Below are positions 1-64,000 of a stretch of 64,000 nucleotides of DNA, one piece after another; position 1 is the stretch's first letter, and every line of letters begins with the position of its first letter. The stretch lies in NCBI GenBank assembly GCA_016235555.1, contig JACRKC010000115.1, positions 1 through 64,000 of the forward strand. Reading direction: 5' to 3'. Position numbers and translations under genes: made by a program. The notes beneath the pieces are model-generated. The model was not told the origin of the DNA. It searched no databases and worked only from the letters and a program-made list of their open reading frames with translations. Source of the DNA: Verrucomicrobiota bacterium. GTDB lineage: Bacteria; Verrucomicrobiota; Verrucomicrobiia; Opitutales; Opitutaceae.

Positions 1-5
1 ACAAA

Positions 6-140
6 AGTTCAGCGGTTCGGGGAGCGCACCCGTCTCGGGTGCTCGTGTCGGCGTCTCGCCGACACCTCCGAAGTCCTCGGCGGGACGCCGAGGACGGCCC
101 GCGGGACGCGGGCGCTCCCCGAACCACCGCGTGTCACTCA
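6..140. repeat. GC-rich palindromic intergenic repeat, copy 1
   Basis: This stretch is a nested palindrome. Its outer arms read GGTTCGGGGAGCGC and the reverse complement, and its inner arms are built on GTCCTCGGCGGGACGCCGAGGAC. A second copy lies inverted at 15214-15346 and matches it almost base for base, including about 10 bases beyond the outer arms. I see no coding signal in the first 229 bases. It lies downstream of the antiporter gene, where its hairpins could also act as a terminator. No flanking target duplication is evident. Confidence 0.8.
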
Positions 141-229
141 AGTATGCGAGCCTCAGTAGACTCACGACCCGAGATACGCGGTCGGGGATCCCGCTGGATT
201 CTTCGCTTCGCTCAGCATGACCCGAAAAA

Positions 230-2545
230 TCAATCCGCCTTGGCGTCTCCGATTTCTTCTTCGCGCGCCCTCAGCCACGCTTTGAAGTCCGCCAGGTGCG
301 CCGGCGCACCGAGGGCCAGCACTTCGTCACCGCTGTGCAACCGCTCCTCGGCGCTGGGATTCAGGATGCGGATGCCCCCTCGCCGCACGCCAGCGATCTG
401 CACGCCATATTCCCGCGCCGGCGAGAGCTGTCCCAGCGTGCGCCCTGCCGCCCGGCTCCACGCCGGCACCGCCAGCGCCTCCATCCGCACCTCCTCGAAC
501 AACGAATCCGCGATCGGCGCGCCCGACACCGCACCGAGAAACTCCCTGCCCGCCCTCACCTGCTCGACCGTCCCCAACAGCAGCACCTTGTCGCGCGGAT
601 AAAGCACCGCCGTCGGTGGCGGCAGCGGGATCATGAACCCCTGCCGTTCGATCCCCACGACCGAACAGCCGAAACGCGAGCGCAGCGCCAGCTCCGCGAT
701 CGACTTGCCCTGGCAGTCGGCGAGGTCCGGCAGCGTGCAATCCACCATGTGCAGGTGCCACTCGCCATGCGGCCGCAGCCAGGGCGCCGTCGTCGCCGTC
801 ATCTTGTTGTCGCCCGTCTCGATCACGCTCAGCAGCTCCACCTCGAGTTCGCTGTGCCAGTAAATCAGCTGCCGGCGCAGCATCACGAGCGCCACCACCG
901 CCACGAGCCCGCTCAACAGCAACAGCCACCGCGCCGTGCTCTCCACCGGCACGATCGACGCCAGCCAGACGAAAATCCCGCCGCCCGCCACGATCTTGAG
1001 GCTCGCCTCCACGATCGGGCGGAGTTTTTCCGCATCGGGGTGATGCTGCGTCGACACCTCGGCCAGCAGCATCGACATCGCCGATAGGTTGCGCCAGATC
1101 GCCACCAGCGGCGCGAGCGTTGCGAGCACGAGCGCGGTCCAGAAAATCACCTCGAGCCCGTGCGGAAACAACCAGTCGCGCCCCACCCCGCGCTCCGCCA
1201 GCGCGAACAACTGCTCCGATGACACCACCAGCCCCGTCACGAACAGCAGGCCCACGCCGAGCTGCGCGACCCGCTTGCGGGTGAGTTGCCACAGCCGGCT
1301 CTGCTTCGAGCGCGCGGCCAGCCGCTCCAGCCAGCCGTGGTAGGCGTTCACGAAATCCAGCAGCCACCTCGGCGGACGCGCCAGCGCTGCCTCCGCGATC
1401 TTCTCCGAGCGCCGCGTGAGGAGGGGCGCGCCCAGCGTCGTCAACAACGAGACGCCGACCGCCAGCGGGTAGAAATTCGCCGGCACCACCGCCTTCGCCA
1501 CGCCGAACTGCGCGATGATGAACGAAAACTCCCCGATCGGCGTCGCCGTCAGGCCCGTGCGCATCGCATCCTTCAGCGGCGTGCCGATCAGCGCGAGCCC
1601 CGTCGTCACCGCCACCGGCCGCGCCACCAGCGTGAACGCCGCGACGCCCACGATCAGCCCCGCCGATTTCCACAGGTCGCCCACGTTGATCTGCATGCCG
1701 ATCGCCACGAAGAACACCGCGCTGAACACATCGCGCATCCCCTCGAACGTCCGCTCCACCTGATGCCGGTGCGGCGTCTCCGCCACGATCGTGCCGAGCA
1801 GAAACGCCCCCAGCGCCAGCGAATACCCCGCCCCCTGCGCCACCACCGCGAGCCCGAAGAGCAGCGCCGCGATCCCGATCGTTTGCAGCTCTTCGTCGGC
1901 CGCCACGCTCAACCGCTTCAACAGCCACGGCACGAACAGCAGCCCCACGATGCCCGCGACGACCACGAACGCCCCCAGCAGCAGCACCGTCTGCAGGAGA
2001 TGCGCCCCCTCGCCCGTCCCGATCTGCACCAGCGAGGTGAGCAGCGTCAGCATCACCACCGCGACCACATCCTCGAGCACCGCCACCCCCATCACCAGTT
2101 GCCCCGGCCGCTCGTGGTTGAGGCCCGTCTCGTGCAGAATTTTCGAAATGATCGCGGACGACGACACCATGAGCATGCCCGCGAGAAACAGACTCTCCGT
2201 GCTCCCCCACCCGAGCGCCGCGCCGAACATCCGCGTGAGATAATACATCGTCACCGCGCCGCCAAACGTGGCCAGCATCAATCCGAGCCCGAGCCGCCGC
2301 ATCTTCCGCACGCTCAGTTGCAGCCCGATCGAGAACATCAGAAACACCAGCCCGATCTGCGCCAGCGTCTCGATGCTCCCTGCGTCCTTCACAAGCGTGA
2401 ACGGCGGCGACGCCGGCCCGGCGATGATGCCCGCGACGAGAAAGCCGACGACGACCGACAACCCGATGCGCTGGCACAACCACCCCACCACGCCCGCAAC
2501 GACGAGCACGACGGCCAGATCCTGGATGAAATGAAGGGAGTGCAT
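230..2545 (-). CDS. CPA2-family cation:proton antiporter with C-terminal TrkA_C domains
   Basis: This is a 771-residue inner-membrane protein of the KefB/CPA2 type, predicted to exchange K+ or Na+ for H+. Residues about 5-380 form the Na+/H+ exchanger domain, with many hydrophobic helices and the GLxxEL-like and EDVVAV segments expected in the family. A second hydrophobic block at about 430-560 adds roughly five helices that standard KefB proteins lack. Two soluble TrkA_C (RCK-C) ligand-binding domains follow at about 595-675 and 695-760, and I see no TrkA_N nucleotide-binding domain between them. The ATG start gives a hydrophobic N-terminus directly. It is transcribed alone, away from the next gene. 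The transported ion is not decidable from sequence. Confidence 0.88.
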   Translation of the reverse strand: MHSLHFIQDLAVVLVVAGVVGWLCQRIGLSVVVGFLVAGIIAGPASPPFTLVKDAGSIETLAQIGLVFLMFSIGLQLSVRKMRRLGLGLMLATFGGAVTMYYLTRMFGAALGWGSTESLFLAGMLMVSSSAIISKILHETGLNHERPGQLVMGVAVLEDVVAVVMLTLLTSLVQIGTGEGAHLLQTVLLLGAFVVVAGIVGLLFVPWLLKRLSVAADEELQTIGIAALLFGLAVVAQGAGYSLALGAFLLGTIVAETPHRHQVERTFEGMRDVFSAVFFVAIGMQINVGDLWKSAGLIVGVAAFTLVARPVAVTTGLALIGTPLKDAMRTGLTATPIGEFSFIIAQFGVAKAVVPANFYPLAVGVSLLTTLGAPLLTRRSEKIAEAALARPPRWLLDFVNAYHGWLERLAARSKQSRLWQLTRKRVAQLGVGLLFVTGLVVSSEQLFALAERGVGRDWLFPHGLEVIFWTALVLATLAPLVAIWRNLSAMSMLLAEVSTQHHPDAEKLRPIVEASLKIVAGGGIFVWLASIVPVESTARWLLLLSGLVAVVALVMLRRQLIYWHSELEVELLSVIETGDNKMTATTAPWLRPHGEWHLHMVDCTLPDLADCQGKSIAELALRSRFGCSVVGIERQGFMIPLPPPTAVLYPRDKVLLLGTVEQVRAGREFLGAVSGAPIADSLFEEVRMEALAVPAWSRAAGRTLGQLSPAREYGVQIAGVRRGGIRILNPSAEERLHSGDEVLALGAPAHLADFKAWLRAREEEIGDAKAD

Positions 2546-2933
2546 CGCGTCGCGCGCCTCCGAAAACGCGGCGAAGCGCGCGATGCGTCAAGCGCGACCA
2601 CGCCTCCAGCCACGGCCGCGTTAGGCGCGCGGGCCAATGCGTCGGCTGAAGTGCCGCAGTCGCATCGCCTCGATCATCCGTTCGGAGATTCCTTTGCGAT
2701 CATCGGCAGCAGGGGCGACGCGCTCACGGTGTCGACACATCCGCGGCCTACCCCCGGCGCAAACTATCTGTAAGTCCGCGCGCCGGGCCAACTCGCCGCT
2801 TGTCTCGAACTTCGCGCCTTCCCAAGTTTGCCGAAACGCAACCCCTCTCGGCTGTCGAATGATTACTGTTGGGCGGAGTTCTCGGCTGATTAACAAATTG
2901 CGCGATTATCGGAGTTGATATTGCACCGCCGCT
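2546..2933. other. 388-bp intergenic gap, no gene seen
   Basis: This gap separates the divergently oriented antiporter and a small plus-strand gene. Open frames here on both strands have arginine- and serine-rich translations of the kind produced by shadow frames, and none has a convincing composition. The promoters of both flanking genes should lie here. I see no clear palindrome. Confidence 0.5.
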
Positions 2934-3215
2934 ATGAGTGAGACCCCTCCACGTATGAGAAATCCAAGAAGCAATTCGGGCCGGTGGCTGAATCATGAAT
3001 GGAAAGTAGGTGCGGCACATCCGCTCTATCGGAAGGATGGCACGTTCTACATGATGCTGGAATCCTTCCCTGGTGCCTTGTTCGACGAGCGCGGTTACGT
3101 CGTATTCAAGACCAAAGCCGAGTTGCAGGCGTGCGAGCACGTCAGACTTTATCCCGGCAGAATCACGGTCACAGGAGGCATCAGCACGATTCCCGGCTAC
3201 GTTCAAGTGCGGTGA
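2934..3215 (+). CDS. small conserved-looking hypothetical protein
   Basis: This encodes a 93-residue soluble protein of unknown function. It has believable protein composition, with the segments LYRKDGTFYMMLESFPGALF and DERGYVVFKT and a C-terminal GGISTIPGYV. I recall the pattern of a YxxDG strand, FPGxLFD, GYVxFxT and a terminal IPGYV from small uncharacterised bacterial proteins that often sit near defence or HNH genes, but I cannot name a family. It starts with ATG, and an alternative ATG lies seven codons in. The local base composition is lower in GC than the neighbouring genes, which may point to acquisition. No operon partner is visible. Confidence 0.6.
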   Translation: MSETPPRMRNPRSNSGRWLNHEWKVGAAHPLYRKDGTFYMMLESFPGALFDERGYVVFKTKAELQACEHVRLYPGRITVTGGISTIPGYVQVR

Positions 3216-3445
3216 AAAAAAAGCCTAAATTCTGAATAGGTAACGGCGGCTCCGGTCAGCAGCAGAGCGGAACCGGGTCGGCCGGCGTGATACCCGAAAC
3301 GGTGCGGACGTGAAGGACGAGTTCGCTTGGCTTCATGCGTCGCCCGCCACAGTGCACGCGGGATTTCCCTCGTTGACACCCCCTGCGCCCGCCGATTCGT
3401 TTCCGTCGGCGGAGACGCCTCCCGCCAACACCCGCTAACGAAATC

Positions 3446-4459
3446 ATGGCCAACTTCCTCGGCTACTTTTCCAACGACATCGGCATCGATCTCGGCACGG
3501 CCAACACGCTCGTTTACGTCAAGGACAAGGGCATCGTCCTCCGCGAACCGTCCGTCGTCGCGCTCGATACCTCCACCCGCAAGGTCCGCGCCGTCGGGGA
3601 AGATGCCAAGAAGATGCTCGGCCGCACCCCCGGCAACATCACCGCCATCCGCCCGATGAAGGACGGGGTGATCGCCGACTTCGATGTCACCGAGGCGATG
3701 CTCCGCTATTTCATCCGCAAGGTCTCCAACACCGCCTTCCGCGCCCCGCCCCGCGTCGTCATCGCCATCCCCTCGGGCATCACCGAGGTCGAGAAACGCG
3801 CCGTGAAGGAATCCGCCATGCACGCCGGCGCCCGCGACGTCATCACGATCCCCGAACCCATGGCCGCCGCCATCGGCGTCGGCCTGCCGATCGACGAACC
3901 CGCGGCCAACATGATCGTCGACATCGGCGGCGGCACCACGGAGATCGCGATCATCTCGCTCAACGGCATCGTGTTTTCCAAGTCGATCCGCGTGGCCGGC
4001 GACGAGCTCGACCTCGCGATCATCAACTACATGAAGCGCGCCTACAATCTCCTCATCGGTGAGCGCACCGCGGAAGAGATCAAGATGCGCGTCGGCTCCG
4101 CCTATCCGCTCGACGAGGAGCTCACGATGGAGGTCAAGGGCCGCGACTCCGTGGCCGGCCTGCCGAAAACCATCCACGTCACCTCGCAGGAAATCCGCGA
4201 GGCCCTCGCCGACACCATCGCCTCGATCGTCGACGCCGTGCGCGTGACGCTCGAACGCTGCCCGCCCGAACTCTCCGCCGACCTCGTCGACCGCGGCTTC
4301 GTGATGGCCGGCGGCGGCGCGCTCATCCGCGGCATCGACAAGCTCCTCTCCGAGAAAACCGGCCTGCCCGTCGTCGTGAGCGACGACCCGCTCTCCGCCG
4401 TCGCCAACGGCACCGGCGCCGTCCTCAACGACCTCTCGTGGTTGATGCAGAACGTCTGA
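3446..4459 (+). CDS. mreB: rod shape-determining protein MreB
   Basis: This is bacterial actin, 337 residues, the usual MreB length. It polymerises at the inner face of the cytoplasmic membrane and guides the elongation machinery. The N-terminal [20 protein letters not shown] is the phosphate-1 loop. The phosphate-2 motif [15 protein letters not shown] is at about residue 155-170, and an adenosine-site [10 protein letters not shown] is near 285. It is the first gene of an mre cluster followed by a small ORF, mreC, mreD and the transpeptidase PBP2, the standard elongasome order. The ATG at 3446 fits the family N-terminus exactly. Confidence 0.98.
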
Positions 4460-4466
4460 GCGGACC

Positions 4467-4718
4467 ATGAACGGATTTCGCACGGCGCTGAACGAACGAT
4501 GTGTCGCCGCAGCGCGGTGTCTCACGGCGTCTCCGTTATTTCCATGGGCCCACGTGGTCGCCCAGATTTTTCTCGCCGCGTTCGCCCTTGGACTCCTTGC
4601 CGACCAGCCTTTCGCCATCGGCAACATCGGCTGGTTCGGCTGGCTCCTCGCTCCGGTTGCCCTCTTCAACGCCGCCATCGTCGCGGTCCGGTTGTTCAGG
4701 AAGCGACCCGTCGCCTGA
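4467..4718 (+). CDS. small two-helix membrane protein in the mre cluster
   Basis: This 83-residue hypothetical protein begins 7 bases after the mreB stop, so translation is probably coupled to mreB. Two hydrophobic stretches, at about 25-45 and 52-74, suggest two membrane helices with a basic C-terminus (RLFRKRPVA). I do not recognise a family. A mobile element begins 22 bases after its stop and separates it from mreC. It could be a lineage-specific elongasome accessory protein or a fortuitous ORF. The close spacing and membrane character favour a real gene. Confidence 0.55.
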   Translation: MNGFRTALNERCVAAARCLTASPLFPWAHVVAQIFLAAFALGLLADQPFAIGNIGWFGWLLAPVALFNAAIVAVRLFRKRPVA

Positions 4719-4740
4719 CTCCGCGTCGATGGACGGGAGG

Positions 4741-4893
4741 GGGTGCAACTCAAACTGAGGTCAGTTTCCGAAAGCCTCGGCTGTAGCGGCGGTCTATGAC
4801 CGCCGAACGACTGCCCTGCGCGCAACGCCGGCGGTCATAGACCGCCGATCCAGCGAATTCACTCCGTCGCTGTCCTCGGTTTGCGTTACACCC
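4741..4893. mobile_element. MITE-like element, copy A, with 9-bp target duplication
   Basis: This 153-bp non-autonomous element begins GGGTGCAACTCAAACTGAGG and ends in its imperfect inverted complement (CCTCGGTTTGCGTTACACCC). Two internal arms contain the hairpin CGGCGGTCTATGACCGCCG. It is flanked by a perfect 9-bp direct repeat, GACGGGAGG, at 4732-4740 and 4894-4902. It has no coding capacity. It sits between the mreB-proximal ORF and mreC and so may interrupt or terminate mreB transcription. Confidence 0.9.
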
Positions 4894-4961
4894 GACGGGA
4901 GGCTGGTTGATAGTTTTTCCGTGTCTTCCCGGCGTTCCGTCGACAAATAGAGCGTTTTGCC

Positions 4962-5792
4962 GTGCCCTACCGCCGTCTGATCACGCAGAAGCCCTTCCTT
5001 ACCCTCGGCCTCGTCGTCGCGGCGTGGCTGTTCGTGCCGGCGGCGATGAAGACGTTTGCCCGGGCGAGTTTTTTTGAACTCACCGCCCCCGTCACCGTCG
5101 CCGCCGATTACGCGCGCGTGCTGCAGGAATACTGGGGCCTGCGTCTGCACTCCAACCACGAGCTGATCGAGGCCGGCCGCGACCTCGCACGGCTCAACGC
5201 TTCCTACGAACTCGCCGTCTCGCGCAACAACGAGATGCAGGCCGAGATCACGCGCCTCGAAAGCCTGCTGCGCCTCCCATCGTTCGCCAGCTATCGCTAC
5301 GAGCACGCACGGGTCGCGCGGCGCGATTTTTCCGGCTGGTGGCAGCGCATCGTCATCCGCAAGGGCCGCAACTACGGCATCGCCGTCAACGCCCCCGTGG
5401 TCTTCACCGGCGGCGTCGTCGGCAAGGTCACCGAGGTCTATGCCACCACCGCCGTGGTCGAATTGATCACCAGCCCCAACGTCCGCCTCGTCGGCGTGGT
5501 CGAGGGCGACGACCGGCCGTTCAGTTTCCAAGGCGGCATCAATCCCACCCTCGGCCCCGCCCGGGGCGTCGTCGAACACGTGCCGCTCGACCTGTTCGCC
5601 GCCGCCACCGCGCCCAAGCGGCTCGTCACCGCCGGCTTCGGCGGCGTGTTTCCGCCCGGCCTGACCATCGGCCAGATCACCTCCCTCGAGCCGAGCAGCG
5701 ACGGCCTGTTCAAGACCGGCGAGGTCAAGCTCGACGACCGCCTCGGTTCGCTCACCGAGGTGACGGTGCTCGTGCCGCTGAATCCGGAGTGA
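4962..5792 (+). CDS. mreC: rod shape-determining protein MreC
   Basis: This 276-residue periplasmic scaffold is anchored by one N-terminal helix (about 10-28). A coiled-coil region (about 55-95, rich in LARL/EITRLESLL heptads) precedes the double beta-barrel MreC domain (about 100-272). That domain carries the typical GWWQRIVIRKGRNYGIAVNA and the V(V)FTGGVVGKV segment. MreC links MreB filaments to PBP2. The start is GTG at 4962. It follows a mobile element and is followed 94 bases later by mreD. The family assignment is firm from the barrel motifs and from its position. Confidence 0.95.
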   Translation: MPYRRLITQKPFLTLGLVVAAWLFVPAAMKTFARASFFELTAPVTVAADYARVLQEYWGLRLHSNHELIEAGRDLARLNASYELAVSRNNEMQAEITRLESLLRLPSFASYRYEHARVARRDFSGWWQRIVIRKGRNYGIAVNAPVVFTGGVVGKVTEVYATTAVVELITSPNVRLVGVVEGDDRPFSFQGGINPTLGPARGVVEHVPLDLFAAATAPKRLVTAGFGGVFPPGLTIGQITSLEPSSDGLFKTGEVKLDDRLGSLTEVTVLVPLNPE

Positions 5793-5886
5793 ATCGAGAG
5801 TTGATGGCTGGGAGCTGAAAAAAATCTAAACCACTCGCATCGTCGCCGCGGCCGGCTCTCAACCCTCAACACTCAACCATCCTGCC

Positions 5887-6399
5887 ATGCGCGGCATCAT
5901 CACGCTTTTCGCCACGCTGCTCGTGCTCTGGGCCCTCGTCGCCCAGGTCAACCACGCGCTCGCCGATGGCCACGTTTATCTTTTTCCCGGCGCCCTGTTT
6001 GTCACCTATGCCGCGCTGATGTTTTCGCTCCCGGCCGGGCTGGCCGTCACGCTGCTCGCCGGCACCGTGTGCGACGCCAATTCCGCCGCGGCCTTCGGCA
6101 CGCACGCCCTCCTCTTCGCCGCGACGCACACGGTGATCTTTCACCTGCGCCCGCGGCTGCCGCGCGAGGACACCATCGGCCGCATCGTCGTCGCTCTGCT
6201 CGCCAACCTCGGGCTCTTCCTGGTGTTTTCGTTCATCCAGGTCGCCCGTTCGCCCGCCCCCTCGGCCGCCTGGGGCCGCCTGCTCGTCGACCTGCTGTGC
6301 TCGCAGATCTTCCTGGCTTTGATCGCACCGTGGTTCTTCGCGCTGCAACATCGCGCACTGGTGCTCGCCCGCATCGAACGCGAAGCCCTCGACGCCTGA
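5887..6399 (+). CDS. mreD: MreD-like rod shape protein
   Basis: This 170-residue polytopic membrane protein has about five hydrophobic helices. Sequence conservation in MreD is low, so the call rests on length, topology and its position between mreC and the PBP2 gene. The segment GTVCDANSAAAFGTHALLF resembles the conserved MreD loop that carries D and G residues. It is expected to act with MreC in the elongasome. It lies 94 bases after mreC and 9 bases before mrdA, consistent with one transcript. Confidence 0.85.
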   Translation: MRGIITLFATLLVLWALVAQVNHALADGHVYLFPGALFVTYAALMFSLPAGLAVTLLAGTVCDANSAAAFGTHALLFAATHTVIFHLRPRLPREDTIGRIVVALLANLGLFLVFSFIQVARSPAPSAAWGRLLVDLLCSQIFLALIAPWFFALQHRALVLARIEREALDA

Positions 6400-6408
6400 C
6401 CCCCGGCC

Positions 6409-8382
6409 ATGGCCACGCACGACATCAACCTGGCCGCGCGTTCCGGCAGCCTCGTCGAATCGCACAAGGGCTACGATCCCCGCCTCGTGCTCTTCTATCC
6501 GCTGCTGGCGCTCCTGCTGCTGGTGCTCGCCGGCGGCCTCGCCTACCAGCAGCTGCTGCGCAGCGGCCAGCACAGCCATGCCGAGCGCACGCAAAATCAG
6601 CGGCGGATTCTGGTGCCCGGTCCGCGCGGCAACATCTACGACCGCCACGGCCAGAAACTCGTCGAGAACCGCGCGCGCTTCTCCGTCGTGCTCTATCTCG
6701 ACGAACTCAAGCAGGAACTCCGCCGCGAGCATGTGCGCATCCACAAAAACTACCTCGCCGCCGGCGCGACCCGGAAGGATGTCTCCTACCGGCAGCTCGA
6801 ACAGCTCGCGCGCGTGGCCGTCGTCCAGCGCTACCTCGACCGCGTCAACCGCATCCTCCACCGCGATGAACAGGTCGAGGGCGAACGGCTCAACCGGCAT
6901 TTCAACAGCGAACTGCTCCTGCCCTACACGCTCATCGACAACCTCGCGCCCGAGGAATACGCCCGCTTGATCGAACGCCTCCCGGTCGTGTCGCCGTTGC
7001 AGGTCTTCGTGGCCAACTCGCGCTTCTACCCCTTCGGCTCCGCCGCCGCCCACACCCTCGGCTACGTGCGCCCCTACGAGGAGGTCGCCGCGGAGGACTT
7101 TCCGGGCGACGATCTCCGCACGTTCAAGCTGAAGGGCACCATCGGCAAGGACGGCCTTGAGCAGCAATACGACGGCCTCCTCCAAGGCGAGGCCGGCGGC
7201 ACGATTTTCCGCGTCGATCCCGCGGGCTTCAAAATCAACCCGCCCCTCGAGAAACGCCTCCCCGTGCAGGGCAAGAATCTCGTCACCTCCCTCGACATCG
7301 ACCTCCAGCTCGCCGCCGAGCAGGCGCTCGGCGACCAGGAAGGCGCCGTCGTCACCCTCGACGTCCGCACCGGCGAGGTCCTCGTCATGGCCAGCAAGCC
7401 CGACTACGACCTCAACAAGTTTTCTCCGCGCGCCTCCCGCGAGACCGTGCAGGACATGACCGAGCGCAGCGCCTGGACCAACCGCGCGATCGACGGGTTT
7501 TTCCCGCCCGGCTCCACCTTCAAGATTCTGACCTCCATCGCCGGCCTCCGCCACAACGCCATCCGCCCCGACGAAGCCATCATCAATTGCTCCGGCCACA
7601 TCATGATCGGCCCGAAACGCTTCGTGTGTTTCAACGGCATCGGTCACCACGGCGATGTGCTGCTGCCGTGGGCGATCGCCGACAGTTGCGACGTCTATTT
7701 CTACGAAGTCGGCCGCCTCCTCACGCCCGACCTGCTCGCCGCCGAAGCCCGCCGCTTCCACCTCGACCGCCGCACCGGGATCGACCTCCCCAACGAGGGC
7801 GGCCGCATGATCATCCCGGACCGCGAATGGAAGCGGCGCGAAAAACACGAGGCGTGGTTCGCTGGCGACACCGCCAACATGGCCATCGGCCAGGGATTCG
7901 TCGACCTCTCGCCGCTCCAAATGGCCTGCTTTGTCGCGTCGGTCGCCCGGGACGAATTGACGACGACGCCCACACTCGTGCATGACCCCGCGCGCCCGCC
8001 CATCCGCGGCGAAAAGATCGGACTCACACCCACGCAGCGCGCCGCCTTGGTGAGCGGCATGGAAGACTGCACCGTGCATGGCACCGGCAAACTCTTCGCC
8101 AATCCAACTCTCGGTCTGCCCGGCTTCCGCGTCGCCGGCAAAACGGGCACGGCCCAAAAAGGCGTGAAACCGAAGCAGATCAACATCGCCTGGTTCCTCT
8201 GCTACGCCCCGGTCGAAAACCCCGAGATCGCCATGGCCGTCGCGCTGGTCGGCGACACGGTCGGCGAGAGCTTCGAGGGCGGCCGCAACGCCGTGCCCGT
8301 CGCGCTCGCCGTGATGAAGAAATATCTGGAGATCAAGCAACGCCCCGCCGGCGCCGTCTTCCAGCCGTTCCGGCTGGAATGA
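6409..8382 (+). CDS. mrdA: penicillin-binding protein 2, peptidoglycan D,D-transpeptidase
   Basis: This class B PBP of 657 residues cross-links peptidoglycan during lateral-wall elongation. A single N-terminal membrane helix (about 25-50) is followed by the PBP dimerisation domain. In the transpeptidase domain the SxxK motif is STFK at Ser369, the second motif is SCD near 426 (Asp in the third position, as in other PBP2 proteins), and KTG is at 578-580. It completes the mreBCD-mrdA cluster. The usual partner rodA is not in the window. It starts 9 bases after mreD. Confidence 0.96.
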   Translation: MATHDINLAARSGSLVESHKGYDPRLVLFYPLLALLLLVLAGGLAYQQLLRSGQHSHAERTQNQRRILVPGPRGNIYDRHGQKLVENRARFSVVLYLDELKQELRREHVRIHKNYLAAGATRKDVSYRQLEQLARVAVVQRYLDRVNRILHRDEQVEGERLNRHFNSELLLPYTLIDNLAPEEYARLIERLPVVSPLQVFVANSRFYPFGSAAAHTLGYVRPYEEVAAEDFPGDDLRTFKLKGTIGKDGLEQQYDGLLQGEAGGTIFRVDPAGFKINPPLEKRLPVQGKNLVTSLDIDLQLAAEQALGDQEGAVVTLDVRTGEVLVMASKPDYDLNKFSPRASRETVQDMTERSAWTNRAIDGFFPPGSTFKILTSIAGLRHNAIRPDEAIINCSGHIMIGPKRFVCFNGIGHHGDVLLPWAIADSCDVYFYEVGRLLTPDLLAAEARRFHLDRRTGIDLPNEGGRMIIPDREWKRREKHEAWFAGDTANMAIGQGFVDLSPLQMACFVASVARDELTTTPTLVHDPARPPIRGEKIGLTPTQRAALVSGMEDCTVHGTGKLFANPTLGLPGFRVAGKTGTAQKGVKPKQINIAWFLCYAPVENPEIAMAVALVGDTVGESFEGGRNAVPVALAVMKKYLEIKQRPAGAVFQPFRLE

Positions 8383-8524
8383 TGTCAGGCGCCCTTCGCT
8401 TTTGGACCGTAGGGCCGGCGCTCGTGGCCGAGCCGTGGTCCGAGGAACGGCGGTTTTCAACCGCCGGATTCGGCCTGCGTAAGCCTGAGGCGCGAGACTC
8501 GATCGGCCGGGCTCGCTACTCCGG

Positions 8525-10744
8525 TCAAGCCGGCCGCCGCTCGCGCCGCGCCTCGCGCAGGGCACGCCGCGCCCGGCGGAAAACTCCTTCCGGCTCCGGC
8601 CACGTCACCCGCGCCCCGAAGCGCAACCGCTGTAATTCGCCGCGCACGGCCGCGCACTCGGCCGTCGGGACAGGACACTCCCCCAGCCGCCGCAGCCACC
8701 GGCTCGCATCGGCCCGCACCGGGTCGTCGGACTTGGCGCTGCGCCAGTGCCGGAAACGAATCCGCCCACGCTGCACCAGCCACACGACCCCGGCGTTGAG
8801 CGCGATCCAGCCGACCACCACTGCCACGCGCCGCGCGTCCCACGGCCCGCCGAACCACGCGCGCACCGCGGCCGCCGCCCGGGCCAGCGCCTCGCGAAGC
8901 TGCTGGCCGCCGCGCTGCGCGCCCGCCTTGAGGTTGCGCAACGTCTCCGTCTGCGACTGCTGGTCGAAGCTGACGATGCGCCGATACCAAAACACCCGCA
9001 GGCTATCGAGCCGCGCCTTCCAGCTCGAATCGGCGCGGCGGGCGAGCGCCGCCTCGCCCGTCTGCTCGGCGGCGCGCTGCACCTCCGGCGCCGCCAGCGC
9101 GTCGGTTCGGCGCCACGCACCGATCTCCGGATCGAAAATCTCCGTCCACGCATGCGCGTCGGAGTGCCGGACCGTGAAGTTGTTCGAGTAGGCGTTCCAC
9201 GTGCCGCCGCGAAACCCCGTCACCACCCGCGCCGGAAAACCCGCCGCCCGCGCCAGCAGCACCAACGAGCCGGCAAACAGCTCGCAGTGCCCGGCTTCCC
9301 GCGAGGTCATCCACCGCACCAGCGGATCGCCCGTTCCGCGCGGGATGACGGGCGACAGCGCATAGCTGTGCCGTTCCCGCAGCCACGCCCCGGCCCGCTC
9401 GATGAAATCCCCCGCCGCCACCGCCGCGCCACCCGTGATCTCGTCCGCCAGCGCGCGCAGCCGTTCCGTGTCGCTCACATTCACATTGAGCGTCGATTGC
9501 AGCCCGCCGTGCCGCCGGTCCGAATCGTTCGCCGCTTTCCACCGCCGCGCAAAGCTTGGATCGGGAATGACCGGCGAGATTTCCACGCCTTCGACCCGGT
9601 AGGCCGTCATCGTCACCGGCTCCTCGCGCAGCGCCAGCAACCCGAGGTCCGGCGCGAGCCGGAAATTCTGCGACTCGCGGAACTGCACCCGTTCCCACCG
9701 CCCCGGAAACGGCAGGTAACGGCTGACCCCCGACTCCAGGAAAAACGTCCACACCACACCGGCGCCCAGTTTCGGCATCGGTTCGCGCAACGCACTCGCA
9801 CCCGTGCGCTCCCGCGCCCCGAACGCCGTCATCCGCAACCGCGGCGACAGCCGGAACACTCCCTCCGTGTAGTCGTCCAGCACCAGCATCCGCCAATACG
9901 GCGCTCCGGGCGCTTGCGAGCGATCCGACACATCCACGCTGAGCGCGATTCCGGTGTCCTGCTGGATCTCCGTGACGTCGCCGATCCGGATCGAATCGTT
10001 GAACCCGCTCTTGGCTTTCTTCGTGACGAACCGTTCGAGAAACAGGCTGTTTTCCAGCTGGAACCGCGGGATTGCCATGAACAACACCGCCGAGATCGCC
10101 ACCACGCCGGCAAACAGCGCCACCGCCAGCACCACCACCCGCGCATCCGCCACGTCGTGCAGGCGCCGGAACAGCCGCGGCCAGTCCGCGTGGGTTGCCC
10201 AACCCGGCACGGTCCGCGGCACCGGCGCAAAGATCCCCGCCTTCACATTGCCGTGCGCCGCGTCGACCAGCGTGATCGTGAGCAGAAACAGCAACGCGCA
10301 TCCCGTGTAGACGAGGATCTGGGCGGCAAACGCGAGCGACACCGTCAGCACGCCGGCGACCACGATGAGGAACAGTCCCAGCACGATGATCTGCAAATCG
10401 TCGCGCCGCTGCCGGTAGCTCGCCGTGCGATAGAGCAGCAGGAGAATATCCAGCCGCACCATCGCCGGGAGGATCGACCCCGTCAGCCAGAGATCGCCCA
10501 CGAAGAACGCCACGATCAGTGGAAAGGCCAGCGTATGCATGAGCGCCGGCACCCGCGCCGGCAGCGTCGGCCACCACACGCACGCGCCCGCCACGAGCGT
10601 CGTCAGGATGACCAGCTCCCACGCCTCCACGTCCATGTAGGAGACGGTCCACACGCCGAGCAGCGTGAGCACGCCGCCGAGCAGCCATTTGAGCTGCGCC
10701 AGCTCGTCGAGACTAAGCGGAGGCGGCTTGGTTTCCGTTGACAT
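8525..10744 (-). CDS. TgpA-like membrane transglutaminase
   Basis: This is a 739-residue integral membrane protein. The N-terminus carries about seven hydrophobic helices (DUF3488-like, residues about 20-200). A soluble transglutaminase-like domain follows, with the catalytic cysteine in GHCELFAG (Cys487), histidine in DAHAWTE (His531) and aspartate in WRRTDAL (Asp548). A further helix lies near 650. Such proteins are routinely encoded with MoxR and DUF58 genes, as here. The physiological substrate is unknown for the family. The start chosen is the ATG at 10744, giving MSTETKPPPLSLDELAQL, which overlaps the upstream DUF58 gene by 32 bases. A longer frame to 10777 also exists. Confidence 0.9.
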   Translation of the reverse strand: MSTETKPPPLSLDELAQLKWLLGGVLTLLGVWTVSYMDVEAWELVILTTLVAGACVWWPTLPARVPALMHTLAFPLIVAFFVGDLWLTGSILPAMVRLDILLLLYRTASYRQRRDDLQIIVLGLFLIVVAGVLTVSLAFAAQILVYTGCALLFLLTITLVDAAHGNVKAGIFAPVPRTVPGWATHADWPRLFRRLHDVADARVVVLAVALFAGVVAISAVLFMAIPRFQLENSLFLERFVTKKAKSGFNDSIRIGDVTEIQQDTGIALSVDVSDRSQAPGAPYWRMLVLDDYTEGVFRLSPRLRMTAFGARERTGASALREPMPKLGAGVVWTFFLESGVSRYLPFPGRWERVQFRESQNFRLAPDLGLLALREEPVTMTAYRVEGVEISPVIPDPSFARRWKAANDSDRRHGGLQSTLNVNVSDTERLRALADEITGGAAVAAGDFIERAGAWLRERHSYALSPVIPRGTGDPLVRWMTSREAGHCELFAGSLVLLARAAGFPARVVTGFRGGTWNAYSNNFTVRHSDAHAWTEIFDPEIGAWRRTDALAAPEVQRAAEQTGEAALARRADSSWKARLDSLRVFWYRRIVSFDQQSQTETLRNLKAGAQRGGQQLREALARAAAAVRAWFGGPWDARRVAVVVGWIALNAGVVWLVQRGRIRFRHWRSAKSDDPVRADASRWLRRLGECPVPTAECAAVRGELQRLRFGARVTWPEPEGVFRRARRALREARRERRPA

Positions 10745-11963
10745 ACGCGGCCACTCCCCGCGCCCCGTCGGGCGCAAACGTCATGAGGTTCTGCCGGGCG
10801 ATCTCCGTTGTCGTCACAAACGGATGCGTGGAATCGCTGCCGGCGCCCGCACTCGCGGCCTTCCGCGGTTCGACCACCGCCAGCCGGTCGAGAAAATCCT
10901 CCAGATCGCGCCGCCGGCGCACCGGCACCGGCGGCTCCGAATCGATCGCCACCGTCGTCAACTGCCCCGCGCGAAACAAATCCTCCGCCAGCGTCGCACC
11001 AAAACTCACGAGCAGCTCGAACTGCTCCGGCCGCGGCCACACCGAGGCCTCCGTGCGCAGCCACAGCGCAAATCCTTCCGCGCTCTCCGCCGCATACTGC
11101 CGCACGAGCAAAGTTCCGGTGCGCGCGCTTGCCTTCCAGTGAATCAACCGGTGCGAGTCGCCCTCGGTATAGCGCCGCAGCGACCGCAGGTCGCCGCCCG
11201 CGCCGGCGCGCGCGACCCGTTCTCCTCCCGCCAGCCGGCGCGCGGAGAGCACGGCCTGCCGCCGATACTCGACTGGGGCCGGCCACACGACCGTCTCCGC
11301 GCGCAAATCCGTCCCGACTTCCTTTTTCAGGAAGCCGAACGGAAACAACGATCCGACCCCTGCCAGTTCCACCCGCAGCCGCCCGCGCCGCTCCGGTTTG
11401 AACCCCCACTCGAGCCGCGCATCACCGCCGCATTCGAGCCGCGACCGCAGCATGACGGTGCCGCGTTGCGCCGCCGCATCCGCTTTCGCCCACGCCGCTT
11501 TCACATCGATCCCCTTCGCGGTGATCGTCGACTCGGCCCGCTGCGGCACCTCCGCGCCCACCGGCCGGGCCTCCAACTCAAACCACAAGCCATAGGTCGG
11601 GAGAAACGACTTCCCGTTGCGCAGGTCGAGCGCGACGCTCGCGTCGTGTCCCGCGCGCAACGGCCCCGCGAGCTGCAACCGCCACGCGACGCCGCGCAGG
11701 TTCAGCCACGACAGCACCCCGCTCAGGATCAGGCACGAGAGCAGCAGCGAAAGCGTGATGAACAGGATGTTGCTCGACGAATTGTAGGCCGCCGTCCCGA
11801 TCCCCATCGCGAGCGAGATCAGCACCGTGCCTGAGATCGTCGGCAGGATGCGGTGCCCGCGCGCCGGCCACACCAGCGACCAAAGGAAGTGGTTCCACGT
11901 GAAGCGCGACCGCGCGCCGCGTGCGCCGGGGCCGGACCATCTGTTCACTTCGGCGACGCTCAT
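10713..11963 (-). CDS. DUF58 domain protein
   Basis: This is a 416-residue membrane-anchored protein. Two adjacent hydrophobic helices lie near the N-terminus (about 40-85). The DUF58 hallmark lies in the middle: a LRRYTEGDSHRLIHWKASARTGTLLVRQY segment containing the D/H-W-K signature. A VWA-like fold follows. It is the middle gene of a MoxR, DUF58, transglutaminase operon. Such trios are thought to act in assembly or maturation of envelope complexes. The start is placed at the ATG at 11963 (MSVAEVNRWSG), because the upstream extension runs into a low-complexity palindrome. Its 3' end overlaps the next gene by 32 bases, suggesting coupling. Confidence 0.92.
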   Translation of the reverse strand: MSVAEVNRWSGPGARGARSRFTWNHFLWSLVWPARGHRILPTISGTVLISLAMGIGTAAYNSSSNILFITLSLLLSCLILSGVLSWLNLRGVAWRLQLAGPLRAGHDASVALDLRNGKSFLPTYGLWFELEARPVGAEVPQRAESTITAKGIDVKAAWAKADAAAQRGTVMLRSRLECGGDARLEWGFKPERRGRLRVELAGVGSLFPFGFLKKEVGTDLRAETVVWPAPVEYRRQAVLSARRLAGGERVARAGAGGDLRSLRRYTEGDSHRLIHWKASARTGTLLVRQYAAESAEGFALWLRTEASVWPRPEQFELLVSFGATLAEDLFRAGQLTTVAIDSEPPVPVRRRRDLEDFLDRLAVVEPRKAASAGAGSDSTHPFVTTTEIARQNLMTFAPDGARGVAAYVNGNQAASA

Positions 11964-11978
11964 CGGTGCGCGGGAAAA

Positions 11979-12079
11979 CCCAAAAGCCAAACGCCAAATC
12001 CCAAACAAATATCAAAGCCCAATTTCAAATTTGTTGATCGGAGTTTTTTTGCCGTTTGGACGTTTGGCGTTTGGGATTT
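11979..12079. repeat. AT-richer palindrome between moxR and DUF58 genes
   Basis: The left arm contains CCAAACGCCAAATCCCAAAC and the right arm is its near reverse complement (GTTTGGCGTTTGGGATTTG). A short AT-rich spacer with TTTTTTT separates them. Its base composition contrasts sharply with the flanking genes. It lies in the 133-bp gap within the operon and could stabilise or process the mRNA. Confidence 0.75.
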
Positions 12080-12096
12080 GCCGCGCCTCGCGCGGC

Positions 12097-13068
12097 TCAC
12101 GCCGGGGCCGGAATCGCCGCCAGAATCCGCTTCAACACGGCGTTGACCGCCCGGCGCACCTCGAGCGCGTCGCTCGTCTGCCGCGCCAGCGCCAGCCGGT
12201 GGGCCAGGATCGCACCGGTGAGTTCGGTCACATCCTCCGGCAGCACGAAGTCCCGCCCCAGCACCAGCGCGCGCGCCTGGGCCGCCGTGCGCAGCGCGAT
12301 GCCCGCCCGCACGCTCGCCCCCGCGCGGAACTCCGCCTCCGTGCGCGTCGCGGCCACCAGCTTCAGGATGAACTCGAGCACGCTCTCCTCGACGAACACT
12401 TGGTGCACGAGCGTCTGCAACTTCAGCACGTCGCCCCGCGTGACCACCGGGTTGAGCGCGATCGCATCGTAGCCGCCGCGCTGCGAACGCAGGATCTCGA
12501 GTTCATCCGCTGCCCGCGGATAACCCATCTGCAGCCGCATCAGGAACCGGTCCATCTGGCTCTCGGGCAGCGGAAACGTGCCCTCGTAGTCCACCGGGTT
12601 CTGCGTGGCGAACACCATGAACGGCGACCCCACCGCGTGCGCCTCACCGTCGACCGTCACCCGCGCGCGGTCCATCACCTCGAGGAGCGCCGACTGCGTC
12701 TTGGGCGTGGCACGATTGATTTCGTACGCCAGCACGACGTTAGCGATCACCGGGCCCTTCTTGAACACGAACTCCTTCACCGTCTCGTCGTAGATCGCCA
12801 CGCCCGTCACATCGCTCGGCAGCAGATCGCTCGTAAACTGGATGCGTGAAAACGCGCAGTCCATCGAACGCGCGAGCGAGTAAGCCAGCGTGGTCTTGCC
12901 GACGCCCGGGAGGTCCTCGATCAGCAGGTGCCCGCCGGCCGCGAGGCATACCAGCACCTGTTCGACGATGTCGTCCTTGCCGCGGATGGTCAGCCGCATG
13001 TTGGCCCGCAACCGCTCGACCGCCGCTTTCGCCTCGGTGATCTGCCCCGCCTGCACGAAGTCGCTCAT
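12097..13068 (-). CDS. MoxR-family AAA+ ATPase with altered Walker B
   Basis: This is a 323-residue AAA_3 ATPase and the first gene of the MoxR, DUF58, transglutaminase trio. Walker A is GVGKTT at 55-60. MoxR signatures follow: [12 protein letters not shown] at about 78-89, [22 protein letters not shown] for sensor and arginine-finger regions, and a C-terminal AAA lid. Walker B reads [10 protein letters not shown], with Tyr115 where nearly all family members have Asp (LADEINRA). The codon is TAC, one base from GAC. The general base Glu116 is kept. The start at 13068 ([14 protein letters not shown]) matches the family; a longer frame reaches 13182 without support. Confidence 0.93.
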
Positions 13069-13181
13069 GGTCGCGCACGCTAGCGAGGACCACCGGCCGC
13101 GCAAACGGATTTCCCGGTGGGCGCTACCCATGAAAACGGCGCTTTTCTCCTCGGACCCGGTCGCCACACTGCCGCATGCCA

Positions 13182-13541
13182 ATGCGACTCGTCATCGTCG
13201 AAAGCCCCTACGCCGGCGACATCGAGGCCAACGTCGCCTACGCGCGCGCCTGCATCCGTGACGCGCTCACCCGTGGCGAGGCACCGATCGCCAGCCACCT
13301 CCTCTACACCCAGCCCGGCATCCTGCGTGACGACGTGCCGGCGGAGCGGGCCCAGGGCGTCGGCGCGGGCCTCGCGTGGTATCGCGTGGCCGACGCCGCC
13401 GTCGTCTATACCGATCGCGGCATCTCGCGCGGCATGGAGACCGGCATCGCCGCGGCGAAGGCCGCCGGCAAGCCGGTCGAGTTCCGCACGCTTTCGCCCG
13501 CGCCCACGTCTCCGCCAGCATTCACTCCCAGGAATTCTTGA
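13182..13541 (+). CDS. DUF7768/DUF4406-like protein
   Basis: This is a small soluble protein of about 119 residues (121 from the ATG at 13176). The N-terminal [20 protein letters not shown] and the central [21 protein letters not shown], then [20 protein letters not shown], resemble the nucleoside 2-deoxyribosyltransferase-like fold of DUF7768/DUF4406 proteins. Those are common in phages and bacteria and have unproven substrates. The ESPYAGD loop and the later [13 protein letters not shown] helix would form the nucleotide-like pocket. It is transcribed divergently from moxR over about 110 bases, which must hold both promoters. The start is either ATG at 13176 or 13182. Confidence 0.8.
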
Positions 13542-13549
13542 CCGCGGAT

Positions 13550-13617
13550 AACGCAGATTTAGCGGATAGTGGCGGGAAAATATCGGACCATCCGCGCCAT
13601 CCGTGTGATCCGCGGTC
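13550..13617. repeat. AT-richer palindrome between convergent genes
   Basis: Imperfect arms are built on ACCGCGGATAACGCAGAT and its complement, ATCCGCGCCATCCGTGTGATCCGCGGTC. It sits between two convergent genes, so it may act as a bidirectional transcription stop. It belongs to the same kind of AT-richer intergenic palindrome as those in the phe-gat cluster. Confidence 0.7.
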
Positions 13618-13638
13618 CAACTGGTGCGGAAGGATTGG

Positions 13639-14337
13639 TCACCCCAGAATCTCCAGCATCCGCTGAAACAGCCGGTTCACCCGCGACTGGTTGTCCTTCA
13701 CCAAATCCTTGAATTTCGCGAAGTCGATCTCCGTGCCCTCGAGCCCGTTCGCGTAGTTGTCGATGAGCGCGAGGCTGTTGTAGCGCAACCCCGCCTCGGT
13801 GCAAAGATCCGCCTCGTGCGCCGCGGTCATGCCGATCACGTCGCCCCAGTGCTGCACGATGCGGATCTCCGCCTTGGTCTCGAAGCGCGGACCGCGCATC
13901 TGCACGTAGACCTTGCCCGGATGAATCGTAAACTCCGGCGCGAGTCCGGCGAGGAGCCGCGGGATCAGGTTGTTCGCGATGCCGGGCGCGCCGCCCCTCA
14001 ACTCCTGGTCGAAAAACGTCGCCGGCCCCTGTTGCAGGCCCACGTAGTCGCTGCACGACACAAACGTCCCGGGCGGCAGATCCTTTTTCAGCGAACCCAC
14101 CGAGTTGAGCGACACGACATCCTCAAACCCGAGCTTCGCCAGCGCGCGGATGTTCGCCCGGTAGTTGATCGAGTGCGGCGGCAGCGGGAACGCGTAACCG
14201 TGGCGGTTGATCAGCGCGTGATCGCCGCGCGATTTGTAGGTCACCGGGCCGTATTCCGTCTCGACGGTCTTCACCTCCCACGCCGAGAATAGCGTGGAAT
14301 TCACGATGCTGGTGCCACTGATGAACGCGACTTTCAT
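13639..14337 (-). CDS. 5'-methylthioadenosine/purine nucleoside phosphorylase
   Basis: This 232-residue member of the MTAP/PNP (PNP_UDP_1) family cleaves purine nucleosides or methylthioadenosine with phosphate. The motif VQMRGPRFETKAEIRIVQHW, then GDVIGMTAAHEADLCTEAGL and the terminal SLALIDNYANG, match the family's substrate and phosphate sites. The N-terminal MKVAFISGTSIVNS supplies the phosphate loop, although the usual GGTG-like glycines are reduced. The start is the ATG at 14337; the longer frame to 14457 only translates an inserted palindrome. Length is slightly short of human MTAP. Whether MTA or inosine/guanosine is preferred cannot be read. Confidence 0.88.
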   Translation of the reverse strand: MKVAFISGTSIVNSTLFSAWEVKTVETEYGPVTYKSRGDHALINRHGYAFPLPPHSINYRANIRALAKLGFEDVVSLNSVGSLKKDLPPGTFVSCSDYVGLQQGPATFFDQELRGGAPGIANNLIPRLLAGLAPEFTIHPGKVYVQMRGPRFETKAEIRIVQHWGDVIGMTAAHEADLCTEAGLRYNSLALIDNYANGLEGTEIDFAKFKDLVKDNQSRVNRLFQRMLEILG

Positions 14338-14398
14338 GCGGCGTATGACGCCCCACCCCGCCGCGATGACAACGCGAAAACTCACCGCGAGTCCGGCA

Positions 14399-14447
14399 GC
14401 AGGGCGGGTCGGTGACCCGCTCAAGGCAGGCCACAGGCCCGCCCTGC
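14399..14447. repeat. GC-rich palindrome at the 5' end of the lipoprotein gene
   Basis: Arms GCAGGGCGGG and CCCGCCCTGC enclose a smaller GGTCGGTGACC hairpin. It lies between the two divergent start regions and would be in frame with the lipoprotein if translation began at 14294 or 14366. It may sequester the ribosome-binding site of the downstream gene. Confidence 0.65.
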
Positions 14448-14455
14448 TCATCAGC

Positions 14456-15178
14456 ATGTTCTCCGCCTGTTCGCTGGTCCTCGCCGGCTGCGCGACCCCG
14501 GGCCTGCTGCACCTTTATTCGCTGGCAAACTCCGAATCCGACACCATCGCCGACACCGCGCCCGCCAATGCCGCCGATACCCCCAGCTTCGTCCAACCGG
14601 ACGAAACCGTCGTCGGCTTCGCCTACGATCCATTCACGGACCATTTCTTCCTCCGCCTCGCTCCCGGCGATGCCATCCGCGTTGTCGACCGGCCCGCACG
14701 CGCGATCAAACGGGAATTCACGATCCCTCAACTAAAGGCCGCCGGCCCCGGCGACCTCGCGATCCGCCCGCGCGATGGCCACGTATTTGCGGCGATGCCG
14801 GGCGCCGCAAAGCTCGCGGAGTTCACGCGCTACGGCGAATTCCTCCGGGAGGTCACACTTGAACGGGCTGCGGCCGGCGGCGACCCGAATGGCATCGCCT
14901 ACGACTCCGTCCAGAACCGCTTGCTGGTCCACCGCGGTCCGACCCGCGTCGTCGCCGCCCACGCCACCGACGGACGTTTTATCGCGACGCTGACCCTGGA
15001 TCGCGACGTGGCGCCAGGCGCCCTCGCGTTCGACTCGGAACGAAGCGAACTCTACATCGCCCTGCCGGGCGGCGCGGCCCTCGGGATTTTCGGCGAAGAT
15101 GGAAAGCTCCGCCGCGAAGTGCCGCTGCGCGCCTCATGCTTCGACCTCGGCCCGCGCTCCTTCCTGCGGATGTTCTGA
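14456..15178 (+). CDS. hypothetical lipoprotein, beta-propeller-like
   Basis: This encodes about 240 residues. From the ATG at 14456 the protein begins MFSACSLVLAGCATPGLLHL, a compact signal peptide with lipobox LAGC, so it is probably lipidated and exported. The rest has recurring four-strand units (for example VVGFAYDPFTDHFFLRLAPG and GALAFDSERSELYIALPGG) resembling NHL or YncE-like propeller blades, but too few to prove the fold. Upstream in-frame ATGs at 14294 and 14366 exist, but they would translate a palindromic repeat. It is divergent from the phosphorylase gene. Function unknown. Confidence 0.7.
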   Translation: MFSACSLVLAGCATPGLLHLYSLANSESDTIADTAPANAADTPSFVQPDETVVGFAYDPFTDHFFLRLAPGDAIRVVDRPARAIKREFTIPQLKAAGPGDLAIRPRDGHVFAAMPGAAKLAEFTRYGEFLREVTLERAAAGGDPNGIAYDSVQNRLLVHRGPTRVVAAHATDGRFIATLTLDRDVAPGALAFDSERSELYIALPGGAALGIFGEDGKLRREVPLRASCFDLGPRSFLRMF

Positions 15179-15480
15179 GCCTGGAACCGCCCGTGGAACC
15201 ACGGATTATCACTGATGGACAGCGGTGACTCGGGGAGCGCCCGCGTCCCGCGGGCTGTCCTCGGCGTCCCGCCGAGGACTTCGGACGCGTCGGCGAGACG
15301 CCGCCACGAGCACCCGAGACGGGTGCGCTCCCCAAACCGCCGAACTCTCTGCCACCCTATTTCGCGGGACACAGTAAGAGACATTGGTATCAGTGCTCAT
15401 TAGTGTTCATCAGTGGTTGGTTCTTCTGTCGAATTTAGGTTGAGTTTCCCTCCAACCTCCACCTTCCCCCTTCTTCCGCC
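15179..15480. repeat. 302-bp gap filled by nested palindromic repeats
   Basis: The core at 15214-15346 is an inverted copy of the repeat at 6-140. Outside it lie weaker AT-richer arms: AACCACGGATTATCACTGATGG on the left, and ATCAGTGCTCATTAGTGTTCATCAGTGGTTGG on the right as an imperfect complement. This suggests that the GC-rich element sits inside an older AT-richer palindrome. No gene is visible. Confidence 0.75.
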
Positions 15481-16455
15481 ATGCCCCTCATCGACCTCCC
15501 GCTCCCGGAACTGCACCGCTACCAAGGCCGCAACCCGCGCCCCGCCGACTTCGACGCCTACTGGGAAACCGCACTGCGCGAACTCGACGCCACCGACCCG
15601 CGGCCCGAACTGCGCCCGAGCACGGTCGCCGCGGCGCGCGGCGCGGAGTGCTTCGATCTCTACTTTACCGGTGTGGGCGGCGCTCGGGTTTACGCGAAAT
15701 ATCTCCGGCCCCGCGCGAGCGTCGCCCGCGGCGAAAAACATCCGGCCGTGCTCCAGTTTCACGGCTACTCCGGCTCCAGCGGCGACTGGCTCGACAAACT
15801 CGGCTGGGCCGGCGAGGGCTTCTGCTATGCCGCGATGGACTGCCGCGGCCAGGGCGGCCGCTCCGAGGACAGCGGTCAGGTGAAGGGCACGACGCTCCGC
15901 GGCCACATCGTGCGCGGTCTCGATGATCCCGATCCGCACAAGCTCGCGTTCCGCCAGATCTTCCTCGACACCGCGCAACTCGCGCGGGTCGTGATGAGCT
16001 TCGCCGAGGTCGACGCCGCACGCGTCGGCTGCTGCGGCGCCTCGCAAGGCGGCGCGCTCACCCTCGCCTGCGCCGCACTCGAGCCGCGCATCAAACGCGC
16101 CGCCCCGGTCTTCCCGTTTCTCTGCGACTACCAGCGCGTGTGGGAACTCGACTACGCCAGGGAGGCCTACGAGGAACTGCGCCTCTTCTTCCGCGCCTTC
16201 GACCCGCGCCACGAGCGCGAGCGGGAGATTTTCACCAAACTCGGCTACATCGACTGCCAGCACCTCGCCCCACGCATCCGCGCCGACGTGCTGATGTTCA
16301 CGAGCCTCATGGACACGATCTGTCCGCCGAGTTCGCAATTCGCGGCCTACAACAAGATCACCGCAAAAAAGGACGTCGTGCTCTACCCCGACTTCGTGCA
16401 CGAGACGCTCCCCGGCCAGATCGACCGGACCTTCAACTTCATGCTCGGGCTGTGA
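15481..16455 (+). CDS. acetyl-xylan esterase / cephalosporin-C deacetylase family hydrolase
   Basis: This is a 324-residue alpha/beta hydrolase of the AXE1 family (carbohydrate esterase 7). It is expected to remove O-acetyl groups from xylo-oligosaccharides or similar small esters. The nucleophile is Ser188 in GCCGASQGG, with the charge-relay Asp278 in SLMDTICPPS and His307 in DFVHETLP. The N-terminal PLPELHRYQGRNPRPADFDAYW is typical. There is no signal peptide, so it acts in the cytoplasm, usually as a hexamer. It stands alone, and its 3' end faces a hairpin and the pterin dehydratase gene. Confidence 0.93.
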   Translation: MPLIDLPLPELHRYQGRNPRPADFDAYWETALRELDATDPRPELRPSTVAAARGAECFDLYFTGVGGARVYAKYLRPRASVARGEKHPAVLQFHGYSGSSGDWLDKLGWAGEGFCYAAMDCRGQGGRSEDSGQVKGTTLRGHIVRGLDDPDPHKLAFRQIFLDTAQLARVVMSFAEVDAARVGCCGASQGGALTLACAALEPRIKRAAPVFPFLCDYQRVWELDYAREAYEELRLFFRAFDPRHEREREIFTKLGYIDCQHLAPRIRADVLMFTSLMDTICPPSSQFAAYNKITAKKDVVLYPDFVHETLPGQIDRTFNFMLGL

Positions 16456-16458
16456 ATT

Positions 16459-16520
16459 GTGGGAGGGACTTTACGCCCCGACCGCCTGTCGCGGTCAGTC
16501 GGGGCGTTAAGCCCCGCCCA
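16459..16520. repeat. GC-rich hairpin between convergent genes
   Basis: A long stem is formed by GTGGGAGGGACTTTACGCCCC and GGGGCGTTAAGCCCCGCCCAC around GACCGCctgtcGCGGTC. Half of the same motif is found inside pheT at 33258-33292. Placed between convergent stops, it may act as a bidirectional terminator. Confidence 0.75.
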
Positions 16521-16529
16521 CCGCTCGGC

Positions 16530-16823
16530 TCACGCCACCCAAGAAATCTTCTGGAAGCGCTGCGCCAGCGTCACGTCCTTCGCCGTCACTTTGCCGCCAG
16601 CGTCGTGGGTGGTGAGGCGCACGGTCACGCGGTTGTAGACGTTGGTCCACTCGGGATGGTGGTCGAGCGCCTCGGCTTCGAACGCGGCCCGCACCATGAA
16701 GCTCATCGCCTCACGAAACGACCCGAACTTGAACGTCTTCGTCAGCGCGTCGCCGTCCAGCGCCCAACCCGGCAGCGCGACGAGTGCAGCCCGGATTTCC
16801 GCCTCGGTCAGGGGTGTGCTCAT
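16530..16823 (-). CDS. 4a-hydroxytetrahydrobiopterin dehydratase
   Basis: This is pterin-4a-carbinolamine dehydratase (PCD/DCoH), 97 residues, the normal length. It dehydrates 4a-hydroxytetrahydropterin to recycle pterin cofactor. The diagnostic HHPEWTNVYNRVTVRLTTHD segment, with its paired histidines and the THD turn, is intact. LTEAEIRAALVALPGWALDG is the typical N-terminus. The start is the ATG at 16823 (MSTPLTEAE); the frame extends further upstream only as a shadow. No phenylalanine hydroxylase gene is in the window, so its partner is unknown. Confidence 0.94.
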   Translation of the reverse strand: MSTPLTEAEIRAALVALPGWALDGDALTKTFKFGSFREAMSFMVRAAFEAEALDHHPEWTNVYNRVTVRLTTHDAGGKVTAKDVTLAQRFQKISWVA

Positions 16824-17110
16824 GGACAACCGCTGCCGCAGGTCAGCCGCGGCGTCAAACCTCCGCCGCCTTCCCGGCGGCTGGCGCGGCGACCCGACAA
16901 AGTCCAAACACGATCGCAAGCGGTCCCCACGCTGGCGCTCGCAGCTCCCAGGCGGCGCCTCGTCGCGTTTCCTTTGTGTCGCGGCACCAAATCGGGCGCC
17001 GCAATCCGCCCGGATCGGCTCCGGCTCCGCACGCTCACGCCCGCCCCAGGCAGGCCGCACCGCTCCGGTCGGGCGGAGCCCCTGCGTCCGACGGGGGGCA
17101 AGCCCCTCGC

Positions 17111-20100
17111 CTACCGCGCCTCCTCGATCCGGATACGCGGGTCGAGCCAGAGCAGCAGCACGTCGCTCACGAGGGTGCCGATCATGCCGAGCACGCTCAG
17201 CACCATCAGCATCGAGCCCGCGAGGTAGACATCCTCGGCGATCAAGGCGTCGAGCAGCGTCGGCCCGACCATCGGCAGACTCAGCACCATCGCGACGATC
17301 GCTCCGCCCGACACCAGTTGCGGAAACAGGCTGCCGAGTCCCGAGACAAACGGGTTCAACGCCACGCGCACCGGGTATTTCAGCAGGAGCCGCCAGGGCC
17401 GCACGCCTTTCGCGCGGGCCGTGCTGACGTAGGGTTTCCTGAGCTCATCGAGCAGGTTGGCTCGCATCACGCGGATCATGCCCGCGGCCGAGCCCATCCC
17501 CAACACCACGACCGGCAGCCACAGGTGCTTCAACAGGTCCACCCACTTCCCCCACGACCAGCCCGTGACGGCCGCATACTCCGGCGAAAACAACCCGTCG
17601 ATGCTCAACCCCAGCCCGCGCTTCGCCAGATACATCAGGACAAGCGCGAGCAGAAAGGACGGCACGGACAATCCGATAAACGCCAGAAACGTCAGGACAT
17701 AGTCACCCGCCGTGTAGGGCCGCACCGCCGAGAAGATTCCCACCGGCAGCGCCAGCACCCACGTGAAGGCCAGTGTCACCAGCGACACCAGCACCGTCAG
17801 CCAGATGCGATCGCCGACCACTTCGCTCACGGGCTTCTCGTGCTCCATCGACAACCCGAGGTTGCCCTGCAACAGGCCGGTGTCGGCCGCATCGAACGTC
17901 AGGAACCACCGGAACCCCATCCAGCGCGCGTAACGGGCCGCCGGTGATTCATCCAGATGGAAATTGCGGCGCAACTCCGCCGCCAGTTCGTCCGTGCTCG
18001 CCGTGCCTTCCATTTCGAGCCGGGCCACCCGGATCGACACGAAATCACCGGGCGGGAGCTGCACCAGCGTGAATACGATCACCGAGACCACGAGCATCGC
18101 CGGTCCCATCAGCAGCAACCGCCGGCCGATCAGGGGCGACCGCCGCACCGCCAGCGCCACGCCCGCCACCACCGCGCCCCCGAGGAGCCACCGGAGGAGG
18201 GAGCCGGGCGCATCGCGCGTCGCCGTCATCCGGGGCGGCGGCGTGATGGTCACGATGGCCTCCTTCGTCTGCGCCTGCACCGCGGGCTCGTCCGGCGGAT
18301 TGGCCCAGAAATACGTCTCGATCCCGGTGTTGCCCGGCGACTGGAGGTTGGCGCCGAACAGCGCGACGCGCGGGACGTTGCGGAAGCCGTTTTTCACCAC
18401 CACCAATTGCGGCGGCGGGGTCGCGATGCTGATCGTCCACACGTGGTCGGCCGCGATGTCCTGGATTTCGCGAAACCGCGCGATGCGCGCCGACTCGTCG
18501 GGCAGCGTGTTCGCCTCCTCCAGAATCGCCATCGCCTGGCGCAGAGGATGACCGGGCGGCGGCGCGACCGCGTTGGGCCGCCGGGCCGCGGTCGCGCCGT
18601 GCAGCCCGCCGTATTGAAACCACGTGCCAAAGGCCGGCGCGTAGAAGGACTCGTAGTAGGTCGGCACGAAGTTCCGCGGCTCCACCAGCGGATAAAACTC
18701 ACTCTCGCCCGTCCAGACCGTGAAATCGTGTTCGTAGGTGAGTTTTTCCTGCTCGAAGAGTTTGCGTGCCCGGCTGCGCAGTAGTGCCCGCACGCCGACC
18801 GCCGCCCAATCCTCCACCACGAACTGCGCCGGCCCGGGGCTCGTGTAGTCCGTGAAGTGAAGCACAAAGGTCATCCTCGTTCCGTCCGGCAACGTGCGAA
18901 AACCCTCGGCATCACGGAGCGTCAGTCCGAGTTCGTCGAGCAGACGTCCGGCCCGCGCCGGGTCGTAGGCGACAAACGAACGTTGCAACCGCGCGTGATG
19001 GTAGGGCGAGTCGGCGGGCGGCGCGATCTGCGCGGGCTCGGCCTGGCCGTTGTATTCCGCATCGATGATGTCGCGGCGGTTGATCGCGAGCGACAGCGCC
19101 CGCCGGAATCGCGCCTCGTTCAGCAGCGCGTGCTTCCACCGCGTTTCCGGCCGCGCGGGATCGATGCGGCGGTTGAGGTTCGGAAAGATCGTGAACATCG
19201 ACTGCGTGCTCGGCTTCCAGTGGTAGACCTCGTAGCCGTTGCGCGCGGCGTTGCCGAGCAGGAGACTGTGGTCCTCGTAGCGGATATGGCGCTCCTGCAT
19301 CGACGGCTCACCGTGGGCGGCAGACACGGCGAGGAGGTTGTTCGACTTGATGTCGAGCACGAGGCGGTCGAGGTAGGGCAGCTGGTTGCCGCGCGGGTCG
19401 ACCGCGAAATAATAGGGATTGCGCACGAAAATCTGCGGCGTCGTCGCGTAATAGGTGTGCAGCACCCACGGCCAGAGCCGCGGATGCTCCGGGTTGAGGT
19501 AATGCTTCACCTTTTTGTAGAGGGCCACGGGGCTCGTGAGCTGGTAGGCCTCCATCGTGCGGCGGATGAAGGCGGGATCGCCGAGGGCGGGATGGTATTT
19601 CCGCAGAAAATGCGCCGGCGTGATGTGGTCGGTGTAGTCGTCGTAATTCATGCCGGTCGACGCGAGCCGCTCGAGGAACAGCGGGTTCGACTGGTCGAAC
19701 ACGAAGCGCACGCGCAATTCGTCCACCTTCTCGACCCGCCCGAAATTCGCCCCCGCGCGGAGCAGCCGCGGCGGCACGTTGAAGAACAACACCTCCTGCT
19801 CATACCAGTAGACGATGTCGTCGGCCGTCACCGGCGCACCGTCGGACCACCGCATACCGCGCCGCAGCGTGAACGTGTAGCTGCGCTGGTCCGCCGACAC
19901 CGCCCAGCTCTTCGCCACGTGCGGCACGATCGGATAACCCTGCGGCGACCACCGCACGAGATTCGCCGCCGACATGCGCCAGTAAATCGTCGTCAGATCC
20001 TGCATCGAGTTGATCAGGCGATACCACGCGCCGCCGTAGCGACCGATGCCGTCGACCCCCTCCATCACCGCCGGTTCGCTCCCGACGCGCTCCGCCACCG

Positions 20101-20401
20101 GCGGCAACCGCCCCTCCCGCACCAGTTCCGCGAGCACCGGCGCCTCGCCGCGCGGCCGCCACGGCTGCCGCCCCGCCGCCGCGTAGTCCACCTGCCGCGC
20201 GATCACCGTCGGACGGTCGAGGTCGAGCCGCTGCGCCGACTGCCGCGCCGCCTGCACCTTCGCCAGTTCTGCCTCGCCCGGCGGAGCCGCCGGGGCGTCG
20301 ATCGCCGGGCGGAACGCCGCCGCGCAGAGATAAAGCACCGCCGAAAACCCCAGCGCCGCGGCCAAAAATCCGGCGACGAGGGTGGACACGCGTTTCTTCA
20401 C
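17111..20401 (-). CDS. fused peptide-type solute-binding protein and ABC permease
   Basis: This 1096-residue fusion couples two parts of a dipeptide/oligopeptide (Dpp/Opp) importer. After an N-terminal membrane helix (about 5-28), a family-5 solute-binding domain spans about 60-690. A further helix near 735 leads to a DppB/OppB-type permease (about 765-1090) containing the EAA-like loop (YVSTARAKGVRPWRLLLKYP). Normally these are separate proteins. No second permease (DppC) or ATPase is adjacent, so the rest of the transporter must be elsewhere. The start is taken as GTG at 20401 (VKKRVSTLVAGF). The frame is open to 20491, but those codons translate a mobile element. Confidence 0.88.
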   Translation of the reverse strand: MKKRVSTLVAGFLAAALGFSAVLYLCAAAFRPAIDAPAAPPGEAELAKVQAARQSAQRLDLDRPTVIARQVDYAAAGRQPWRPRGEAPVLAELVREGRLPPVAERVGSEPAVMEGVDGIGRYGGAWYRLINSMQDLTTIYWRMSAANLVRWSPQGYPIVPHVAKSWAVSADQRSYTFTLRRGMRWSDGAPVTADDIVYWYEQEVLFFNVPPRLLRAGANFGRVEKVDELRVRFVFDQSNPLFLERLASTGMNYDDYTDHITPAHFLRKYHPALGDPAFIRRTMEAYQLTSPVALYKKVKHYLNPEHPRLWPWVLHTYYATTPQIFVRNPYYFAVDPRGNQLPYLDRLVLDIKSNNLLAVSAAHGEPSMQERHIRYEDHSLLLGNAARNGYEVYHWKPSTQSMFTIFPNLNRRIDPARPETRWKHALLNEARFRRALSLAINRRDIIDAEYNGQAEPAQIAPPADSPYHHARLQRSFVAYDPARAGRLLDELGLTLRDAEGFRTLPDGTRMTFVLHFTDYTSPGPAQFVVEDWAAVGVRALLRSRARKLFEQEKLTYEHDFTVWTGESEFYPLVEPRNFVPTYYESFYAPAFGTWFQYGGLHGATAARRPNAVAPPPGHPLRQAMAILEEANTLPDESARIARFREIQDIAADHVWTISIATPPPQLVVVKNGFRNVPRVALFGANLQSPGNTGIETYFWANPPDEPAVQAQTKEAIVTITPPPRMTATRDAPGSLLRWLLGGAVVAGVALAVRRSPLIGRRLLLMGPAMLVVSVIVFTLVQLPPGDFVSIRVARLEMEGTASTDELAAELRRNFHLDESPAARYARWMGFRWFLTFDAADTGLLQGNLGLSMEHEKPVSEVVGDRIWLTVLVSLVTLAFTWVLALPVGIFSAVRPYTAGDYVLTFLAFIGLSVPSFLLALVLMYLAKRGLGLSIDGLFSPEYAAVTGWSWGKWVDLLKHLWLPVVVLGMGSAAGMIRVMRANLLDELRKPYVSTARAKGVRPWRLLLKYPVRVALNPFVSGLGSLFPQLVSGGAIVAMVLSLPMVGPTLLDALIAEDVYLAGSMLMVLSVLGMIGTLVSDVLLLWLDPRIRIEEAR

Positions 20402-20478
20402 GGCAGGCGGGGCAAGTCGCGCAAAGGAAAACCCGCCTCGCGGAAACGCAACGCTCTTCCCGGCCAGCGCCCACTGAC

Positions 20479-20620
20479 GGGTGTAACTCAAAGTGAGGTC
20501 AGTTCTCGAAGGCCTCGGTTGTAGCGGCGGTCTATGACCGCCGGCGTTGCGCCAAGGGGATTCGTTCGGCGGTCATAGACCGCCGCTACAAATCACTGAC
20601 ATCGGTTTGAGTCACACCTC
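20479..20620. mobile_element. MITE-like element, copy B, with 9-bp target duplication
   Basis: This 142-bp element begins GGGTGTAACTCAAAGTGAGG, with an inverted end containing CGGTTTGAGTCACACC. Both inner arms contain GTAGCGGCGGTCTATGACCG. A perfect 9-bp direct repeat, CCCACTGAC, flanks it at 20470-20478 and 20621-20629. It occupies most of the promoter region between the divergent ABC fusion and isomerase genes. Confidence 0.92.
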
Positions 20621-20696
20621 CCCACTGACCGTCCGTCACGCCGGGTGCTTGCCAAGCGCCGCGCGGCGGCCGAATCTCGCCGCAGTTTCACCCAAC

Positions 20697-21599
20697 ATGT
20701 CCTCCCCGATCTCCCGTCGCACCGCTCTTCGTTCGCTCGCCAGCGCCGCCGCGCTGGCCTCCGTCACCCGTTCGCGGGCCGCCGAAGAAAAAGCCGCCGC
20801 GCCCAAGCTGGGCGGCGACTCGTTCAAACACTCCGTCTGCAAATGGTGCTACCCGAAAATCGCGCTCGAGGATCTCGCGAAAGCCGCGAAGGGCCTCGGC
20901 CTTTCTTCGATCGAACTGCTCCAGCCCGCGGATTTTCCGCTGCTCAAGAAATACGATCTCGCCTGCGCGATGGTCAGCAACCCGACCGGCAAGACGCCCC
21001 AAGGCGTGAGCGTCGGCGGCATTCCGAAGGCGTGGAACCGCGTCGAGCACCACGACACGCTGGTCGAACTCTACACGAAGCAAATCGCCGCGGTCGCGGA
21101 CGGCGGCATGAACAACCTCATCTGCTTCTCGGGCAACCGTGACAAGATGGACGATCAGCAGGGCCTCGAAAACTGCGCCGTCGGCCTGAAACGCATCATG
21201 GCCGTCGCCGAGAAAGCCAAGGTCACGATCACGATGGAGCTGCTCAACTCCAAGGTGAACCACAAGGACTACATGTGCGACCACACCGCCTGGGGCGTCG
21301 AGCTCTGCAAGCGCGTCGGCTCCGAACGCTTCAAGCTCCTCTACGACATCTACCACATGCAGATCATGGAGGGCGACGTGATCGCTACCATCAAGTCGAG
21401 CCACTCCTACATCTCGCACTACCACACCGGCGGCGTCCCCGGCCGGAAGGAAATCGACGAAACCCAGGAGCTCTACTACCCCGCCATCGCCGCCGCGATC
21501 AAGGCGACCGGCTACCGCGGCTATCTCGGCCAGGAATTCATCCCCGCCCGCGACCCGCTCACGTCACTCGGCGCCGCCGTGAAACTCTGCATGGTATGA
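20697..21599 (+). CDS. Tat-exported hydroxypyruvate isomerase-like TIM-barrel protein
   Basis: This 300-residue protein has a twin-arginine signal (ISRRTALRSLASAAALAS) predicted to export it folded. The mature part is an AP-endonuclease-2/xylose-isomerase-like TIM barrel closest in feel to hydroxypyruvate isomerase. Likely metal-site residues lie in TITMELLNSKVNH, LYDIYHMQIMEGD, ISHYHTGGVPGR and YLGQEFIP. The substrate is unproven; exported members occur widely in carbohydrate-degrading bacteria. The start is the ATG at 20697. The upstream extension to 20547 is translated mobile element and should be ignored. Confidence 0.9.
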   Translation: MSSPISRRTALRSLASAAALASVTRSRAAEEKAAAPKLGGDSFKHSVCKWCYPKIALEDLAKAAKGLGLSSIELLQPADFPLLKKYDLACAMVSNPTGKTPQGVSVGGIPKAWNRVEHHDTLVELYTKQIAAVADGGMNNLICFSGNRDKMDDQQGLENCAVGLKRIMAVAEKAKVTITMELLNSKVNHKDYMCDHTAWGVELCKRVGSERFKLLYDIYHMQIMEGDVIATIKSSHSYISHYHTGGVPGRKEIDETQELYYPAIAAAIKATGYRGYLGQEFIPARDPLTSLGAAVKLCMV

Positions 21600-21687
21600 A
21601 TCCGCGGACGAGGCGTCCCGCCTCGTCTCCAAGTCCGTTGCGTCCACCCGCCGTGCTCCGACGCCCGGCCTCAGTCCATCCTCGCCG

Positions 21688-21906
21688 CTGAAAAAAATCC
21701 TGCGCTTCGTGCTCGTGGGCAGTGGAGCGACGATGATCGTCTCCGCCACCACCGGTATCTATAGCGCGTATGCCCTGATCGAGCCGACGGACGCCAAGGA
21801 CGTCGGCATCACGCCGGGCGACTTCGTCGGGTTCTACGTCGTGCTGGCCCTCCTCGGCGGAGGCTTGGTTTTCTTCGGGCTGCGAACGAAGAAAGTGAAG
21901 AAATAA
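21688..21906 (+). CDS. small membrane protein, function unknown
   Basis: This encodes 65-72 residues with two hydrophobic helices, ILRFVLVGSGATMIVSATTG and FVGFYVVLALLGGGLVFFGL, then a basic tail (RTKKVKK). The reading frame is open before the GTG at 21709. A CTG at 21688 gives the more natural start LKKILRFVLVGS. It lies 88 bases after the isomerase gene on the same strand, so it could share its transcript. I do not recognise a family. Confidence 0.5.
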   Translation: MKKILRFVLVGSGATMIVSATTGIYSAYALIEPTDAKDVGITPGDFVGFYVVLALLGGGLVFFGLRTKKVKK

Positions 21907-21924
21907 CGCGACGCGCCACTGAAC

Positions 21925-22046
21925 GGTAGCCCGCCTCGTGAGAGGCGGGACCTCCGCCGGATGTGTGCTGCCGGCCGTAGCAGCCGACGTGAGGAGGCTG
22001 GAACACGGTGAGTCGCGTGAACCAGCCTCGCTGCTCGGCTGCTACC
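21925..22046. repeat. nested GC-rich palindrome
   Basis: Arms GGTAGC...GTAGCAGCC and GGCTGCTACC enclose several smaller hairpins, including CCCGCCTCGTGAGAGGCGGG and an inverted CAGCCTC pair. It lies between convergent genes (small membrane ORF and the response regulator) and could end both transcripts. Confidence 0.7.
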
Positions 22047-22132
22047 ACGTTTCGCGAACTACAACTGCAACGTTCCGACCCAAAAGCCACCATTCTTCCC
22101 GCCCTCACGAGCAGGGAGACGGACCGATTCGC

Positions 22133-22831
22133 TCACCCGTCGTAACGATACCCCACGCCATGCACCGTTGCGATCGCTTCGCGGTCGCCGGACGCGGCCT
22201 CGATTTTCTTCCGCAACTGCGCCACGTGCTGGTCGAGCGTGCGCGTGGTGCCGAGGTAATCGATGCCCCACACCGCGTTGAGCAGCGCGTCGCGCGTCAA
22301 CACCTCGCCCGCGTGCGCCGCGAACACTTCCGCCAGTTTCAGTTCACGCGCGGTCAGTGCGGTCGTCTTTCCCGCCACAGTCGCCGAAAATCTCCGCCGA
22401 TCGATCTCCGCGGCGCCGAAGCGGAAAGCCGGCGGAAGTTCCACCGCCTTGCCCTCGCCGCCAGCACGCGCCCGGCGCAGCAGCGCCTCCACGCGCGCGA
22501 GCAGCTCGTGCACGCCGAACGGCTTCGTCACGTAGTCGTCCGCCCCGAGTTTGAGCCCGACCACCTTGTCGATCTCCTCGCCTTTCGCCGTAAGGAAACA
22601 CACCGGCGCGCGCGCACCCCGCGCCCGCAGCTCGCGGCACACGTCGTAGCCGCTCGCCTTCGGCATCATCACATCGAGGATCACGAGGTCGAATTTCTCT
22701 TGCGGGAAAAGCTTCAGCGCCTGCGCCCCGTCGCTCGCCGCCGTGACGGCGTAGCCCTCGCTCTCCAGCGTGGCGATGAGCCCGGTGCGGATATTCGCGT
22801 CGTCCTCGGCGATGAGAATCTTGGCCTTCAT
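22133..22831 (-). CDS. OmpR/PhoB-family response regulator
   Basis: This is a 232-residue DNA-binding response regulator. The receiver domain spans 1-115 with acidic pocket Glu9/Asp10/Asp11, phospho-acceptor Asp53 (LVILDVMMPKASG), the switch threonine in FLTAKGEE and Lys in YVTKPFG. A winged-helix Trans_reg_C domain spans about 135-228, with the recognition region GTTRTLDQHVAQLRKKIE. It is encoded just downstream of its sensor kinase, with a hairpin in the gap. The start is the ATG at 22831. Target genes are unknown. Confidence 0.95.
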   Translation of the reverse strand: MKAKILIAEDDANIRTGLIATLESEGYAVTAASDGAQALKLFPQEKFDLVILDVMMPKASGYDVCRELRARGARAPVCFLTAKGEEIDKVVGLKLGADDYVTKPFGVHELLARVEALLRRARAGGEGKAVELPPAFRFGAAEIDRRRFSATVAGKTTALTARELKLAEVFAAHAGEVLTRDALLNAVWGIDYLGTTRTLDQHVAQLRKKIEAASGDREAIATVHGVGYRYDG

Positions 22832-22838
22832 GAGGTGT

Positions 22839-22899
22839 GGCACGGGTCTCCTGACCCGTGGCGTCTTATTTCTCAACACGGGTCAGGAGACCCGCGCCA
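22839..22899. repeat. GC-rich hairpin between kinase and regulator genes
   Basis: Arms GGCACGGGTCTCCTGACCCG and its inverted partner CGGGTCAGGAGACCCGCGCC flank a short AT-rich loop. It lies inside the two-component operon, just 5' of the regulator's start, where it could attenuate or stabilise the message. Confidence 0.75.
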
Positions 22900-22915
22900 C
22901 TTTCAATATTTCCAT

Positions 22916-24916
22916 TCATGGCAGTTCCAAAATGAACTCCGCGCCCCCGCCTTTACGCGACGCATAACGCAGCTCGCCGCCGAGCCCGCGCGCGAGCTGG
23001 CGCGCGATGCTGAGGCCGAGTCCCGCGCCGCTCTTCTCGGCCGTGAGCGCCTCGTCCACCCGGTGAAACTTCTCGAAAATCCGCTCCCGATGCTCCACCG
23101 GCACCCCCGGCCCGCGATCCGCCACGCGCACTTCCGCACCGCCCATCGTGCGCGGCGCCAGCGCCACCAGCACGACTCCGCCGGCTGCCTGCCCTGAGCC
23201 CGTCGAATGGGCCGCGTATTTGCACGCGTTGTCGATCAGGTTCAGCACGATTTGTCCGAGGGCATCGCGATCCGTGGTGACGTTCAACGCCGAGGCCGGC
23301 AGATCGCGGTTCAACGTGAGTCCCGCCTCCGCCACGCGCGGCGCGTGGGTGTCGAGCAGTCGCGCGAGTTCCGCCGTGAGATCGAGCGGCTCCAACGCGA
23401 ATTTCTTCTTGCCCTGCTCCAGCCGGCTGAAGTCGAGCGCGTTGTTGACGAGCCGCGCGAGCCGCTGCGTCTCCCGCCCGATGGTGCGCAGATAGTCGGC
23501 GCCCTGCGCGGCGTCGCGCACGCGACCCTGTTCCAGGAGTTCGGAGTAGAGCCGGATCGTCGTGAGCGGGGTCTTGAATTCGTGCGACACGTTGGCGACG
23601 AACGACGTCTTCTGCGCCGCCTCCGCCTCGCTCCGCCGCGCCTGCCACCACAGCAGCGAGCCGCCGGCGACAATCGCCAGCACGAGCAGGACGACGAGCA
23701 ACGTCGTCGCCCACAGAAAGCCCGGTGCCGCTTCGCCGCCACCGTCCCGCGCCACCAATTGCCCGGCGAGTTCCCACCCGGGCAGCATCGCCGCCGACAG
23801 CGGCACGCGCACGGCCGGCTCACTCGCGCGATTCCAAGTGCCGCTCTGGTGCAGAATCCGGCCCTGCTCGTCGCGCAACGCGTAGCCCTCGCCTGCCGCG
23901 AGCCCCAGCGGAAGCGTGGCGCCCAATCGGCTGGTGAGGGCCGCAAGGTTCAATTCCACGCCGCGGATCTCGCCGCCGCCCGCAGACTGCACCCAACCCG
24001 CCAGATGCAAGCGCCCGTCGACCATCGCCGGCAGCCAGCCGCGGCGCCCGGCCGACAGATCCTTGGCGGCCAGCGTCGCCGCGGCATCCGATAGCTTGGC
24101 ATTCTGGTCGGCCTTGGCGACACTCGCTAGTGGGGCGGCGGCCGCGAGCCGGCCGCGCACGGCCCCATCTTCCTGCTTCATTCGCTGGTCGGCTTCGGTT
24201 TGGCGTTCGGCGGCACTCTCCGTCGCCGCCAGCGGGCTCCCCACCGCGCGCCCTGCAGGCGCCGCGGTAGCGGGCGGACTGGCGCCAGCGGATTGAAAAT
24301 TTGCCGCGTTCGAATAAGGCGGCGCGCGCAACAACTCCTGCACGTCGCGGCGGGCGGACTGCGCCTGCGAAACGTTCTGCGACACCTCCTTTCGCAGCGC
24401 GGACTCGGCCGCCGCGCGACCTTTTAGCATCGGCTCGTCGATCGAGTTCGCGGGCACCGCCGCAACGGACCACGGCGGCACGGTTCCGAAGTGCCGCGGG
24501 AACCGGCGCAGGAAACCGCGCGCCTCTTCGTGGGCCGAGCGCGCATCGGGCCGCACGATGCGTCCGTCCGGCATCGCGCGAAACGCCGTCTGCACCAGCG
24601 GATTCTCACGCTCCCAGCGATCGAGAAACCGATCGACGCCCTCGGCCGGCTCGGCCGCAAGCGTGTCGAGCAGCCCGGTCTGCACCTCGCCCACCAGCAG
24701 CTCGATCGTCTCGACCGTGAGACGGGCGCGGTCGGCCAACGTCGCCCGCCGAGCCGCGGTGGCGGCGGCGCTCCCTTCCTCCAGCCGCGCCTGCTCCCGC
24801 CGCAGCAGCAGGATCGCCGCCGTGCCGACGGCCAGCGTCGGCAGCAACAACAGGAGCCAGTAAACCAAAATGCGGCGCGAGGCGGGCGACACGACGGGAG
24901 AGTAAGGCGCGGACAC
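22916..24916 (-). CDS. sensor histidine kinase
   Basis: This 666-residue membrane sensor kinase pairs with the adjacent OmpR-type regulator. The first membrane helix is at about 14-38, a long extracytoplasmic region covers about 40-395, and the second helix is about 400-425. HisKA carries the phosphorylated His444 in SHEFKTPL. The HATPase domain contains the N box LIDNACKYA, G1 RVADRGPGV and G2 SGAGLGLSIARQL. Immediately after the N box, residues about 569-577 (HSTGSGQA) translate a palindromic repeat fragment inserted in frame. The input domain is Ala/Gln-rich and unlike known sensors. A mobile element sits 40 bases upstream of its start. Confidence 0.93.
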   Translation of the reverse strand: MSAPYSPVVSPASRRILVYWLLLLLPTLAVGTAAILLLRREQARLEEGSAAATAARRATLADRARLTVETIELLVGEVQTGLLDTLAAEPAEGVDRFLDRWERENPLVQTAFRAMPDGRIVRPDARSAHEEARGFLRRFPRHFGTVPPWSVAAVPANSIDEPMLKGRAAAESALRKEVSQNVSQAQSARRDVQELLRAPPYSNAANFQSAGASPPATAAPAGRAVGSPLAATESAAERQTEADQRMKQEDGAVRGRLAAAAPLASVAKADQNAKLSDAAATLAAKDLSAGRRGWLPAMVDGRLHLAGWVQSAGGGEIRGVELNLAALTSRLGATLPLGLAAGEGYALRDEQGRILHQSGTWNRASEPAVRVPLSAAMLPGWELAGQLVARDGGGEAAPGFLWATTLLVVLLVLAIVAGGSLLWWQARRSEAEAAQKTSFVANVSHEFKTPLTTIRLYSELLEQGRVRDAAQGADYLRTIGRETQRLARLVNNALDFSRLEQGKKKFALEPLDLTAELARLLDTHAPRVAEAGLTLNRDLPASALNVTTDRDALGQIVLNLIDNACKYAAHSTGSGQAAGGVVLVALAPRTMGGAEVRVADRGPGVPVEHRERIFEKFHRVDEALTAEKSGAGLGLSIARQLARGLGGELRYASRKGGGAEFILELP
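23187..23211. repeat. repeat fragment embedded in the kinase ATPase domain
   Basis: On the plus strand this 25-bp stretch contains CCCTGAGCCCGTCGAATGG, a motif familiar as a dispersed intergenic repeat in many genomes. It adds about eight residues (HSTGSGQA) straight after the N box of the HATPase domain, without breaking the frame. Confidence 0.55.
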
Positions 24917-24955
24917 GCCGTTTGGAAAGCTGCGAAAAAATGGGCCGCGGGTCGG

Positions 24956-25099
24956 GGGTGTAACTCTAAGTGAGGTCAGTTTTCCAATGCCTCGGCTGTA
25001 GCGGCGGTCTATGACCGCCGGCGTTGCGCCAAGGGTATTTGTTCGGCGGTCATAGACCGCCGCTGCTAAAAATCGCTGACCTCAGTTTGGGTCACACGC
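24956..25099. mobile_element. MITE-like element, copy C, with 9-bp target duplication
   Basis: This 144-bp element begins GGGTGTAACTCTAAGTGAGG, with an inverted end containing CTCAGTTTGGGTCACAC. Two internal arms carry CGGCGGTCTATGACCGCCG. It is flanked by a perfect 9-bp repeat, GCGGGTCGG, at 24947-24955 and 25100-25108. It is inserted between the VWA gene and the histidine-kinase gene, 40 bases upstream of the kinase start. Confidence 0.92.
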
Positions 25100-25132
25100 G
25101 CGGGTCGGCCGCGGCCCGGGTCAGTGTTGCGA

Positions 25133-26491
25133 TCACGGGCGACCGGCCGGCGACTGCTGGCTTTGGCCCTGTTGGATCTCGGCCCGAAAGGCCTTGCGCT
25201 TCTCGTTGCTCAGTCCGTCCACCTCGATCGACGCGGCGGCGGGCGCAGCCGCGGCCGCGAGCTGGCCGACCGCTGCGTTGGAGTAGACCTCGCTGAGCTT
25301 GCGCAGGTCGTCCGCGCGCTCGCGGATTTTCTGCGCCGCCTGATCGCGCTTGCCGGCATCGGCGAGGGCGATCGCCTCGTCTTTCGCCACCATCAGCGCA
25401 TTGGTGGCGTAGTCCGCCTGCACCTGGCGGTTCGCCGCGACGATCACGGCCGACTCGCTGGCGCTGAACTGCACCCGGCTCTTCGCCGAGAGGGAGGCGC
25501 TCCGCTGGTGGATCGCGTCCTCAAACACGACGCTGGCCTGGGCGACCTCGCATTCCTCCCCGGCCGGCGCGCCGTCGATCTCGACTTCGACCAACGCGAA
25601 TTTCTCCTGCCCGCCGTAGAGCTGGTTGAGCGAAAACTCCGCCCGCCGCCCACGAATGACGCCGTCGCGACCGACAAACGCCAACGGCCGCACGTAAGCG
25701 GGAAACTCGATCGTCACGACCACGCGGCGCGCGACCACGCTCAACACGTCGCCAAGCTCGGCGTTGAAGATGGCCGGCAGGTCCCGGCTCGATGAAACGA
25801 AATAGGTGTTGCCGTCGCTCTTGCGGGCGAGGCGCGTCATGAGGTCCTCGTTATAGTCCAGCCCGACGCCCACGGTGGACACCGAGATGCCCTCGCGGAT
25901 GAGCGCCGCGCCCAGGCGCGCGAAGTCCTCGGGCTGGCTCGGGCCGTTGTTGGCAAGGCCGTCGGACAACAGGACCATGCGGTGGGTGTAGCGGCGGTCT
26001 TCGAGATGCTTGCGCAGCTCGTTCGCGCCCTGGGTCACGCCGCCGTAGATGGCGGTGTTGCCTCGCGCCGTGATGGAACGGATGCGGGCTTCGAGGTCGC
26101 GGCGCCCGCCGACCCGGGTCGCCGGCACGAGCGTGTTCACCTCGTGATCGAAAACGACGAGCGAGAACACATCGTCCGGCGCGAGGCGGCGCACGGCCTC
26201 GATCGCCGCCGCCTTGGCGTGCTCGATCTTGTCACCGTGCATCGAGCCAGAACGGTCGAGGACCAGCGTGAGATTGACCGGCGGACGGGTTTCGAGCGGC
26301 GGCAGGCGCACGCTGTCGAGGGCGACTTTGACGACGGCGCGCTGGGGCGAGCCGGCGGGGAGCACGGGGCGGTCGAGTTCGACGCGCAGGCCGACCGGGA
26401 CTTCGGCGGGCTTGGCGCACGCCGGCAGCGTGCACAGCGATATGGCGCAGCTGAGCGCCATCGCGAGGGAAGAGAAGAGCGATTGTTTCAT
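25133..26491 (-). CDS. exported von Willebrand factor A domain protein
   Basis: This is a 452-residue protein. The N-terminal signal peptide ends in TLPAC, a plausible lipobox, so it may be a lipoprotein. A VWA domain at about 75-255 contains the metal-ion-dependent adhesion site DRSGSMHGDK, the threonine in ARGNTAIYGG and the aspartate in LLSDGLANNG. The C-terminal part is beta-rich and ends in an alpha-helical, charged tail. Related VidL/YfbK-type proteins are cell-surface or periplasmic with unclear roles. It is transcribed toward the kinase gene but separated from it by a mobile element. Start: ATG at 26491. Confidence 0.88.
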   Translation of the reverse strand: MKQSLFSSLAMALSCAISLCTLPACAKPAEVPVGLRVELDRPVLPAGSPQRAVVKVALDSVRLPPLETRPPVNLTLVLDRSGSMHGDKIEHAKAAAIEAVRRLAPDDVFSLVVFDHEVNTLVPATRVGGRRDLEARIRSITARGNTAIYGGVTQGANELRKHLEDRRYTHRMVLLSDGLANNGPSQPEDFARLGAALIREGISVSTVGVGLDYNEDLMTRLARKSDGNTYFVSSSRDLPAIFNAELGDVLSVVARRVVVTIEFPAYVRPLAFVGRDGVIRGRRAEFSLNQLYGGQEKFALVEVEIDGAPAGEECEVAQASVVFEDAIHQRSASLSAKSRVQFSASESAVIVAANRQVQADYATNALMVAKDEAIALADAGKRDQAAQKIRERADDLRKLSEVYSNAAVGQLAAAAAPAAASIEVDGLSNEKRKAFRAEIQQGQSQQSPAGRP

Positions 26492-26693
26492 GGTGATTCC
26501 GTTGGTTGAACGGCCCGATTGAACCACGAAACGCCGCGCAGGTTGTCAGCGCGGAGTCAGGGAGTTGTCAGGAAATCGTCATGGACTACCCGGCATCGAC
26601 CGCGCCCCGCAAAAAACCGCAACCCCTTGAAACAACGCGCGCATTTCGGCGTCTTGCACTCCCGTGCCAGGTCATTCCCTGCCAGTTTATACT

Positions 26694-27977
26694 GTGACTT
26701 TTCATCGCCCCCATCACGCGGTCTGCTGGATCGGCCCGGCGGTGTTTGCCGGGTGGCACCCCAGCCGCTTCTTCATCCTGACTCTGCTCGGGTTGCTCTT
26801 GCCGCACCTCGTGCCCGCGGCGGTCGAGAAATCCGTTTTTCGGCTGGATCAGGCGATCAACGCCTTGGAATCGCAGCCGGCGCGCTGGACCGCCCGACCC
26901 GGCCCGTGGGGCGTGATCGACGTGAAGTCGACCTACATCGAGGCGCCGCCGACGCTGATCTCGCTCGCCCAAAAACCCGATCAGACGCCGGTCTGGCGCT
27001 TCCCGGGTGCGACCGTCGCCACGATCCATGAACTGTTCAAACAGGCCGGTTTGGCCGACGCGGTCCAGGCGGCACTGCTGCAACCGGGCAACCTGCGCGC
27101 CGAGAACGGCGGCATCACACTGCTCCCTCTCCCCGAAACGCTCCTGAACCTCGCACCCGAATCCCGCCAGGTGATCTACGAGGCGCTAGCCCAGTCTCCG
27201 CTCAACGGCTTCCACGCCTTTCCGCTCCCGCTCCCCGGCAACGTCGACGACTGGTTGCTGGAGTCGAAGCTTTCCCCCGTTCAGCGCCGCCTCTTCAAGC
27301 GCCTTCTCTGGAAACGCGGCGCGTGCCACGTCTTCAGCGACATCTCCCTGTTGATCAATCAAGCCACGTCCGGCCCGGAGATCACCGCCGCCCTCAGCTC
27401 CCAGACGCGGGTGCAATCGCTGGTCGCCACCATCCGCATCCCCGCCGCGGCCAGCGCCGAAACCGTGCTGAACTACTGGCGCGCCGACGGCGTCAACACG
27501 CACGTGCTCCCGTTCTTTCGCTCGGCGATCGGCCGGGAGGGCGTCAGCGAAATCGACCTGATCTACCTGCTCCCGCGGCTCGCGCGTGCACGGCTTTTCA
27601 CCTACCCGACCTTCACCGACGCCGTGGGCGGCAAACTCCCCGACTGCCACTGGACCGCGCTGAATTTCTTCGAGATCAACTACCAGCCCTACTATCTCAA
27701 CGACCGCACCGCGTTCATCGACCTCCTCGATTCCTATTCCGCGATCGGGGAACCGTCGAAACTCGGCGACCTGATCTGCTTCGTGCGGGCCGACGGTCGC
27801 GTCGCCCACTCCTGTGTGTTCGTCGCGGACGACATCGTCTTCACGAAGAACGGGGAACAGCTCTTCTCGCCGTGGCTGCTGCTCCGGTTCCCCGACGTCG
27901 CGGCGATCTACGCCTACGGCGACGTCAACCGGCTGCTCTTTTTCCGCCGCAAGCCGCGCGCCGCCGTGGAGCTTTGA
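26694..27977 (+). CDS. hypothetical exported protein, possible papain-like fold
   Basis: This encodes 427 residues from the GTG at 26694, or 437 from the GTG at 26664. A hydrophobic segment (RFFILTLLGLLLPHLVPAA) acts as a signal peptide. I do not recognise the family. In the C-terminal third, a cysteine at a helix start (LPDCHWTALNFFEINYQPYY), then GDLICFVRADG and AHSCVFVADDIVFTKNGE, have the Cys, strand, His arrangement of NlpC/P60-like or papain-like enzymes. This is only suggestive. It stands alone, convergent with gatB, with 26 bases between the stops. Confidence 0.75.
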   Translation: MTFHRPHHAVCWIGPAVFAGWHPSRFFILTLLGLLLPHLVPAAVEKSVFRLDQAINALESQPARWTARPGPWGVIDVKSTYIEAPPTLISLAQKPDQTPVWRFPGATVATIHELFKQAGLADAVQAALLQPGNLRAENGGITLLPLPETLLNLAPESRQVIYEALAQSPLNGFHAFPLPLPGNVDDWLLESKLSPVQRRLFKRLLWKRGACHVFSDISLLINQATSGPEITAALSSQTRVQSLVATIRIPAAASAETVLNYWRADGVNTHVLPFFRSAIGREGVSEIDLIYLLPRLARARLFTYPTFTDAVGGKLPDCHWTALNFFEINYQPYYLNDRTAFIDLLDSYSAIGEPSKLGDLICFVRADGRVAHSCVFVADDIVFTKNGEQLFSPWLLLRFPDVAAIYAYGDVNRLLFFRRKPRAAVEL

Positions 27978-28003
27978 TTGAAGCGTCGCCGCCGCCGCCC
28001 GCC

Positions 28004-29500
28004 TCACCCGGTTGCGAGCAGGCGGCGGAGGGTCTCGTCGACGAGCTTGGGGTTGGCCTTGCCCTTCGCGGCTTTCATCACCGGCCCCTTGAAGGCGTTG
28101 ATCGCGCTGTCCTTGCCGGCTTTGAACTCGGCGAGGGCTTTCGCGTTGGCGGCGATGGAATCGCGGCACCATTGCTCGAGCTCGTTGCTGTCGGTGGGCG
28201 CCGCTTTGAGGCCTTTGCGATCGGCGATGACTTCGGGCGTTTCGCCGGTGGCAAACATCTCGACGAAAATTTCCTTGGCGGCATTGGTCAGCACGGCGCC
28301 GGAGTCGACGAGCTTGACGAGCGCGGCGATGTGCGCCGGGCGGATTCTGCACGTCTGTAGGTCGGGCTTTACGCCCGACACGGCATCGGACGATGTCGGG
28401 GATAAACCCCGACCTACGTTGCCCAATTCGCGGAGGAGATCATTCACGATCCAGTTGCCGGCGGCCTGGGGCTTTCCGCTGAGCTTCGCCGCTTCCTCGA
28501 AATAATCGGCGAGCGCGCGATCCCAGACGAGCACGGACGTGAGCGTGTAGGGCAACTGGTAGTCGGCGATGAAGCGGCGCTGCTTGTCGAACGGCAGCTC
28601 GGGACATTCGGCGGCGAGGCGTTGCTTCCACGCGTCGTCGACCTTCACCGGCATGAGATCCGGATCAGGGAAGTAGCGGTAGTCGTGCGCCATTTCCTTC
28701 GAGCGGAGGGACTGCGACGTGCCGGTCATGCCATCGTAGTCGCGCGTCTCCTGCACGATGATGCCGCCGCGTTCGAGCACGGCGATCTGGCGCTTGATCT
28801 CGTGGGCGATGCCGTCGCGCACGAAGGAGATCGAGTTGAGGTTCTTCAGCTCCACTTTCACGCCGAGCTTGGTTTCGCCGACGGGGCGGATGGAGATGTT
28901 AGCGTCGCAACGGAGCTGGCCCTTCTCCATGTCGCAGTCGGAGATGCCGCCGTAGATCATCGTGGCACGGAGCGAAGTGAGGTAGGCGTAGGCCTCGTCG
29001 GCCGTGTGCATCGCAGGATCGGACACGATCTCCATCAGCGGCGTGCCGGCGCGGTTGTAGTCGACGAGGGAGTCGCTCGTGCCGTGGTTGAGTTTGCCGA
29101 CGTCCTCCTCGAGATGGATGCGCGTGAGCGGGATTTTCTTATGTTCACCCATCACGTTGCGCGCGGAGCCGGGCAGCTCGATCTCGACGGCGCCGCCGAG
29201 GCAGATCGGCTGGTCGTATTGCGAGATCTGGTAGTTCTTCGGCGAGTCGGGGTAGAAATAGTTTTTCCGGTCCCATTTGCAGACGGGCGCGATGTCGCAG
29301 CCGAGGAGGAGGCCGGCCTTGATGATGGCGTCGAGCGCGGCCTTGTTCATCACCGGCAGCGTGCCGGGCAGCGCGAGCACCACGGGATCGGTGAGCGTGT
29401 TGGGCTCGTGCCCGTAGCCGGCGGCGACGCGCGTGAAAATCTTCGAGCGGGTTTTCACCTGCACGTGGACTTCGAGACCGATGACGGCTTCGTAATTCAT
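28004..29500 (-). CDS. gatB: aspartyl/glutamyl-tRNA amidotransferase subunit B, with in-frame repeat
   Basis: This is GatB, 498 residues, the tRNA-binding kinase subunit of the GatCAB complex that converts Glu-tRNA-Gln or Asp-tRNA-Asn to the amide. The N-terminal MNYEAVIGLEVHVQV, the CKWDRKNYFYPDSPKNYQIS zinc/ATP region, and GTPLMEIVSDP are all conserved. Residues about 361-381 (GRGLSPTSSDAVSGVKPDLQ) are foreign. They translate a palindromic repeat inserted in frame between the helical domain and the YqeY-like tail. The frame and the rest of the tail are intact. It is the last gene of a pheS, pheT, gatC, gatA, gatB run. Confidence 0.97.
   Translation of the reverse strand: MNYEAVIGLEVHVQVKTRSKIFTRVAAGYGHEPNTLTDPVVLALPGTLPVMNKAALDAIIKAGLLLGCDIAPVCKWDRKNYFYPDSPKNYQISQYDQPICLGGAVEIELPGSARNVMGEHKKIPLTRIHLEEDVGKLNHGTSDSLVDYNRAGTPLMEIVSDPAMHTADEAYAYLTSLRATMIYGGISDCDMEKGQLRCDANISIRPVGETKLGVKVELKNLNSISFVRDGIAHEIKRQIAVLERGGIIVQETRDYDGMTGTSQSLRSKEMAHDYRYFPDPDLMPVKVDDAWKQRLAAECPELPFDKQRRFIADYQLPYTLTSVLVWDRALADYFEEAAKLSGKPQAAGNWIVNDLLRELGNVGRGLSPTSSDAVSGVKPDLQTCRIRPAHIAALVKLVDSGAVLTNAAKEIFVEMFATGETPEVIADRKGLKAAPTDSNELEQWCRDSIAANAKALAEFKAGKDSAINAFKGPVMKAAKGKANPKLVDETLRRLLATG
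28358..28416. repeat. palindromic repeat inserted in gatB
   Basis: This is a 59-bp palindrome: GTAGGTCGGGCTTTACGCCC on the left and GGGGATAAACCCCGACCTAC as the inverted right arm. Relatives lie at 47102-47167 and 56597-56646 between genes. The coding frame runs through it without a stop. Confidence 0.9.
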
Positions 29501-29511
29501 TCGGAGTGGTT

Positions 29512-29580
29512 AACCACGAAATACACGAAACTCAGAAATGACTCTGACTCCTTTTCGTGTGTTTGGTGTGTTTCGTGGTT
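29512..29580. repeat. AT-richer palindrome between gatA and gatB
   Basis: The left arm AACCACGAAATACACGAAAC pairs imperfectly with the right arm GTGTTTGGTGTGTTTCGTGG. The same type of palindrome lies at 35058-35130. It fills almost the whole gatA-gatB gap. Confidence 0.8.
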
Positions 29581-31044
29581 TCAAAGGATCGGGTGTCTGG
29601 TGTTCCACTCGTGCGCTTGTTCGTAGGCGCGGGCGATGGCGAGGAGGCTGGACTCCTGGAAGGGTTGGCCGATGATTTGAGCGCCGATGGGGAGGCCGCT
29701 CTGCGTGAAGCCGCACGGGACGCTGATGCCGGGGAGGCCGGCGAGGTTCACACCGATGGTGTAGATGTCGCAGAGGTAGAGCGCGAGCGGGTCGGCTTTC
29801 TCGCCGATTTTGAACGCGGGCATCGGCGAGGTGGGCGTGAGGAGCGCATCGACTTCGCGGAAGGCGTTCAGGAAATCCTGCCGGATGAGCGTGCGGACTT
29901 TCTGCGCGCGCAGGTAATAGGCGTCGTAGTAACCGGAGCTGAGCACGTAGGTGCCGAGGATGATGCGGCGCTTCACCTCGGCGCCGAAGCCCTCGGCGCG
30001 CGACTGGAAGTAGAGGTCGACGATGTCGGTCGCATGCTTCGAGCGGTGGCCGTAGCGGATGCCGTCGTAGCGCGCGAGGTTCGACGAGGCCTCGGCGGTC
30101 GCGATGACGTAATAGGTGTCGAGGCAGTAGCGCGTGTGCGGCAGCGAGACTTCGCGGATTTCGCAGCCCTGTTTTTTGTAGAACGCGATGGCCTGCTCGA
30201 CGGCGGCGCCGATTTCGGGATCGAGGCCTTCGCCGAAATATTCCTTCGGGATGCCGAGCTTCCATGGGCCGCGGCGCGCGGCGAGCTCGGCGCGGTAGTC
30301 GGGGATGTCGGTCTTGAACGAAGTGGAGTCGCGCTCGTCGTGGCCGGCGATCGCACCGAGCACGATGGCGGCGTCCTCGACGGTGCGAGCGAACGGCCCG
30401 ATCTGGTCGAGCGAGGAGGCGAAAGCGATGAGGCCGTAGCGTGAGACGAGGCCGTAGGTGGGCTTGAGGCCGACGACGCCGCAGAATGCCGCGGGCTGAC
30501 GGATCGAGCCGCCGGTGTCGGAGCCGAGCGTGGCGATGGCTTCGCCGGCCGCGAGCGCGGCGGCGCTGCCGCCGGAGGAACCGCCAGGAACGCGCGTGAG
30601 ATCCCACGGGTTCGAGGTCGGGCCGTTGGCGGAATTTTCCGTGGACGATCCCATCGCGAACTCGTCCAGGTTGAGGCGGCCCCAGAGGACGGCGCCGGCA
30701 TTTTTCAACTTGGTTGTGACCGTGGCGTCGTAGGGCGAGACGAAGTTCGCGAGCATCTTGCTCGACGCGGTGAGCGGCTGGCCATCGACCGCGATCACGT
30801 CTTTCAGGCCGATGGGGATGCCATCGAGCGGCCCCCTCGCCTGCCCGGCGGCGCGGCGCGCATCGGAGGCGGCGGCTTGCGCGAGCGCGTCGGCTTCGTC
30901 GAAGGAGTTGAAGGCGCGCACGCGGGTGTCGACGGCCCGGGTGCGCGCGATGACGGCGCGGGTGAGCTCGACGGAGGAGATTTTCTTCGCGTCGAGCGCG
31001 ACGGCCAGTTGCGCGATGGGCTGAAAAATAAGATCGGAAGACAT
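29581..31044 (-). CDS. gatA: aspartyl/glutamyl-tRNA amidotransferase subunit A
   Basis: This is GatA, 487 residues, the glutamine-hydrolysing amidase subunit of GatCAB. The Ser-cisSer-Lys triad is present. The lysine lies in [14 protein letters not shown] near residue 80, and the serine pair in [33 protein letters not shown] lies near 150-180. The C-terminal [11 protein letters not shown] region is conserved. It lies between gatC and gatB, with an AT-richer palindrome in each flanking gap. The start ATG at 31044 matches the family. Confidence 0.97.
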
Positions 31045-31054
31045 CTGGATTTTA

Positions 31055-31112
31055 CAGGAGGCCGCAGAGGGAGCAGAGAACCAAAGCCTCTGCGCTCTCT
31101 GCGCCCTCCTGT
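31055..31112. repeat. palindrome between gatC and gatA
   Basis: The arms CAGGAGGCCGCAGAGGGAGC and CTCTCTGCGCCCTCCTG form an imperfect stem around an AACCAAAG loop. It fills the gatC-gatA gap just 5' of the gatA start. Confidence 0.75.
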
Positions 31113-31125
31113 GCGCTGATTAGGA

Positions 31126-31416
31126 TCATTCGACGACCTTTGGCACGACGACCATGTGCTCGCGCTGGGTGGGCGCGTTTTGCAGCGCGCGCTCGACTGG
31201 CAGACCGGGGCGGGCGACGTCGTCGGCCCAGACATTGAAGACCGGCGCGGCGTGCGCGGTCGGCTCGACGTGGCTCACGTCCACTTTTTTGAGTTGCTCG
31301 ATGTGGTGGAGCACATCGCCGAGCTGCTGGGCGAACTTCGCTTTCTCCTCGGGCGTGAGCGCGAGGCGGGCGAGCTTGGCGATGTGGTCGATGTTGAGAT
31401 CCGGCGAAGAGGACAT
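31126..31416 (-). CDS. gatC: aspartyl/glutamyl-tRNA amidotransferase subunit C
   Basis: This is GatC, 96 residues, the small clamp that stabilises the GatA-GatB complex. The typical N-terminal DLNIDHIAKLARLALTPEEK and central DVLHHIEQLKKVDVSHVEPT are present. Its start lies 2 bases after the pheT stop, so it is translated from the pheT message, an unusual but plausible link between Phe-tRNA synthetase and the amidotransferase genes. Confidence 0.95.
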   Translation of the reverse strand: MSSSPDLNIDHIAKLARLALTPEEKAKFAQQLGDVLHHIEQLKKVDVSHVEPTAHAAPVFNVWADDVARPGLPVERALQNAPTQREHMVVVPKVVE

Positions 31417-31418
31417 GC

Positions 31419-33896
31419 TTATTTGCGGATCTGCCAGCCGGCGTTCTTGACGACCTCGTCCTGCAATTTCTGGAACACGGCATTGACCTCGTCGTCGGTG
31501 AGCGTCCGCTCGGCGGACCGGAACACGAGGGAGAACGCGAGGCTCTTCGTGCCGTCGGGCAGGCCCGGGCCTTGGTAGACGTCGAAAACGGCGACGCGCT
31601 CGACGGCGAAGGCGTTGCCGGCGGCGGCACGGGCGAGCTTCGCGAGCGTTTTCTGGACCTCGGCAGCGGACGTCGCCTGATCGACGACGAGCGCGAGATC
31701 GCGCAACGCGGCGGGGAAGAGGCTGAAGTCCGCGTAGCGGCGGCGCGTCGCGTCGCCCGAGATGCGTTCGGGGAGAATCGCGAAGATGCCGGCGTAGACT
31801 TTGCCTTCGATCCCGAGCGCTTTAACCATCGAGAGATTGAGCAGGCCGAAGCGCGCGGTCCAGCCGTGCTCGATGTTGCCGGCGGAAGCGGAGTGCCCTT
31901 CCTGCCAGCCGAAGAACGGGCCGGCGATCGGCGCGAGCGGCTGGCGGGCGAAGTCGATGTCGGCGGCGGACGCGAGCGCGGCGACGTGGTGCTTCACCGA
32001 GTAGAAATCGGCGGATTTCCGCTGGAGCCACGCGCGCTCGCCGACGGGCTCGGCGATGATGAATCCGACGGCGGCGCATTCGAGGTTCTGGCCGTTGCGC
32101 TCGATGAACACGCGACCAGTTTCGCACAAGCGCGAGGCAACCACGCCGCGAGATTGGTTGAGCTTCAGCGAATCGAGCAGGCCCATGATAAGCGTCGGGC
32201 GCAGGTGCGACTGGTCGTCGACGAACGGGTTCGCGAGCGCGAGTTCCTGCGCGGCGGTCTGCGAGACCCACGTGGCGAGCTCCTTCGCGGGACGGAGCGT
32301 GTAGTTCACGCACTCGTGGAAATCGTGGCCCACGAGGTAGTCGGTCACGCGGCGGTTGAAGAGCACGATCGGATCGTCGTCGCCGACGAGACCAGGCGAC
32401 GAGACGACGGTGGCGGGAATTTTTTCCGTGCCGTAGAGGCGGAGCACTTCCTCGACGAGATCGATCGGACGGTCGAGGTCGTCACGCCAGCTCGGGATGC
32501 TCACGGTCCACGCGGGGCCGCGACGGGGGTGCAGGGTCGGCTCTTCGCGGGTGACGGTGAGTTCGAGCGACTCGAAGGCCGCGCGCATGTCGGCGGCGGG
32601 AATGTCGAAGCCCAACTTCTCCGTGATGTAGTCGTGCGTGACCACGATCTCGCGCTGCCACGGCACGTCGCCGCCGACCTGGTAGATCGGCCCGACGACC
32701 TGGCCGCCCGCGGTCTCGAGGATCAGGTCGATCGCGCGCCATGCGGCTTCGAGGGCGCCGTGCGGATCGACGCCGCGCTCGTAGCGGTAGGACGAGTCGG
32801 AGGAGAGCGCGAGTTTGCGCGAGGTCGCGCGGATGGACTGCTTCTTGAAGATGGCGCACTCAAGCACGAGGTCGGTGGTGTCGGCGGAGACGCCGGAATT
32901 TTCGCCGCCCATGATGCCGGCAACGACGACGGGCTTCGCGGCGTCTGCGATGACCAACATGCGCGAGGTGAGCGTGCGCTCTTTGTTGTCGAGCGTGGTG
33001 ATCTTTTCGCCGTCGGTGGCGCGGCGGACGACGATCTGGCTGCCGCCGAGTTTCTTCGCATCGAACGCGTGCAGCGGCTGGCCGGTCTCGAGCATCACGT
33101 AGTTGCCGACGTCGACGACGTTGTTGATCGGGCGGAGGCCGACCGCGGCGAGGCGGCGCTGCATCCACTCGGGGCTCGGGCCGATCTTGATGCCGGTGAT
33201 GACGTGAGCGGTGTAGAGCGGGCAGTCTTCGGGGCTGTCGACGCGCACGGCGCTCAGCAAGTCGGGGCGCAAAGCCCCTCCCACAGTTTGATCAATCTCG
33301 CCGCGGAATTTTTCCTGCGGGTAGATGAGCGGGAGCTTGAACCACGCCGCGAGCTCGCGCGCGATGCCGAGGTGCGACTGGCAGTCGGGGCGGTTGGGCG
33401 TGATCTCGACGTCGAACACGGTGTCGCCGGGCGGCAGCACTTCGTTGATCGGCGTGCCGAGCGCCGGCTGGCCCGGGAGAACGAGCAGGCCGGCGTGTTC
33501 CTCGCCGAGGCCGATCTCGTCGGGGGCGCACATCATGCCCTGGGATTCGTGGCCGTATTTCTTGGACTGCGTGATCTGGAAGCCGCCGGGCAGGACAGCG
33601 CCGGGGAGCGCCACCGGCACGCGGGCGCCAGGATTGCAGTTGGGCGCGCCGCAGATGATGGACTTGACGCCGCCAGCGGGGCCGACGTCGACGGTGCAGA
33701 GCGAAATCTCTTTCTTGAGATTCGGGATTTTCTCACGGGTGAGAATTTCGCCGACGACGACGTGGGCGAGCTTCGGCGCGCCGGTGTTGGACACGCCTTC
33801 GACCTCGAAGCCGAGAAACGTGATCGCGCGGGTGATCTCGTCGACAGAGGCGTCGAGTTGGACGTAGTCGCGGAGCCAGTTGAGGGAAATTTTCAC
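31419..33896 (-). CDS. pheT: phenylalanyl-tRNA synthetase beta subunit, with repeat-derived segment
   Basis: This is PheT, 825 residues, normal length, which with PheS charges tRNA-Phe. Domains in order are the tRNA-binding (EMAP-like) domain at about 40-150, B3/B4 editing (about 215-400), B5 (about 410-480), the synthetase-like core (about 500-700) and the C-terminal anticodon-binding FDX-ACB (about 730-822). Residues about 202-213 (DQTVGGALRPDL) correspond to half of a dispersed palindrome, carried in frame between the N-terminal and B3/4 domains. It sits between pheS and gatC, with an AT-richer palindrome before it. Confidence 0.97.
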   Translation of the reverse strand: MKISLNWLRDYVQLDASVDEITRAITFLGFEVEGVSNTGAPKLAHVVVGEILTREKIPNLKKEISLCTVDVGPAGGVKSIICGAPNCNPGARVPVALPGAVLPGGFQITQSKKYGHESQGMMCAPDEIGLGEEHAGLLVLPGQPALGTPINEVLPPGDTVFDVEITPNRPDCQSHLGIARELAAWFKLPLIYPQEKFRGEIDQTVGGALRPDLLSAVRVDSPEDCPLYTAHVITGIKIGPSPEWMQRRLAAVGLRPINNVVDVGNYVMLETGQPLHAFDAKKLGGSQIVVRRATDGEKITTLDNKERTLTSRMLVIADAAKPVVVAGIMGGENSGVSADTTDLVLECAIFKKQSIRATSRKLALSSDSSYRYERGVDPHGALEAAWRAIDLILETAGGQVVGPIYQVGGDVPWQREIVVTHDYITEKLGFDIPAADMRAAFESLELTVTREEPTLHPRRGPAWTVSIPSWRDDLDRPIDLVEEVLRLYGTEKIPATVVSSPGLVGDDDPIVLFNRRVTDYLVGHDFHECVNYTLRPAKELATWVSQTAAQELALANPFVDDQSHLRPTLIMGLLDSLKLNQSRGVVASRLCETGRVFIERNGQNLECAAVGFIIAEPVGERAWLQRKSADFYSVKHHVAALASAADIDFARQPLAPIAGPFFGWQEGHSASAGNIEHGWTARFGLLNLSMVKALGIEGKVYAGIFAILPERISGDATRRRYADFSLFPAALRDLALVVDQATSAAEVQKTLAKLARAAAGNAFAVERVAVFDVYQGPGLPDGTKSLAFSLVFRSAERTLTDDEVNAVFQKLQDEVVKNAGWQIRK
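33258..33292. repeat. half-palindrome inside pheT
   Basis: The stretch AAGTCGGGGCGCAAAGCCCCTCCCAC matches one arm of the intergenic hairpin at 16459-16520 (GTGGGAGGGACTTTACGCCCC). It is translated in frame as an interdomain linker of PheT. Confidence 0.7.
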
Positions 33897-33916
33897 GGAA
33901 AACGGAAATACTCTTT

Positions 33917-33987
33917 AGCCACAGATCACACAGATGGACACAGATGCTCTGAAAAATTATCTGTGATCATCTGTGTAATCCGTGGCC
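33917..33987. repeat. AT-richer palindrome between pheS and pheT
   Basis: The left arm GCCACAGATCACACAGATGG pairs with the right arm ATCATCTGTGTAATCCGTGGC around an AT-rich centre. It nearly fills the pheS-pheT gap. Confidence 0.8.
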
Positions 33988-33994
33988 GGTTTCT

Positions 33995-35038
33995 TCAGGC
34001 AAACTGCTTCAGGAAGCGGAGGTCGTTTTGGTAGAAGTAGCGGATGTCATCGATGCCGTAGAGGAGCATCGCGAGGCGCTCGAGGCCCATGCCGAAGGCG
34101 TAGCCGGTCCAGACCTCGGGATCATAACCGACGGCCTCGAACACGGTGGGATCGACCATGCCGCAGCCGCCGATCTCGATCCACGGTTTCTTCACCTTCG
34201 GGAGGTGCGTGGCGGTGAGGTCGACCTCGAAGCTGGGCTCGGTGTAGCCGAAGTAGTGCGGGCGGAACCGGGTCTTGGTGTCCTTGCCGAGGAGCGAGGC
34301 GAAGATGTAGTCGAGCAGGGCCTTCAGGTCGCGCACGGTGACGTTCTTGTCGACATAGAGGCACTCGAGTTGGTGGAAGTTGGCGGAGTGCGTGGCGTCG
34401 GTGGTGTCGCGGCGATAGACGCGGCCCGGCGACACGATGCGGATGGGCGGCGGCCCCTTGAGCATCGTGCGGATTTGCACGGACGAGGTGTGCGTGCGGA
34501 GGAGGTATTTTTCCTCGGCGAACTTTTTCGAAACGTTGCCGAAGCGGGCGGTCTCGGGGAAATAGAACGTGTCCTTCTCGTCGCGCGCGGGATGGTCGGC
34601 GGGCGTGTTGAGGGCGTCGAAGCAGTAATACTCGGTCTCAACCTCCGGGCCGTCGGCGACGGTGAAGCCGACCTTGCGCAGGATGCGGCACATCTCCTCG
34701 CGCACGAGCGTGAGCGGATGGTAGGTGCCGGGGCCGATGTCGGGGGACGGGAGCGTGGCGTCGACGGCGGGCCCGAGTTGCGCGGCGAGTTCGGCGTCGG
34801 CGATGCGGGCGAGCGCGGTGTCGAGCTCGGCCTGCAATTTCACCTTGGTCTCGTTGATGAGTTTGCCGACGACGGGCTTCTGCTCCTTCGGGAGCGCGCC
34901 CATCTGCTTCATCAGCGCGGTGAGCTCGCCGTGCGGGCCGACGTAGCGGGCCTTGGCGGCCTCGAACTCGGGGCGCGTTTTCAGCGCGGGCAGTTCGGCG
35001 GCGGCTTTGGCGAGGAGGGCGGAAAGTTGGTCTTGCAT
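33995..35038 (-). CDS. pheS: phenylalanyl-tRNA synthetase alpha subunit
   Basis: This is PheS, 347 residues, the catalytic class II subunit. The N-terminal coiled-coil tRNA-binding region (about 1-90) is followed by motif 1 near VREEMCRILRKVGFTVADGP. Next come LLRTHTSSVQIRTM with the motif-2 loop and FRPHYFGYTEPSFEVDLTA, then the motif-3 glycine/arginine GYAFGMGLERLAMLLYGIDD. It is followed by pheT after an AT-richer palindrome. A terminator between rplT and pheS suggests partial transcriptional separation from the ribosomal genes. Confidence 0.98.
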   Translation of the reverse strand: MQDQLSALLAKAAAELPALKTRPEFEAAKARYVGPHGELTALMKQMGALPKEQKPVVGKLINETKVKLQAELDTALARIADAELAAQLGPAVDATLPSPDIGPGTYHPLTLVREEMCRILRKVGFTVADGPEVETEYYCFDALNTPADHPARDEKDTFYFPETARFGNVSKKFAEEKYLLRTHTSSVQIRTMLKGPPPIRIVSPGRVYRRDTTDATHSANFHQLECLYVDKNVTVRDLKALLDYIFASLLGKDTKTRFRPHYFGYTEPSFEVDLTATHLPKVKKPWIEIGGCGMVDPTVFEAVGYDPEVWTGYAFGMGLERLAMLLYGIDDIRYFYQNDLRFLKQFA

Positions 35039-35057
35039 TAAATCAGGGAAGCTGGGG

Positions 35058-35130
35058 ATGAACCACGAAACACACTAAACACACGAAAAGGAAACCGCCT
35101 TTCGTGTAGTTAGTGTGTTTCGTGGTTCAT
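35058..35130. repeat. AT-richer palindrome upstream of pheS
   Basis: The left arm GAACCACGAAACACACTAAA pairs with the right arm TTAGTGTGTTTCGTGGTTC. It lies directly next to the rplT terminator, in the 5' region of pheS. Confidence 0.85.
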
Positions 35131-35169
35131 AAAAAAGAAGGACGAACCCCTGAGCGAGGCTCGTCCTTC
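35131..35169 (-). terminator. rho-independent terminator after rplT
   Basis: On the minus strand a stem of GAAGGACGA and its partner TCGTCCTTC is followed by TTTTTT (AAAAAA at 35131-35136 on the plus strand). It lies 48 bases after the rplT stop. Confidence 0.85.
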
Positions 35170-35216
35170 GATAATTCCGAGAGTGGAAGGCGAGCCGGCC
35201 CGGCTCGCGTGTTTGG

Positions 35217-35600
35217 TCAGGCTTTCTTGGCGGCGGCAGCCTTGGCCTTCAACGCGTCCTGGGCTTGTTTGACCAGGCCGGTAAAGGCCACCTCGTCGCG
35301 AATCGCGAGGTCGCTGAGGACCTTGCGGTCGAGGGTGATGTTGGCCGCGTGGAGGCCCTCGATGAAGCGGCTGTAGCTGATGCCGTTGGTGCGGCAGGCC
35401 GCGTTGAGGCGGACGATCCAGAGGCCGCGCATGTCGGCCTTCTTCTTGCGGCGGGCCGCGTAGGCGTATTGCCACGCGTGCTGGACGGCTTCTTTCGCGT
35501 AGCGGAAGAGCTTCGATTTGTTGCCGAAATAGCCCTTGGCGTATTTCAGCACTTTCTTGCGGCGCTTGCGCGACGCGGGGGAGTTGGTTGCACGAGCCAT
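35217..35600 (-). CDS. rplT: 50S ribosomal protein bL20
   Basis: This is bL20, 127 residues, a primary 23S rRNA-binding protein needed for early large-subunit assembly. It is strongly basic, and the typical KRRKKVLKYAKGYFGNKSKLFR and YAYAARRKKKADMRGLWIVRLNAACR segments are present. It lies downstream of rpmI with a terminator after it. The usual upstream partner infC is absent from this window. Confidence 0.98.
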   Translation of the reverse strand: MARATNSPASRKRRKKVLKYAKGYFGNKSKLFRYAKEAVQHAWQYAYAARRKKKADMRGLWIVRLNAACRTNGISYSRFIEGLHAANITLDRKVLSDLAIRDEVAFTGLVKQAQDALKAKAAAAKKA

Positions 35601-35688
35601 GTTTGGTTTTTCCTTTTGGTTGATCGCCGGCAGGTCGGCTTAGTTCACCTGCCGGGCGAAGTGATGGTTGGACGCCTCGGTTTGCGGG

Positions 35689-35886
35689 TTAGCGCAGACC
35701 GAACGGCAGGGCGCGGTGGAGCGCCTCGGCGTGGCCCTCGGCGACGAGCTTGTCCCGGGAGGCACGACGCTTTTGCTTCGTGCTCTTCGAGGCCAGCAGG
35801 TGCCGGAAGCCGGGCGTGCGGCGCACGAGCTTTCCGGTGCCGGAAATCTTGAAGCGCTTGGCGACGGACTTTTTGGTCTTTTGCAT
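35689..35886 (-). CDS. rpmI: 50S ribosomal protein bL35
   Basis: This is bL35, 65 residues, normal size. MQKTKKSVAKRFKISGTGKL and the basic middle KSTKQKRRASRD are diagnostic. The start is the ATG at 35886; an upstream in-frame extension to 35952 has no family support. It is the first visible gene of rpmI-rplT. In most bacteria infC precedes it, but here a mobile element and a divergent TsaB-like gene lie upstream instead. Confidence 0.95.
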   Translation of the reverse strand: MQKTKKSVAKRFKISGTGKLVRRTPGFRHLLASKSTKQKRRASRDKLVAEGHAEALHRALPFGLR

Positions 35887-35956
35887 GGAGGGAGCGGTCG
35901 AAAACAGAGAGCGGCCGGGGGCTTGGCAAGGGGAATTTTGCAGCGACTGCAACGAC

Positions 35957-36097
35957 GGGTGTGACAGGAAGTGAGGTCGGTAAACAGAGGCCTTGGCTGT
36001 AGCGGCGGTCTGCGACCGCCGAACGAGAACCCTTGGCGCATCGCCGGCGGTCGCAGACCGCCGCTACCGCTGGCTGACCTCACTTTCTGTCGCACCC
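35957..36097. mobile_element. MITE-like element, copy D, with 9-bp target duplication
   Basis: This 141-bp element begins GGGTGTGACAGGAAGTGAGG and ends CCTCACTTTCTGTCGCACCC. The inner arms carry CGGCGGTCTGCGACCGCCG, where compensating changes (TAT to TGC in both arms) keep the pairing. It is flanked by a perfect 9-bp repeat, TGCAACGAC, at 35948-35956 and 36098-36106. It separates rpmI from the divergent TsaB-like gene. Confidence 0.93.
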
Positions 36098-36193
36098 TGC
36101 AACGACGGCGGCACCCCGCGCGCCAACACTCGATCGGACGCAAGATCGGGCGAGCGCATTGACCCGGCGGCTCGAACGGCTCATCCCAGCCCC

Positions 36194-36841
36194 ATGCCAA
36201 CCTTGCAGCAGCTTTTCGCCGCGCACGCGCCGCTGCTCGTGATCGACGCGGCGTCGGCCCAAGTTCAAGTCGGGGTGCTCACCGGCCCGGCAGGGCAGCG
36301 CTGGGCGTTTTCCTCCGAGGAGGCGGGCGTGGGCGTTTTTCGAGTCTTGGACGCGGTCGGCGTCCGGCCCGCCGACTGTGGCGCCTGGATCTTCTGTGAT
36401 GGGCCGGGTTCCGTGCTCGGAATCCGCACGGTTGCGATGGCGCTGCGGGCCTGGGCGGCGATCGATCCGCGTCCGGTCTTCGCGTATTGCAGCCTCGCGG
36501 TTGTCGCCGAGGCCATCGGCCGCAGCGATGTCGGGGTCATCGCCGACGCTCGCCGCGACCGATGGCACCTCGCTAGGCGAGGCGAAAAACTACAGCGACA
36601 ATCACTCGCGGAGCTCCCAACAGAATTGGTCATGCCGGAGAATTTCCGCTGCTGGAGCGCGCCCCCCCCCGGCGTGCGCACCGTGCCCTACGTGCTCGAA
36701 AAACTGCTGCTGAACACCCTGGATGCGAATCTCTACCGCGAGGTGCCGGCTCCCGACGCGTTCCTCCACGAGGAGCCGAGCTATGTGACCTGGGTGCCCC
36801 AAATTCACCGGGCATCAACTGCTCCGCGCACCGGCGCTTGA
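36194..36841 (+). CDS. TsaB-like protein (tRNA t6A biosynthesis)
   Basis: This is a 215-residue ASKHA-fold protein resembling TsaB, the partner that supports TsaD in threonylcarbamoylation of tRNA A37. The N-terminal LLVIDAASAQVQVGVL aligns with the IDTSxxxxSVAL strand of TsaB. The central CDGPGSVLGIRTVAMALRAW matches the GPGSFTGLRIG signature, with relaxed residues. The C-terminal half is divergent. The start is the ATG at 36194 (MPTLQQLF); the open frame further upstream translates the mobile element. It may be an authentic but fast-evolving TsaB. Confidence 0.72.
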   Translation: MPTLQQLFAAHAPLLVIDAASAQVQVGVLTGPAGQRWAFSSEEAGVGVFRVLDAVGVRPADCGAWIFCDGPGSVLGIRTVAMALRAWAAIDPRPVFAYCSLAVVAEAIGRSDVGVIADARRDRWHLARRGEKLQRQSLAELPTELVMPENFRCWSAPPPGVRTVPYVLEKLLLNTLDANLYREVPAPDAFLHEEPSYVTWVPQIHRASTAPRTGA

Positions 36842-37088
36842 TCGAGCCTTGGCCTGTCGAAAGGGTCGCCCGGAAATAGATGCACCCGGGGTTGAGCGCG
36901 TGCCCAGCGGATCATCAACGCAGGCGCATTCTCTAAACTCTCCGCCGGCGCAGATATTGTGACCCAAACCGTCCCTATGGGGCTGGGTAAGAACTGCGTG
37001 AGTATTAACACGCATCCTCGTCATTCGTAGTTTCCGTGGGGTGAATACCCTAATCCTCCGTTGAAGTTACGGCCTACTCTGCCGATGA

Positions 37089-40000
37089 ATGGGTGCACTA
37101 AAAATGCACGCAAATCGGCGCACGCTCATCAGTCAGCTCCGTCACACGCGGCTGACCTTGGCTGCCGCCTTGATTTTTGCGCTTTCGACGGCCCGCGCAC
37201 AATTCACCTACTCCGAAGATTTCAAGAACGCGACGGCTGCCGGCTGGATCCTCAATCCCGCGGGAAATTCGACGCCTGCTCCGATCCTCACCTCCGGCGC
37301 CGCCACTCGCTCGGGCGACCCGGAAAGCGGCACGATCGATCCGTCCGGCTCGGGTTGGCTGCGCCTGACGAACAACACCCTCAACACACACAACGCGGTC
37401 TACTTCGACACCCCGATCCCCTCGGCCGGCAACAGCGTCACGATCCAGTTCGGCGTGAATCTTTTCGGCGGTAACAATTTTGCCAACACCGGCGCGGACG
37501 GCCTCACGTTCTTCCTCTACGACGCGAGCAAGACCTTCCAGGTCGGCGCCGACGGCGGCTCGATCGGCTACGCGCAGAAGACCGGGGTCAACGGCATGAA
37601 CGGCGGCTTCGTCGCCGTCGCCCTGGACGCCTACGGCAATTTCTCCGTCGCCGGCGAAGGCCGCGTCGGCGGCACCGCGAGTCTTCTGCCGAACTCGCTC
37701 TCCGTGCGCGGTCCCGGCCAGGGCACCAGCGGCTACAACTTCCTCGCCGCCACCGGCAATCGCGACCTCACCGACACCGGCAGCCCGACCGTCCTCGATG
37801 CCGGCGACGGCACCGTCCCCTCCCTGCCCTACACGATGGCGTTCCCGACCGCGACCGCCCGGCCGAATCAGAGCACCCAATACCGCAACGTCTCCGTCAC
37901 GATCGACGCCAACAGCCAGCTCATCGTCTCGATGCAATTCGGCGAGGACGGCCTCTGGTATAACATGCTCAACGTCGACCTCAGCTCGTTCGTGCGCCCC
38001 GAGCAGTTGAAGATGGGTTTCTCCGCCGGCACCGGCTCCGGCACGCTCATCACCGAGGTGGGCGGTCTGCTCTCGATCAACGCCACGGCCGGCAGCGGCA
38101 ATTTCATCTGGGACAACGGCCAGGGCCCGTCCAACAAGGTCTGGGGCACCGGCGCCAGCGATCCGCTCAACTGGGCCGGCAACACGAACCCCACCCTCAA
38201 GTCCAACGTCCTCTTCAACAGCACCTACATCTCGAGCGCCCAGAACATCGATGTCACCGGCAGCGACAAGGTGATCCAGAACATGTATTTCAGCGGCGCC
38301 AATTCCTACACCCTTTCCACGAGCGAGGCGCGCAAGCTGATCTTCGACTCCGCCACCATCGGCGGCCTCACCACGCTCAATCTCACCAACGACGTGAGCG
38401 GCAACACCTCGCACACCGTCGCGCTCGACGTGCAGATGAACCGCGCCCTCGACATCAACAACAACATCGCGCCCACCTTCACGATCAGCGGCAACATCGA
38501 CAACGGCGGCAACACCCTCTCGCTCAAAGGCACCGGCAACACCGTCCTCTCCGGCGTGATCAGCGGCACCGGCGCCCTCGTCAAAGCCGACTCCGGCACC
38601 ACGATCCTCAGCGGCGCGAGCCCCAACACTTATTCCGGCGGCACCTCGATCACCGGCGGCACCCTCCAGATCGAAAAAGCCGGCGCGCTTGGCGCCGTCA
38701 CCGGCAACGTCACCGTCGCCTCCGGCGCCACGCTCGCCCTCGCCGGCAGCGGCACCACCTTCGCCGCCAACGCCCTCACGCTCAACGGCACCGGCGTCGC
38801 CGGCAACGGCGCGCTCTACAACGCCGCCGGCAACAACACTTGGACCGGCACCGTCGCCCTCGCCACCGACAGCGCGATCGGCGCCGCCGCCAGCACCACG
38901 CTCGTCGTGTCCGGCGTCGTCAGCGGCAGCGCCGCCCTCAGCAAGGTCGGCGCCGGCACCGTCGCGCTCACCGGCACCAACACCTACACCGGCGCCACCT
39001 CGATCAGCGGCGGCACGCTCCGCATCGGCGCCGACGCGAATCTCGGCACCGCGCCCGGCACCGCCACCGCCGGGCACCTCGCCCTCGACGGCGGCACCCT
39101 CAACCCCACCGCCACCACCACGCTCGACGCCAACCGCGGCATCGCCCTCGGCGCGGGCGGCGGCACGCTCGACACCACCGCCGGCACCACGCTCACCTAC
39201 AACGGCATCGCCGCCGGCACCGGTTCGCTCACCAAGGCCGGCACCGGCACCGTCGTCCTCGGCGGCGTCAACACCTACACCGGCGCCACCACCGTCAACG
39301 CCGGCACCCTCCGGCTCGGCGGCGACACCGAGCTCTCCAGGTCCACCGCGGGCGCCATCGCCAGCGGCGCCACCCTCGATGTCAACGCCCGGACCGACAC
39401 CGTCGGCTCCCTCGCCGGCGCCGGCACCGTCGCGATGGCCGGCGGCGCGCTCACCGTCGGCGCCAACAACACCTCCACCACGTTCTCGGGCGTCGTGAGC
39501 GGCGGCGGCACGGTCACCAAATCCGGCACCGGCACGCTCACCCTGTCCGGCGCGGCCAACTCCTTCGCGCCCGCCACGCTCACCCTTGCGCAGGGCATCA
39601 CCCAGCTCGGCGCCAGCAACGTCATCAACTCCGCGGTCAACTTCGCCGGCGGCACGTTCTCGGTGAACGGATTCAACGACACGTTCACCAGCACGACGCT
39701 CAGCGCGAGTTCGATCCTCGATTACAACAGCCTCTCCGGCCTCCTCAATCTCAGCACCGGCACCTACTCCGCCGGCACGCTCACGATCAACAACTGGGCG
39801 GGCAGCACGAGCGGCGGCGGCGCCAGCCAGCTTCTCGTCAACAGCACCGGCGCCCTCAACTCGACCTTCCTGAGCAGCATCAATTTCGCCGGCTACGGCA
39901 CCGGCGCGCAGATCATCGACCGCGGCGGCGGCATCTACGAAGTCGTGCCCGCCACCGGCACCGCCTCCACCTGGGCGGTCGACGCCAACGGCAACTGGAG

Positions 40001-43000
40001 CACGACCACCAACTGGAATCCCAACGGCACCCCCAACGGCATCGGCGCCACCGCCAATTTCGCCGGCGCGATCACCGCCGCCCGCACCGTCACCCAGGAT
40101 GTCGCCGGCGCGACCGTCGGCTACGTGAATTTCACCAACGCCAGCAACTACACCCTCGCCGGCGCCAACCGCCTCACGATGGATGTCACCGGCGGCAACG
40201 CCCAGATCAACGTCAGCGGCGGCGGCGCCCACAGTATCAACACCGGCCTCACGCTCAACGACCACCTGATCATCAATCAGAATTCCGCCGGCACCTTCAC
40301 CCTCGGCGCCACCAACTCGATCACCGGCACCAACCGCAACGTCACGGTCAACGGCGCCGGCAACACCACCATCACCGGCACCCTCACCACCGGCACCGGC
40401 ACGCTGACCAAGAACAACGACGGCACCCTCACCCTCGCCAGCGGCAGCACGTTCACCGGCGCCACCACGATCAACGGCGGCACCGTCTCGCTCGCCGCCG
40501 ACACCGCGCTCGGCACCGCCCCCGGCGCCGCCACCGCGGCCCAGCTCACGCTCAATGGCGGCACGCTCAGGAACACCGCCTCGATGACCCTCGCCACCAA
40601 TCGCGGCACCACGCTCGGCGCCGCGGGCGGCACCTTCGAGACGGCGGGCGGCACCACGCTCACCTACGCCGGCGTCATCGCCGGCACGTCGGGCGGCGCG
40701 TTGAACAAGACCGGCGCCGGCACGCTCCTGCTCAGCGGCGCGAGCACCTACAACGGCGCCACCAACATCACCGCCGGCACCCTCCAGGTTTCCGGCTCGA
40801 ACACCGTGCTCTCCACCGGCACCGCCCTCACGGTGGCGGCGGGCGCCACCTTCGACCTCACCTCGCGCGGCGCCACCGTCGGTTCGCTCGCCGGCGCGGG
40901 CACCGTCACCAAAACCAGCGGCACCACCAACCGCACGTTCGCCCTCGGCGGTGACAACACCTCGACCACTTTCTCCGGCAACATCCTCAAGGCCGGCGGC
41001 ACCGGCACCCTCGCCCTCACGAAGAACGGCACCGGCACCCTCACCCTCTCCGGCACCAACACCTACGACGCTGTCACCACGATCAACGCCGGCGCCATCA
41101 ACGCGCAGAGCAACGCCGCGTTCGGCACCAGCGCCGGCGGCGTGACCGTCGCCTCCGGCGCCGCCGTCGAGCTCCAGAACAACATCACCATCACCGGCGA
41201 AGCCCTCACCCTCAACGGTGCCGGCGTCACCGCCAGTCCCGCCGGCGCCCTGCGCAACGTCTCCGGTTCCAACACCTGGACCGGCGCCGTCACCCTCGGC
41301 TCCGCCAGCACCATCCGGAGCGACTCCGGCACGCTCACGCTGACCGGCGGCATCACCGGCGCCACCTTCGGCCTCACCCTCGCCGGCGCCGGCAACATCG
41401 CCGAAAGCGGCATCATCGGCACCACCAGCGGCACCCTCACCAAGAACGGCACCGGCTACGTCACCCTCTCCGGCGCCAACACCTACACCGGCGCCACCAC
41501 GATCAACTCCGGCACCGTCGAAATTCAGAGCTCCGCCGGCTTGGGCACGAACGCCGCCGGCACGACGATCGCCAGCGGCGCCACCCTCGCGCTCTCCAAC
41601 AACATCTCCTCTTCGGAAGGCCTCACCGTCAGCGGCGCCGGCGTCGGCAACAGTGGCGCCCTTCGCAATCTCAGCGGCAGCAACACCCTCACCGGCACCG
41701 TCGCGCTCGGCGCCGCCACCTACGTCGGCGTCGACTCCGGCTCCACGCTCACCACCACCGGCATCATCTCCGGCGGCTTCGATCTCACCAAGGTCGGCAC
41801 CGGCACCCTCGTCCTGAACGGCACCGCCAACAACACCTACACCGGAACCACCGCCGTCACCGCCGGCACCCTCGAGCTCCGCCAGGCCGGTCAACTCGGC
41901 GGCGGCACCGGCGTGACGACCGTCTCCGACGGCGCCATGCTCCGCGTCAACGGCAACGCGCTCACCATCGCCGAAAACGTCACGCTCTCCGGCAGCGGCG
42001 TCGGCACCCTCGGCGCCCTCCAAAACACCGGCGGCAGCAACACCTGGTCCGGCAACCTCACGATGGCGGCGCACTCCGCCATCGGTTCCACTGCCGGCAA
42101 CACCCTCACCGCCACCGGCACCCTCGGCGGCGCCTACCACCTGACCAAGGTCGACGACGGCGCGCTCACCCTCTCCGGCGCCAACACCTACACCGGCACC
42201 ACCACCGTCCGCGCCGGCACGCTCACCCTCGCCAGCAACGCCCCCGTTGCCGGCAACGGCGCCCTCGGCAACGCCAGCACCGCCGTCCAGCTCGGCGACG
42301 CCTCCACCGCGGGCGCCAGCAACGTTTCCCTCCTCGCCGGCGGCTCCGGCGGCCTCACCATCGACCGCGCCATCAGCGTCAACAATTACGGCGGCACCGT
42401 CACCATCGGCGGCTCGAACACCACCGGCACCAACACCTTCACCGGCAACGTCGCCATCGCCAAGGACCTCAGCGTCACCGCCGCCACCGGCGGCGCCGTC
42501 GTGCTCGGCGGCGACATCACCGGCACCGGCAATCTCACCAAGAACGGCACCGGCACCCTCACCCTCGGCGGCAACAACAGTTACACCGGCAACACCGCCG
42601 TCTCCGCCGGCACCCTCGTCGCGGCCACCAGCAACGCCCTCGGCGGCGGCACCGGCTCCGTCACCGTCACCAGCGGCGCCACGCTCGGCGTCCAAGGCGG
42701 CGTCACGATTCCCTCCGGCCAGACCATCACGCTCAACGGCACCGGCTCCGGCGGCGTCGGCGCCCTCAACAACGTCTCCGGCAACAACACCGTCGCCGGC
42801 AACGTCGCCCTCGGCGCCGCCACCACCCTCGGCAACGCCGCCGCCGGCACCACGCTGACGGTTGGCGGCGCGATCTCCGGCGCGCAGAACCTCACCACCA
42901 CCGGCGCCGGCAACTTCGCGCTCAACGGCGCCAACACCTTCTCCGGCTCCCTCACCCTCAACGGCAGCACCGGCTCCATGCTCTCCCTCGGCGCCAGCGC

Positions 43001-46000
43001 CAGCCTCGCCAACGTCACCGCGCTCACCATCAACGCCGGCAACACCCTCACCCTCGGCGCCGGCAACCAGATCAACAACTCCGCCAACCTCATCCTCGCT
43101 GGCGGCACCTTCAACGTCGCCAGCTACAGCGCGACCCTCAACCAGCTCTCGCAGACCGTCACCGGCTCGACCATCGACTACCTCAACGACGGCTCCGTCC
43201 TCCGCTTCAACGCCAACGGCCTCGGCACCGTCACCGGCACACTCAACATCGCCAACTGGGCCGGCTCCCTCGGCGGCGGCGGCACCGAGCAACTCGTCGT
43301 TTACAGCACCGCCGGCGCGCCGAACGTCAGCGCCATCAACTTCAACGGCTGGGGCGCCGGCACCGCCACCACCATCGCCCGCGGCGACCTCGGCGCCGGC
43401 TATTACGAAATCGTCCCCGCCGTCACCGCCATCGACTGGAACGTCAACGGCAACGGCACCTGGGCTACCGGCACCAACTGGGTTGGCAACACCGCCCCCA
43501 ACGCCATCGGCGCCATCGCCCGCCTCGGCAATCTCGGCAGCGCCGCCCCGCTCACCACCAACCCCACCATCAGCGTCAACGCCGCCGCCACCATCGGCAC
43601 GCTCATCTTCGACAACTCCGGCGCCCGGAACTACACCATCAACGGCACCAACACGCTCACCTTCAACGTCGCCTCCGGCGCCGCCGCGATCAACGTCAAC
43701 GACGACGGCGCGCACACCATCTCCGTCGCCGCCGCCTTCGCCGACTCGCTCAACCTCACCAACAACTCCACCGCGGCGACCGGCCTCACCATCTCGGGCA
43801 ACCTGACGCCCACCACCGCCGGCACCACCCTCACCGCCACCGGCACCGGCCACACCACGATCTCCGGCATCATCGGCAACAACACCGGCACCAATCTCCT
43901 CAAGACCGGCTCCGGCACCCTCACCCTCTCCGGCACCAACACCTACGCCGGCTCCACCACCCTCCGCAACGGCACCCTCGAGCTGAACAACTCCGCCGCC
44001 CTCGGCGCCGCCACCACCGCCGTCACGATCAACGACGCCTCCACCACCGGCACGATGAACACCTCCCTGCTCATCGGTGCCAGCGGCGTCACCATCGCCC
44101 GCAACCTCACCGTCGGCACCCAAGGCGCCACCACCACCCTCGGCGGCAGCAGCAACTTCACCACCGGCACCAGCACCTTCTCCGGCACCGTCACCCTCAA
44201 CAAGAGCGTCGACCTCACCGCCGCCGGCACCTCGACCGTCAACTTCAACGGCCAGCTCATCGACGGCACCGGCACCACCAACATCACCAAGACCGGCACC
44301 GGCACCGTCGTCCTCGGCAGCGCCGCCAACAACTACGACGGCTCCACCACCATCAACGCCGGCACCCTCCGCCTCGGCGTCGCCAACGCCATCCCCAACG
44401 CCTCCGCCGTCGCCGTCGCCTCCGGCGCCACCTTCGATCTCAACGCCTTTTCCGAGACCGTCGGCTCCCTCGCCGGCGCCGGCAACGTCGCCCTCGGCTC
44501 CCCCGGCGCCGCCACCACCGTCAGCGCCGGCGGTAACAACACCAGCACCACGCTCTCCGGCGTGATGTCCGGCGGCGCCAACGCTGCGTTCACCAAGACT
44601 GGCACCGGCACCATGACCCTCTCCGGCGCCAACACCTACGCCGGCGCCACCACCGTCTCCGCCGGCACCCTCATCGCCGCCCACAACACCGCCCTCGGCA
44701 CCTCCGCCGCCGGCACCACCGTCGCCGCCGGCGCCACCCTCGGCCTCCAGGGCGGCATCACTGTCACCGGCGAGTCCCTCAGCGTCGCCGCCGCCACCAG
44801 CCCCAGCACCGCCAGCCTCGCCAATCTCTCCGGCACCAACGTCTGGACCGGCAATGTCTCCCTGACCGGTGCCGTCGCCAACGACCAGGTCAAGATCGAC
44901 GCCGCCGGCGGCTCGCAACTCACCCTCTCCGGCGTCATCAGCGAAGCCACCAACGCCAAGGTCGTCGCCAAGACCGGCACCGGCACCGTCGTCCTCTCCG
45001 GCGCCAACACCTACACCGGCTCCACCAACGTCGCCGCTGGCATGTTGGTCGCCGCCAACGACACCGCCCTCGGCACCTCCGCCGCCGGCACCTCCGTCCA
45101 GATCGGCGCCACTCTCGGCGTGCAGAACAACATCACCGTCGCTTCCGGCGAGACCTTCACTCTCTACGGCACCGTCGCCCCCCCGTCCGCGCCCAGCATC
45201 AAAAACGTTCAGGACAACAACACCCTCAACGGCAACATCACCCTCGTCGGCGGCATCAACACCGGCGTCGCGATCGATTCCAACACCGGCGCCCTCACCC
45301 TCAACGGCGCGATCGCCCAGACCAGCAACCCGAACTACGTCAACAAGACCGGTTCCGGCACCCTCACCCTCGGCGGCTCCTCCGGCAACACCTTCAGCGG
45401 CGGCTTCAACATCAACGACGGCACCGTCATCGCCGCCAAGACCGCTGGCGACGCCACCGGCGCAGGCGCCGTCAATATCGGCGACGGCATCGGCGCCGCC
45501 GCCTCCGCCACCCTCCAGCTCAACGCCGGCAACCAGATCAACAGCGCCTCTAACGTCACCATCGCCACCGACGGCAAGCTCGACCTCCAGTCCTTCAGCA
45601 ACACCGTCGGCTCTCTCACCATGGGCGGCGGCTCCGTCACCGGCACCGGCACCGCCACCCTTGGCGGCAACCTCACCTTCAACGGCGTCGGCTCCTCCAC
45701 CGCCTCCATCTCCGCCAACGTCAACCTCGGCGCCTCCGGCACCCGCATCGTCCAGGTCGGCAACAACGGCATCAACGGCGACTCCGACCTCGTGATGAGC
45801 GGCGCCCTCTCCGGCGCCGCCGCCCTCAACAAGACCGACCTCGGCACCCTCGAACTCACCGGCACCTCCGCCAACACCAACTCCGGCGGCTTCCAGGTTT
45901 CCGACGGCACCGTCCTCCTCAACAAGACCGCCGGCACCTCCGCCACCGGCTCCGGCCATGTCACCATCGGCGACAGCGCCGGCGCCGCCAGCACCGCCAA

Positions 46001-46718
46001 CCTCAAGCTCCTCGCGAGCAACCAGATTTCCGATACCGCCCGCGTCACGATCAACTCCGACGGCAAGTTCGACCTCAACGGCCTCACCGAAACCATCGGC
46101 TCCTTCGCCGGCACCGGCACGATCGCCACCGGCTCCGCCGGCCTCCTCATCGCCGGCGGCGACAACACCAGCACCACCTTCGGCGGCACGCTCACCGGCA
46201 CCGGCACGATCCAGAAGACCGGCTCCGGCACCCTCACCTTCAACACCAACATCAGTTTCACCGGCGGCACGCTCGAGCTCAACGGCGGCACCCTCTCCCT
46301 CGCCGGCATCAACCTCTCCGTCGGCACCCTCCACATCACCGGCACCACCACCCTCGATTTCGGCCTCAACACGGCGTCGATCCTCAGCGCCGCCAACGTC
46401 ATCATCGACGCCGGCGTCTCGCTCACGATCACGAACTGGGTCAACGCCGTCGACTACTTCTACGCGACGAACACCTTCCAGCAGTTCAACAGCGGCACCG
46501 GCACCTACACCGGCGCCGTCATCGACGGCCGCGGCATGGCCCCGCAGAACCAGATCACCTTCACCGGCTACCCGGGCAACGCCACCACCTGGCAGTCCTT
46601 CGACAAGCAGATCACGCCCGCCCCCGAGCCCGCCACCTACGGCGCGATCTTCGTCGGCGCCGCCCTCGGCTTCCTCCTCTGGCGCCGCCGGAACAAGCCC
46701 GCCGCGCCGCAGTCCTGA
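37089..46718 (+). CDS. giant PEP-CTERM protein with about 19 autotransporter-associated beta-strand repeats
   Basis: This 3209-residue surface protein begins with a signal peptide (about 1-38, ending ALSTARA), then a bacterial L-type lectin-like domain (about 40-345). Next comes a long array of Passenger-Associated Transport Repeats, with units around a GTGTLTLSGANTYTGATTI core and a following AGTL strand. I count about 19 recognisable units between residues about 480 and 3080, with glycine/threonine/asparagine-rich spacers. The C-terminus (PAPEPATYGAIFVGAALGFL then RRR) is a PEP-CTERM sorting signal for exosortase. No autotransporter beta-barrel is present. It probably forms a long beta-solenoid filament at the cell surface. 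An ATG at 37104 is an alternative start. Confidence 0.93.
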   Translation: MGALKMHANRRTLISQLRHTRLTLAAALIFALSTARAQFTYSEDFKNATAAGWILNPAGNSTPAPILTSGAATRSGDPESGTIDPSGSGWLRLTNNTLNTHNAVYFDTPIPSAGNSVTIQFGVNLFGGNNFANTGADGLTFFLYDASKTFQVGADGGSIGYAQKTGVNGMNGGFVAVALDAYGNFSVAGEGRVGGTASLLPNSLSVRGPGQGTSGYNFLAATGNRDLTDTGSPTVLDAGDGTVPSLPYTMAFPTATARPNQSTQYRNVSVTIDANSQLIVSMQFGEDGLWYNMLNVDLSSFVRPEQLKMGFSAGTGSGTLITEVGGLLSINATAGSGNFIWDNGQGPSNKVWGTGASDPLNWAGNTNPTLKSNVLFNSTYISSAQNIDVTGSDKVIQNMYFSGANSYTLSTSEARKLIFDSATIGGLTTLNLTNDVSGNTSHTVALDVQMNRALDINNNIAPTFTISGNIDNGGNTLSLKGTGNTVLSGVISGTGALVKADSGTTILSGASPNTYSGGTSITGGTLQIEKAGALGAVTGNVTVASGATLALAGSGTTFAANALTLNGTGVAGNGALYNAAGNNTWTGTVALATDSAIGAAASTTLVVSGVVSGSAALSKVGAGTVALTGTNTYTGATSISGGTLRIGADANLGTAPGTATAGHLALDGGTLNPTATTTLDANRGIALGAGGGTLDTTAGTTLTYNGIAAGTGSLTKAGTGTVVLGGVNTYTGATTVNAGTLRLGGDTELSRSTAGAIASGATLDVNARTDTVGSLAGAGTVAMAGGALTVGANNTSTTFSGVVSGGGTVTKSGTGTLTLSGAANSFAPATLTLAQGITQLGASNVINSAVNFAGGTFSVNGFNDTFTSTTLSASSILDYNSLSGLLNLSTGTYSAGTLTINNWAGSTSGGGASQLLVNSTGALNSTFLSSINFAGYGTGAQIIDRGGGIYEVVPATGTASTWAVDANGNWSTTTNWNPNGTPNGIGATANFAGAITAARTVTQDVAGATVGYVNFTNASNYTLAGANRLTMDVTGGNAQINVSGGGAHSINTGLTLNDHLIINQNSAGTFTLGATNSITGTNRNVTVNGAGNTTITGTLTTGTGTLTKNNDGTLTLASGSTFTGATTINGGTVSLAADTALGTAPGAATAAQLTLNGGTLRNTASMTLATNRGTTLGAAGGTFETAGGTTLTYAGVIAGTSGGALNKTGAGTLLLSGASTYNGATNITAGTLQVSGSNTVLSTGTALTVAAGATFDLTSRGATVGSLAGAGTVTKTSGTTNRTFALGGDNTSTTFSGNILKAGGTGTLALTKNGTGTLTLSGTNTYDAVTTINAGAINAQSNAAFGTSAGGVTVASGAAVELQNNITITGEALTLNGAGVTASPAGALRNVSGSNTWTGAVTLGSASTIRSDSGTLTLTGGITGATFGLTLAGAGNIAESGIIGTTSGTLTKNGTGYVTLSGANTYTGATTINSGTVEIQSSAGLGTNAAGTTIASGATLALSNNISSSEGLTVSGAGVGNSGALRNLSGSNTLTGTVALGAATYVGVDSGSTLTTTGIISGGFDLTKVGTGTLVLNGTANNTYTGTTAVTAGTLELRQAGQLGGGTGVTTVSDGAMLRVNGNALTIAENVTLSGSGVGTLGALQNTGGSNTWSGNLTMAAHSAIGSTAGNTLTATGTLGGAYHLTKVDDGALTLSGANTYTGTTTVRAGTLTLASNAPVAGNGALGNASTAVQLGDASTAGASNVSLLAGGSGGLTIDRAISVNNYGGTVTIGGSNTTGTNTFTGNVAIAKDLSVTAATGGAVVLGGDITGTGNLTKNGTGTLTLGGNNSYTGNTAVSAGTLVAATSNALGGGTGSVTVTSGATLGVQGGVTIPSGQTITLNGTGSGGVGALNNVSGNNTVAGNVALGAATTLGNAAAGTTLTVGGAISGAQNLTTTGAGNFALNGANTFSGSLTLNGSTGSMLSLGASASLANVTALTINAGNTLTLGAGNQINNSANLILAGGTFNVASYSATLNQLSQTVTGSTIDYLNDGSVLRFNANGLGTVTGTLNIANWAGSLGGGGTEQLVVYSTAGAPNVSAINFNGWGAGTATTIARGDLGAGYYEIVPAVTAIDWNVNGNGTWATGTNWVGNTAPNAIGAIARLGNLGSAAPLTTNPTISVNAAATIGTLIFDNSGARNYTINGTNTLTFNVASGAAAINVNDDGAHTISVAAAFADSLNLTNNSTAATGLTISGNLTPTTAGTTLTATGTGHTTISGIIGNNTGTNLLKTGSGTLTLSGTNTYAGSTTLRNGTLELNNSAALGAATTAVTINDASTTGTMNTSLLIGASGVTIARNLTVGTQGATTTLGGSSNFTTGTSTFSGTVTLNKSVDLTAAGTSTVNFNGQLIDGTGTTNITKTGTGTVVLGSAANNYDGSTTINAGTLRLGVANAIPNASAVAVASGATFDLNAFSETVGSLAGAGNVALGSPGAATTVSAGGNNTSTTLSGVMSGGANAAFTKTGTGTMTLSGANTYAGATTVSAGTLIAAHNTALGTSAAGTTVAAGATLGLQGGITVTGESLSVAAATSPSTASLANLSGTNVWTGNVSLTGAVANDQVKIDAAGGSQLTLSGVISEATNAKVVAKTGTGTVVLSGANTYTGSTNVAAGMLVAANDTALGTSAAGTSVQIGATLGVQNNITVASGETFTLYGTVAPPSAPSIKNVQDNNTLNGNITLVGGINTGVAIDSNTGALTLNGAIAQTSNPNYVNKTGSGTLTLGGSSGNTFSGGFNINDGTVIAAKTAGDATGAGAVNIGDGIGAAASATLQLNAGNQINSASNVTIATDGKLDLQSFSNTVGSLTMGGGSVTGTGTATLGGNLTFNGVGSSTASISANVNLGASGTRIVQVGNNGINGDSDLVMSGALSGAAALNKTDLGTLELTGTSANTNSGGFQVSDGTVLLNKTAGTSATGSGHVTIGDSAGAASTANLKLLASNQISDTARVTINSDGKFDLNGLTETIGSFAGTGTIATGSAGLLIAGGDNTSTTFGGTLTGTGTIQKTGSGTLTFNTNISFTGGTLELNGGTLSLAGINLSVGTLHITGTTTLDFGLNTASILSAANVIIDAGVSLTITNWVNAVDYFYATNTFQQFNSGTGTYTGAVIDGRGMAPQNQITFTGYPGNATTWQSFDKQITPAPEPATYGAIFVGAALGFLLWRRRNKPAAPQS

Positions 46719-46764
46719 TTTTTGTTCATGCTCCGCCGCAGGGCGGACGAATACGCCGAAATCA

Positions 46765-46792
46765 GAAGGCCGCCCGCAATGGCGGCCTTCTT
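46765..46792 (+). terminator. transcription terminator of the giant PEP-CTERM gene
   Basis: A perfect 11-bp stem AGAAGGCCGCC with its complement GGCGGCCTTCT surrounds a 6-base loop, 47 bases after the stop. The U-tract is short (TTCTTCG), so its strength is uncertain. Confidence 0.7.
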
Positions 46793-46966
46793 CGTCTGGA
46801 ACTGGTCTTTCCCCTGCCGGGCGGGGTCGCCGACCCCCGCCGCCCCACACCGTCCCCGCGTCAGGCAGATGGACCGACCCGCTTGAGGTGGAGCGCGTCG
46901 ACCCCAACGCGCTTTCAGGACGCACGCCCCCCCCGGCTGATCGCGTTGAGATCAACGCGCGCACCC

Positions 46967-47072
46967 GCATCACACTTTCTTGCGATGCGGAGGGGCGCTT
47001 TTCTCAGCGCCCAAGCTCAGCGGTTGAAAACCGCCTCTCCGTCGTGCTGACCGGACGGCAAGAAACTGATGC
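46967..47072. repeat. decayed relative of the 51137 mobile element
   Basis: The left end GCATCACACTTTCTTGC and right end GCAAGAAACTGATGC form inverted arms. Inner hairpins GGGCGCTTTTCTCAGCGCCC and GGCGGTTTTCAACCGC (minus-strand sense) match those of the copy at 51137-51253. No flanking 9-bp repeat is visible, so one or both ends have decayed. Confidence 0.7.
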
Positions 47073-47101
47073 CAATGGCTGTTGATATTTGGACGTCAGC
47101 C

Positions 47102-47167
47102 GTAGGTCGGGCTTTACGCCCGACACTCGCCCGCTTGGAGCCGATGTCGGGGATGACCCCGGCCTAC
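47102..47167. repeat. GTAGGTCGGG palindrome, copy 2
   Basis: The left arm GTAGGTCGGGCTTTACGCCC is identical to that of the copy inside gatB, and the right arm (GGGGATGACCCCGGCCTAC) differs slightly. The centre is longer than in gatB. Confidence 0.85.
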
Positions 47168-47557
47168 TCTCGCAACCGTAGAATCCAAAATTCATGTGAC
47201 GTCGGTATGAGCCGCGCCGTCAATGCGCCCCATCCCCACCGCAATGTTGGCTGCGCCCGCACTGCACGCCGCCCGCAGCGATGCAGCGGATCATTCTTCC
47301 CGGCGAGCGCCGCGCGAAACCGGGCAAGCTGCCGTGTAATACCACCGTCCCGTTGCTTTCAGATTTTCCGTTGCAGGCCCTCCCGCTGGGCGGGCTGCCC
47401 GGCCGTCGGGCGGGCCTACAATGCGAAACCACGAGGCAGGTGTCGCCGGGCGAGATTTCTCATCGCATCGCGGCCAGCGCCCCGGCCTGCGGCTTCGATG
47501 CGTCAGGTCGGCGGGCAGGGACGACCGCCGCTACGGTGGCAGCCTCGGGTGTCCTGA

Positions 47558-48982
47558 CTATTTCAGCGTCACACTCGTGAACCGGATGCCACCGCCGTAG
47601 AAAATCGCGAGCAGGTTGCGGCCGGGCCGCAGCGCTTCCTTCGCCGCCGCGACATCGCCCACGGCCACGCGGTTGATTTCGAGAATCACCATGTCGGCCA
47701 CCAGCGAGTCACGGTGCGGCGAATCGGCCGCCACCTCGGTGATGAGGAGGCCGGCGACGCGATTGTTGAGTCCCAGCCGACGCCGCGCGGCATTGTCGAT
47801 CGCCCCCACCGTCACGCCGGGCAGCAGTTCGTTGGGGTTGTCCGCGAGCTTGTCGAGGGTCGCCTCGATGATCCGCTCCTTCCCGTCGCGCACGATCTTC
47901 AGCTTCACCACCGTGCCAGGCAGCAACTGCGAAACGAGCAGGCGCAATTCTTCGAACGAGGAGACCGCCCGACCATCGATCGCGAGGATCACATCGGTGC
48001 GCTTGATGCCGGCCTTTTCCGCGGCGCTTTTCGGCGTGATGTCGGTCACCAGCACGCCCTTGGTGTCCTTGGCCAGACCGAGTTGCTCGGCCACATCGGC
48101 CGTCAGCGGATTCGGATCGGCGAACACCCCCAGCGCGCCGCGCTGCACCGTGCCCGTCTCCACCAGACTGTTCATGATGCTGGCGGCGAGATTGATCGGG
48201 ATGGCGAAACCGATGCCGATGTTGCCGCGTGACGGCGACAGGATCGCCGCATTGATGCCGACGAGGCGCCCCTTGGCATCGATGAGCGCGCCGCCGGAGT
48301 TGCCCATGTTGATCGCAGCGTCGGTCTGGATGAAATTTTCGTAGCCCTGGACTTCGTCGAGGATGTGCACCTTGTTGCGGCCCTTGGCCGAGACGATGCC
48401 CATGGTGACGGTCTGACCGACGTTGAGCGGATTGCCCACGGCGAAGACCACGTCGCCCACGCGGAGTTTTTCGCTGTCCGCAAGCGTCACCGTGGGAAGT
48501 TTCTCGGCGTCGATCTTGATCACGGCGACATCGGTCTTCGGATCGGTGCCGATGACTTTGGCGAGGAACTCGCGATCGTCGGTGAGGGAGACCTTCAATT
48601 CATCAGCGCCTTCGACCACGTGGTTGTTCGTGAGGATATAGCCATCGGCGGTGACGATCACGCCGGAGCCCATGCCCTCCTGCTTGCTTTCGCGTTCCTG
48701 GTCCTGGAAGCCGAACTGGCGCAGGAGCGGGTTGACCGCGAAACGCTCGCGCACAATCTTGGTCGAGTAGATCGAGACCACGGCCTTCTGCACGGGCTCG
48801 ACCACATCGGCGTAGCTGGTTACCACCGCGGGCCGGCCTTCGCTGACCGGCGTGCGGTCGATCTGCACGGCGGGCCGCTGGTTCGGCGCGGAACTCCTGG
48901 GACTCCTGGCGCTCGCGGCGAAAGCCGCGGCATCACCGAGCAGCAGGATGGCAACGACGCAGGGGAAAAGCGTGGATTTCAT
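47558..48982 (-). CDS. HtrA/DegP-type periplasmic serine protease
   Basis: This is a 474-residue Do-like protease and chaperone of the envelope stress response. A signal peptide (about 1-23) exports it. The trypsin-like domain (about 55-265) has the catalytic His121 in TNNHVVEG, Asp151 in KTDVAVIKI and Ser229 in GNSGGALID. Two PDZ domains follow (about 270-365 and 385-470). A loop of about 15 residues rich in charged residues lies near 85-100, as in DegP's LA loop. It lies 60 bases after prs, possibly co-transcribed with the envelope-biogenesis genes upstream. Confidence 0.95.
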   Translation of the reverse strand: MKSTLFPCVVAILLLGDAAAFAASARSPRSSAPNQRPAVQIDRTPVSEGRPAVVTSYADVVEPVQKAVVSIYSTKIVRERFAVNPLLRQFGFQDQERESKQEGMGSGVIVTADGYILTNNHVVEGADELKVSLTDDREFLAKVIGTDPKTDVAVIKIDAEKLPTVTLADSEKLRVGDVVFAVGNPLNVGQTVTMGIVSAKGRNKVHILDEVQGYENFIQTDAAINMGNSGGALIDAKGRLVGINAAILSPSRGNIGIGFAIPINLAASIMNSLVETGTVQRGALGVFADPNPLTADVAEQLGLAKDTKGVLVTDITPKSAAEKAGIKRTDVILAIDGRAVSSFEELRLLVSQLLPGTVVKLKIVRDGKERIIEATLDKLADNPNELLPGVTVGAIDNAARRRLGLNNRVAGLLITEVAADSPHRDSLVADMVILEINRVAVGDVAAAKEALRPGRNLLAIFYGGGIRFTSVTLK

Positions 48983-49042
48983 GACGGGCTGACGACCGGC
49001 GATGGACCGGAAGAGTTCCGGCGATGCTCCGACACGGCGGGA

Positions 49043-49993
49043 TCAGAATCCCTTGATGCGGAAGAGGCCGGTGACGCTTTCGTTGCTGTTGATGCGCTGG
49101 ATGGCTTGGCCGAGAATGGGGCCTACATTCAGGACCGTGATCGGCAGCCCCTTGGTGTCGACGGGCGTGGTGTTGGTCGTGATGAGTTCATCAATCAGGC
49201 CGCTTTTGAGACGCTCGACCGCGACGTCGTTGAGAATGCAGTGACTGACGGCCGCCCGCACGCTGCGGGCACCGTGCTCGCGCAGGATTTTCGCCGCCGC
49301 CGTGAGCGTGCCGGCCGTCTCGGTGATATCGTCGACGAGTAGAATATCATGCCCCGCCACGTCGCCGACGATGCTGATCGCCTCGACCTTGGTGGCGGTC
49401 TTGCGCTTCTTGGCCACGAGGCCGAGGGCCGCACCGAGCACATCGGCGTAGGCCGCGGCCATTTTCATGCCGCCGACGTCGGGCGAGCAGACGACCAGAT
49501 TGTCCGTCTTGATCTTCCCCTTGAGGTGCTCGAAGAAAACCGGCGAGGCGAAGAGATGGTCGACCGGGATGTCGAAGAAGCCCTGGATCTGCTGCGAGTG
49601 CAGATCCATGGTCAGGATGCGGGTGGCGCCGGCCGCGACGAGGAGATTGGCGACCAGCTTGGCGGTGATCGGGACGCGGGGCTGATCCTTCCGGTCCTGC
49701 CGGGCGTAACCATAGAACGGAATCACCGCCGTGATGCGCTGGGCCGAGGCGCGGCGGGCCGCATCGATCATGATGAGCAGCTCGACGAGGTGATGGTTCG
49801 TCGGCGGGCACGTGGATTGGACGATGTAGACATCCTGCCCGCGCACGTTTTCGTTGATCTTCACGAATGATTCGCCGTCGGGGAACGCCGTGACGGTGGC
49901 CTCGCCGAGCGGCACGCCCACCGAGCGGCAGATTTCCTCGGCGAGTTGCCGATTCGAGTTTCCCGAAAAGATCTTGAGCCGCGATTCTCTCAT
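49043..49993 (-). CDS. prs: ribose-phosphate pyrophosphokinase
   Basis: This is PRPP synthetase, 316 residues, normal length. It makes 5-phosphoribosyl 1-diphosphate for nucleotide, His and Trp synthesis. The N-terminal LKIFSGNSNRQLAEEIC, the ATP-site QSTCPPTNHHLVELLIMIDA, the RQDRKDQPRVPITAKL loop and the PRPP-binding DILLVDDITETAGTL are all present. The start is the ATG at 49993; the frame runs further upstream into lpxD without support. In many bacteria prs precedes rplY-pth; here it lies far downstream of them in the same run. Confidence 0.97.
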   Translation of the reverse strand: MRESRLKIFSGNSNRQLAEEICRSVGVPLGEATVTAFPDGESFVKINENVRGQDVYIVQSTCPPTNHHLVELLIMIDAARRASAQRITAVIPFYGYARQDRKDQPRVPITAKLVANLLVAAGATRILTMDLHSQQIQGFFDIPVDHLFASPVFFEHLKGKIKTDNLVVCSPDVGGMKMAAAYADVLGAALGLVAKKRKTATKVEAISIVGDVAGHDILLVDDITETAGTLTAAAKILREHGARSVRAAVSHCILNDVAVERLKSGLIDELITTNTTPVDTKGLPITVLNVGPILGQAIQRINSNESVTGLFRIKGF

Positions 49994-50043
49994 GAGGGGC
50001 GTGAGCGTGACGAGAATGCCGGCGTGCGGAAGTTTATTTTGCG

Positions 50044-51075
50044 TCAGGCCGGCCGTCCCTCGAGCGCGTCGACGCGCTTGAAGAGTTCGGGCAACCGCTG
50101 CGTCAGAACGACGAGGCGGCGCTCGAGTTGCAGCGGGATGGCCGGGTTGCCATTGACGAAGGCGCCCGGGTCGAGGTCCTGGGTGACGCCGGCCTGGCCG
50201 CCGATCTTGGCCCCTTTGCCGATCGTCAGATGACCGGACACGCCCGCCTGGCCACCGAGCACGACGTAGTCGCCGATGGTGGTGCTGCCAGAAATGCCGA
50301 CCTGGGCACACAGCAGGCAGTGGCGGCCGATGGTGACGTTGTGGGCGACTTGCACCAGGTTGTCGATCTTGGTGCCTTCGCCCACGACGGTGCGGCTGAA
50401 GCGGGCGCGATCAACCGTGGAGTTGGCGCCAATCTCGACGTCGTCGCCGATTTCGACGGTGCCGACTTGGGGGACCTTTTCGTGGCGCCCCTGCACGAAC
50501 TCGTAGCCAAATCCATCGGAGCCGATGATGACCCCGGGTTGCAATCGCACCCGACGGCCGACGGCACATTCCGCGGCGAGCACCACCCCCGGCATGAGCC
50601 ACGACTCGTCGCCGATCCGCGCGCCCCGCCCGACGAACACCTGCGACTGCAAGTGAACGCGATCGCCGATCACCGCCCCGGTCTCGATCACACACAGCGG
50701 GCCGACCGTCGCCGAGGCCGCGACTTGGGCCCCGGGCGCGACATGGGCGGTCGGATGGATTCCTGGCGCCGGTTTGGGCCACAGCGACTGTTCAACGCGC
50801 GCACATAACCGTGCGAGGGCGACCGATGGATTATCGACGAACAGGAAAAGCTGGTTGGCCCGCGGCTCACCGGTGTAGTCGGACGGCAACAAAACGATCG
50901 ACGCGGCCGTCGCGGCGACCTCCGCCTTGTATTTGGCGTTACCGAGGAATGAAAGATCGCCGGGCTCGGCCCGGGCCAGCGACGCGAGCCCACGAATGGT
51001 CTCGGTCGTCGCGCCGCGTGAAGCCTTGGATTGCACGAGGACCGCAACCTCCGCCGAAGTAAACGAAACCTGCAT
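50044..51075 (-). CDS. lpxD: UDP-3-O-acylglucosamine N-acyltransferase
   Basis: This is LpxD, 343 residues, the third step of lipid A synthesis, adding the N-linked hydroxyacyl chain. An N-terminal uridine-binding domain (about 1-100, with [11 protein letters not shown]) is followed by a left-handed beta-helix of hexapeptide repeats (about 105-320) and a terminal helix. The catalytic histidine is expected in the [12 protein letters not shown] segment. Its presence supports a lipopolysaccharide-bearing outer membrane. It lies after bamA and skp, the classic bamA-skp-lpxD order. Confidence 0.97.
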
Positions 51076-51136
51076 GGGCCGAGCGTGGGGGTTTCAACGC
51101 GCGGTGCAATTCAGCAAAATGCCACATTCCCGACCG

Positions 51137-51253
51137 GGGCGCATCTCACTTTCCTGCCACGCGGAGGGGGCGCTTTTCCAAGCGCCCACGCCCGGTGGTT
51201 GAAAATCGCCGCTCCGTCGCTCTCGCCGGACGGCAAGAAACTGAGATGCACCC
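51137..51253. mobile_element. MITE-like element, short relative (copy E), with 9-bp target duplication
   Basis: This is a 117-bp element. The left end is GGGCGCATCTCACTTTCCTG and the right end is CAAGAAACTGAGATGCACCC. Inner hairpins are GGGCGCTTTTCCAAGCGCCC and a CGGTGGTTGAAAATCGCCG stem. A perfect 9-bp direct repeat, TCCCGACCG, flanks it at 51128-51136 and 51254-51262. The ends resemble those of copies A-D (GGGTGCA, CTCA), but the interior differs. Confidence 0.9.
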
Positions 51254-51290
51254 TCCCGACCGCCCCATCCGCCCGGAAATCAGGCCGGGA

Positions 51291-51322
51291 AAAGCAAAAG
51301 GCCCCGCGGAGTCCACGGGGCC
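51291..51322 (-). terminator. rho-independent terminator after skp
   Basis: On the minus strand, GGCCCCG pairs with CGGGGCC over an inner hairpin and is followed by TTTTGCTTTT. It lies 27 bases after the skp stop and separates skp from lpxD transcription. Confidence 0.75.
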
Positions 51323-51349
51323 GAAACTGACCGGCGGCGTTCTGGCGGA

Positions 51350-52027
51350 TTACTTCTTGGCGGGCGGCGTGAGGCCCGGGACCGTCACCGACGGGGAACC
51401 CTTGGCCGAAGCCGGAGGTGTCGGCGCACTCGGCGCCGGTGTCGCAGACGCCGGGCGGCCTTTGTTGATCTCGGCGGCGATGTCGTCGGTGATCTCGTAA
51501 GCGGCGTCGGCGTAGACGAGGTTGGAAATCCCGATGAAGGTGGGACCGGACTTGTCGAGGACGAGCGTAGCGCCCTTCTTCTTGGCGACATCGGCCACGA
51601 CCTTGCTGATCTCTTCCAACATCAGGCTGCGGAAGGTCTGCAGGCGCTGCTGGATCGAGTTGCGCGTGTTCTGCACAAAGGTGCCGATTTCGTTCTTCTT
51701 TTGCTGAATGGCCTCCAGCTTGCGCTGGGCGTCGTTCTGGGCCTTCGCCTTCGCGTCAGCCGTGAGCGTCGGGTTGGTCGACTGGTCGTTGAGGGCCTTG
51801 TATTCTTCGACGAGGGAGTTGCCCTCCTTGTTCATCTTGTCGACCTCTTCCTGGGCCTTCTGGTCGTCGGCCTGCAGCTTGGCGTTTTGCTCCAGGGTCT
51901 TGTAGTGGTTGTCGTAGAGCTTCGCCATGTCGACGACGGCGAGCTTGATCGCCGGCTGGGCGCTGGCGCCGAGCGTCAGGGCGCCAAAGGCAGCCGCGGC
52001 AACGAGGGAGTGGATGGTGTTCTTCAT
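51350..52027 (-). CDS. Skp/OmpH-family periplasmic chaperone
   Basis: This 225-residue exported chaperone is predicted to hold outer-membrane proteins in the periplasm. A signal peptide (about 1-23, ending GASA) is followed by the OmpH core. That core has a strand (KLAVVDMAKLYDNHYK), long charged coiled-coil arms (about 45-140) and a closing strand (GATLVLDKSGPTFIGISNLVYA). An Ala/Pro/Ser-rich C-terminal extension (about 190-225) is not typical of enterobacterial Skp. It lies directly downstream of bamA. Confidence 0.92.
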   Translation of the reverse strand: MKNTIHSLVAAAAFGALTLGASAQPAIKLAVVDMAKLYDNHYKTLEQNAKLQADDQKAQEEVDKMNKEGNSLVEEYKALNDQSTNPTLTADAKAKAQNDAQRKLEAIQQKKNEIGTFVQNTRNSIQQRLQTFRSLMLEEISKVVADVAKKKGATLVLDKSGPTFIGISNLVYADAAYEITDDIAAEINKGRPASATPAPSAPTPPASAKGSPSVTVPGLTPPAKK

Positions 52028-52066
52028 GGATAGGGTGCGAAAAGAAAAGCGGGCAATGGAACAGAA

Positions 52067-54454
52067 TCAGTAGCGGGTGCCAAAGGAAAAATTGAACTGA
52101 TTGCCCTTCTTCGCCTCTTTGCTGCCTCTGATCGGTATGCCGAAATCCAGCCGGAGCGGCGAGCCCGCGACGAACAGTCCGAGGCCGAAGCCAAAGTTGT
52201 CGTGGAACTCGCTGGGGTTGAAGTCGAACGACTTGCGATTCACGAAGCCGGCATCGTAGAAGAACGCGAAGCGGATGGGACTGACGATATCCAGCGTATA
52301 TTCGGCGCTGAAGAAGCCGTAGGACTTGCCGCCGACGACCTCTCCCGTGCTATCCCGCGGCGACACGTTGCGGAATTCGTAGCCCCGCAGGTCGGTCGGG
52401 CCGCCGAGATAGAATTTATTGTAGTAAGCGACATCGTTCGCCGCGCCGAACTGCTGGATGAAGCCGCCGCGGGCGATGAGGCTCAGCACCTGCGTCTGCG
52501 TCTCGAACACCGGGAAGAACTGCGAGCCACGGAACTCGAGACTGTAGAAATTATTGATCTTGCTGCCGCCCAGCGGGCCGCCGGCGAAACTCGTGTTGAG
52601 CTCCATGCGGTTGCCGCGGGTCGTGTTGATGATCTTGTCGCGCGTGTCGCGCTCCAGCTGGAAGCCGACCTTCGACAGGGCGTTGTTGCCGGCCAGCGCC
52701 TTGATGATGGGCGAGGCAGTCGGCGAAACGTCCTGAATCCCGACCACTTCGTAGGTGTAGCTCAGGCGGCCGTTAATCAGTTCATAGAGGTTCTTGCGGA
52801 CGTAGATCTCCGCGCCGGTCTGGATCTGCGTGTAGAACGTGCTGTTGTATTCCGAGCTTTCGCGGAAGATGGAGAAACCGAGCGCGAGCTGTTTCTGGAA
52901 GAGCCACGGCTCCTCGAACGACAACACAATCTCGCTCGAGAGCGACCCGATCTGCATGCGCAGGCGGAATTTTTGACCATCGCCCTGGAAGAACGAGCGG
53001 CGGTTGAAGAGATCGAAATTGGACTGGGAGACTTCCGCAAAAAGCGTCGCCCGCTCGAGCGAACTGAAGCCCGCGCCAAAGGTGAGATTACCCGTGCGGC
53101 CTTCGCGCACGGCGATGCGCATATTCCGGCGGCCGGGGATGTTGGTCTCCTGCGGCGTCACCTCCACGTCCTCGAAGAAGCGCGTGTTCTCGAGGCGGAG
53201 CTTGCTGAGCTTCATCAGCACGGTGCTGAACACATCGCCCGGGCCGAGCACGAGTTCGCGCAGGATCACCGTGCTCTTGGTCTTGGTGTTGCCCTCGATG
53301 TTGATCGACTCGACGTTGAAGCGATCGCTCTCGTTGACGGTGTAGTCGAGGTCGATGTTGCCGGTCTCGACATTGGGTTTGCGCTGGATGCGCACGCGGG
53401 TGTCGAGGTAACCATCCTTGCCGTAGAAGTCCTCCACGCGCTCCGAATCCTTGTCGAGTTTCGAGGGCGTGAAGACGGTGCCGGTTTTGACGCGGGCGAC
53501 CCGCTTGAGCAGCGAGGTCGCGTAGAGCTTGTTACCCTTGAAATCGATCTCGCCGACGCGGTATTGCCGGCCTTCGATGATCTGGACCGTGATGAGAAGC
53601 TTGGCTGGGGTCGGATAGGAGAACACGACCTTGTCCTCCGCGATATCAACGTCGAGATAGCCCTGCTCGCGGTAGTAGTCCCGAAGCTTGTCGAGGTCGT
53701 CCTCAAAGGTGTCGTCCTTGTAGCGACCGGAACCGGTGAGCCAGGAAAACATCCACCACTTCTTGGTCTCCATCTCGCCCTTGAGCTTGGCGGCTTTGAC
53801 GTGGGCGTTGCCGACGAACTTGATGTCCGCAATCTTGACCTTGGCGCCCTCCCGAATCTTGAAGATCACAGTGCCGAACCCGCCGACCCGGTCGAGGTTG
53901 ATCGCATAGCTGATGGTGACCTGGTTGTAGCCGGCCTTTTGATAGAAATCGCGGAGCTTTTCCGTATCCTCCTTCACCTGGCGTTCATCGAGGGCGAGGT
54001 TGGGCTTGGTCTTCACTTCCTTCTCCAACCGACTCGCCTTCTCCCGCTGGTTGCCCTCGAATTTCACCGCGTAGACGCGGTATTTCGGGGTCACTTCGAT
54101 CACAAAATTGAACACCGTCCCAGCCGTGTCAGCCGCCTCCTGCTTGAACTCGATCAACTCGAAGAGACCGGTGCGGTAAAGGGAGCGCAGGTCGCGGTCG
54201 AGCATGTTGCCGTCGAATTCACCACCCTCGCGCAGCGACATGTTGGCCCGGACGATCTGCTCGTTGACGTTCGCCGTGCCGACAAACTTGATCGTGATGG
54301 TGCCCGCTTTGGGCGGCTGCTGCGCCGGCCCCGCCTGCTGCGCCGCCGCCCCGGGTTGAGCCTGCACGGGAACACCGCCCGACGCTGCAAACCAAAGAAT
54401 TGCAAAAAGATATGCGGTGACCCTGCGCACAGGGCTACTGGTGAAAGTTTTCAA
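52067..54454 (-). CDS. bamA: outer membrane assembly factor BamA
   Basis: This is BamA, 795 residues, the usual length. It is the core of the machine that inserts beta-barrel proteins in the outer membrane. A signal peptide (about 1-33) is followed by five POTRA domains (about 50-440), rich in the GxVxxI and YRxGxF patterns, then a 16-strand barrel (about 460-795). Substrate-recognition loop 6 contains a VRGY-like LRGYEFR, and the final strand ends FNFSFGTRY with a terminal aromatic residue. Its start overlaps the end of dnaB by 20 bases, an unusual coupling of replication and envelope genes. Confidence 0.97.
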   Translation of the reverse strand: MKTFTSSPVRRVTAYLFAILWFAASGGVPVQAQPGAAAQQAGPAQQPPKAGTITIKFVGTANVNEQIVRANMSLREGGEFDGNMLDRDLRSLYRTGLFELIEFKQEAADTAGTVFNFVIEVTPKYRVYAVKFEGNQREKASRLEKEVKTKPNLALDERQVKEDTEKLRDFYQKAGYNQVTISYAINLDRVGGFGTVIFKIREGAKVKIADIKFVGNAHVKAAKLKGEMETKKWWMFSWLTGSGRYKDDTFEDDLDKLRDYYREQGYLDVDIAEDKVVFSYPTPAKLLITVQIIEGRQYRVGEIDFKGNKLYATSLLKRVARVKTGTVFTPSKLDKDSERVEDFYGKDGYLDTRVRIQRKPNVETGNIDLDYTVNESDRFNVESINIEGNTKTKSTVILRELVLGPGDVFSTVLMKLSKLRLENTRFFEDVEVTPQETNIPGRRNMRIAVREGRTGNLTFGAGFSSLERATLFAEVSQSNFDLFNRRSFFQGDGQKFRLRMQIGSLSSEIVLSFEEPWLFQKQLALGFSIFRESSEYNSTFYTQIQTGAEIYVRKNLYELINGRLSYTYEVVGIQDVSPTASPIIKALAGNNALSKVGFQLERDTRDKIINTTRGNRMELNTSFAGGPLGGSKINNFYSLEFRGSQFFPVFETQTQVLSLIARGGFIQQFGAANDVAYYNKFYLGGPTDLRGYEFRNVSPRDSTGEVVGGKSYGFFSAEYTLDIVSPIRFAFFYDAGFVNRKSFDFNPSEFHDNFGFGLGLFVAGSPLRLDFGIPIRGSKEAKKGNQFNFSFGTRY

Positions 54455-55814
54455 AGCGAGTGATGTCCCGAAGGAAAGTGAGTTTCAATTCTCCTACCGG
54501 TCCGTTGCGCTGCTTGGCAACGATTAACTCGGCGGAGTCGGCGGCTACTTGGAATTTTTCGTCGGCGTCTTTGGGGCGGGCCAGCATGAGAACCACGTCG
54601 GCGTCTTGCTCGATCGAGCCGGATTCGCGCAGGTCGGCCAGTTTGGGCGTGCGGTTCTCCTTTTCGGACGAGCGGTTGAGCTGGCTTAATACAAGCACCG
54701 GCACGTCGAGTTCCTTCGCGAGCGATTTTAGCCCCCGGGAGGCCTCGGCGACCTGCTGTTCGCGGGGCATCCGGGCGTCGGTCGGGCTGAGCAACTGGAG
54801 GTAGTCCACCATGATGAAGCCCAGTTTGTGCCGCGAATGCACGCGCCGGGCCTTGGCCCGCAGTTGCATGATCGAAAGCGCGCTCGAATCGTCGATGAAG
54901 ACCGGCGCCTTCGAAAACTCATCCGCCACCTCCACCAAGCGGTTTTGTTCGTCGCCGTTCTTGGACAGGAGGCCGTCGCGCAGCAGCTTCATGTTCACGC
55001 GGGCCCGGGAGCACAGCATGCGCAAAGCGAGCTGGGCCGCGCTCATTTCGAGCGAGAAGATCAGCACGCCCACGGCCTCGCCGCGTTTCGGCATCGCCGC
55101 GGCCTCCGCGAAGTTCAACGCGAGCGAAGTTTTGCCCATCGAAGGACGGGCCGCGAGGATGATCATCTCCTGCCGCTGGAAACCCCACATGAGCGCATCC
55201 AGATCCTTGAAGCCGGAGGAAACGCCGGTGAGTTCGCCTTTCTTCATCATCATCTTCGTGATGACGTTCATGGCCTCGCGCGTGGGTTCGCGCATCGGCT
55301 TGGCGGTCTCGCTCACGCGGTTCTGCGTCACCGCAAAGAGCTTTGTCTCCACCTGGTCGACAAACTCGTCGATGCCGCCGGAGAAGTTGTAGCAATCCTC
55401 CACCGCCCCGGTCGCCGAGCGGATGATTTCACGCAGGAGCGACTGCTCGCGCACCTTGTCGATGAAGTAGCCGGCCTGCGCCGTGGTCGGAATGCGCGCC
55501 GATACTTGCGCGAGGAACGCATATCCGCCCACCGCCTCGAGCTGCTTCGCGGTCTTCAGTTCCTCGGCCACGACCGACACCTCGACCGGCGCCTGGCGGT
55601 TGTAGAGGTCGAGCAGGCACTGGTAGATGATGCCGTGTTTGCTGTCGTAAAACGATTCGGGGCGGATCCGCGCCTCCAGGCAGCGCGAAATCACTTCCGC
55701 ACCGTCGAGCAGGCAGCACGAGAGCAGATATTCCTCGGCTTCGATGCTGTGCGGCAGCGTGCGCCCGACGGGCGCCGTGGAGCGCTGGGGAAAGTTGATC
55801 GCTTCTTCGGCCAT
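54435..55814 (-). CDS. dnaB: replicative DNA helicase DnaB
   Basis: This is DnaB, 459 residues, the hexameric 5'-3' helicase at the replication fork. The N-terminal DnaG-interacting domain (about 15-120, LPHSIEAEEYLLSCCLLD) precedes the RecA-like domain (about 170-455). Walker A is ARPSMGKTSLALN, Walker B is LGFIMVDYLQLL, and DLRESGSIEQDADVVLML is the conserved helicase segment. Start: ATG at 55814 (MAEEAINFPQ). It follows rplI, as in the common rpsF-ssb-rplI-dnaB order, and overlaps bamA. Confidence 0.97.
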   Translation of the reverse strand: MAEEAINFPQRSTAPVGRTLPHSIEAEEYLLSCCLLDGAEVISRCLEARIRPESFYDSKHGIIYQCLLDLYNRQAPVEVSVVAEELKTAKQLEAVGGYAFLAQVSARIPTTAQAGYFIDKVREQSLLREIIRSATGAVEDCYNFSGGIDEFVDQVETKLFAVTQNRVSETAKPMREPTREAMNVITKMMMKKGELTGVSSGFKDLDALMWGFQRQEMIILAARPSMGKTSLALNFAEAAAMPKRGEAVGVLIFSLEMSAAQLALRMLCSRARVNMKLLRDGLLSKNGDEQNRLVEVADEFSKAPVFIDDSSALSIMQLRAKARRVHSRHKLGFIMVDYLQLLSPTDARMPREQQVAEASRGLKSLAKELDVPVLVLSQLNRSSEKENRTPKLADLRESGSIEQDADVVLMLARPKDADEKFQVAADSAELIVAKQRNGPVGELKLTFLRDITRFENFHQ

Positions 55815-55882
55815 GCGTGAACGGATCAGTGAGAGGGGGCGCCCACGGCGCGGCAATAACTCCTTTTGAACATTCTGTTCGC

Positions 55883-55920
55883 AAAAAAACCGAGGCCGCG
55901 CCCTCGCGGACGCGGCCTCG
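55883..55920 (-). terminator. rho-independent terminator after rplI
   Basis: On the minus strand a perfect 10-bp stem CGAGGCCGCG with CGCGGCCTCG is followed by G then seven T (AAAAAAA at 55883-55889 on the plus strand). It separates rplI from dnaB. Confidence 0.9.
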
Positions 55921-55940
55921 AAATCTGCCTGGCAGGCGGC

Positions 55941-56492
55941 TTACTCGCGACGCGGCTTGCGCTCGCGGCGCATCGGACGCTCGAACTCCTTGAACTTGTC
56001 CACCGGCTTCGGCGCCTCGACCGGGGCGACCTCGATCGGGTTCTCCGAGACCACGTCGAAGTTCACCTCCACCGCAACGTCGGCGTGGAGCTTGATCTTC
56101 ACGGAGTGTTTGCCGAGGGCCTTCACCGGCGTGTAGAGCTGGATCCTCTTCTTGTCGATCGGCAGCCCCGAAGCGGCGAGCTTGTCGTGGAGGTCCTGCG
56201 CGGTGATCGCGCCGAACATCTTGCCGCCCTCACCGGTCTTCACCGCGAATGCGAGGCTGGTCTTTTCGAGCTTCTTGGCGAGCTCCTGCGCACCGTTGAG
56301 CTCATGGGCCTCGCGTTCGGCGCGGCGCTTTTTCAGCGCCTCGACATGCTTGCGGTTCGACGCGGTGAGCGGAACCGCGATCTTGCGCGGAAGGAGAAAA
56401 TTGCGGGCGTAGCCGGCGCGGACTTTGACCTGGTCGCCTTCGCCGCCGAGACCTTCGACGGGTTTGACGAGGAGAATTTCTGTGTGAGCCAT
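55941..56492 (-). CDS. rplI: 50S ribosomal protein bL9
   Basis: This is bL9, 183 residues. The N-terminal domain contains the diagnostic EGLGGEGDQVKVRAGYARNF and LLPRKIAVPLT, followed by the long connecting helix and the C-terminal rRNA-binding domain (FGAITAQDLHDKL). The C-terminus is extended by about 30 residues that are Pro/Lys/Arg-rich (KPVDKFKEFERPMRRERKPR) and atypical for the family. It lies in rpsF-ssb-rplI order with a palindrome in the ssb gap and a strong terminator after it. Confidence 0.96.
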   Translation of the reverse strand: MAHTEILLVKPVEGLGGEGDQVKVRAGYARNFLLPRKIAVPLTASNRKHVEALKKRRAEREAHELNGAQELAKKLEKTSLAFAVKTGEGGKMFGAITAQDLHDKLAASGLPIDKKRIQLYTPVKALGKHSVKIKLHADVAVEVNFDVVSENPIEVAPVEAPKPVDKFKEFERPMRRERKPRRE

Positions 56493-56596
56493 ATTGGTAT
56501 TTTGTTTTGCTGAGAGTGCGCCGGGGCGCGGTTGTGGTTGTCGGGTGTCACGAGGGCCCCTGCCCCCGACGGCTCCGTTGGTCGGAGCCGCTCCAT

Positions 56597-56646
56597 GTAA
56601 GACCGGGGGGCCAGCCCCGGCTCGTCGGGCGTGAAGCCCGACCTAC
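56597..56646. repeat. GTAGGTCGGG palindrome, copy 3
   Basis: The minus strand reads GTAGGTCGGGCTTCACGCCC, like the copies in gatB and at 47102. The opposite arm is shorter and more diverged. It lies in the ssb-rplI gap. Confidence 0.75.
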
Positions 56647-56652
56647 AAATTT

Positions 56653-57141
56653 TTAGAACGGAACGTCTTCGTCGAGGTTCTCCTGGGCTCCAGGCTTGGC
56701 GCCGCTGCGGGCCGGCGGAGCATGACGCTCAGGCGAGCCGCCCGCGTCGTCGCCGCTACCGGGAGCGTTGCCGCCGCCCCCGCCGCCGCCACCACCCCCG
56801 CCACCACGGCCGTCGCCAAGGAACTGGAACTGTTCGAGGACGACCTTCATGCGGCTGCGTTTTTCCTTGGTGTTCTTGTCCTCCCATTGGTCGAGGCGCA
56901 GACGCCCTTCGACGTAGAGCGGACGCCCCTTGGTGCAATACTTGGCGATCGTCTCGCCCTGTTTGCCCCACGCCTCGATGTCGACGTAGATCACTTCCTC
57001 GCGCGTCTCGCCGGACTCCATCTTGAACGTGCGGTTGATCGCCAGGGAAAACTGGCAGATGGGCGTGCCTTTCGGCGTGACGCGCAACTCCGGGTCGCGG
57101 GTCAGGTTGCCCATGAGGAGAACTTTGTTGAGCGCGGGCAT
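56653..57141 (-). CDS. ssb: single-stranded DNA-binding protein
   Basis: This is SSB, 162 residues, which coats single-stranded DNA during replication and repair. The OB fold occupies about 1-112, with NKVLLMGNLTRDPELR and the VEGRLRLDQW strand. A glycine-rich linker with a run of about 12 glycines follows, and the acidic protein-interaction tip DEDVPF ends the protein. It lies between rpsF and rplI, as commonly found. The linker's repeat tract could vary in length between strains. Confidence 0.97.
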   Translation of the reverse strand: MPALNKVLLMGNLTRDPELRVTPKGTPICQFSLAINRTFKMESGETREEVIYVDIEAWGKQGETIAKYCTKGRPLYVEGRLRLDQWEDKNTKEKRSRMKVVLEQFQFLGDGRGGGGGGGGGGGGNAPGSGDDAGGSPERHAPPARSGAKPGAQENLDEDVPF

Positions 57142-57172
57142 GGTCGTGTCGGCGGACGGGCGCCGTTGGGGG

Positions 57173-57469
57173 TTAGGCCGACTGGATGAAAGTGCGATAC
57201 ACGCTGTGATTCAGCCGGAGGCGCTCCCGGAGGTGGGCGGGGGCATCAGCCGGACCGGAGAACTTGATCTGCACGAAGTGCGCGCCGGTGAGCTTCTTGT
57301 CGGTCACCCGGACAAAGTCCTTCTTGCCGATCGGCTCGACCGCGGTGACCTCGCCCTTGATGTCGGCGATGACTTTCTTCACGCCTTCGACGATCTGGTC
57401 GATCGTCTCTTCCTGACCACGGTTATCGAGGATGAAGGAGGCGCGGTAGTTGCGTTTGGTGGCGTTCAT
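57173..57469 (-). CDS. rpsF: 30S ribosomal protein bS6
   Basis: This is bS6, 98 residues. The ferredoxin-like fold pattern is present, with NYRASFILDNRGQEETIDQI at the N-terminus and KDFVRVTDKKLTGAHFVQIKF later. The start overlaps the pth stop by 4 bases (ATGA), so translation is coupled to pth. It begins the rpsF-ssb-rplI set. No rpsR (bS18) gene lies between ssb and rplI, where it is often found. Confidence 0.93.
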   Translation of the reverse strand: MNATKRNYRASFILDNRGQEETIDQIVEGVKKVIADIKGEVTAVEPIGKKDFVRVTDKKLTGAHFVQIKFSGPADAPAHLRERLRLNHSVYRTFIQSA

Positions 57470-58050
57470 GATGTTTCTCTGCGATTGAGCTGGTTCATGG
57501 CCGCCTCGACGCCGCGGGTGAGCAGCAATTCGAGTCCGGACACGTGATTTTCGAGTTTTTGGTTTAAGAGTTCCTGTTGTTCGGTTGAAAACTTTCCGAG
57601 GACGAAGTCTGACAGCTCCATCTGCGCTGGTTGCTTGGGGCCGATGCCGAGCCGGTAACGGATGAAACCGCGGCCGAGGTGCTCGAGCAGGCTGGCGACA
57701 CCGTTGTGGCCGCCGGCGCTGCCGGTGATCGTGACCTTCACCAACCCGAGGTCGATGGTGAGGTCGTCATAGACGGCCACGACCGAAGCAGGCTCCAGCT
57801 GGTGAAAACGAGCCAGACCTGCGACCGCCCGGCCGCTTTCGTTCATGAAGGTAAGCGGCTTGGCCAGCCAACGGGTGCGGCCCGGCGCGAAGTCCCACCG
57901 CGCGATCTCGGCTTCAAATCGCGCGGACTGCTTCCAGACGAGGCCGTGCTTGACCGCCAAGGCATCGAGCACGACCCAACCCAGGTTGTGGCGGGTCTTT
58001 TCGTATTCGCGGCCCGGATTGCCGAGACCGGCAACGAGCGAGATGGACAT
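57466..58050 (-). CDS. pth: peptidyl-tRNA hydrolase
   Basis: This is Pth, 194 residues, which recycles tRNA from prematurely released peptidyl-tRNA. VAGLGNPGREYEKTRHNLGWV contains the conserved Asn and catalytic His in RHN. KPLTFMNESGRAV and the VYDDLTIDLGLVKV, GGHNGVASLLEHLG segments complete the active site. It lies after rplY, the usual order, and overlaps rpsF by 4 bases. Confidence 0.97.
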   Translation of the reverse strand: MSISLVAGLGNPGREYEKTRHNLGWVVLDALAVKHGLVWKQSARFEAEIARWDFAPGRTRWLAKPLTFMNESGRAVAGLARFHQLEPASVVAVYDDLTIDLGLVKVTITGSAGGHNGVASLLEHLGRGFIRYRLGIGPKQPAQMELSDFVLGKFSTEQQELLNQKLENHVSGLELLLTRGVEAAMNQLNRRETS

Positions 58051-58132
58051 GACTCAAAGAACAATCGCCCCATTCCGCCGCGGGTGACCCGGTTCAGCGC
58101 CCGGATCACGCGGCAGAGGGGTGCGGAAGAGC

Positions 58133-58939
58133 TTACTTCTTGGCGGGGGCAGCGGGCTTCGCACCGGCCGCGGGAGCCGCGGCCTTGGCCCCGGCGGCCG
58201 GAGCCGCACCCGGCTTGGCACCGGCGGCGGGAGCCGCGGCGCCAGCCTTGGCATCGCCAGCGGCGGGAGCCGCGGCGCCGGCAGCGGCCGCAGGCGCGGC
58301 AGCACCGTCGGCGGGGGCCGCCGCGGCAGCGCCTTCGGCGGCGACGGGGGTGGCGACTTCCTGCACGATTTCGGCAACCGGCTCGACGCACGAGACCACC
58401 GGCTGGCCCAAGGTATCGAGGAACTGCACGCCCGCAATGGACTTCAGTTGTTGCACCTTGATGGTCTCACCCACCTTGAGTTCGGTAACGTCGACGACGA
58501 TCGACTCGGGAAGATTCTTCGGCAAGCAGCGCACGCGGAGCAGGTGCGTCGCGATTTCCAACACGCCGCTCTGGTTCTTCACGCCGAACGATTCGCCCGT
58601 AACCGTCACCGGCACCCGAATCTCAAACGCCTCCTCAGGCTTCACTTCCTGGAGGTCGATATGCAGGTATTTGTCGGTCATCGGATGGCGCTGGACCTCC
58701 TGCAAAAAGGTGAGTGGGCGATCCGCCTTGTCCCCGCGGGCCAGCTCGATCAAAACGGCGCGGCCGGCGACGGTCTTGAGCAGTCGCACGAACTCCGGGC
58801 CATCCACCGAGAGTGATTCGGGCTTGGTGTGCTTCCCGTAAAGAATCGCAGGGACACGATTGGCTTTGCGGAGGCGACGGGAGGCGCTGCGACCCGTCTG
58901 GGCACGCGGCGTAACGTTGAGTGCGAGCTGTTGTTTCAT
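58133..58939 (-). CDS. rplY: 50S ribosomal protein bL25 (Ctc type) with Ala/Pro-rich tail
   Basis: This is bL25/Ctc, 268 residues, which binds 5S rRNA. The N-terminal domain (about 1-95) contains GRSASRRLRKANRVPAILYG, and the TL5-like C-terminal domain spans about 96-195. The last 70 residues are an Ala/Pro/Gly repeat tail (AAPAAGAKP units) ending PAKK, not part of the normal fold and encoded by a DNA repeat of near-identical units. The start is the ATG at 58939. It opens the long minus-strand run. Confidence 0.95.
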   Translation of the reverse strand: MKQQLALNVTPRAQTGRSASRRLRKANRVPAILYGKHTKPESLSVDGPEFVRLLKTVAGRAVLIELARGDKADRPLTFLQEVQRHPMTDKYLHIDLQEVKPEEAFEIRVPVTVTGESFGVKNQSGVLEIATHLLRVRCLPKNLPESIVVDVTELKVGETIKVQQLKSIAGVQFLDTLGQPVVSCVEPVAEIVQEVATPVAAEGAAAAAPADGAAAPAAAAGAAAPAAGDAKAGAAAPAAGAKPGAAPAAGAKAAAPAAGAKPAAPAKK

Positions 58940-59147
58940 GGTTTTCGTTCCCCCTGTCACCCCGGAATTGGAGGCAGGCGTAGTGGAAAAGAGGGTGAGG
59001 TGATAGGGTCGGCCGCACCCAATGCAACCAAAACTTTGGCCCGACTTTCAAATTCTCCGACATTCGGCAAAAGGAGCGTTGACAAGCGGACTCGCGCGCC
59101 TGTTTTTCGTCGTCTCTTTCGACTGGCCGACGCCAGCGAATCCACGT

Positions 59148-59255
<108 letters not shown>

Positions 59256-59606
59256 CCCATTTATTTTATCTGGGCCATTTCTGGGCCACTATTCCGACCC
59301 TCCCGCACAGGCTGAAGTTGTCCCGCGCCAAGGCTGCCGGATTCAACTCATCGAGGACGGTATGAACCAGATCCCGCGATACTCGTCGGGTAAAACGGCA
59401 GGACAACGCGACCGCGAGACAAGCGATAAAATCAGAGGCAAGAGCGCCGGGTATCGGTGGCTCTGTGGGCGTTTCTCACCGTCGTTACGCATTGATCTTG
59501 GCGGCGCCGTTGGGCGCCATGACGCAGTAGCGGCCCCTGTGCGCAAGAAAAAACACCATTCGCGGGGCGAGCCGAATTGGTCGTGAGTCCGCCGCCCCGC
59601 CCGCAC
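59256..59606. other. 351-bp island segment, no gene seen
   Basis: This stretch has lower GC than the chromosome core. Open frames here are short and lack family features. It begins just inside the left att repeat, where the sequence TGGGCCATTTCTGGGCCACT resembles the flank after the right repeat. This suggests that the duplicated region is somewhat longer and decayed. Confidence 0.45.
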
Positions 59607-60467
59607 TCACACCGTGCCGTCGCGCTGCGGCGGTTCTTTTACGTCGGGAACGACTGTGCCGAACCGCCAGTTCGCCATCTCAAGGTGCCCGTTCCAAATT
59701 GAAAACGTGACGGGATCGCGGGTCAGGCGGCGCGGGAGCATGGGAAACGTCGCGCGCGTTGCCACATAGCTGTTCTGCCAAGGGGCGCCACTTGCCGGCG
59801 CTGCCAGAACAATCTGGTTGGCCCTGATTTTCAGCACCTCGCCATCAAATGAGAACCGAACCAATGCGTCGTCTGGCAACTCCGCCAAGATCAACTTCAG
59901 TTTCTTGAAAAGCGGCCTGGCCCACTCGCGTTCCATCGAGCAAGACGGGCGCGTCTCGTAGGCGTGGCGATCAAAATACCAAGGAAGCAGTCCCAGATTG
60001 GCTCGGCCGATCTTCAGCCACGCCACTTCATTTGCTGGGTCAAAACCGCCGCCCGCAGCCTGATCCAAATTCCACGCTACCCACGCAGCGCATTTCTCAC
60101 GTGATTCTATTTGGCGAGGCATCTCAAACTGGACCTCTGCCAGCGAACGGGCGGTCGCCAGCACGCCCGTAAACAGCACGACCTCCTCAAACCTCCTGCT
60201 CAGGACTGCACTGGCGGAAAGCTTGAAATTGCCGAAATCGAAACTCAGCCCCGGCCTGATATCGGAAAAGACGGACTCATCCGGCTGAAAGCCAAGGCCC
60301 TTTAACAGGTCCCAAGTCTGAATCGGAAGAAATGGTCCATGCCTCGCCTCTCGCATGATCTTTCGTTCGGCGAATGTTTGCCGTCTCCAATGACGAATAA
60401 ATCCGAGAAAATCCTCCACCACCATTTCTCGCTCATCTTCGGCACTCAGCCCCTCATCCGACGGCAT
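59607..60467 (-). CDS. hypothetical protein in the tRNA-Asn island
   Basis: This is a soluble protein of about 286 residues (302 if begun at 60515). I do not recognise it. Composition is ordinary, with several Trp residues in the middle and C-terminus, no signal peptide and no membrane helix. The segment from ERKIMREARHGPFLPIQTWD to RFSFDGEVLKIRANQIVLAAPA looks well folded. It is the only apparently intact cargo gene of the island and ends 350 bases from the att repeat. Its codon use is less GC-biased than that of neighbours, consistent with transfer. Confidence 0.65.
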   Translation of the reverse strand: MPSDEGLSAEDEREMVVEDFLGFIRHWRRQTFAERKIMREARHGPFLPIQTWDLLKGLGFQPDESVFSDIRPGLSFDFGNFKLSASAVLSRRFEEVVLFTGVLATARSLAEVQFEMPRQIESREKCAAWVAWNLDQAAGGGFDPANEVAWLKIGRANLGLLPWYFDRHAYETRPSCSMEREWARPLFKKLKLILAELPDDALVRFSFDGEVLKIRANQIVLAAPASGAPWQNSYVATRATFPMLPRRLTRDPVTFSIWNGHLEMANWRFGTVVPDVKEPPQRDGTV

Positions 60468-60501
60468 GACGAACGCCAACTCGCGACATCTCAGGATGTA
60501 G

Positions 60502-60690
60502 GAATCCGCCACCATCCTTCAGCGCATGGTCTTCGACGGCGAGCAACTCACCGTCCTCCTGGAGCCCCTCGATCTCAACTGGAAGGCCCGCCGCGTCGCC
60601 GAGCTCGCCCTGATGGAAGACCTCGTGCCCCTGCTCAAGAAGCGCGCCGCCGGCCGCGAAATCTCCGGCCTCAACGCCTACGAATCATGA
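60502..60690 (+). pseudogene. C-terminal fragment of a gene coupled to hsdS
   Basis: This is an open stretch of about 62 codons beginning after a TAG at 60499 and ending at TGA 60688-60690. It is translated with segments such as LLEPLDLNWKARRVAELALM and LVPLLKKRAAGREISGLNAY. The stop overlaps the hsdS-like ATG by 4 bases (ATGA). The pattern recalls C-termini of type I restriction-modification subunits, but I cannot tell HsdR from HsdM. The 5' part of the gene is missing, replaced by the start region of the divergent hypothetical gene. Confidence 0.5.
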
Positions 60691-61085
60691 CGCAGCCGGC
60701 CGCACTGACGCCAAAATTGCGTTTTCCCGAGTTTCGAAATGGACCCAGTTGGGACGGGCAGCCGATGGGCGAGGCCTATTCGTTCAAGGGCAACAACTCG
60801 CTCTCTCGCGACCAGCTCAACTACGAACACGGAGCCGTTAAGAACATCCATTACGGTGACATCCACACCAAGTTCTCGACGTTGTTCGATGTCACCAAGG
60901 AGACGGTTCCCTTTATTAACCCGTCCGAATCGTTGGACGGGTTTTGGCCCGATGACGACTGCGTCGAGGGCGACATGATTTTTGCCGATGCCTCGGAGGA
61001 TTTAGCCGACATCGGCAAAAGCATCGAACTCGTCCGCTTGAATGGTGAGCGCGTCGTTTCCGGTCAGCATACGATCCCCGCTCGG
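60687..61085 (+). pseudogene. truncated type I restriction specificity subunit (HsdS)
   Basis: About 131 residues of an HsdS N-terminal target-recognition domain remain. The start TPKLRFPEFRNGPSWDGQPM is typical, and KNIHYGDIHTKFSTLFDVTK and GDMIFADASEDLADIGKSIE then VVSGQHTIPAR are canonical TRD features. After about 61080 the same frame continues to 61388, but the DNA there belongs to a radC fragment and a toxin gene on the other strand. The second recognition domain and conserved repeats are missing, so the product cannot function. Confidence 0.82.
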
Positions 61086-61240
61086 ATGATTGTGCGCAAC
61101 GACCAACGCGGATGCGCCGGCGAGGATGGCGCCACGGAAGACTTCGCGCGGAGTGACCAAGGTCGAGTCCAACGTGCCGAGCGTGACGAGGTGCCGGCCC
61201 AGCGGGTGGTTCTTAGATGCGTTCGCGGTGTCGGAGATAA
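61074..61240 (-). pseudogene. RadC (JAB/MPN domain) fragment
   Basis: On the minus strand about 50 residues of a RadC-like protein can be read: GRHLVTLGTLDSTLVTPREV then FRGAILAGASALVVAHNHPS and GD. The HNHPSGD part holds the JAMM metal-binding residues. The fragment stops at the fusion with hsdS right after the aspartate and lacks both its N-terminal part and the rest of the C-terminus. RadC-like genes are frequent in mobile islands. Confidence 0.8.
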
Positions 61241-61470
61241 AGGTAGATCACACGGGCGCCACCGCTTTTGCCTTTGCCGCGGGCCGCGAGCCGGACCTTG
61301 CGCACGCCACCACAACCGGCGAGCAGGTCGCCCTGGTCGGGATGACGGGAAAGTTCACGTTGAAATTCGGCATAGTCGTCGTCGCTGACCACGTCGGCCA
61401 CGAGCTTCGTGAAGATCGTGGTTTCGACAAAAGTCAGGAGTTCGGAAGAGTGTGACTCAGTCACACCCAT
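61213..61470 (-). pseudogene. truncated RelE/HigB-like toxin
   Basis: This is an 85-residue protein with the RelE/HigB2 fold pattern: VETTIFTKLVADVVSDDDYA, then DLLAGCGGVRKVRLAARGKG and SGGARVIYLYLRHRERI. The family normally continues with a strand and KNE...L helix of about 25 more residues, which is lost at the junction with the radC fragment. No antitoxin gene is adjacent. Start: ATG at 61470 (MGVTESHSSELL). Probably inactive, or reduced. Confidence 0.7.
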
Positions 61471-61524
61471 GTCAAATCGAACGAACCGAGAGAAAGGGCG
61501 CGAGCGGGCCACAGTGGGAGTGGG

Positions 61525-62048
61525 TTAGGCAGCCGGAGCTGCTGCGGTTTGGGCCGGGGCGCCGTTCGCAGGCGGCGGCGCATTAAGCGGGAGGCGAATC
61601 TCGATCCGCTTCTTCTTTTCCACGTAGTGCGAAGAGGTGGTGCGGATATCGCGGTGGCCAAGGTGCTGAGATGACTGCGCTTCAGAACGTCCGCGAGGAA
61701 TTCTCCAACCGTGCAAACCTCGTTCGGCTCCTCGGCTTTCGGCTTGAACTTGGCTAGCGTCGCATCCCATCCCGCCGCGACTAGCGAGAGGTAGATGTCA
61801 CGCGCTTTGACCGCCGCTGCTGCACGGTTTGCGGTATCGAGGCAGAACCACACCTCACGTTTTTCGTGAAAAATCCGAACGTAGAGTTCAGGCGGGGTGA
61901 ATTTACGCCCGCCGCGCGTTGTGAACGTGCGATGCTTGATCCGCGTTTTCCAATAATCCTGGTGCGTCCGCGCGGCTCGGACGACCGGATTGTCACCCGC
62001 TGACAATCCGGTTACAGTCCGGTTTTGCGAATCCTCAAAAGTTTTCAT
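61525..62048 (-). pseudogene. tyrosine-type integrase with internal deletion
   Basis: The N-terminal part, about 120 residues from the ATG at 62048, looks like the start of a phage-type integrase, with the arm/core-binding region and KPKAEEPNEVCTVGEFLADV. Near 61680 the frame switches by one. The other frame gives QHLGHRDIRTTSSHYVEKKK, the integrase C-terminal box with its His and catalytic Tyr. The intervening catalytic segment with the two arginines is missing, so an internal deletion has fused the ends out of frame. Its N-terminus points at the right att repeat. Confidence 0.8.
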
Positions 62049-62156
62049 CTGCGTTATTTTGTCATCAACTTACGACACATAGTTCCCTCTGAGAAATACT
62101 GCGTAAGTGAAGTCACATGCAGACAGGTGAAGACATCCGCGGATACGGATTTCTTC

Positions 62157-62237
62157 TGACTGTTAATCACTTGGTCACTGGTTCGATCCCAGCCCGGGCA
62201 GCCATGAAGCCCAACGACTTAGCTGTTGTTGGGCTTC
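62157..62237. other. attR-like direct repeat of tRNA-Asn 3' half
   Basis: This segment is 81 bp and matches 59175-59255 apart from two bases (A for G in the T-arm region, T for C in the terminator loop). It starts within the anticodon arm and includes the CCA and terminator. It marks the distal end of the integrated island. Confidence 0.88.
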
Positions 62238-62662
62238 TCCTTAATATTTGTGCTTGGCCACTTCTTGGCCACTTTTCGAGTCCTGCCGCCCGCGCAGTCC
62301 CTTGCGCTCTGCACCTTGACCGTTTTCCGGGCGAGCCTCCTGTTGCGCTCCGGCACGCTGGTGTTGCCGGGGTGCCCTTGCCAAGGGCCGCGCGATCAGA
62401 TTTCCAGACCCTCCGATCGGAAGCGTGTCTTGATTTGGGAACAGCCGGTCAAAGGCACCCAGCCCCAAAGTCGGCCGCAGGCTCGCAGCTTTTGAAACCA
62501 GAAGCAGACCCAGCCTCCGGGCGGCTGCCGCTGGCACGGGCTCGGCGAAGAAGATCCAAGCGTGCGCACCATTGCCCGATCTTGACCGTTCGGTGGCCAG
62601 CGCAACCCGACACGTTCTGCCGCCTCACTTAGGCGCGCACATCATCCTGCCATCATCCTCCG
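62238..62662. other. 425-bp gap after the island, no gene seen
   Basis: Open frames on both strands here have shadow-like composition (Arg, Ala and Pro runs). The 170-codon plus-strand frame starting at 62117 runs through the att repeat and has no recognisable domain. I see nothing certain in this gap. Confidence 0.45.
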
Positions 62663-63859
62663 CTACGGTGCGGTGCTCCGATTGTCCGCCAGCCAGTTGA
62701 CGGGATGGTCGACGGCGTAACGGAACAGCTCGTCATACAGAAGCAGCTGGAGGTCGAGCAGCTGATCGTGATCCACCTGCGGATACGGTGGCGTGCGCAA
62801 CCCGCAGGGGGTTTCATGCACAAACGCCACGGCTCCGCAGGCGTGATGCAGCGCGCTAGCCAAATTGAAATGCGGGGGCGGAAAGGTCTTGCCGTCCACC
62901 TTGGGCTCCGTTCCGGACGCCCGGTGCGGCAGGCCGGCCGCGGCATAACGTTTTTGCAGCCGATCACCGAGGGTTTTCAGGGTCTCCTTGACCGTCCAGG
63001 GAACGTAGGCCGACTGCATGAGCTCCGGCGTGGCGGCGTGGGAGTGCAGGGAGACGATGTAGTCGGGAGCCTCATCCCGCGCCAACCGAAAGAAGGCCCT
63101 CGTTTCCGGCGCCATGGGGTCGAACCACTCGTCGTGCATCAGGTTGACCTGGCTGTCGTTCCAATAGGCGCCCAGCGTGCCGACTTGCGGCCCGCGCATG
63201 GGATGAATCCGTTTGACGGAAGGCCAGGTCTGATTCGAGCCGTCGGGACGCGTGCCCATGCCGATGCGTTCATGCACCGGATAGTCGACCCCGACCCAGG
63301 AGTCGTAAGGGCATCGCGCCCGTGCATCCGGGCCGCCGCAGGGAATAATCAACACCCGGCACTTGGCCAGATTGGCGGCCAGTTCGTCCCACTGGCGGCC
63401 TCGCAGGTCGCGACCCGACTCCGCGATTTGGATCAGGTTGAGCAAGCCGGCGATCCCCTCGACCTCTTGCCCGTGAACCGGCCCCAGCAGGAAAACGACT
63501 GGTTTTTGAGTCCCGTCCTTGCGGGCATAGGAAAACGGACTGCGACCGCCGACAGCGGAGTTATAGTTCGCGGTTCCTCTGCGATCTTCCGCAGCGCCGT
63601 AGGTGACCAGATAGACATTCCGTTTCCCGGGAGTTTCCGTGAGAACGCTCATGGTTCCCTTTTTCAAAGTGCGGACGGTCGCTTCAACATGTTCAAGCCG
63701 GGTTTTCCAAAACCGGGGCAACTCCTTCGCGGAGGCGGGTGCGGAACCGTCCTGCGCCAAGCCGATCATGCCGACGCGTATCGTCTGGCCGGCCGGATCC
63801 TGGCCGCTGGAAACTCCGCAAAAACCGAAGCAGGCAAGAGTGAGGATGATTTTTTTCAT
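62663..63859 (-). CDS. exported M14-like zinc carboxypeptidase
   Basis: This is a 398-residue secreted protein with an N-terminal signal peptide (MKKIILTLACFGFCGVSSGQ). The M14 zinc site is visible: HGQEVEG supplies His and Glu (about residue 135-140) and SLHSHA supplies the second His. FVHETPCG may hold the catalytic glutamate. Members of this group remove C-terminal residues or act on cell-wall peptides. The substrate is unknown. The start is the ATG at 63859; a longer frame reaches 63874. It lies 36 bases after the stop of another minus-strand frame. Confidence 0.85.
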   Translation of the reverse strand: MKKIILTLACFGFCGVSSGQDPAGQTIRVGMIGLAQDGSAPASAKELPRFWKTRLEHVEATVRTLKKGTMSVLTETPGKRNVYLVTYGAAEDRRGTANYNSAVGGRSPFSYARKDGTQKPVVFLLGPVHGQEVEGIAGLLNLIQIAESGRDLRGRQWDELAANLAKCRVLIIPCGGPDARARCPYDSWVGVDYPVHERIGMGTRPDGSNQTWPSVKRIHPMRGPQVGTLGAYWNDSQVNLMHDEWFDPMAPETRAFFRLARDEAPDYIVSLHSHAATPELMQSAYVPWTVKETLKTLGDRLQKRYAAAGLPHRASGTEPKVDGKTFPPPHFNLASALHHACGAVAFVHETPCGLRTPPYPQVDHDQLLDLQLLLYDELFRYAVDHPVNWLADNRSTAP

Positions 63860-63894
63860 TGAAGGGTTGAGCATGCAGTCCAGGGCGGAGCCAC

Positions 63895-64000
63895 TTACGT
63901 GCGGCCGAAATGGCGATCGGCGAAATCGAGGTGAAATTTCCCATCGAAGGAGGTCACATCGTGAACTCCGGCGCGGATAGGGTGTTCGCCCTGCGCGACG
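63895..64000 (-). CDS. C-terminal end of an unidentified gene (partial)
   Basis: Only the last 34 codons are inside the window, ending EHPIRAGVHDVTSFDGKFHL then DFADRHFGRT and stop. Composition looks protein-like, and the spacing of 35 bases to the next gene fits an operon, but I do not recognise a family. A competing plus-strand frame starting at 63912 is also open to the window edge, so the strand is not certain. Confidence 0.4.
   Translation of the reverse strand, partial: VAQGEHPIRAGVHDVTSFDGKFHLDFADRHFGRT

Follow-up and report, generated by a model that had tools for sequence, protein, structure and literature searches.

Introduction

REPINs have been described as inverted doublets of REP sequences that form one long hairpin and occur in high copy number, the associated RAYT gene being flanked by REPs (PLoS Genet 2011; PMC3116915). 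The doublet hairpin, the REP-flanked RAYT, and the high copy number are shared with the family treated here; the REPs of that study are, however, predominantly extragenic, and insertion into coding sequence is absent from the part of its text considered (PMC3116915). Closer to the present case are GTAG REPs and their inverted dimers reported inside open reading frames (ORFs), in the highest number in Opitutus terrae, which is placed in the Verrucomicrobia (BMC Genomics 2013; PMC3733652). According to the main text of that report, more than half of the in-ORF inserts (GTAG and CGTC types taken together) are dimers or groups that encode 20–30 residues, uvrA and RNA helicase genes are among the REP targets, the TAG of a REP often serves as the stop of a neighbouring ORF, and different REPs are found at about the same recB site in two Xanthomonas species (PMC3733652). 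The same text treats CGTC repeats found within genes of R. conorii as identical to RPE-4 and RPE-6; Rickettsia palindromic elements (RPE) are likewise palindromic repeats lying in frame in genes likely to encode functional proteins (cited in PMC3733652), and, going by their description, they differ in tag and sequence from the GTAG element considered here.

The element in question lies within gatB in a 64-kb stretch of DNA, referred to here, at its full length, as the window. The family to which it belongs is similar to the GTAG REPs of 2013 in its GTAG tags, its inverted dimers in ORFs, and its uvrA and helicase targets, as far as the main text of that report describes them; neither gatB nor the amidotransferase is named in that main text, as distinct from its supplementary gene list (PMC3733652). 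Among the entries listed by a literature search that covered few subscription papers, none reports a palindrome in gatB or repeated use of its loop. The sequence-only reading of the window had presented the palindrome as one that can spread into coding DNA and create protein sequence, a statement that holds but describes a phenomenon already known, as the main text of the 2013 report attests (PMC3733652). In-frame GTAG REPs (2013) and a precedent for recurrence at one site (recB) being on record, what is added here is the insertion in gatB, together with a GatB loop that has been used repeatedly. With this locus, the conversion of a mobile DNA hairpin into protein becomes something that can be counted, and a single loop of a conserved enzyme can be compared across species in insert-free, freshly inserted, and perhaps anciently inserted states.

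A REPIN in Frame Within gatB

The gatB gene (28004–29500, minus strand; 498 aa) was assigned through TIGR00133 (490.8 bits; cut-off 314.8) and also matches solved GatB chains; its product is the GatB subunit of the Asp-tRNA(Asn)/Glu-tRNA(Gln) amidotransferase, and the genome holds one gatB match only. Within the gene, and in frame with it, lies a REPIN built of two inverted GTAG REPs that spans 61 bp (28357–28417) rather than the 59 bp initially claimed. Its C-type arm, GTAGGTCGGGCTTTACGCCCGAC (28357–28379, plus strand), shows 0 mismatches to the arm pattern, its G-type arm, GTAGGTCGGGGTTTATCCCCGAC (28395–28417, minus strand), shows 2 mismatches relative to the C-type pattern, and the 15-bp spacer between them (28380–28394) recurs in 0 of the 79 other listed elements. 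The layout is therefore GTAGGTCGGGCTTTACGCCCGAC, spacer, GTCGGGGATAAACCCCGACCTAC, with GTAG...CTAC at the ends, and the reading on the gatB strand is VGRGLSPTSSDAVSGVKPDLQ. The single strand has a folding energy of -22.5 kcal/mol (z -6.5), a value reached by none of 200 shuffles; an inverted pair of REPs forming one hairpin, with GTAG at each hairpin foot, is what characterises a REPIN. A search at this element for a terminator of the simple terminator-like type found none.

Four of the six reading frames of the gatB copy, two of three on each strand, are free of stops, and the third frame on each strand contains the TAG of GTAG; this openness helps to explain how a repeat of this sort can be accommodated in coding sequence. 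The 498-codon ORF crosses the element without a stop. The REPIN encodes ~20 residues, as was proposed from the sequence, but the net gain is smaller, GatB being longer by just 15 residues than in the nearest relatives. In alignments read by eye, some 16 bp (five codons) of native loop sequence are missing, and the frame is kept for this reason even though the 61-bp length is not divisible by three.

Across the window, the arm pattern has four matches against 0.01 expected from shuffles: both gatB arms, 47102–47124 (plus strand), and 56624–56646 (minus strand). Both further REPs of the family are non-coding by codon usage, the former with a partner arm near 47146–47164 that carries one change. 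Codon usage also revealed no in-frame coding and no clear coding signal on either side of the corresponding copies (47102–47167 and 56597–56646), in agreement with their initial description as intergenic.

The GatB Protein and Its Constraint

The REPIN had been placed between the helical domain and a YqeY-like tail; it is situated, instead, inside the Pfam GatB_Yqey domain (residues 332–495), between predicted helices 344–361 and 388–400 of an AlphaFold model. In that model, for which the input was shallow (41 alignment rows; best model 77.7, worst 65.2), residues 362–387 have no secondary structure, helices flank both sides, and pLDDT falls below 50 at residues 365–378; as pLDDT is also below 50 in five more segments of GatB, the low confidence at the REPIN loop is not special. 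Outside the loop, comparison with the relative L178 yielded dN 0.048 and dS 0.692, similar to the values for L178 and L180, two relatives free of the insert (dN 0.060, dS 0.729). That dN is far below dS, and much as in the insert-free pair, shows that GatB is still under constraint. Essentiality of gatB had been expected if GlnRS or AsnRS were missing, an argument that does not apply here: genes for both are in the genome and score above curated cut-offs, at 652.6 and 583.2 bits, respectively.

The REP Family and Its Putative RAYT Genes

The genome (8,028,152 bases, or 8.03 Mb, in 140 contigs; 98.6% complete) contains 316 arm matches at three or fewer mismatches against one for the reversed control, a count in which one hairpin may match on both strands, and 80 mixed-type inverted doublets together with 13 C-C doublets. 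The arms, the fold, this copy number, and the stop-free ORF bear out the proposal that a palindrome of a mobile family is present, in frame, in gatB. Among 57 genomes searched, the arm was matched at two or fewer mismatches in nine, the own genome included, and at least 40 matches were recorded solely in the own genome, G015, G020, and G024. At the same threshold, the arm had no match in G003, which we take to be the genome of Opitutus terrae.

Ten loci with Pfam Y1_Tnp matches were located in the genome, three of them (L034, L037, and L038) truncated by contig ends. Two of the ten, L035 and L040, carry arms of the gatB REPIN family on both sides within 700 bp. Their scores with NF047646 (REP-associated tyrosine transposase) are 81.2 and 79.1 bits, respectively, for a curated cut-off of 80, so that L040 falls just below it. 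The L035 protein matches the solved TnpArep structure 4er8 (E 4e-6), and its translation holds, by eye and unscored, MPDHFHLL and FLYIFLNPY, candidates for the HUH-type motif and the catalytic tyrosine region. Other GTAG hairpins are found near L033, L037, and L038, and in the stretches examined around the five remaining loci no GTAG hairpin with a stem of at least 7 was detected; different REP families may each have their own RAYT.

REPINs in Coding Sequence Across the Genome

Searching for doublets with two patterns in 100 stretches around REP places, which cover all 80 mixed doublets and all 13 C-C doublets, gave 101 distinct REPINs, and hence at least 101 genome-wide; 83 of them have exact GTAG/CTAC ends. 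When in-frame copies were counted, as the sequence-only reading had suggested, nine of the 101 were seen to run in frame through coding sequence, with a strong coding signal to either side. The family thus lies mostly outside genes (92/101, by codon usage), but it is not exclusively intergenic apart from gatB. The nine targets, named from the best profile or structure matches of fragments, are gatB, uvrA, purL, metH, hrpA, xanthine dehydrogenase (two REPINs within a single ORF), a pump of the CusA/CzcA type, and an ABC transporter closest to MsbA. The coding test relied on codon usage, and Pfam matches support eight of the nine gene copies (the UvrA fragment had none); NCBIfam matches were obtained for all eight non-gatB fragments, each below the curated whole-protein cut-offs. 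In a first survey of 85 REPINs, the lowest flank score of an in-gene copy was 20.6 and that of the next element 0.

The nine gene copies are read as VGR... (two) or RSG... (seven) and never in the TAG-bearing frame; openness in four frames is no general property, and a rule to that effect was discarded, being true of only 41 of the 101 REPINs and two of the nine in genes. Three frames are open in 15 REPINs, two in 44, and one in a single REPIN; for the gene copies, the corresponding numbers are two, five, and none. An enrichment of lengths divisible by three in gene copies was likewise rejected (5/9 vs 45/101 overall, no clear excess). For 17 of the 92 other REPINs, one strand shows coding signal to either side of the element, and in all 17 the upstream ORF stops before the element or, in eight cases, at the element's own TAG; downstream starts are unclear in two of these (L144 and L167). 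Judged on codon usage rather than homology, there is no clear case of a gene broken by a REPIN, a pattern that fits selection removing out-of-frame insertions. A target-site motif was also considered and set aside, as the apparent conservation of the flanks came mostly from copies within larger repeats; among the 58 REPINs whose surroundings recur less than three times, the sole flank signal is a lack of outward T (5/116).

Several of the target ORFs contain further repeats. The hrpA-like ORF of L106 (G000:C51:1-4030; ~1477–3817) holds a 69-bp REPIN and three in-frame repeats from two other GTAG REP families, as well as one more repeat-like segment read as GRLGEASLPQP. Short in-frame PSTLNSQ-like and SEIENQK-like repeats, apparently tandem heptamer DNA by eye, share ORFs with the REPINs of L113 (metH), L132 (purL), and L141 (uvrA). 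The uvrA ORF of L141 (G000:C108:103485-107530), open at both ends of the stretch, seems by eye to comprise at least two UvrA units within a single frame; a REP belonging to a different family lies at 909–933.

The Same GatB Loop in Relatives

A GatB match was obtained in 239 of 252 family genomes. The insert is absent from an alignment of 29 other GatB proteins of the family, proposed at the outset as a check, one of which (L070) has a different long insert at the same place; nor was the same segment found conserved in distant GatB proteins. The loop was then compared in 81 GatB sequences, comprising that of the window and the 80 best of 571 matches, the named relatives being mostly Opitutaceae or Opitutae records. 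Inserts of at least eight residues occur at the loop in 11 of the 81, a proportion that is not a family-wide rate, and are lacking in 70; elsewhere in the protein, a single insert of this size was seen (L255, residue 325). Beyond the 81, enlarged loops were also noted in L070 and L271.

Two of the loops in relatives can be assigned to REP families. That of L179 harbours a degraded REPIN, again of the GTAG family of the window but at a different junction (arms with one and two mismatches), the peptide of which, GAGRGLSPTDRTMSGMSPEL, resembles the insert of the window GatB. In G104, taken as the genome of L179, the GTAG arm has 17 matches, among them both arms of this gatB copy; four of the 17 are exact, and some represent a single hairpin counted on each strand or belong to a related type. 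The loop of L183 contains an inverted pair of GACGCGGCGCCCTCGCCGCG, a GACG family with 79 matches in G108, taken as the L183 genome, against three for the control. This pattern was matched in 10 of 10 genomes searched, although in G133, G138, and G140 (taken, from match lengths, as the genomes of L201, L203, and L209) its 7, 4, and 9 matches are hardly above the control counts of 1, 1, and 3. Exact inverted repeats of at least 8 bp are present at the loop in the window, L183, L189, and L201, and none of this kind was found in L179, L203, L209, L195, L205, L235, or L255; in the last four, no palindrome or REP was recognised. By eye and unscored, the inserts of L201, L203, and L209 resemble a degraded version of the L183 pair, and that of L189 resembles a third hairpin family.

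On a tree built without the loop columns, the insert trait undergoes seven changes, at least six of them forced by starred branches, with two changes each for the assigned GTAG and GACG types; these counts do not separate gain from loss. L188, the sister of L183 (99/92), is without the insert. The pair was considered as a clean empty site and rejected, since the 78-bp difference is accompanied by base changes on both sides that leave the junction imprecise. The fresh copy of L183, absent from L188, and the seemingly eroded copies in the three species represented by L201, L203, and L209 may be two stages of one process. Judged from these alignments and the tree, the same GatB loop appears to have been enlarged repeatedly, through two unrelated REP families in some relatives and, elsewhere, through sequence in which no palindrome was detected.

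Origin of the Insertion

Very probably, a REPIN landed in a length-tolerant loop of gatB, where it replaced ~16 bp, survived by virtue of its frame and stop-free reading, and is now translated as an unstructured linker, its mobilisation being most likely the work, in trans, of RAYTs of the own genome. A RAYT would have moved a copy of the REPIN into the loop, and a short piece of the target (~16 bp) was presumably lost at insertion and not later; this loss could nevertheless represent later drift, the nearest GatB found, at 91% identity, offering no closer empty site. Selection would then have retained only the frame-preserving outcome, and the REPIN would owe its survival to a net change that left the frame intact and to the lack of stops in two of the three frames on each strand of this copy. 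The resulting peptide would serve as an unstructured linker with no function of its own. The anatomy of the element, its copy number, the RAYT-type genes flanked by the same repeats, the maintained frame, the absence from relatives, and the constraint on GatB are the observations on which this account is built, and with the insert lacking in the nearest relatives, the original suggestion is upheld that gatB took up, in frame, a member of a mobile palindrome family that contributes to the protein sequence.

That GatB natively contains this segment as a conserved feature is almost out of the question: the similar peptide GAGRGLSPTDRTMSGMSPEL in the same loop of L179 might suggest as much, but the L179 copy is itself a REPIN with another junction, the GTAG type needs two changes on the tree, and 70 of the 81 rows lack a loop insert of at least eight residues. 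It is also highly improbable that the repeat was misjoined into gatB during assembly. Despite the 140 contigs and the abundance of repeats, which would favour such an error, both flanks are gatB in frame on a single 146-kb contig, none of the other 79 listed elements shares the spacer, eight more in-frame insertions take the same form, and ordinary sequencing reads are longer than the 61 bp to be bridged. One reading of the enlarged loops, put forward tentatively and with rather less than even confidence, is that the loop is a recurrent capture site at which unrelated families of mobile hairpins arrive in frame independently of each other, persist, and decay into ordinary protein sequence; if so, REPINs would repeatedly supply new linker sequence to a conserved translation enzyme. 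That the loop is a true target hot spot, attracting REPINs by its sequence or by its position on the replicating strand, is unlikely. The concentration of inserts at the loop (11/81, one elsewhere in the protein), the seven tree changes with at least six forced, and the repetition of the GTAG family in the own genome and G104 and of the GACG family in G108 all speak for a hot spot; tolerance is, however, a better explanation for the four of 11 inserts (L195, L205, L235, and L255) that show neither an inverted repeat of at least 8 bp nor a recognised REP, the L183-type hairpin is near control in G133, G138, and G140, no target motif emerges beyond the lack of outward T, and the same REPINs occupy eight other gene places.

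Additional Repeats

A number of other repeats came to light alongside the gatB family. At L173 (G000:C57:7498-11520; 2001–2023), an arm of this family stands in frame in coding-like sequence with no doublet listed. In 25 REPINs (e.g., L119, L121, and L122), none of them in genes, the element occupies the centre of a longer repeat, the ends of which, ACCAACGGCTGTTGA...TTCAGCAGCCGTTGGT, are seemingly inverted (by eye), and groups of seven and four REPINs (e.g., L078, L093, L079, and L086) seem, again by eye, to be nested in the loop of another GTAG-type hairpin, GTAGCCG...CGGCTAC. The REPs near the Y1_Tnp loci L037 (G000:C79) and L038 (G000:C139) belong to two other GTAG families, F2 and F3; F2 also lies in frame in coding sequence, as does a near relative of F3. 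Lastly, in genome G123 the L183-type hairpin has 95 matches at two or fewer mismatches, against two for the control; GACGCGACGCCCTCGTCGCG accounts for many of these, inverted pairs are formed by some, and the repeats are likely a further REP family.
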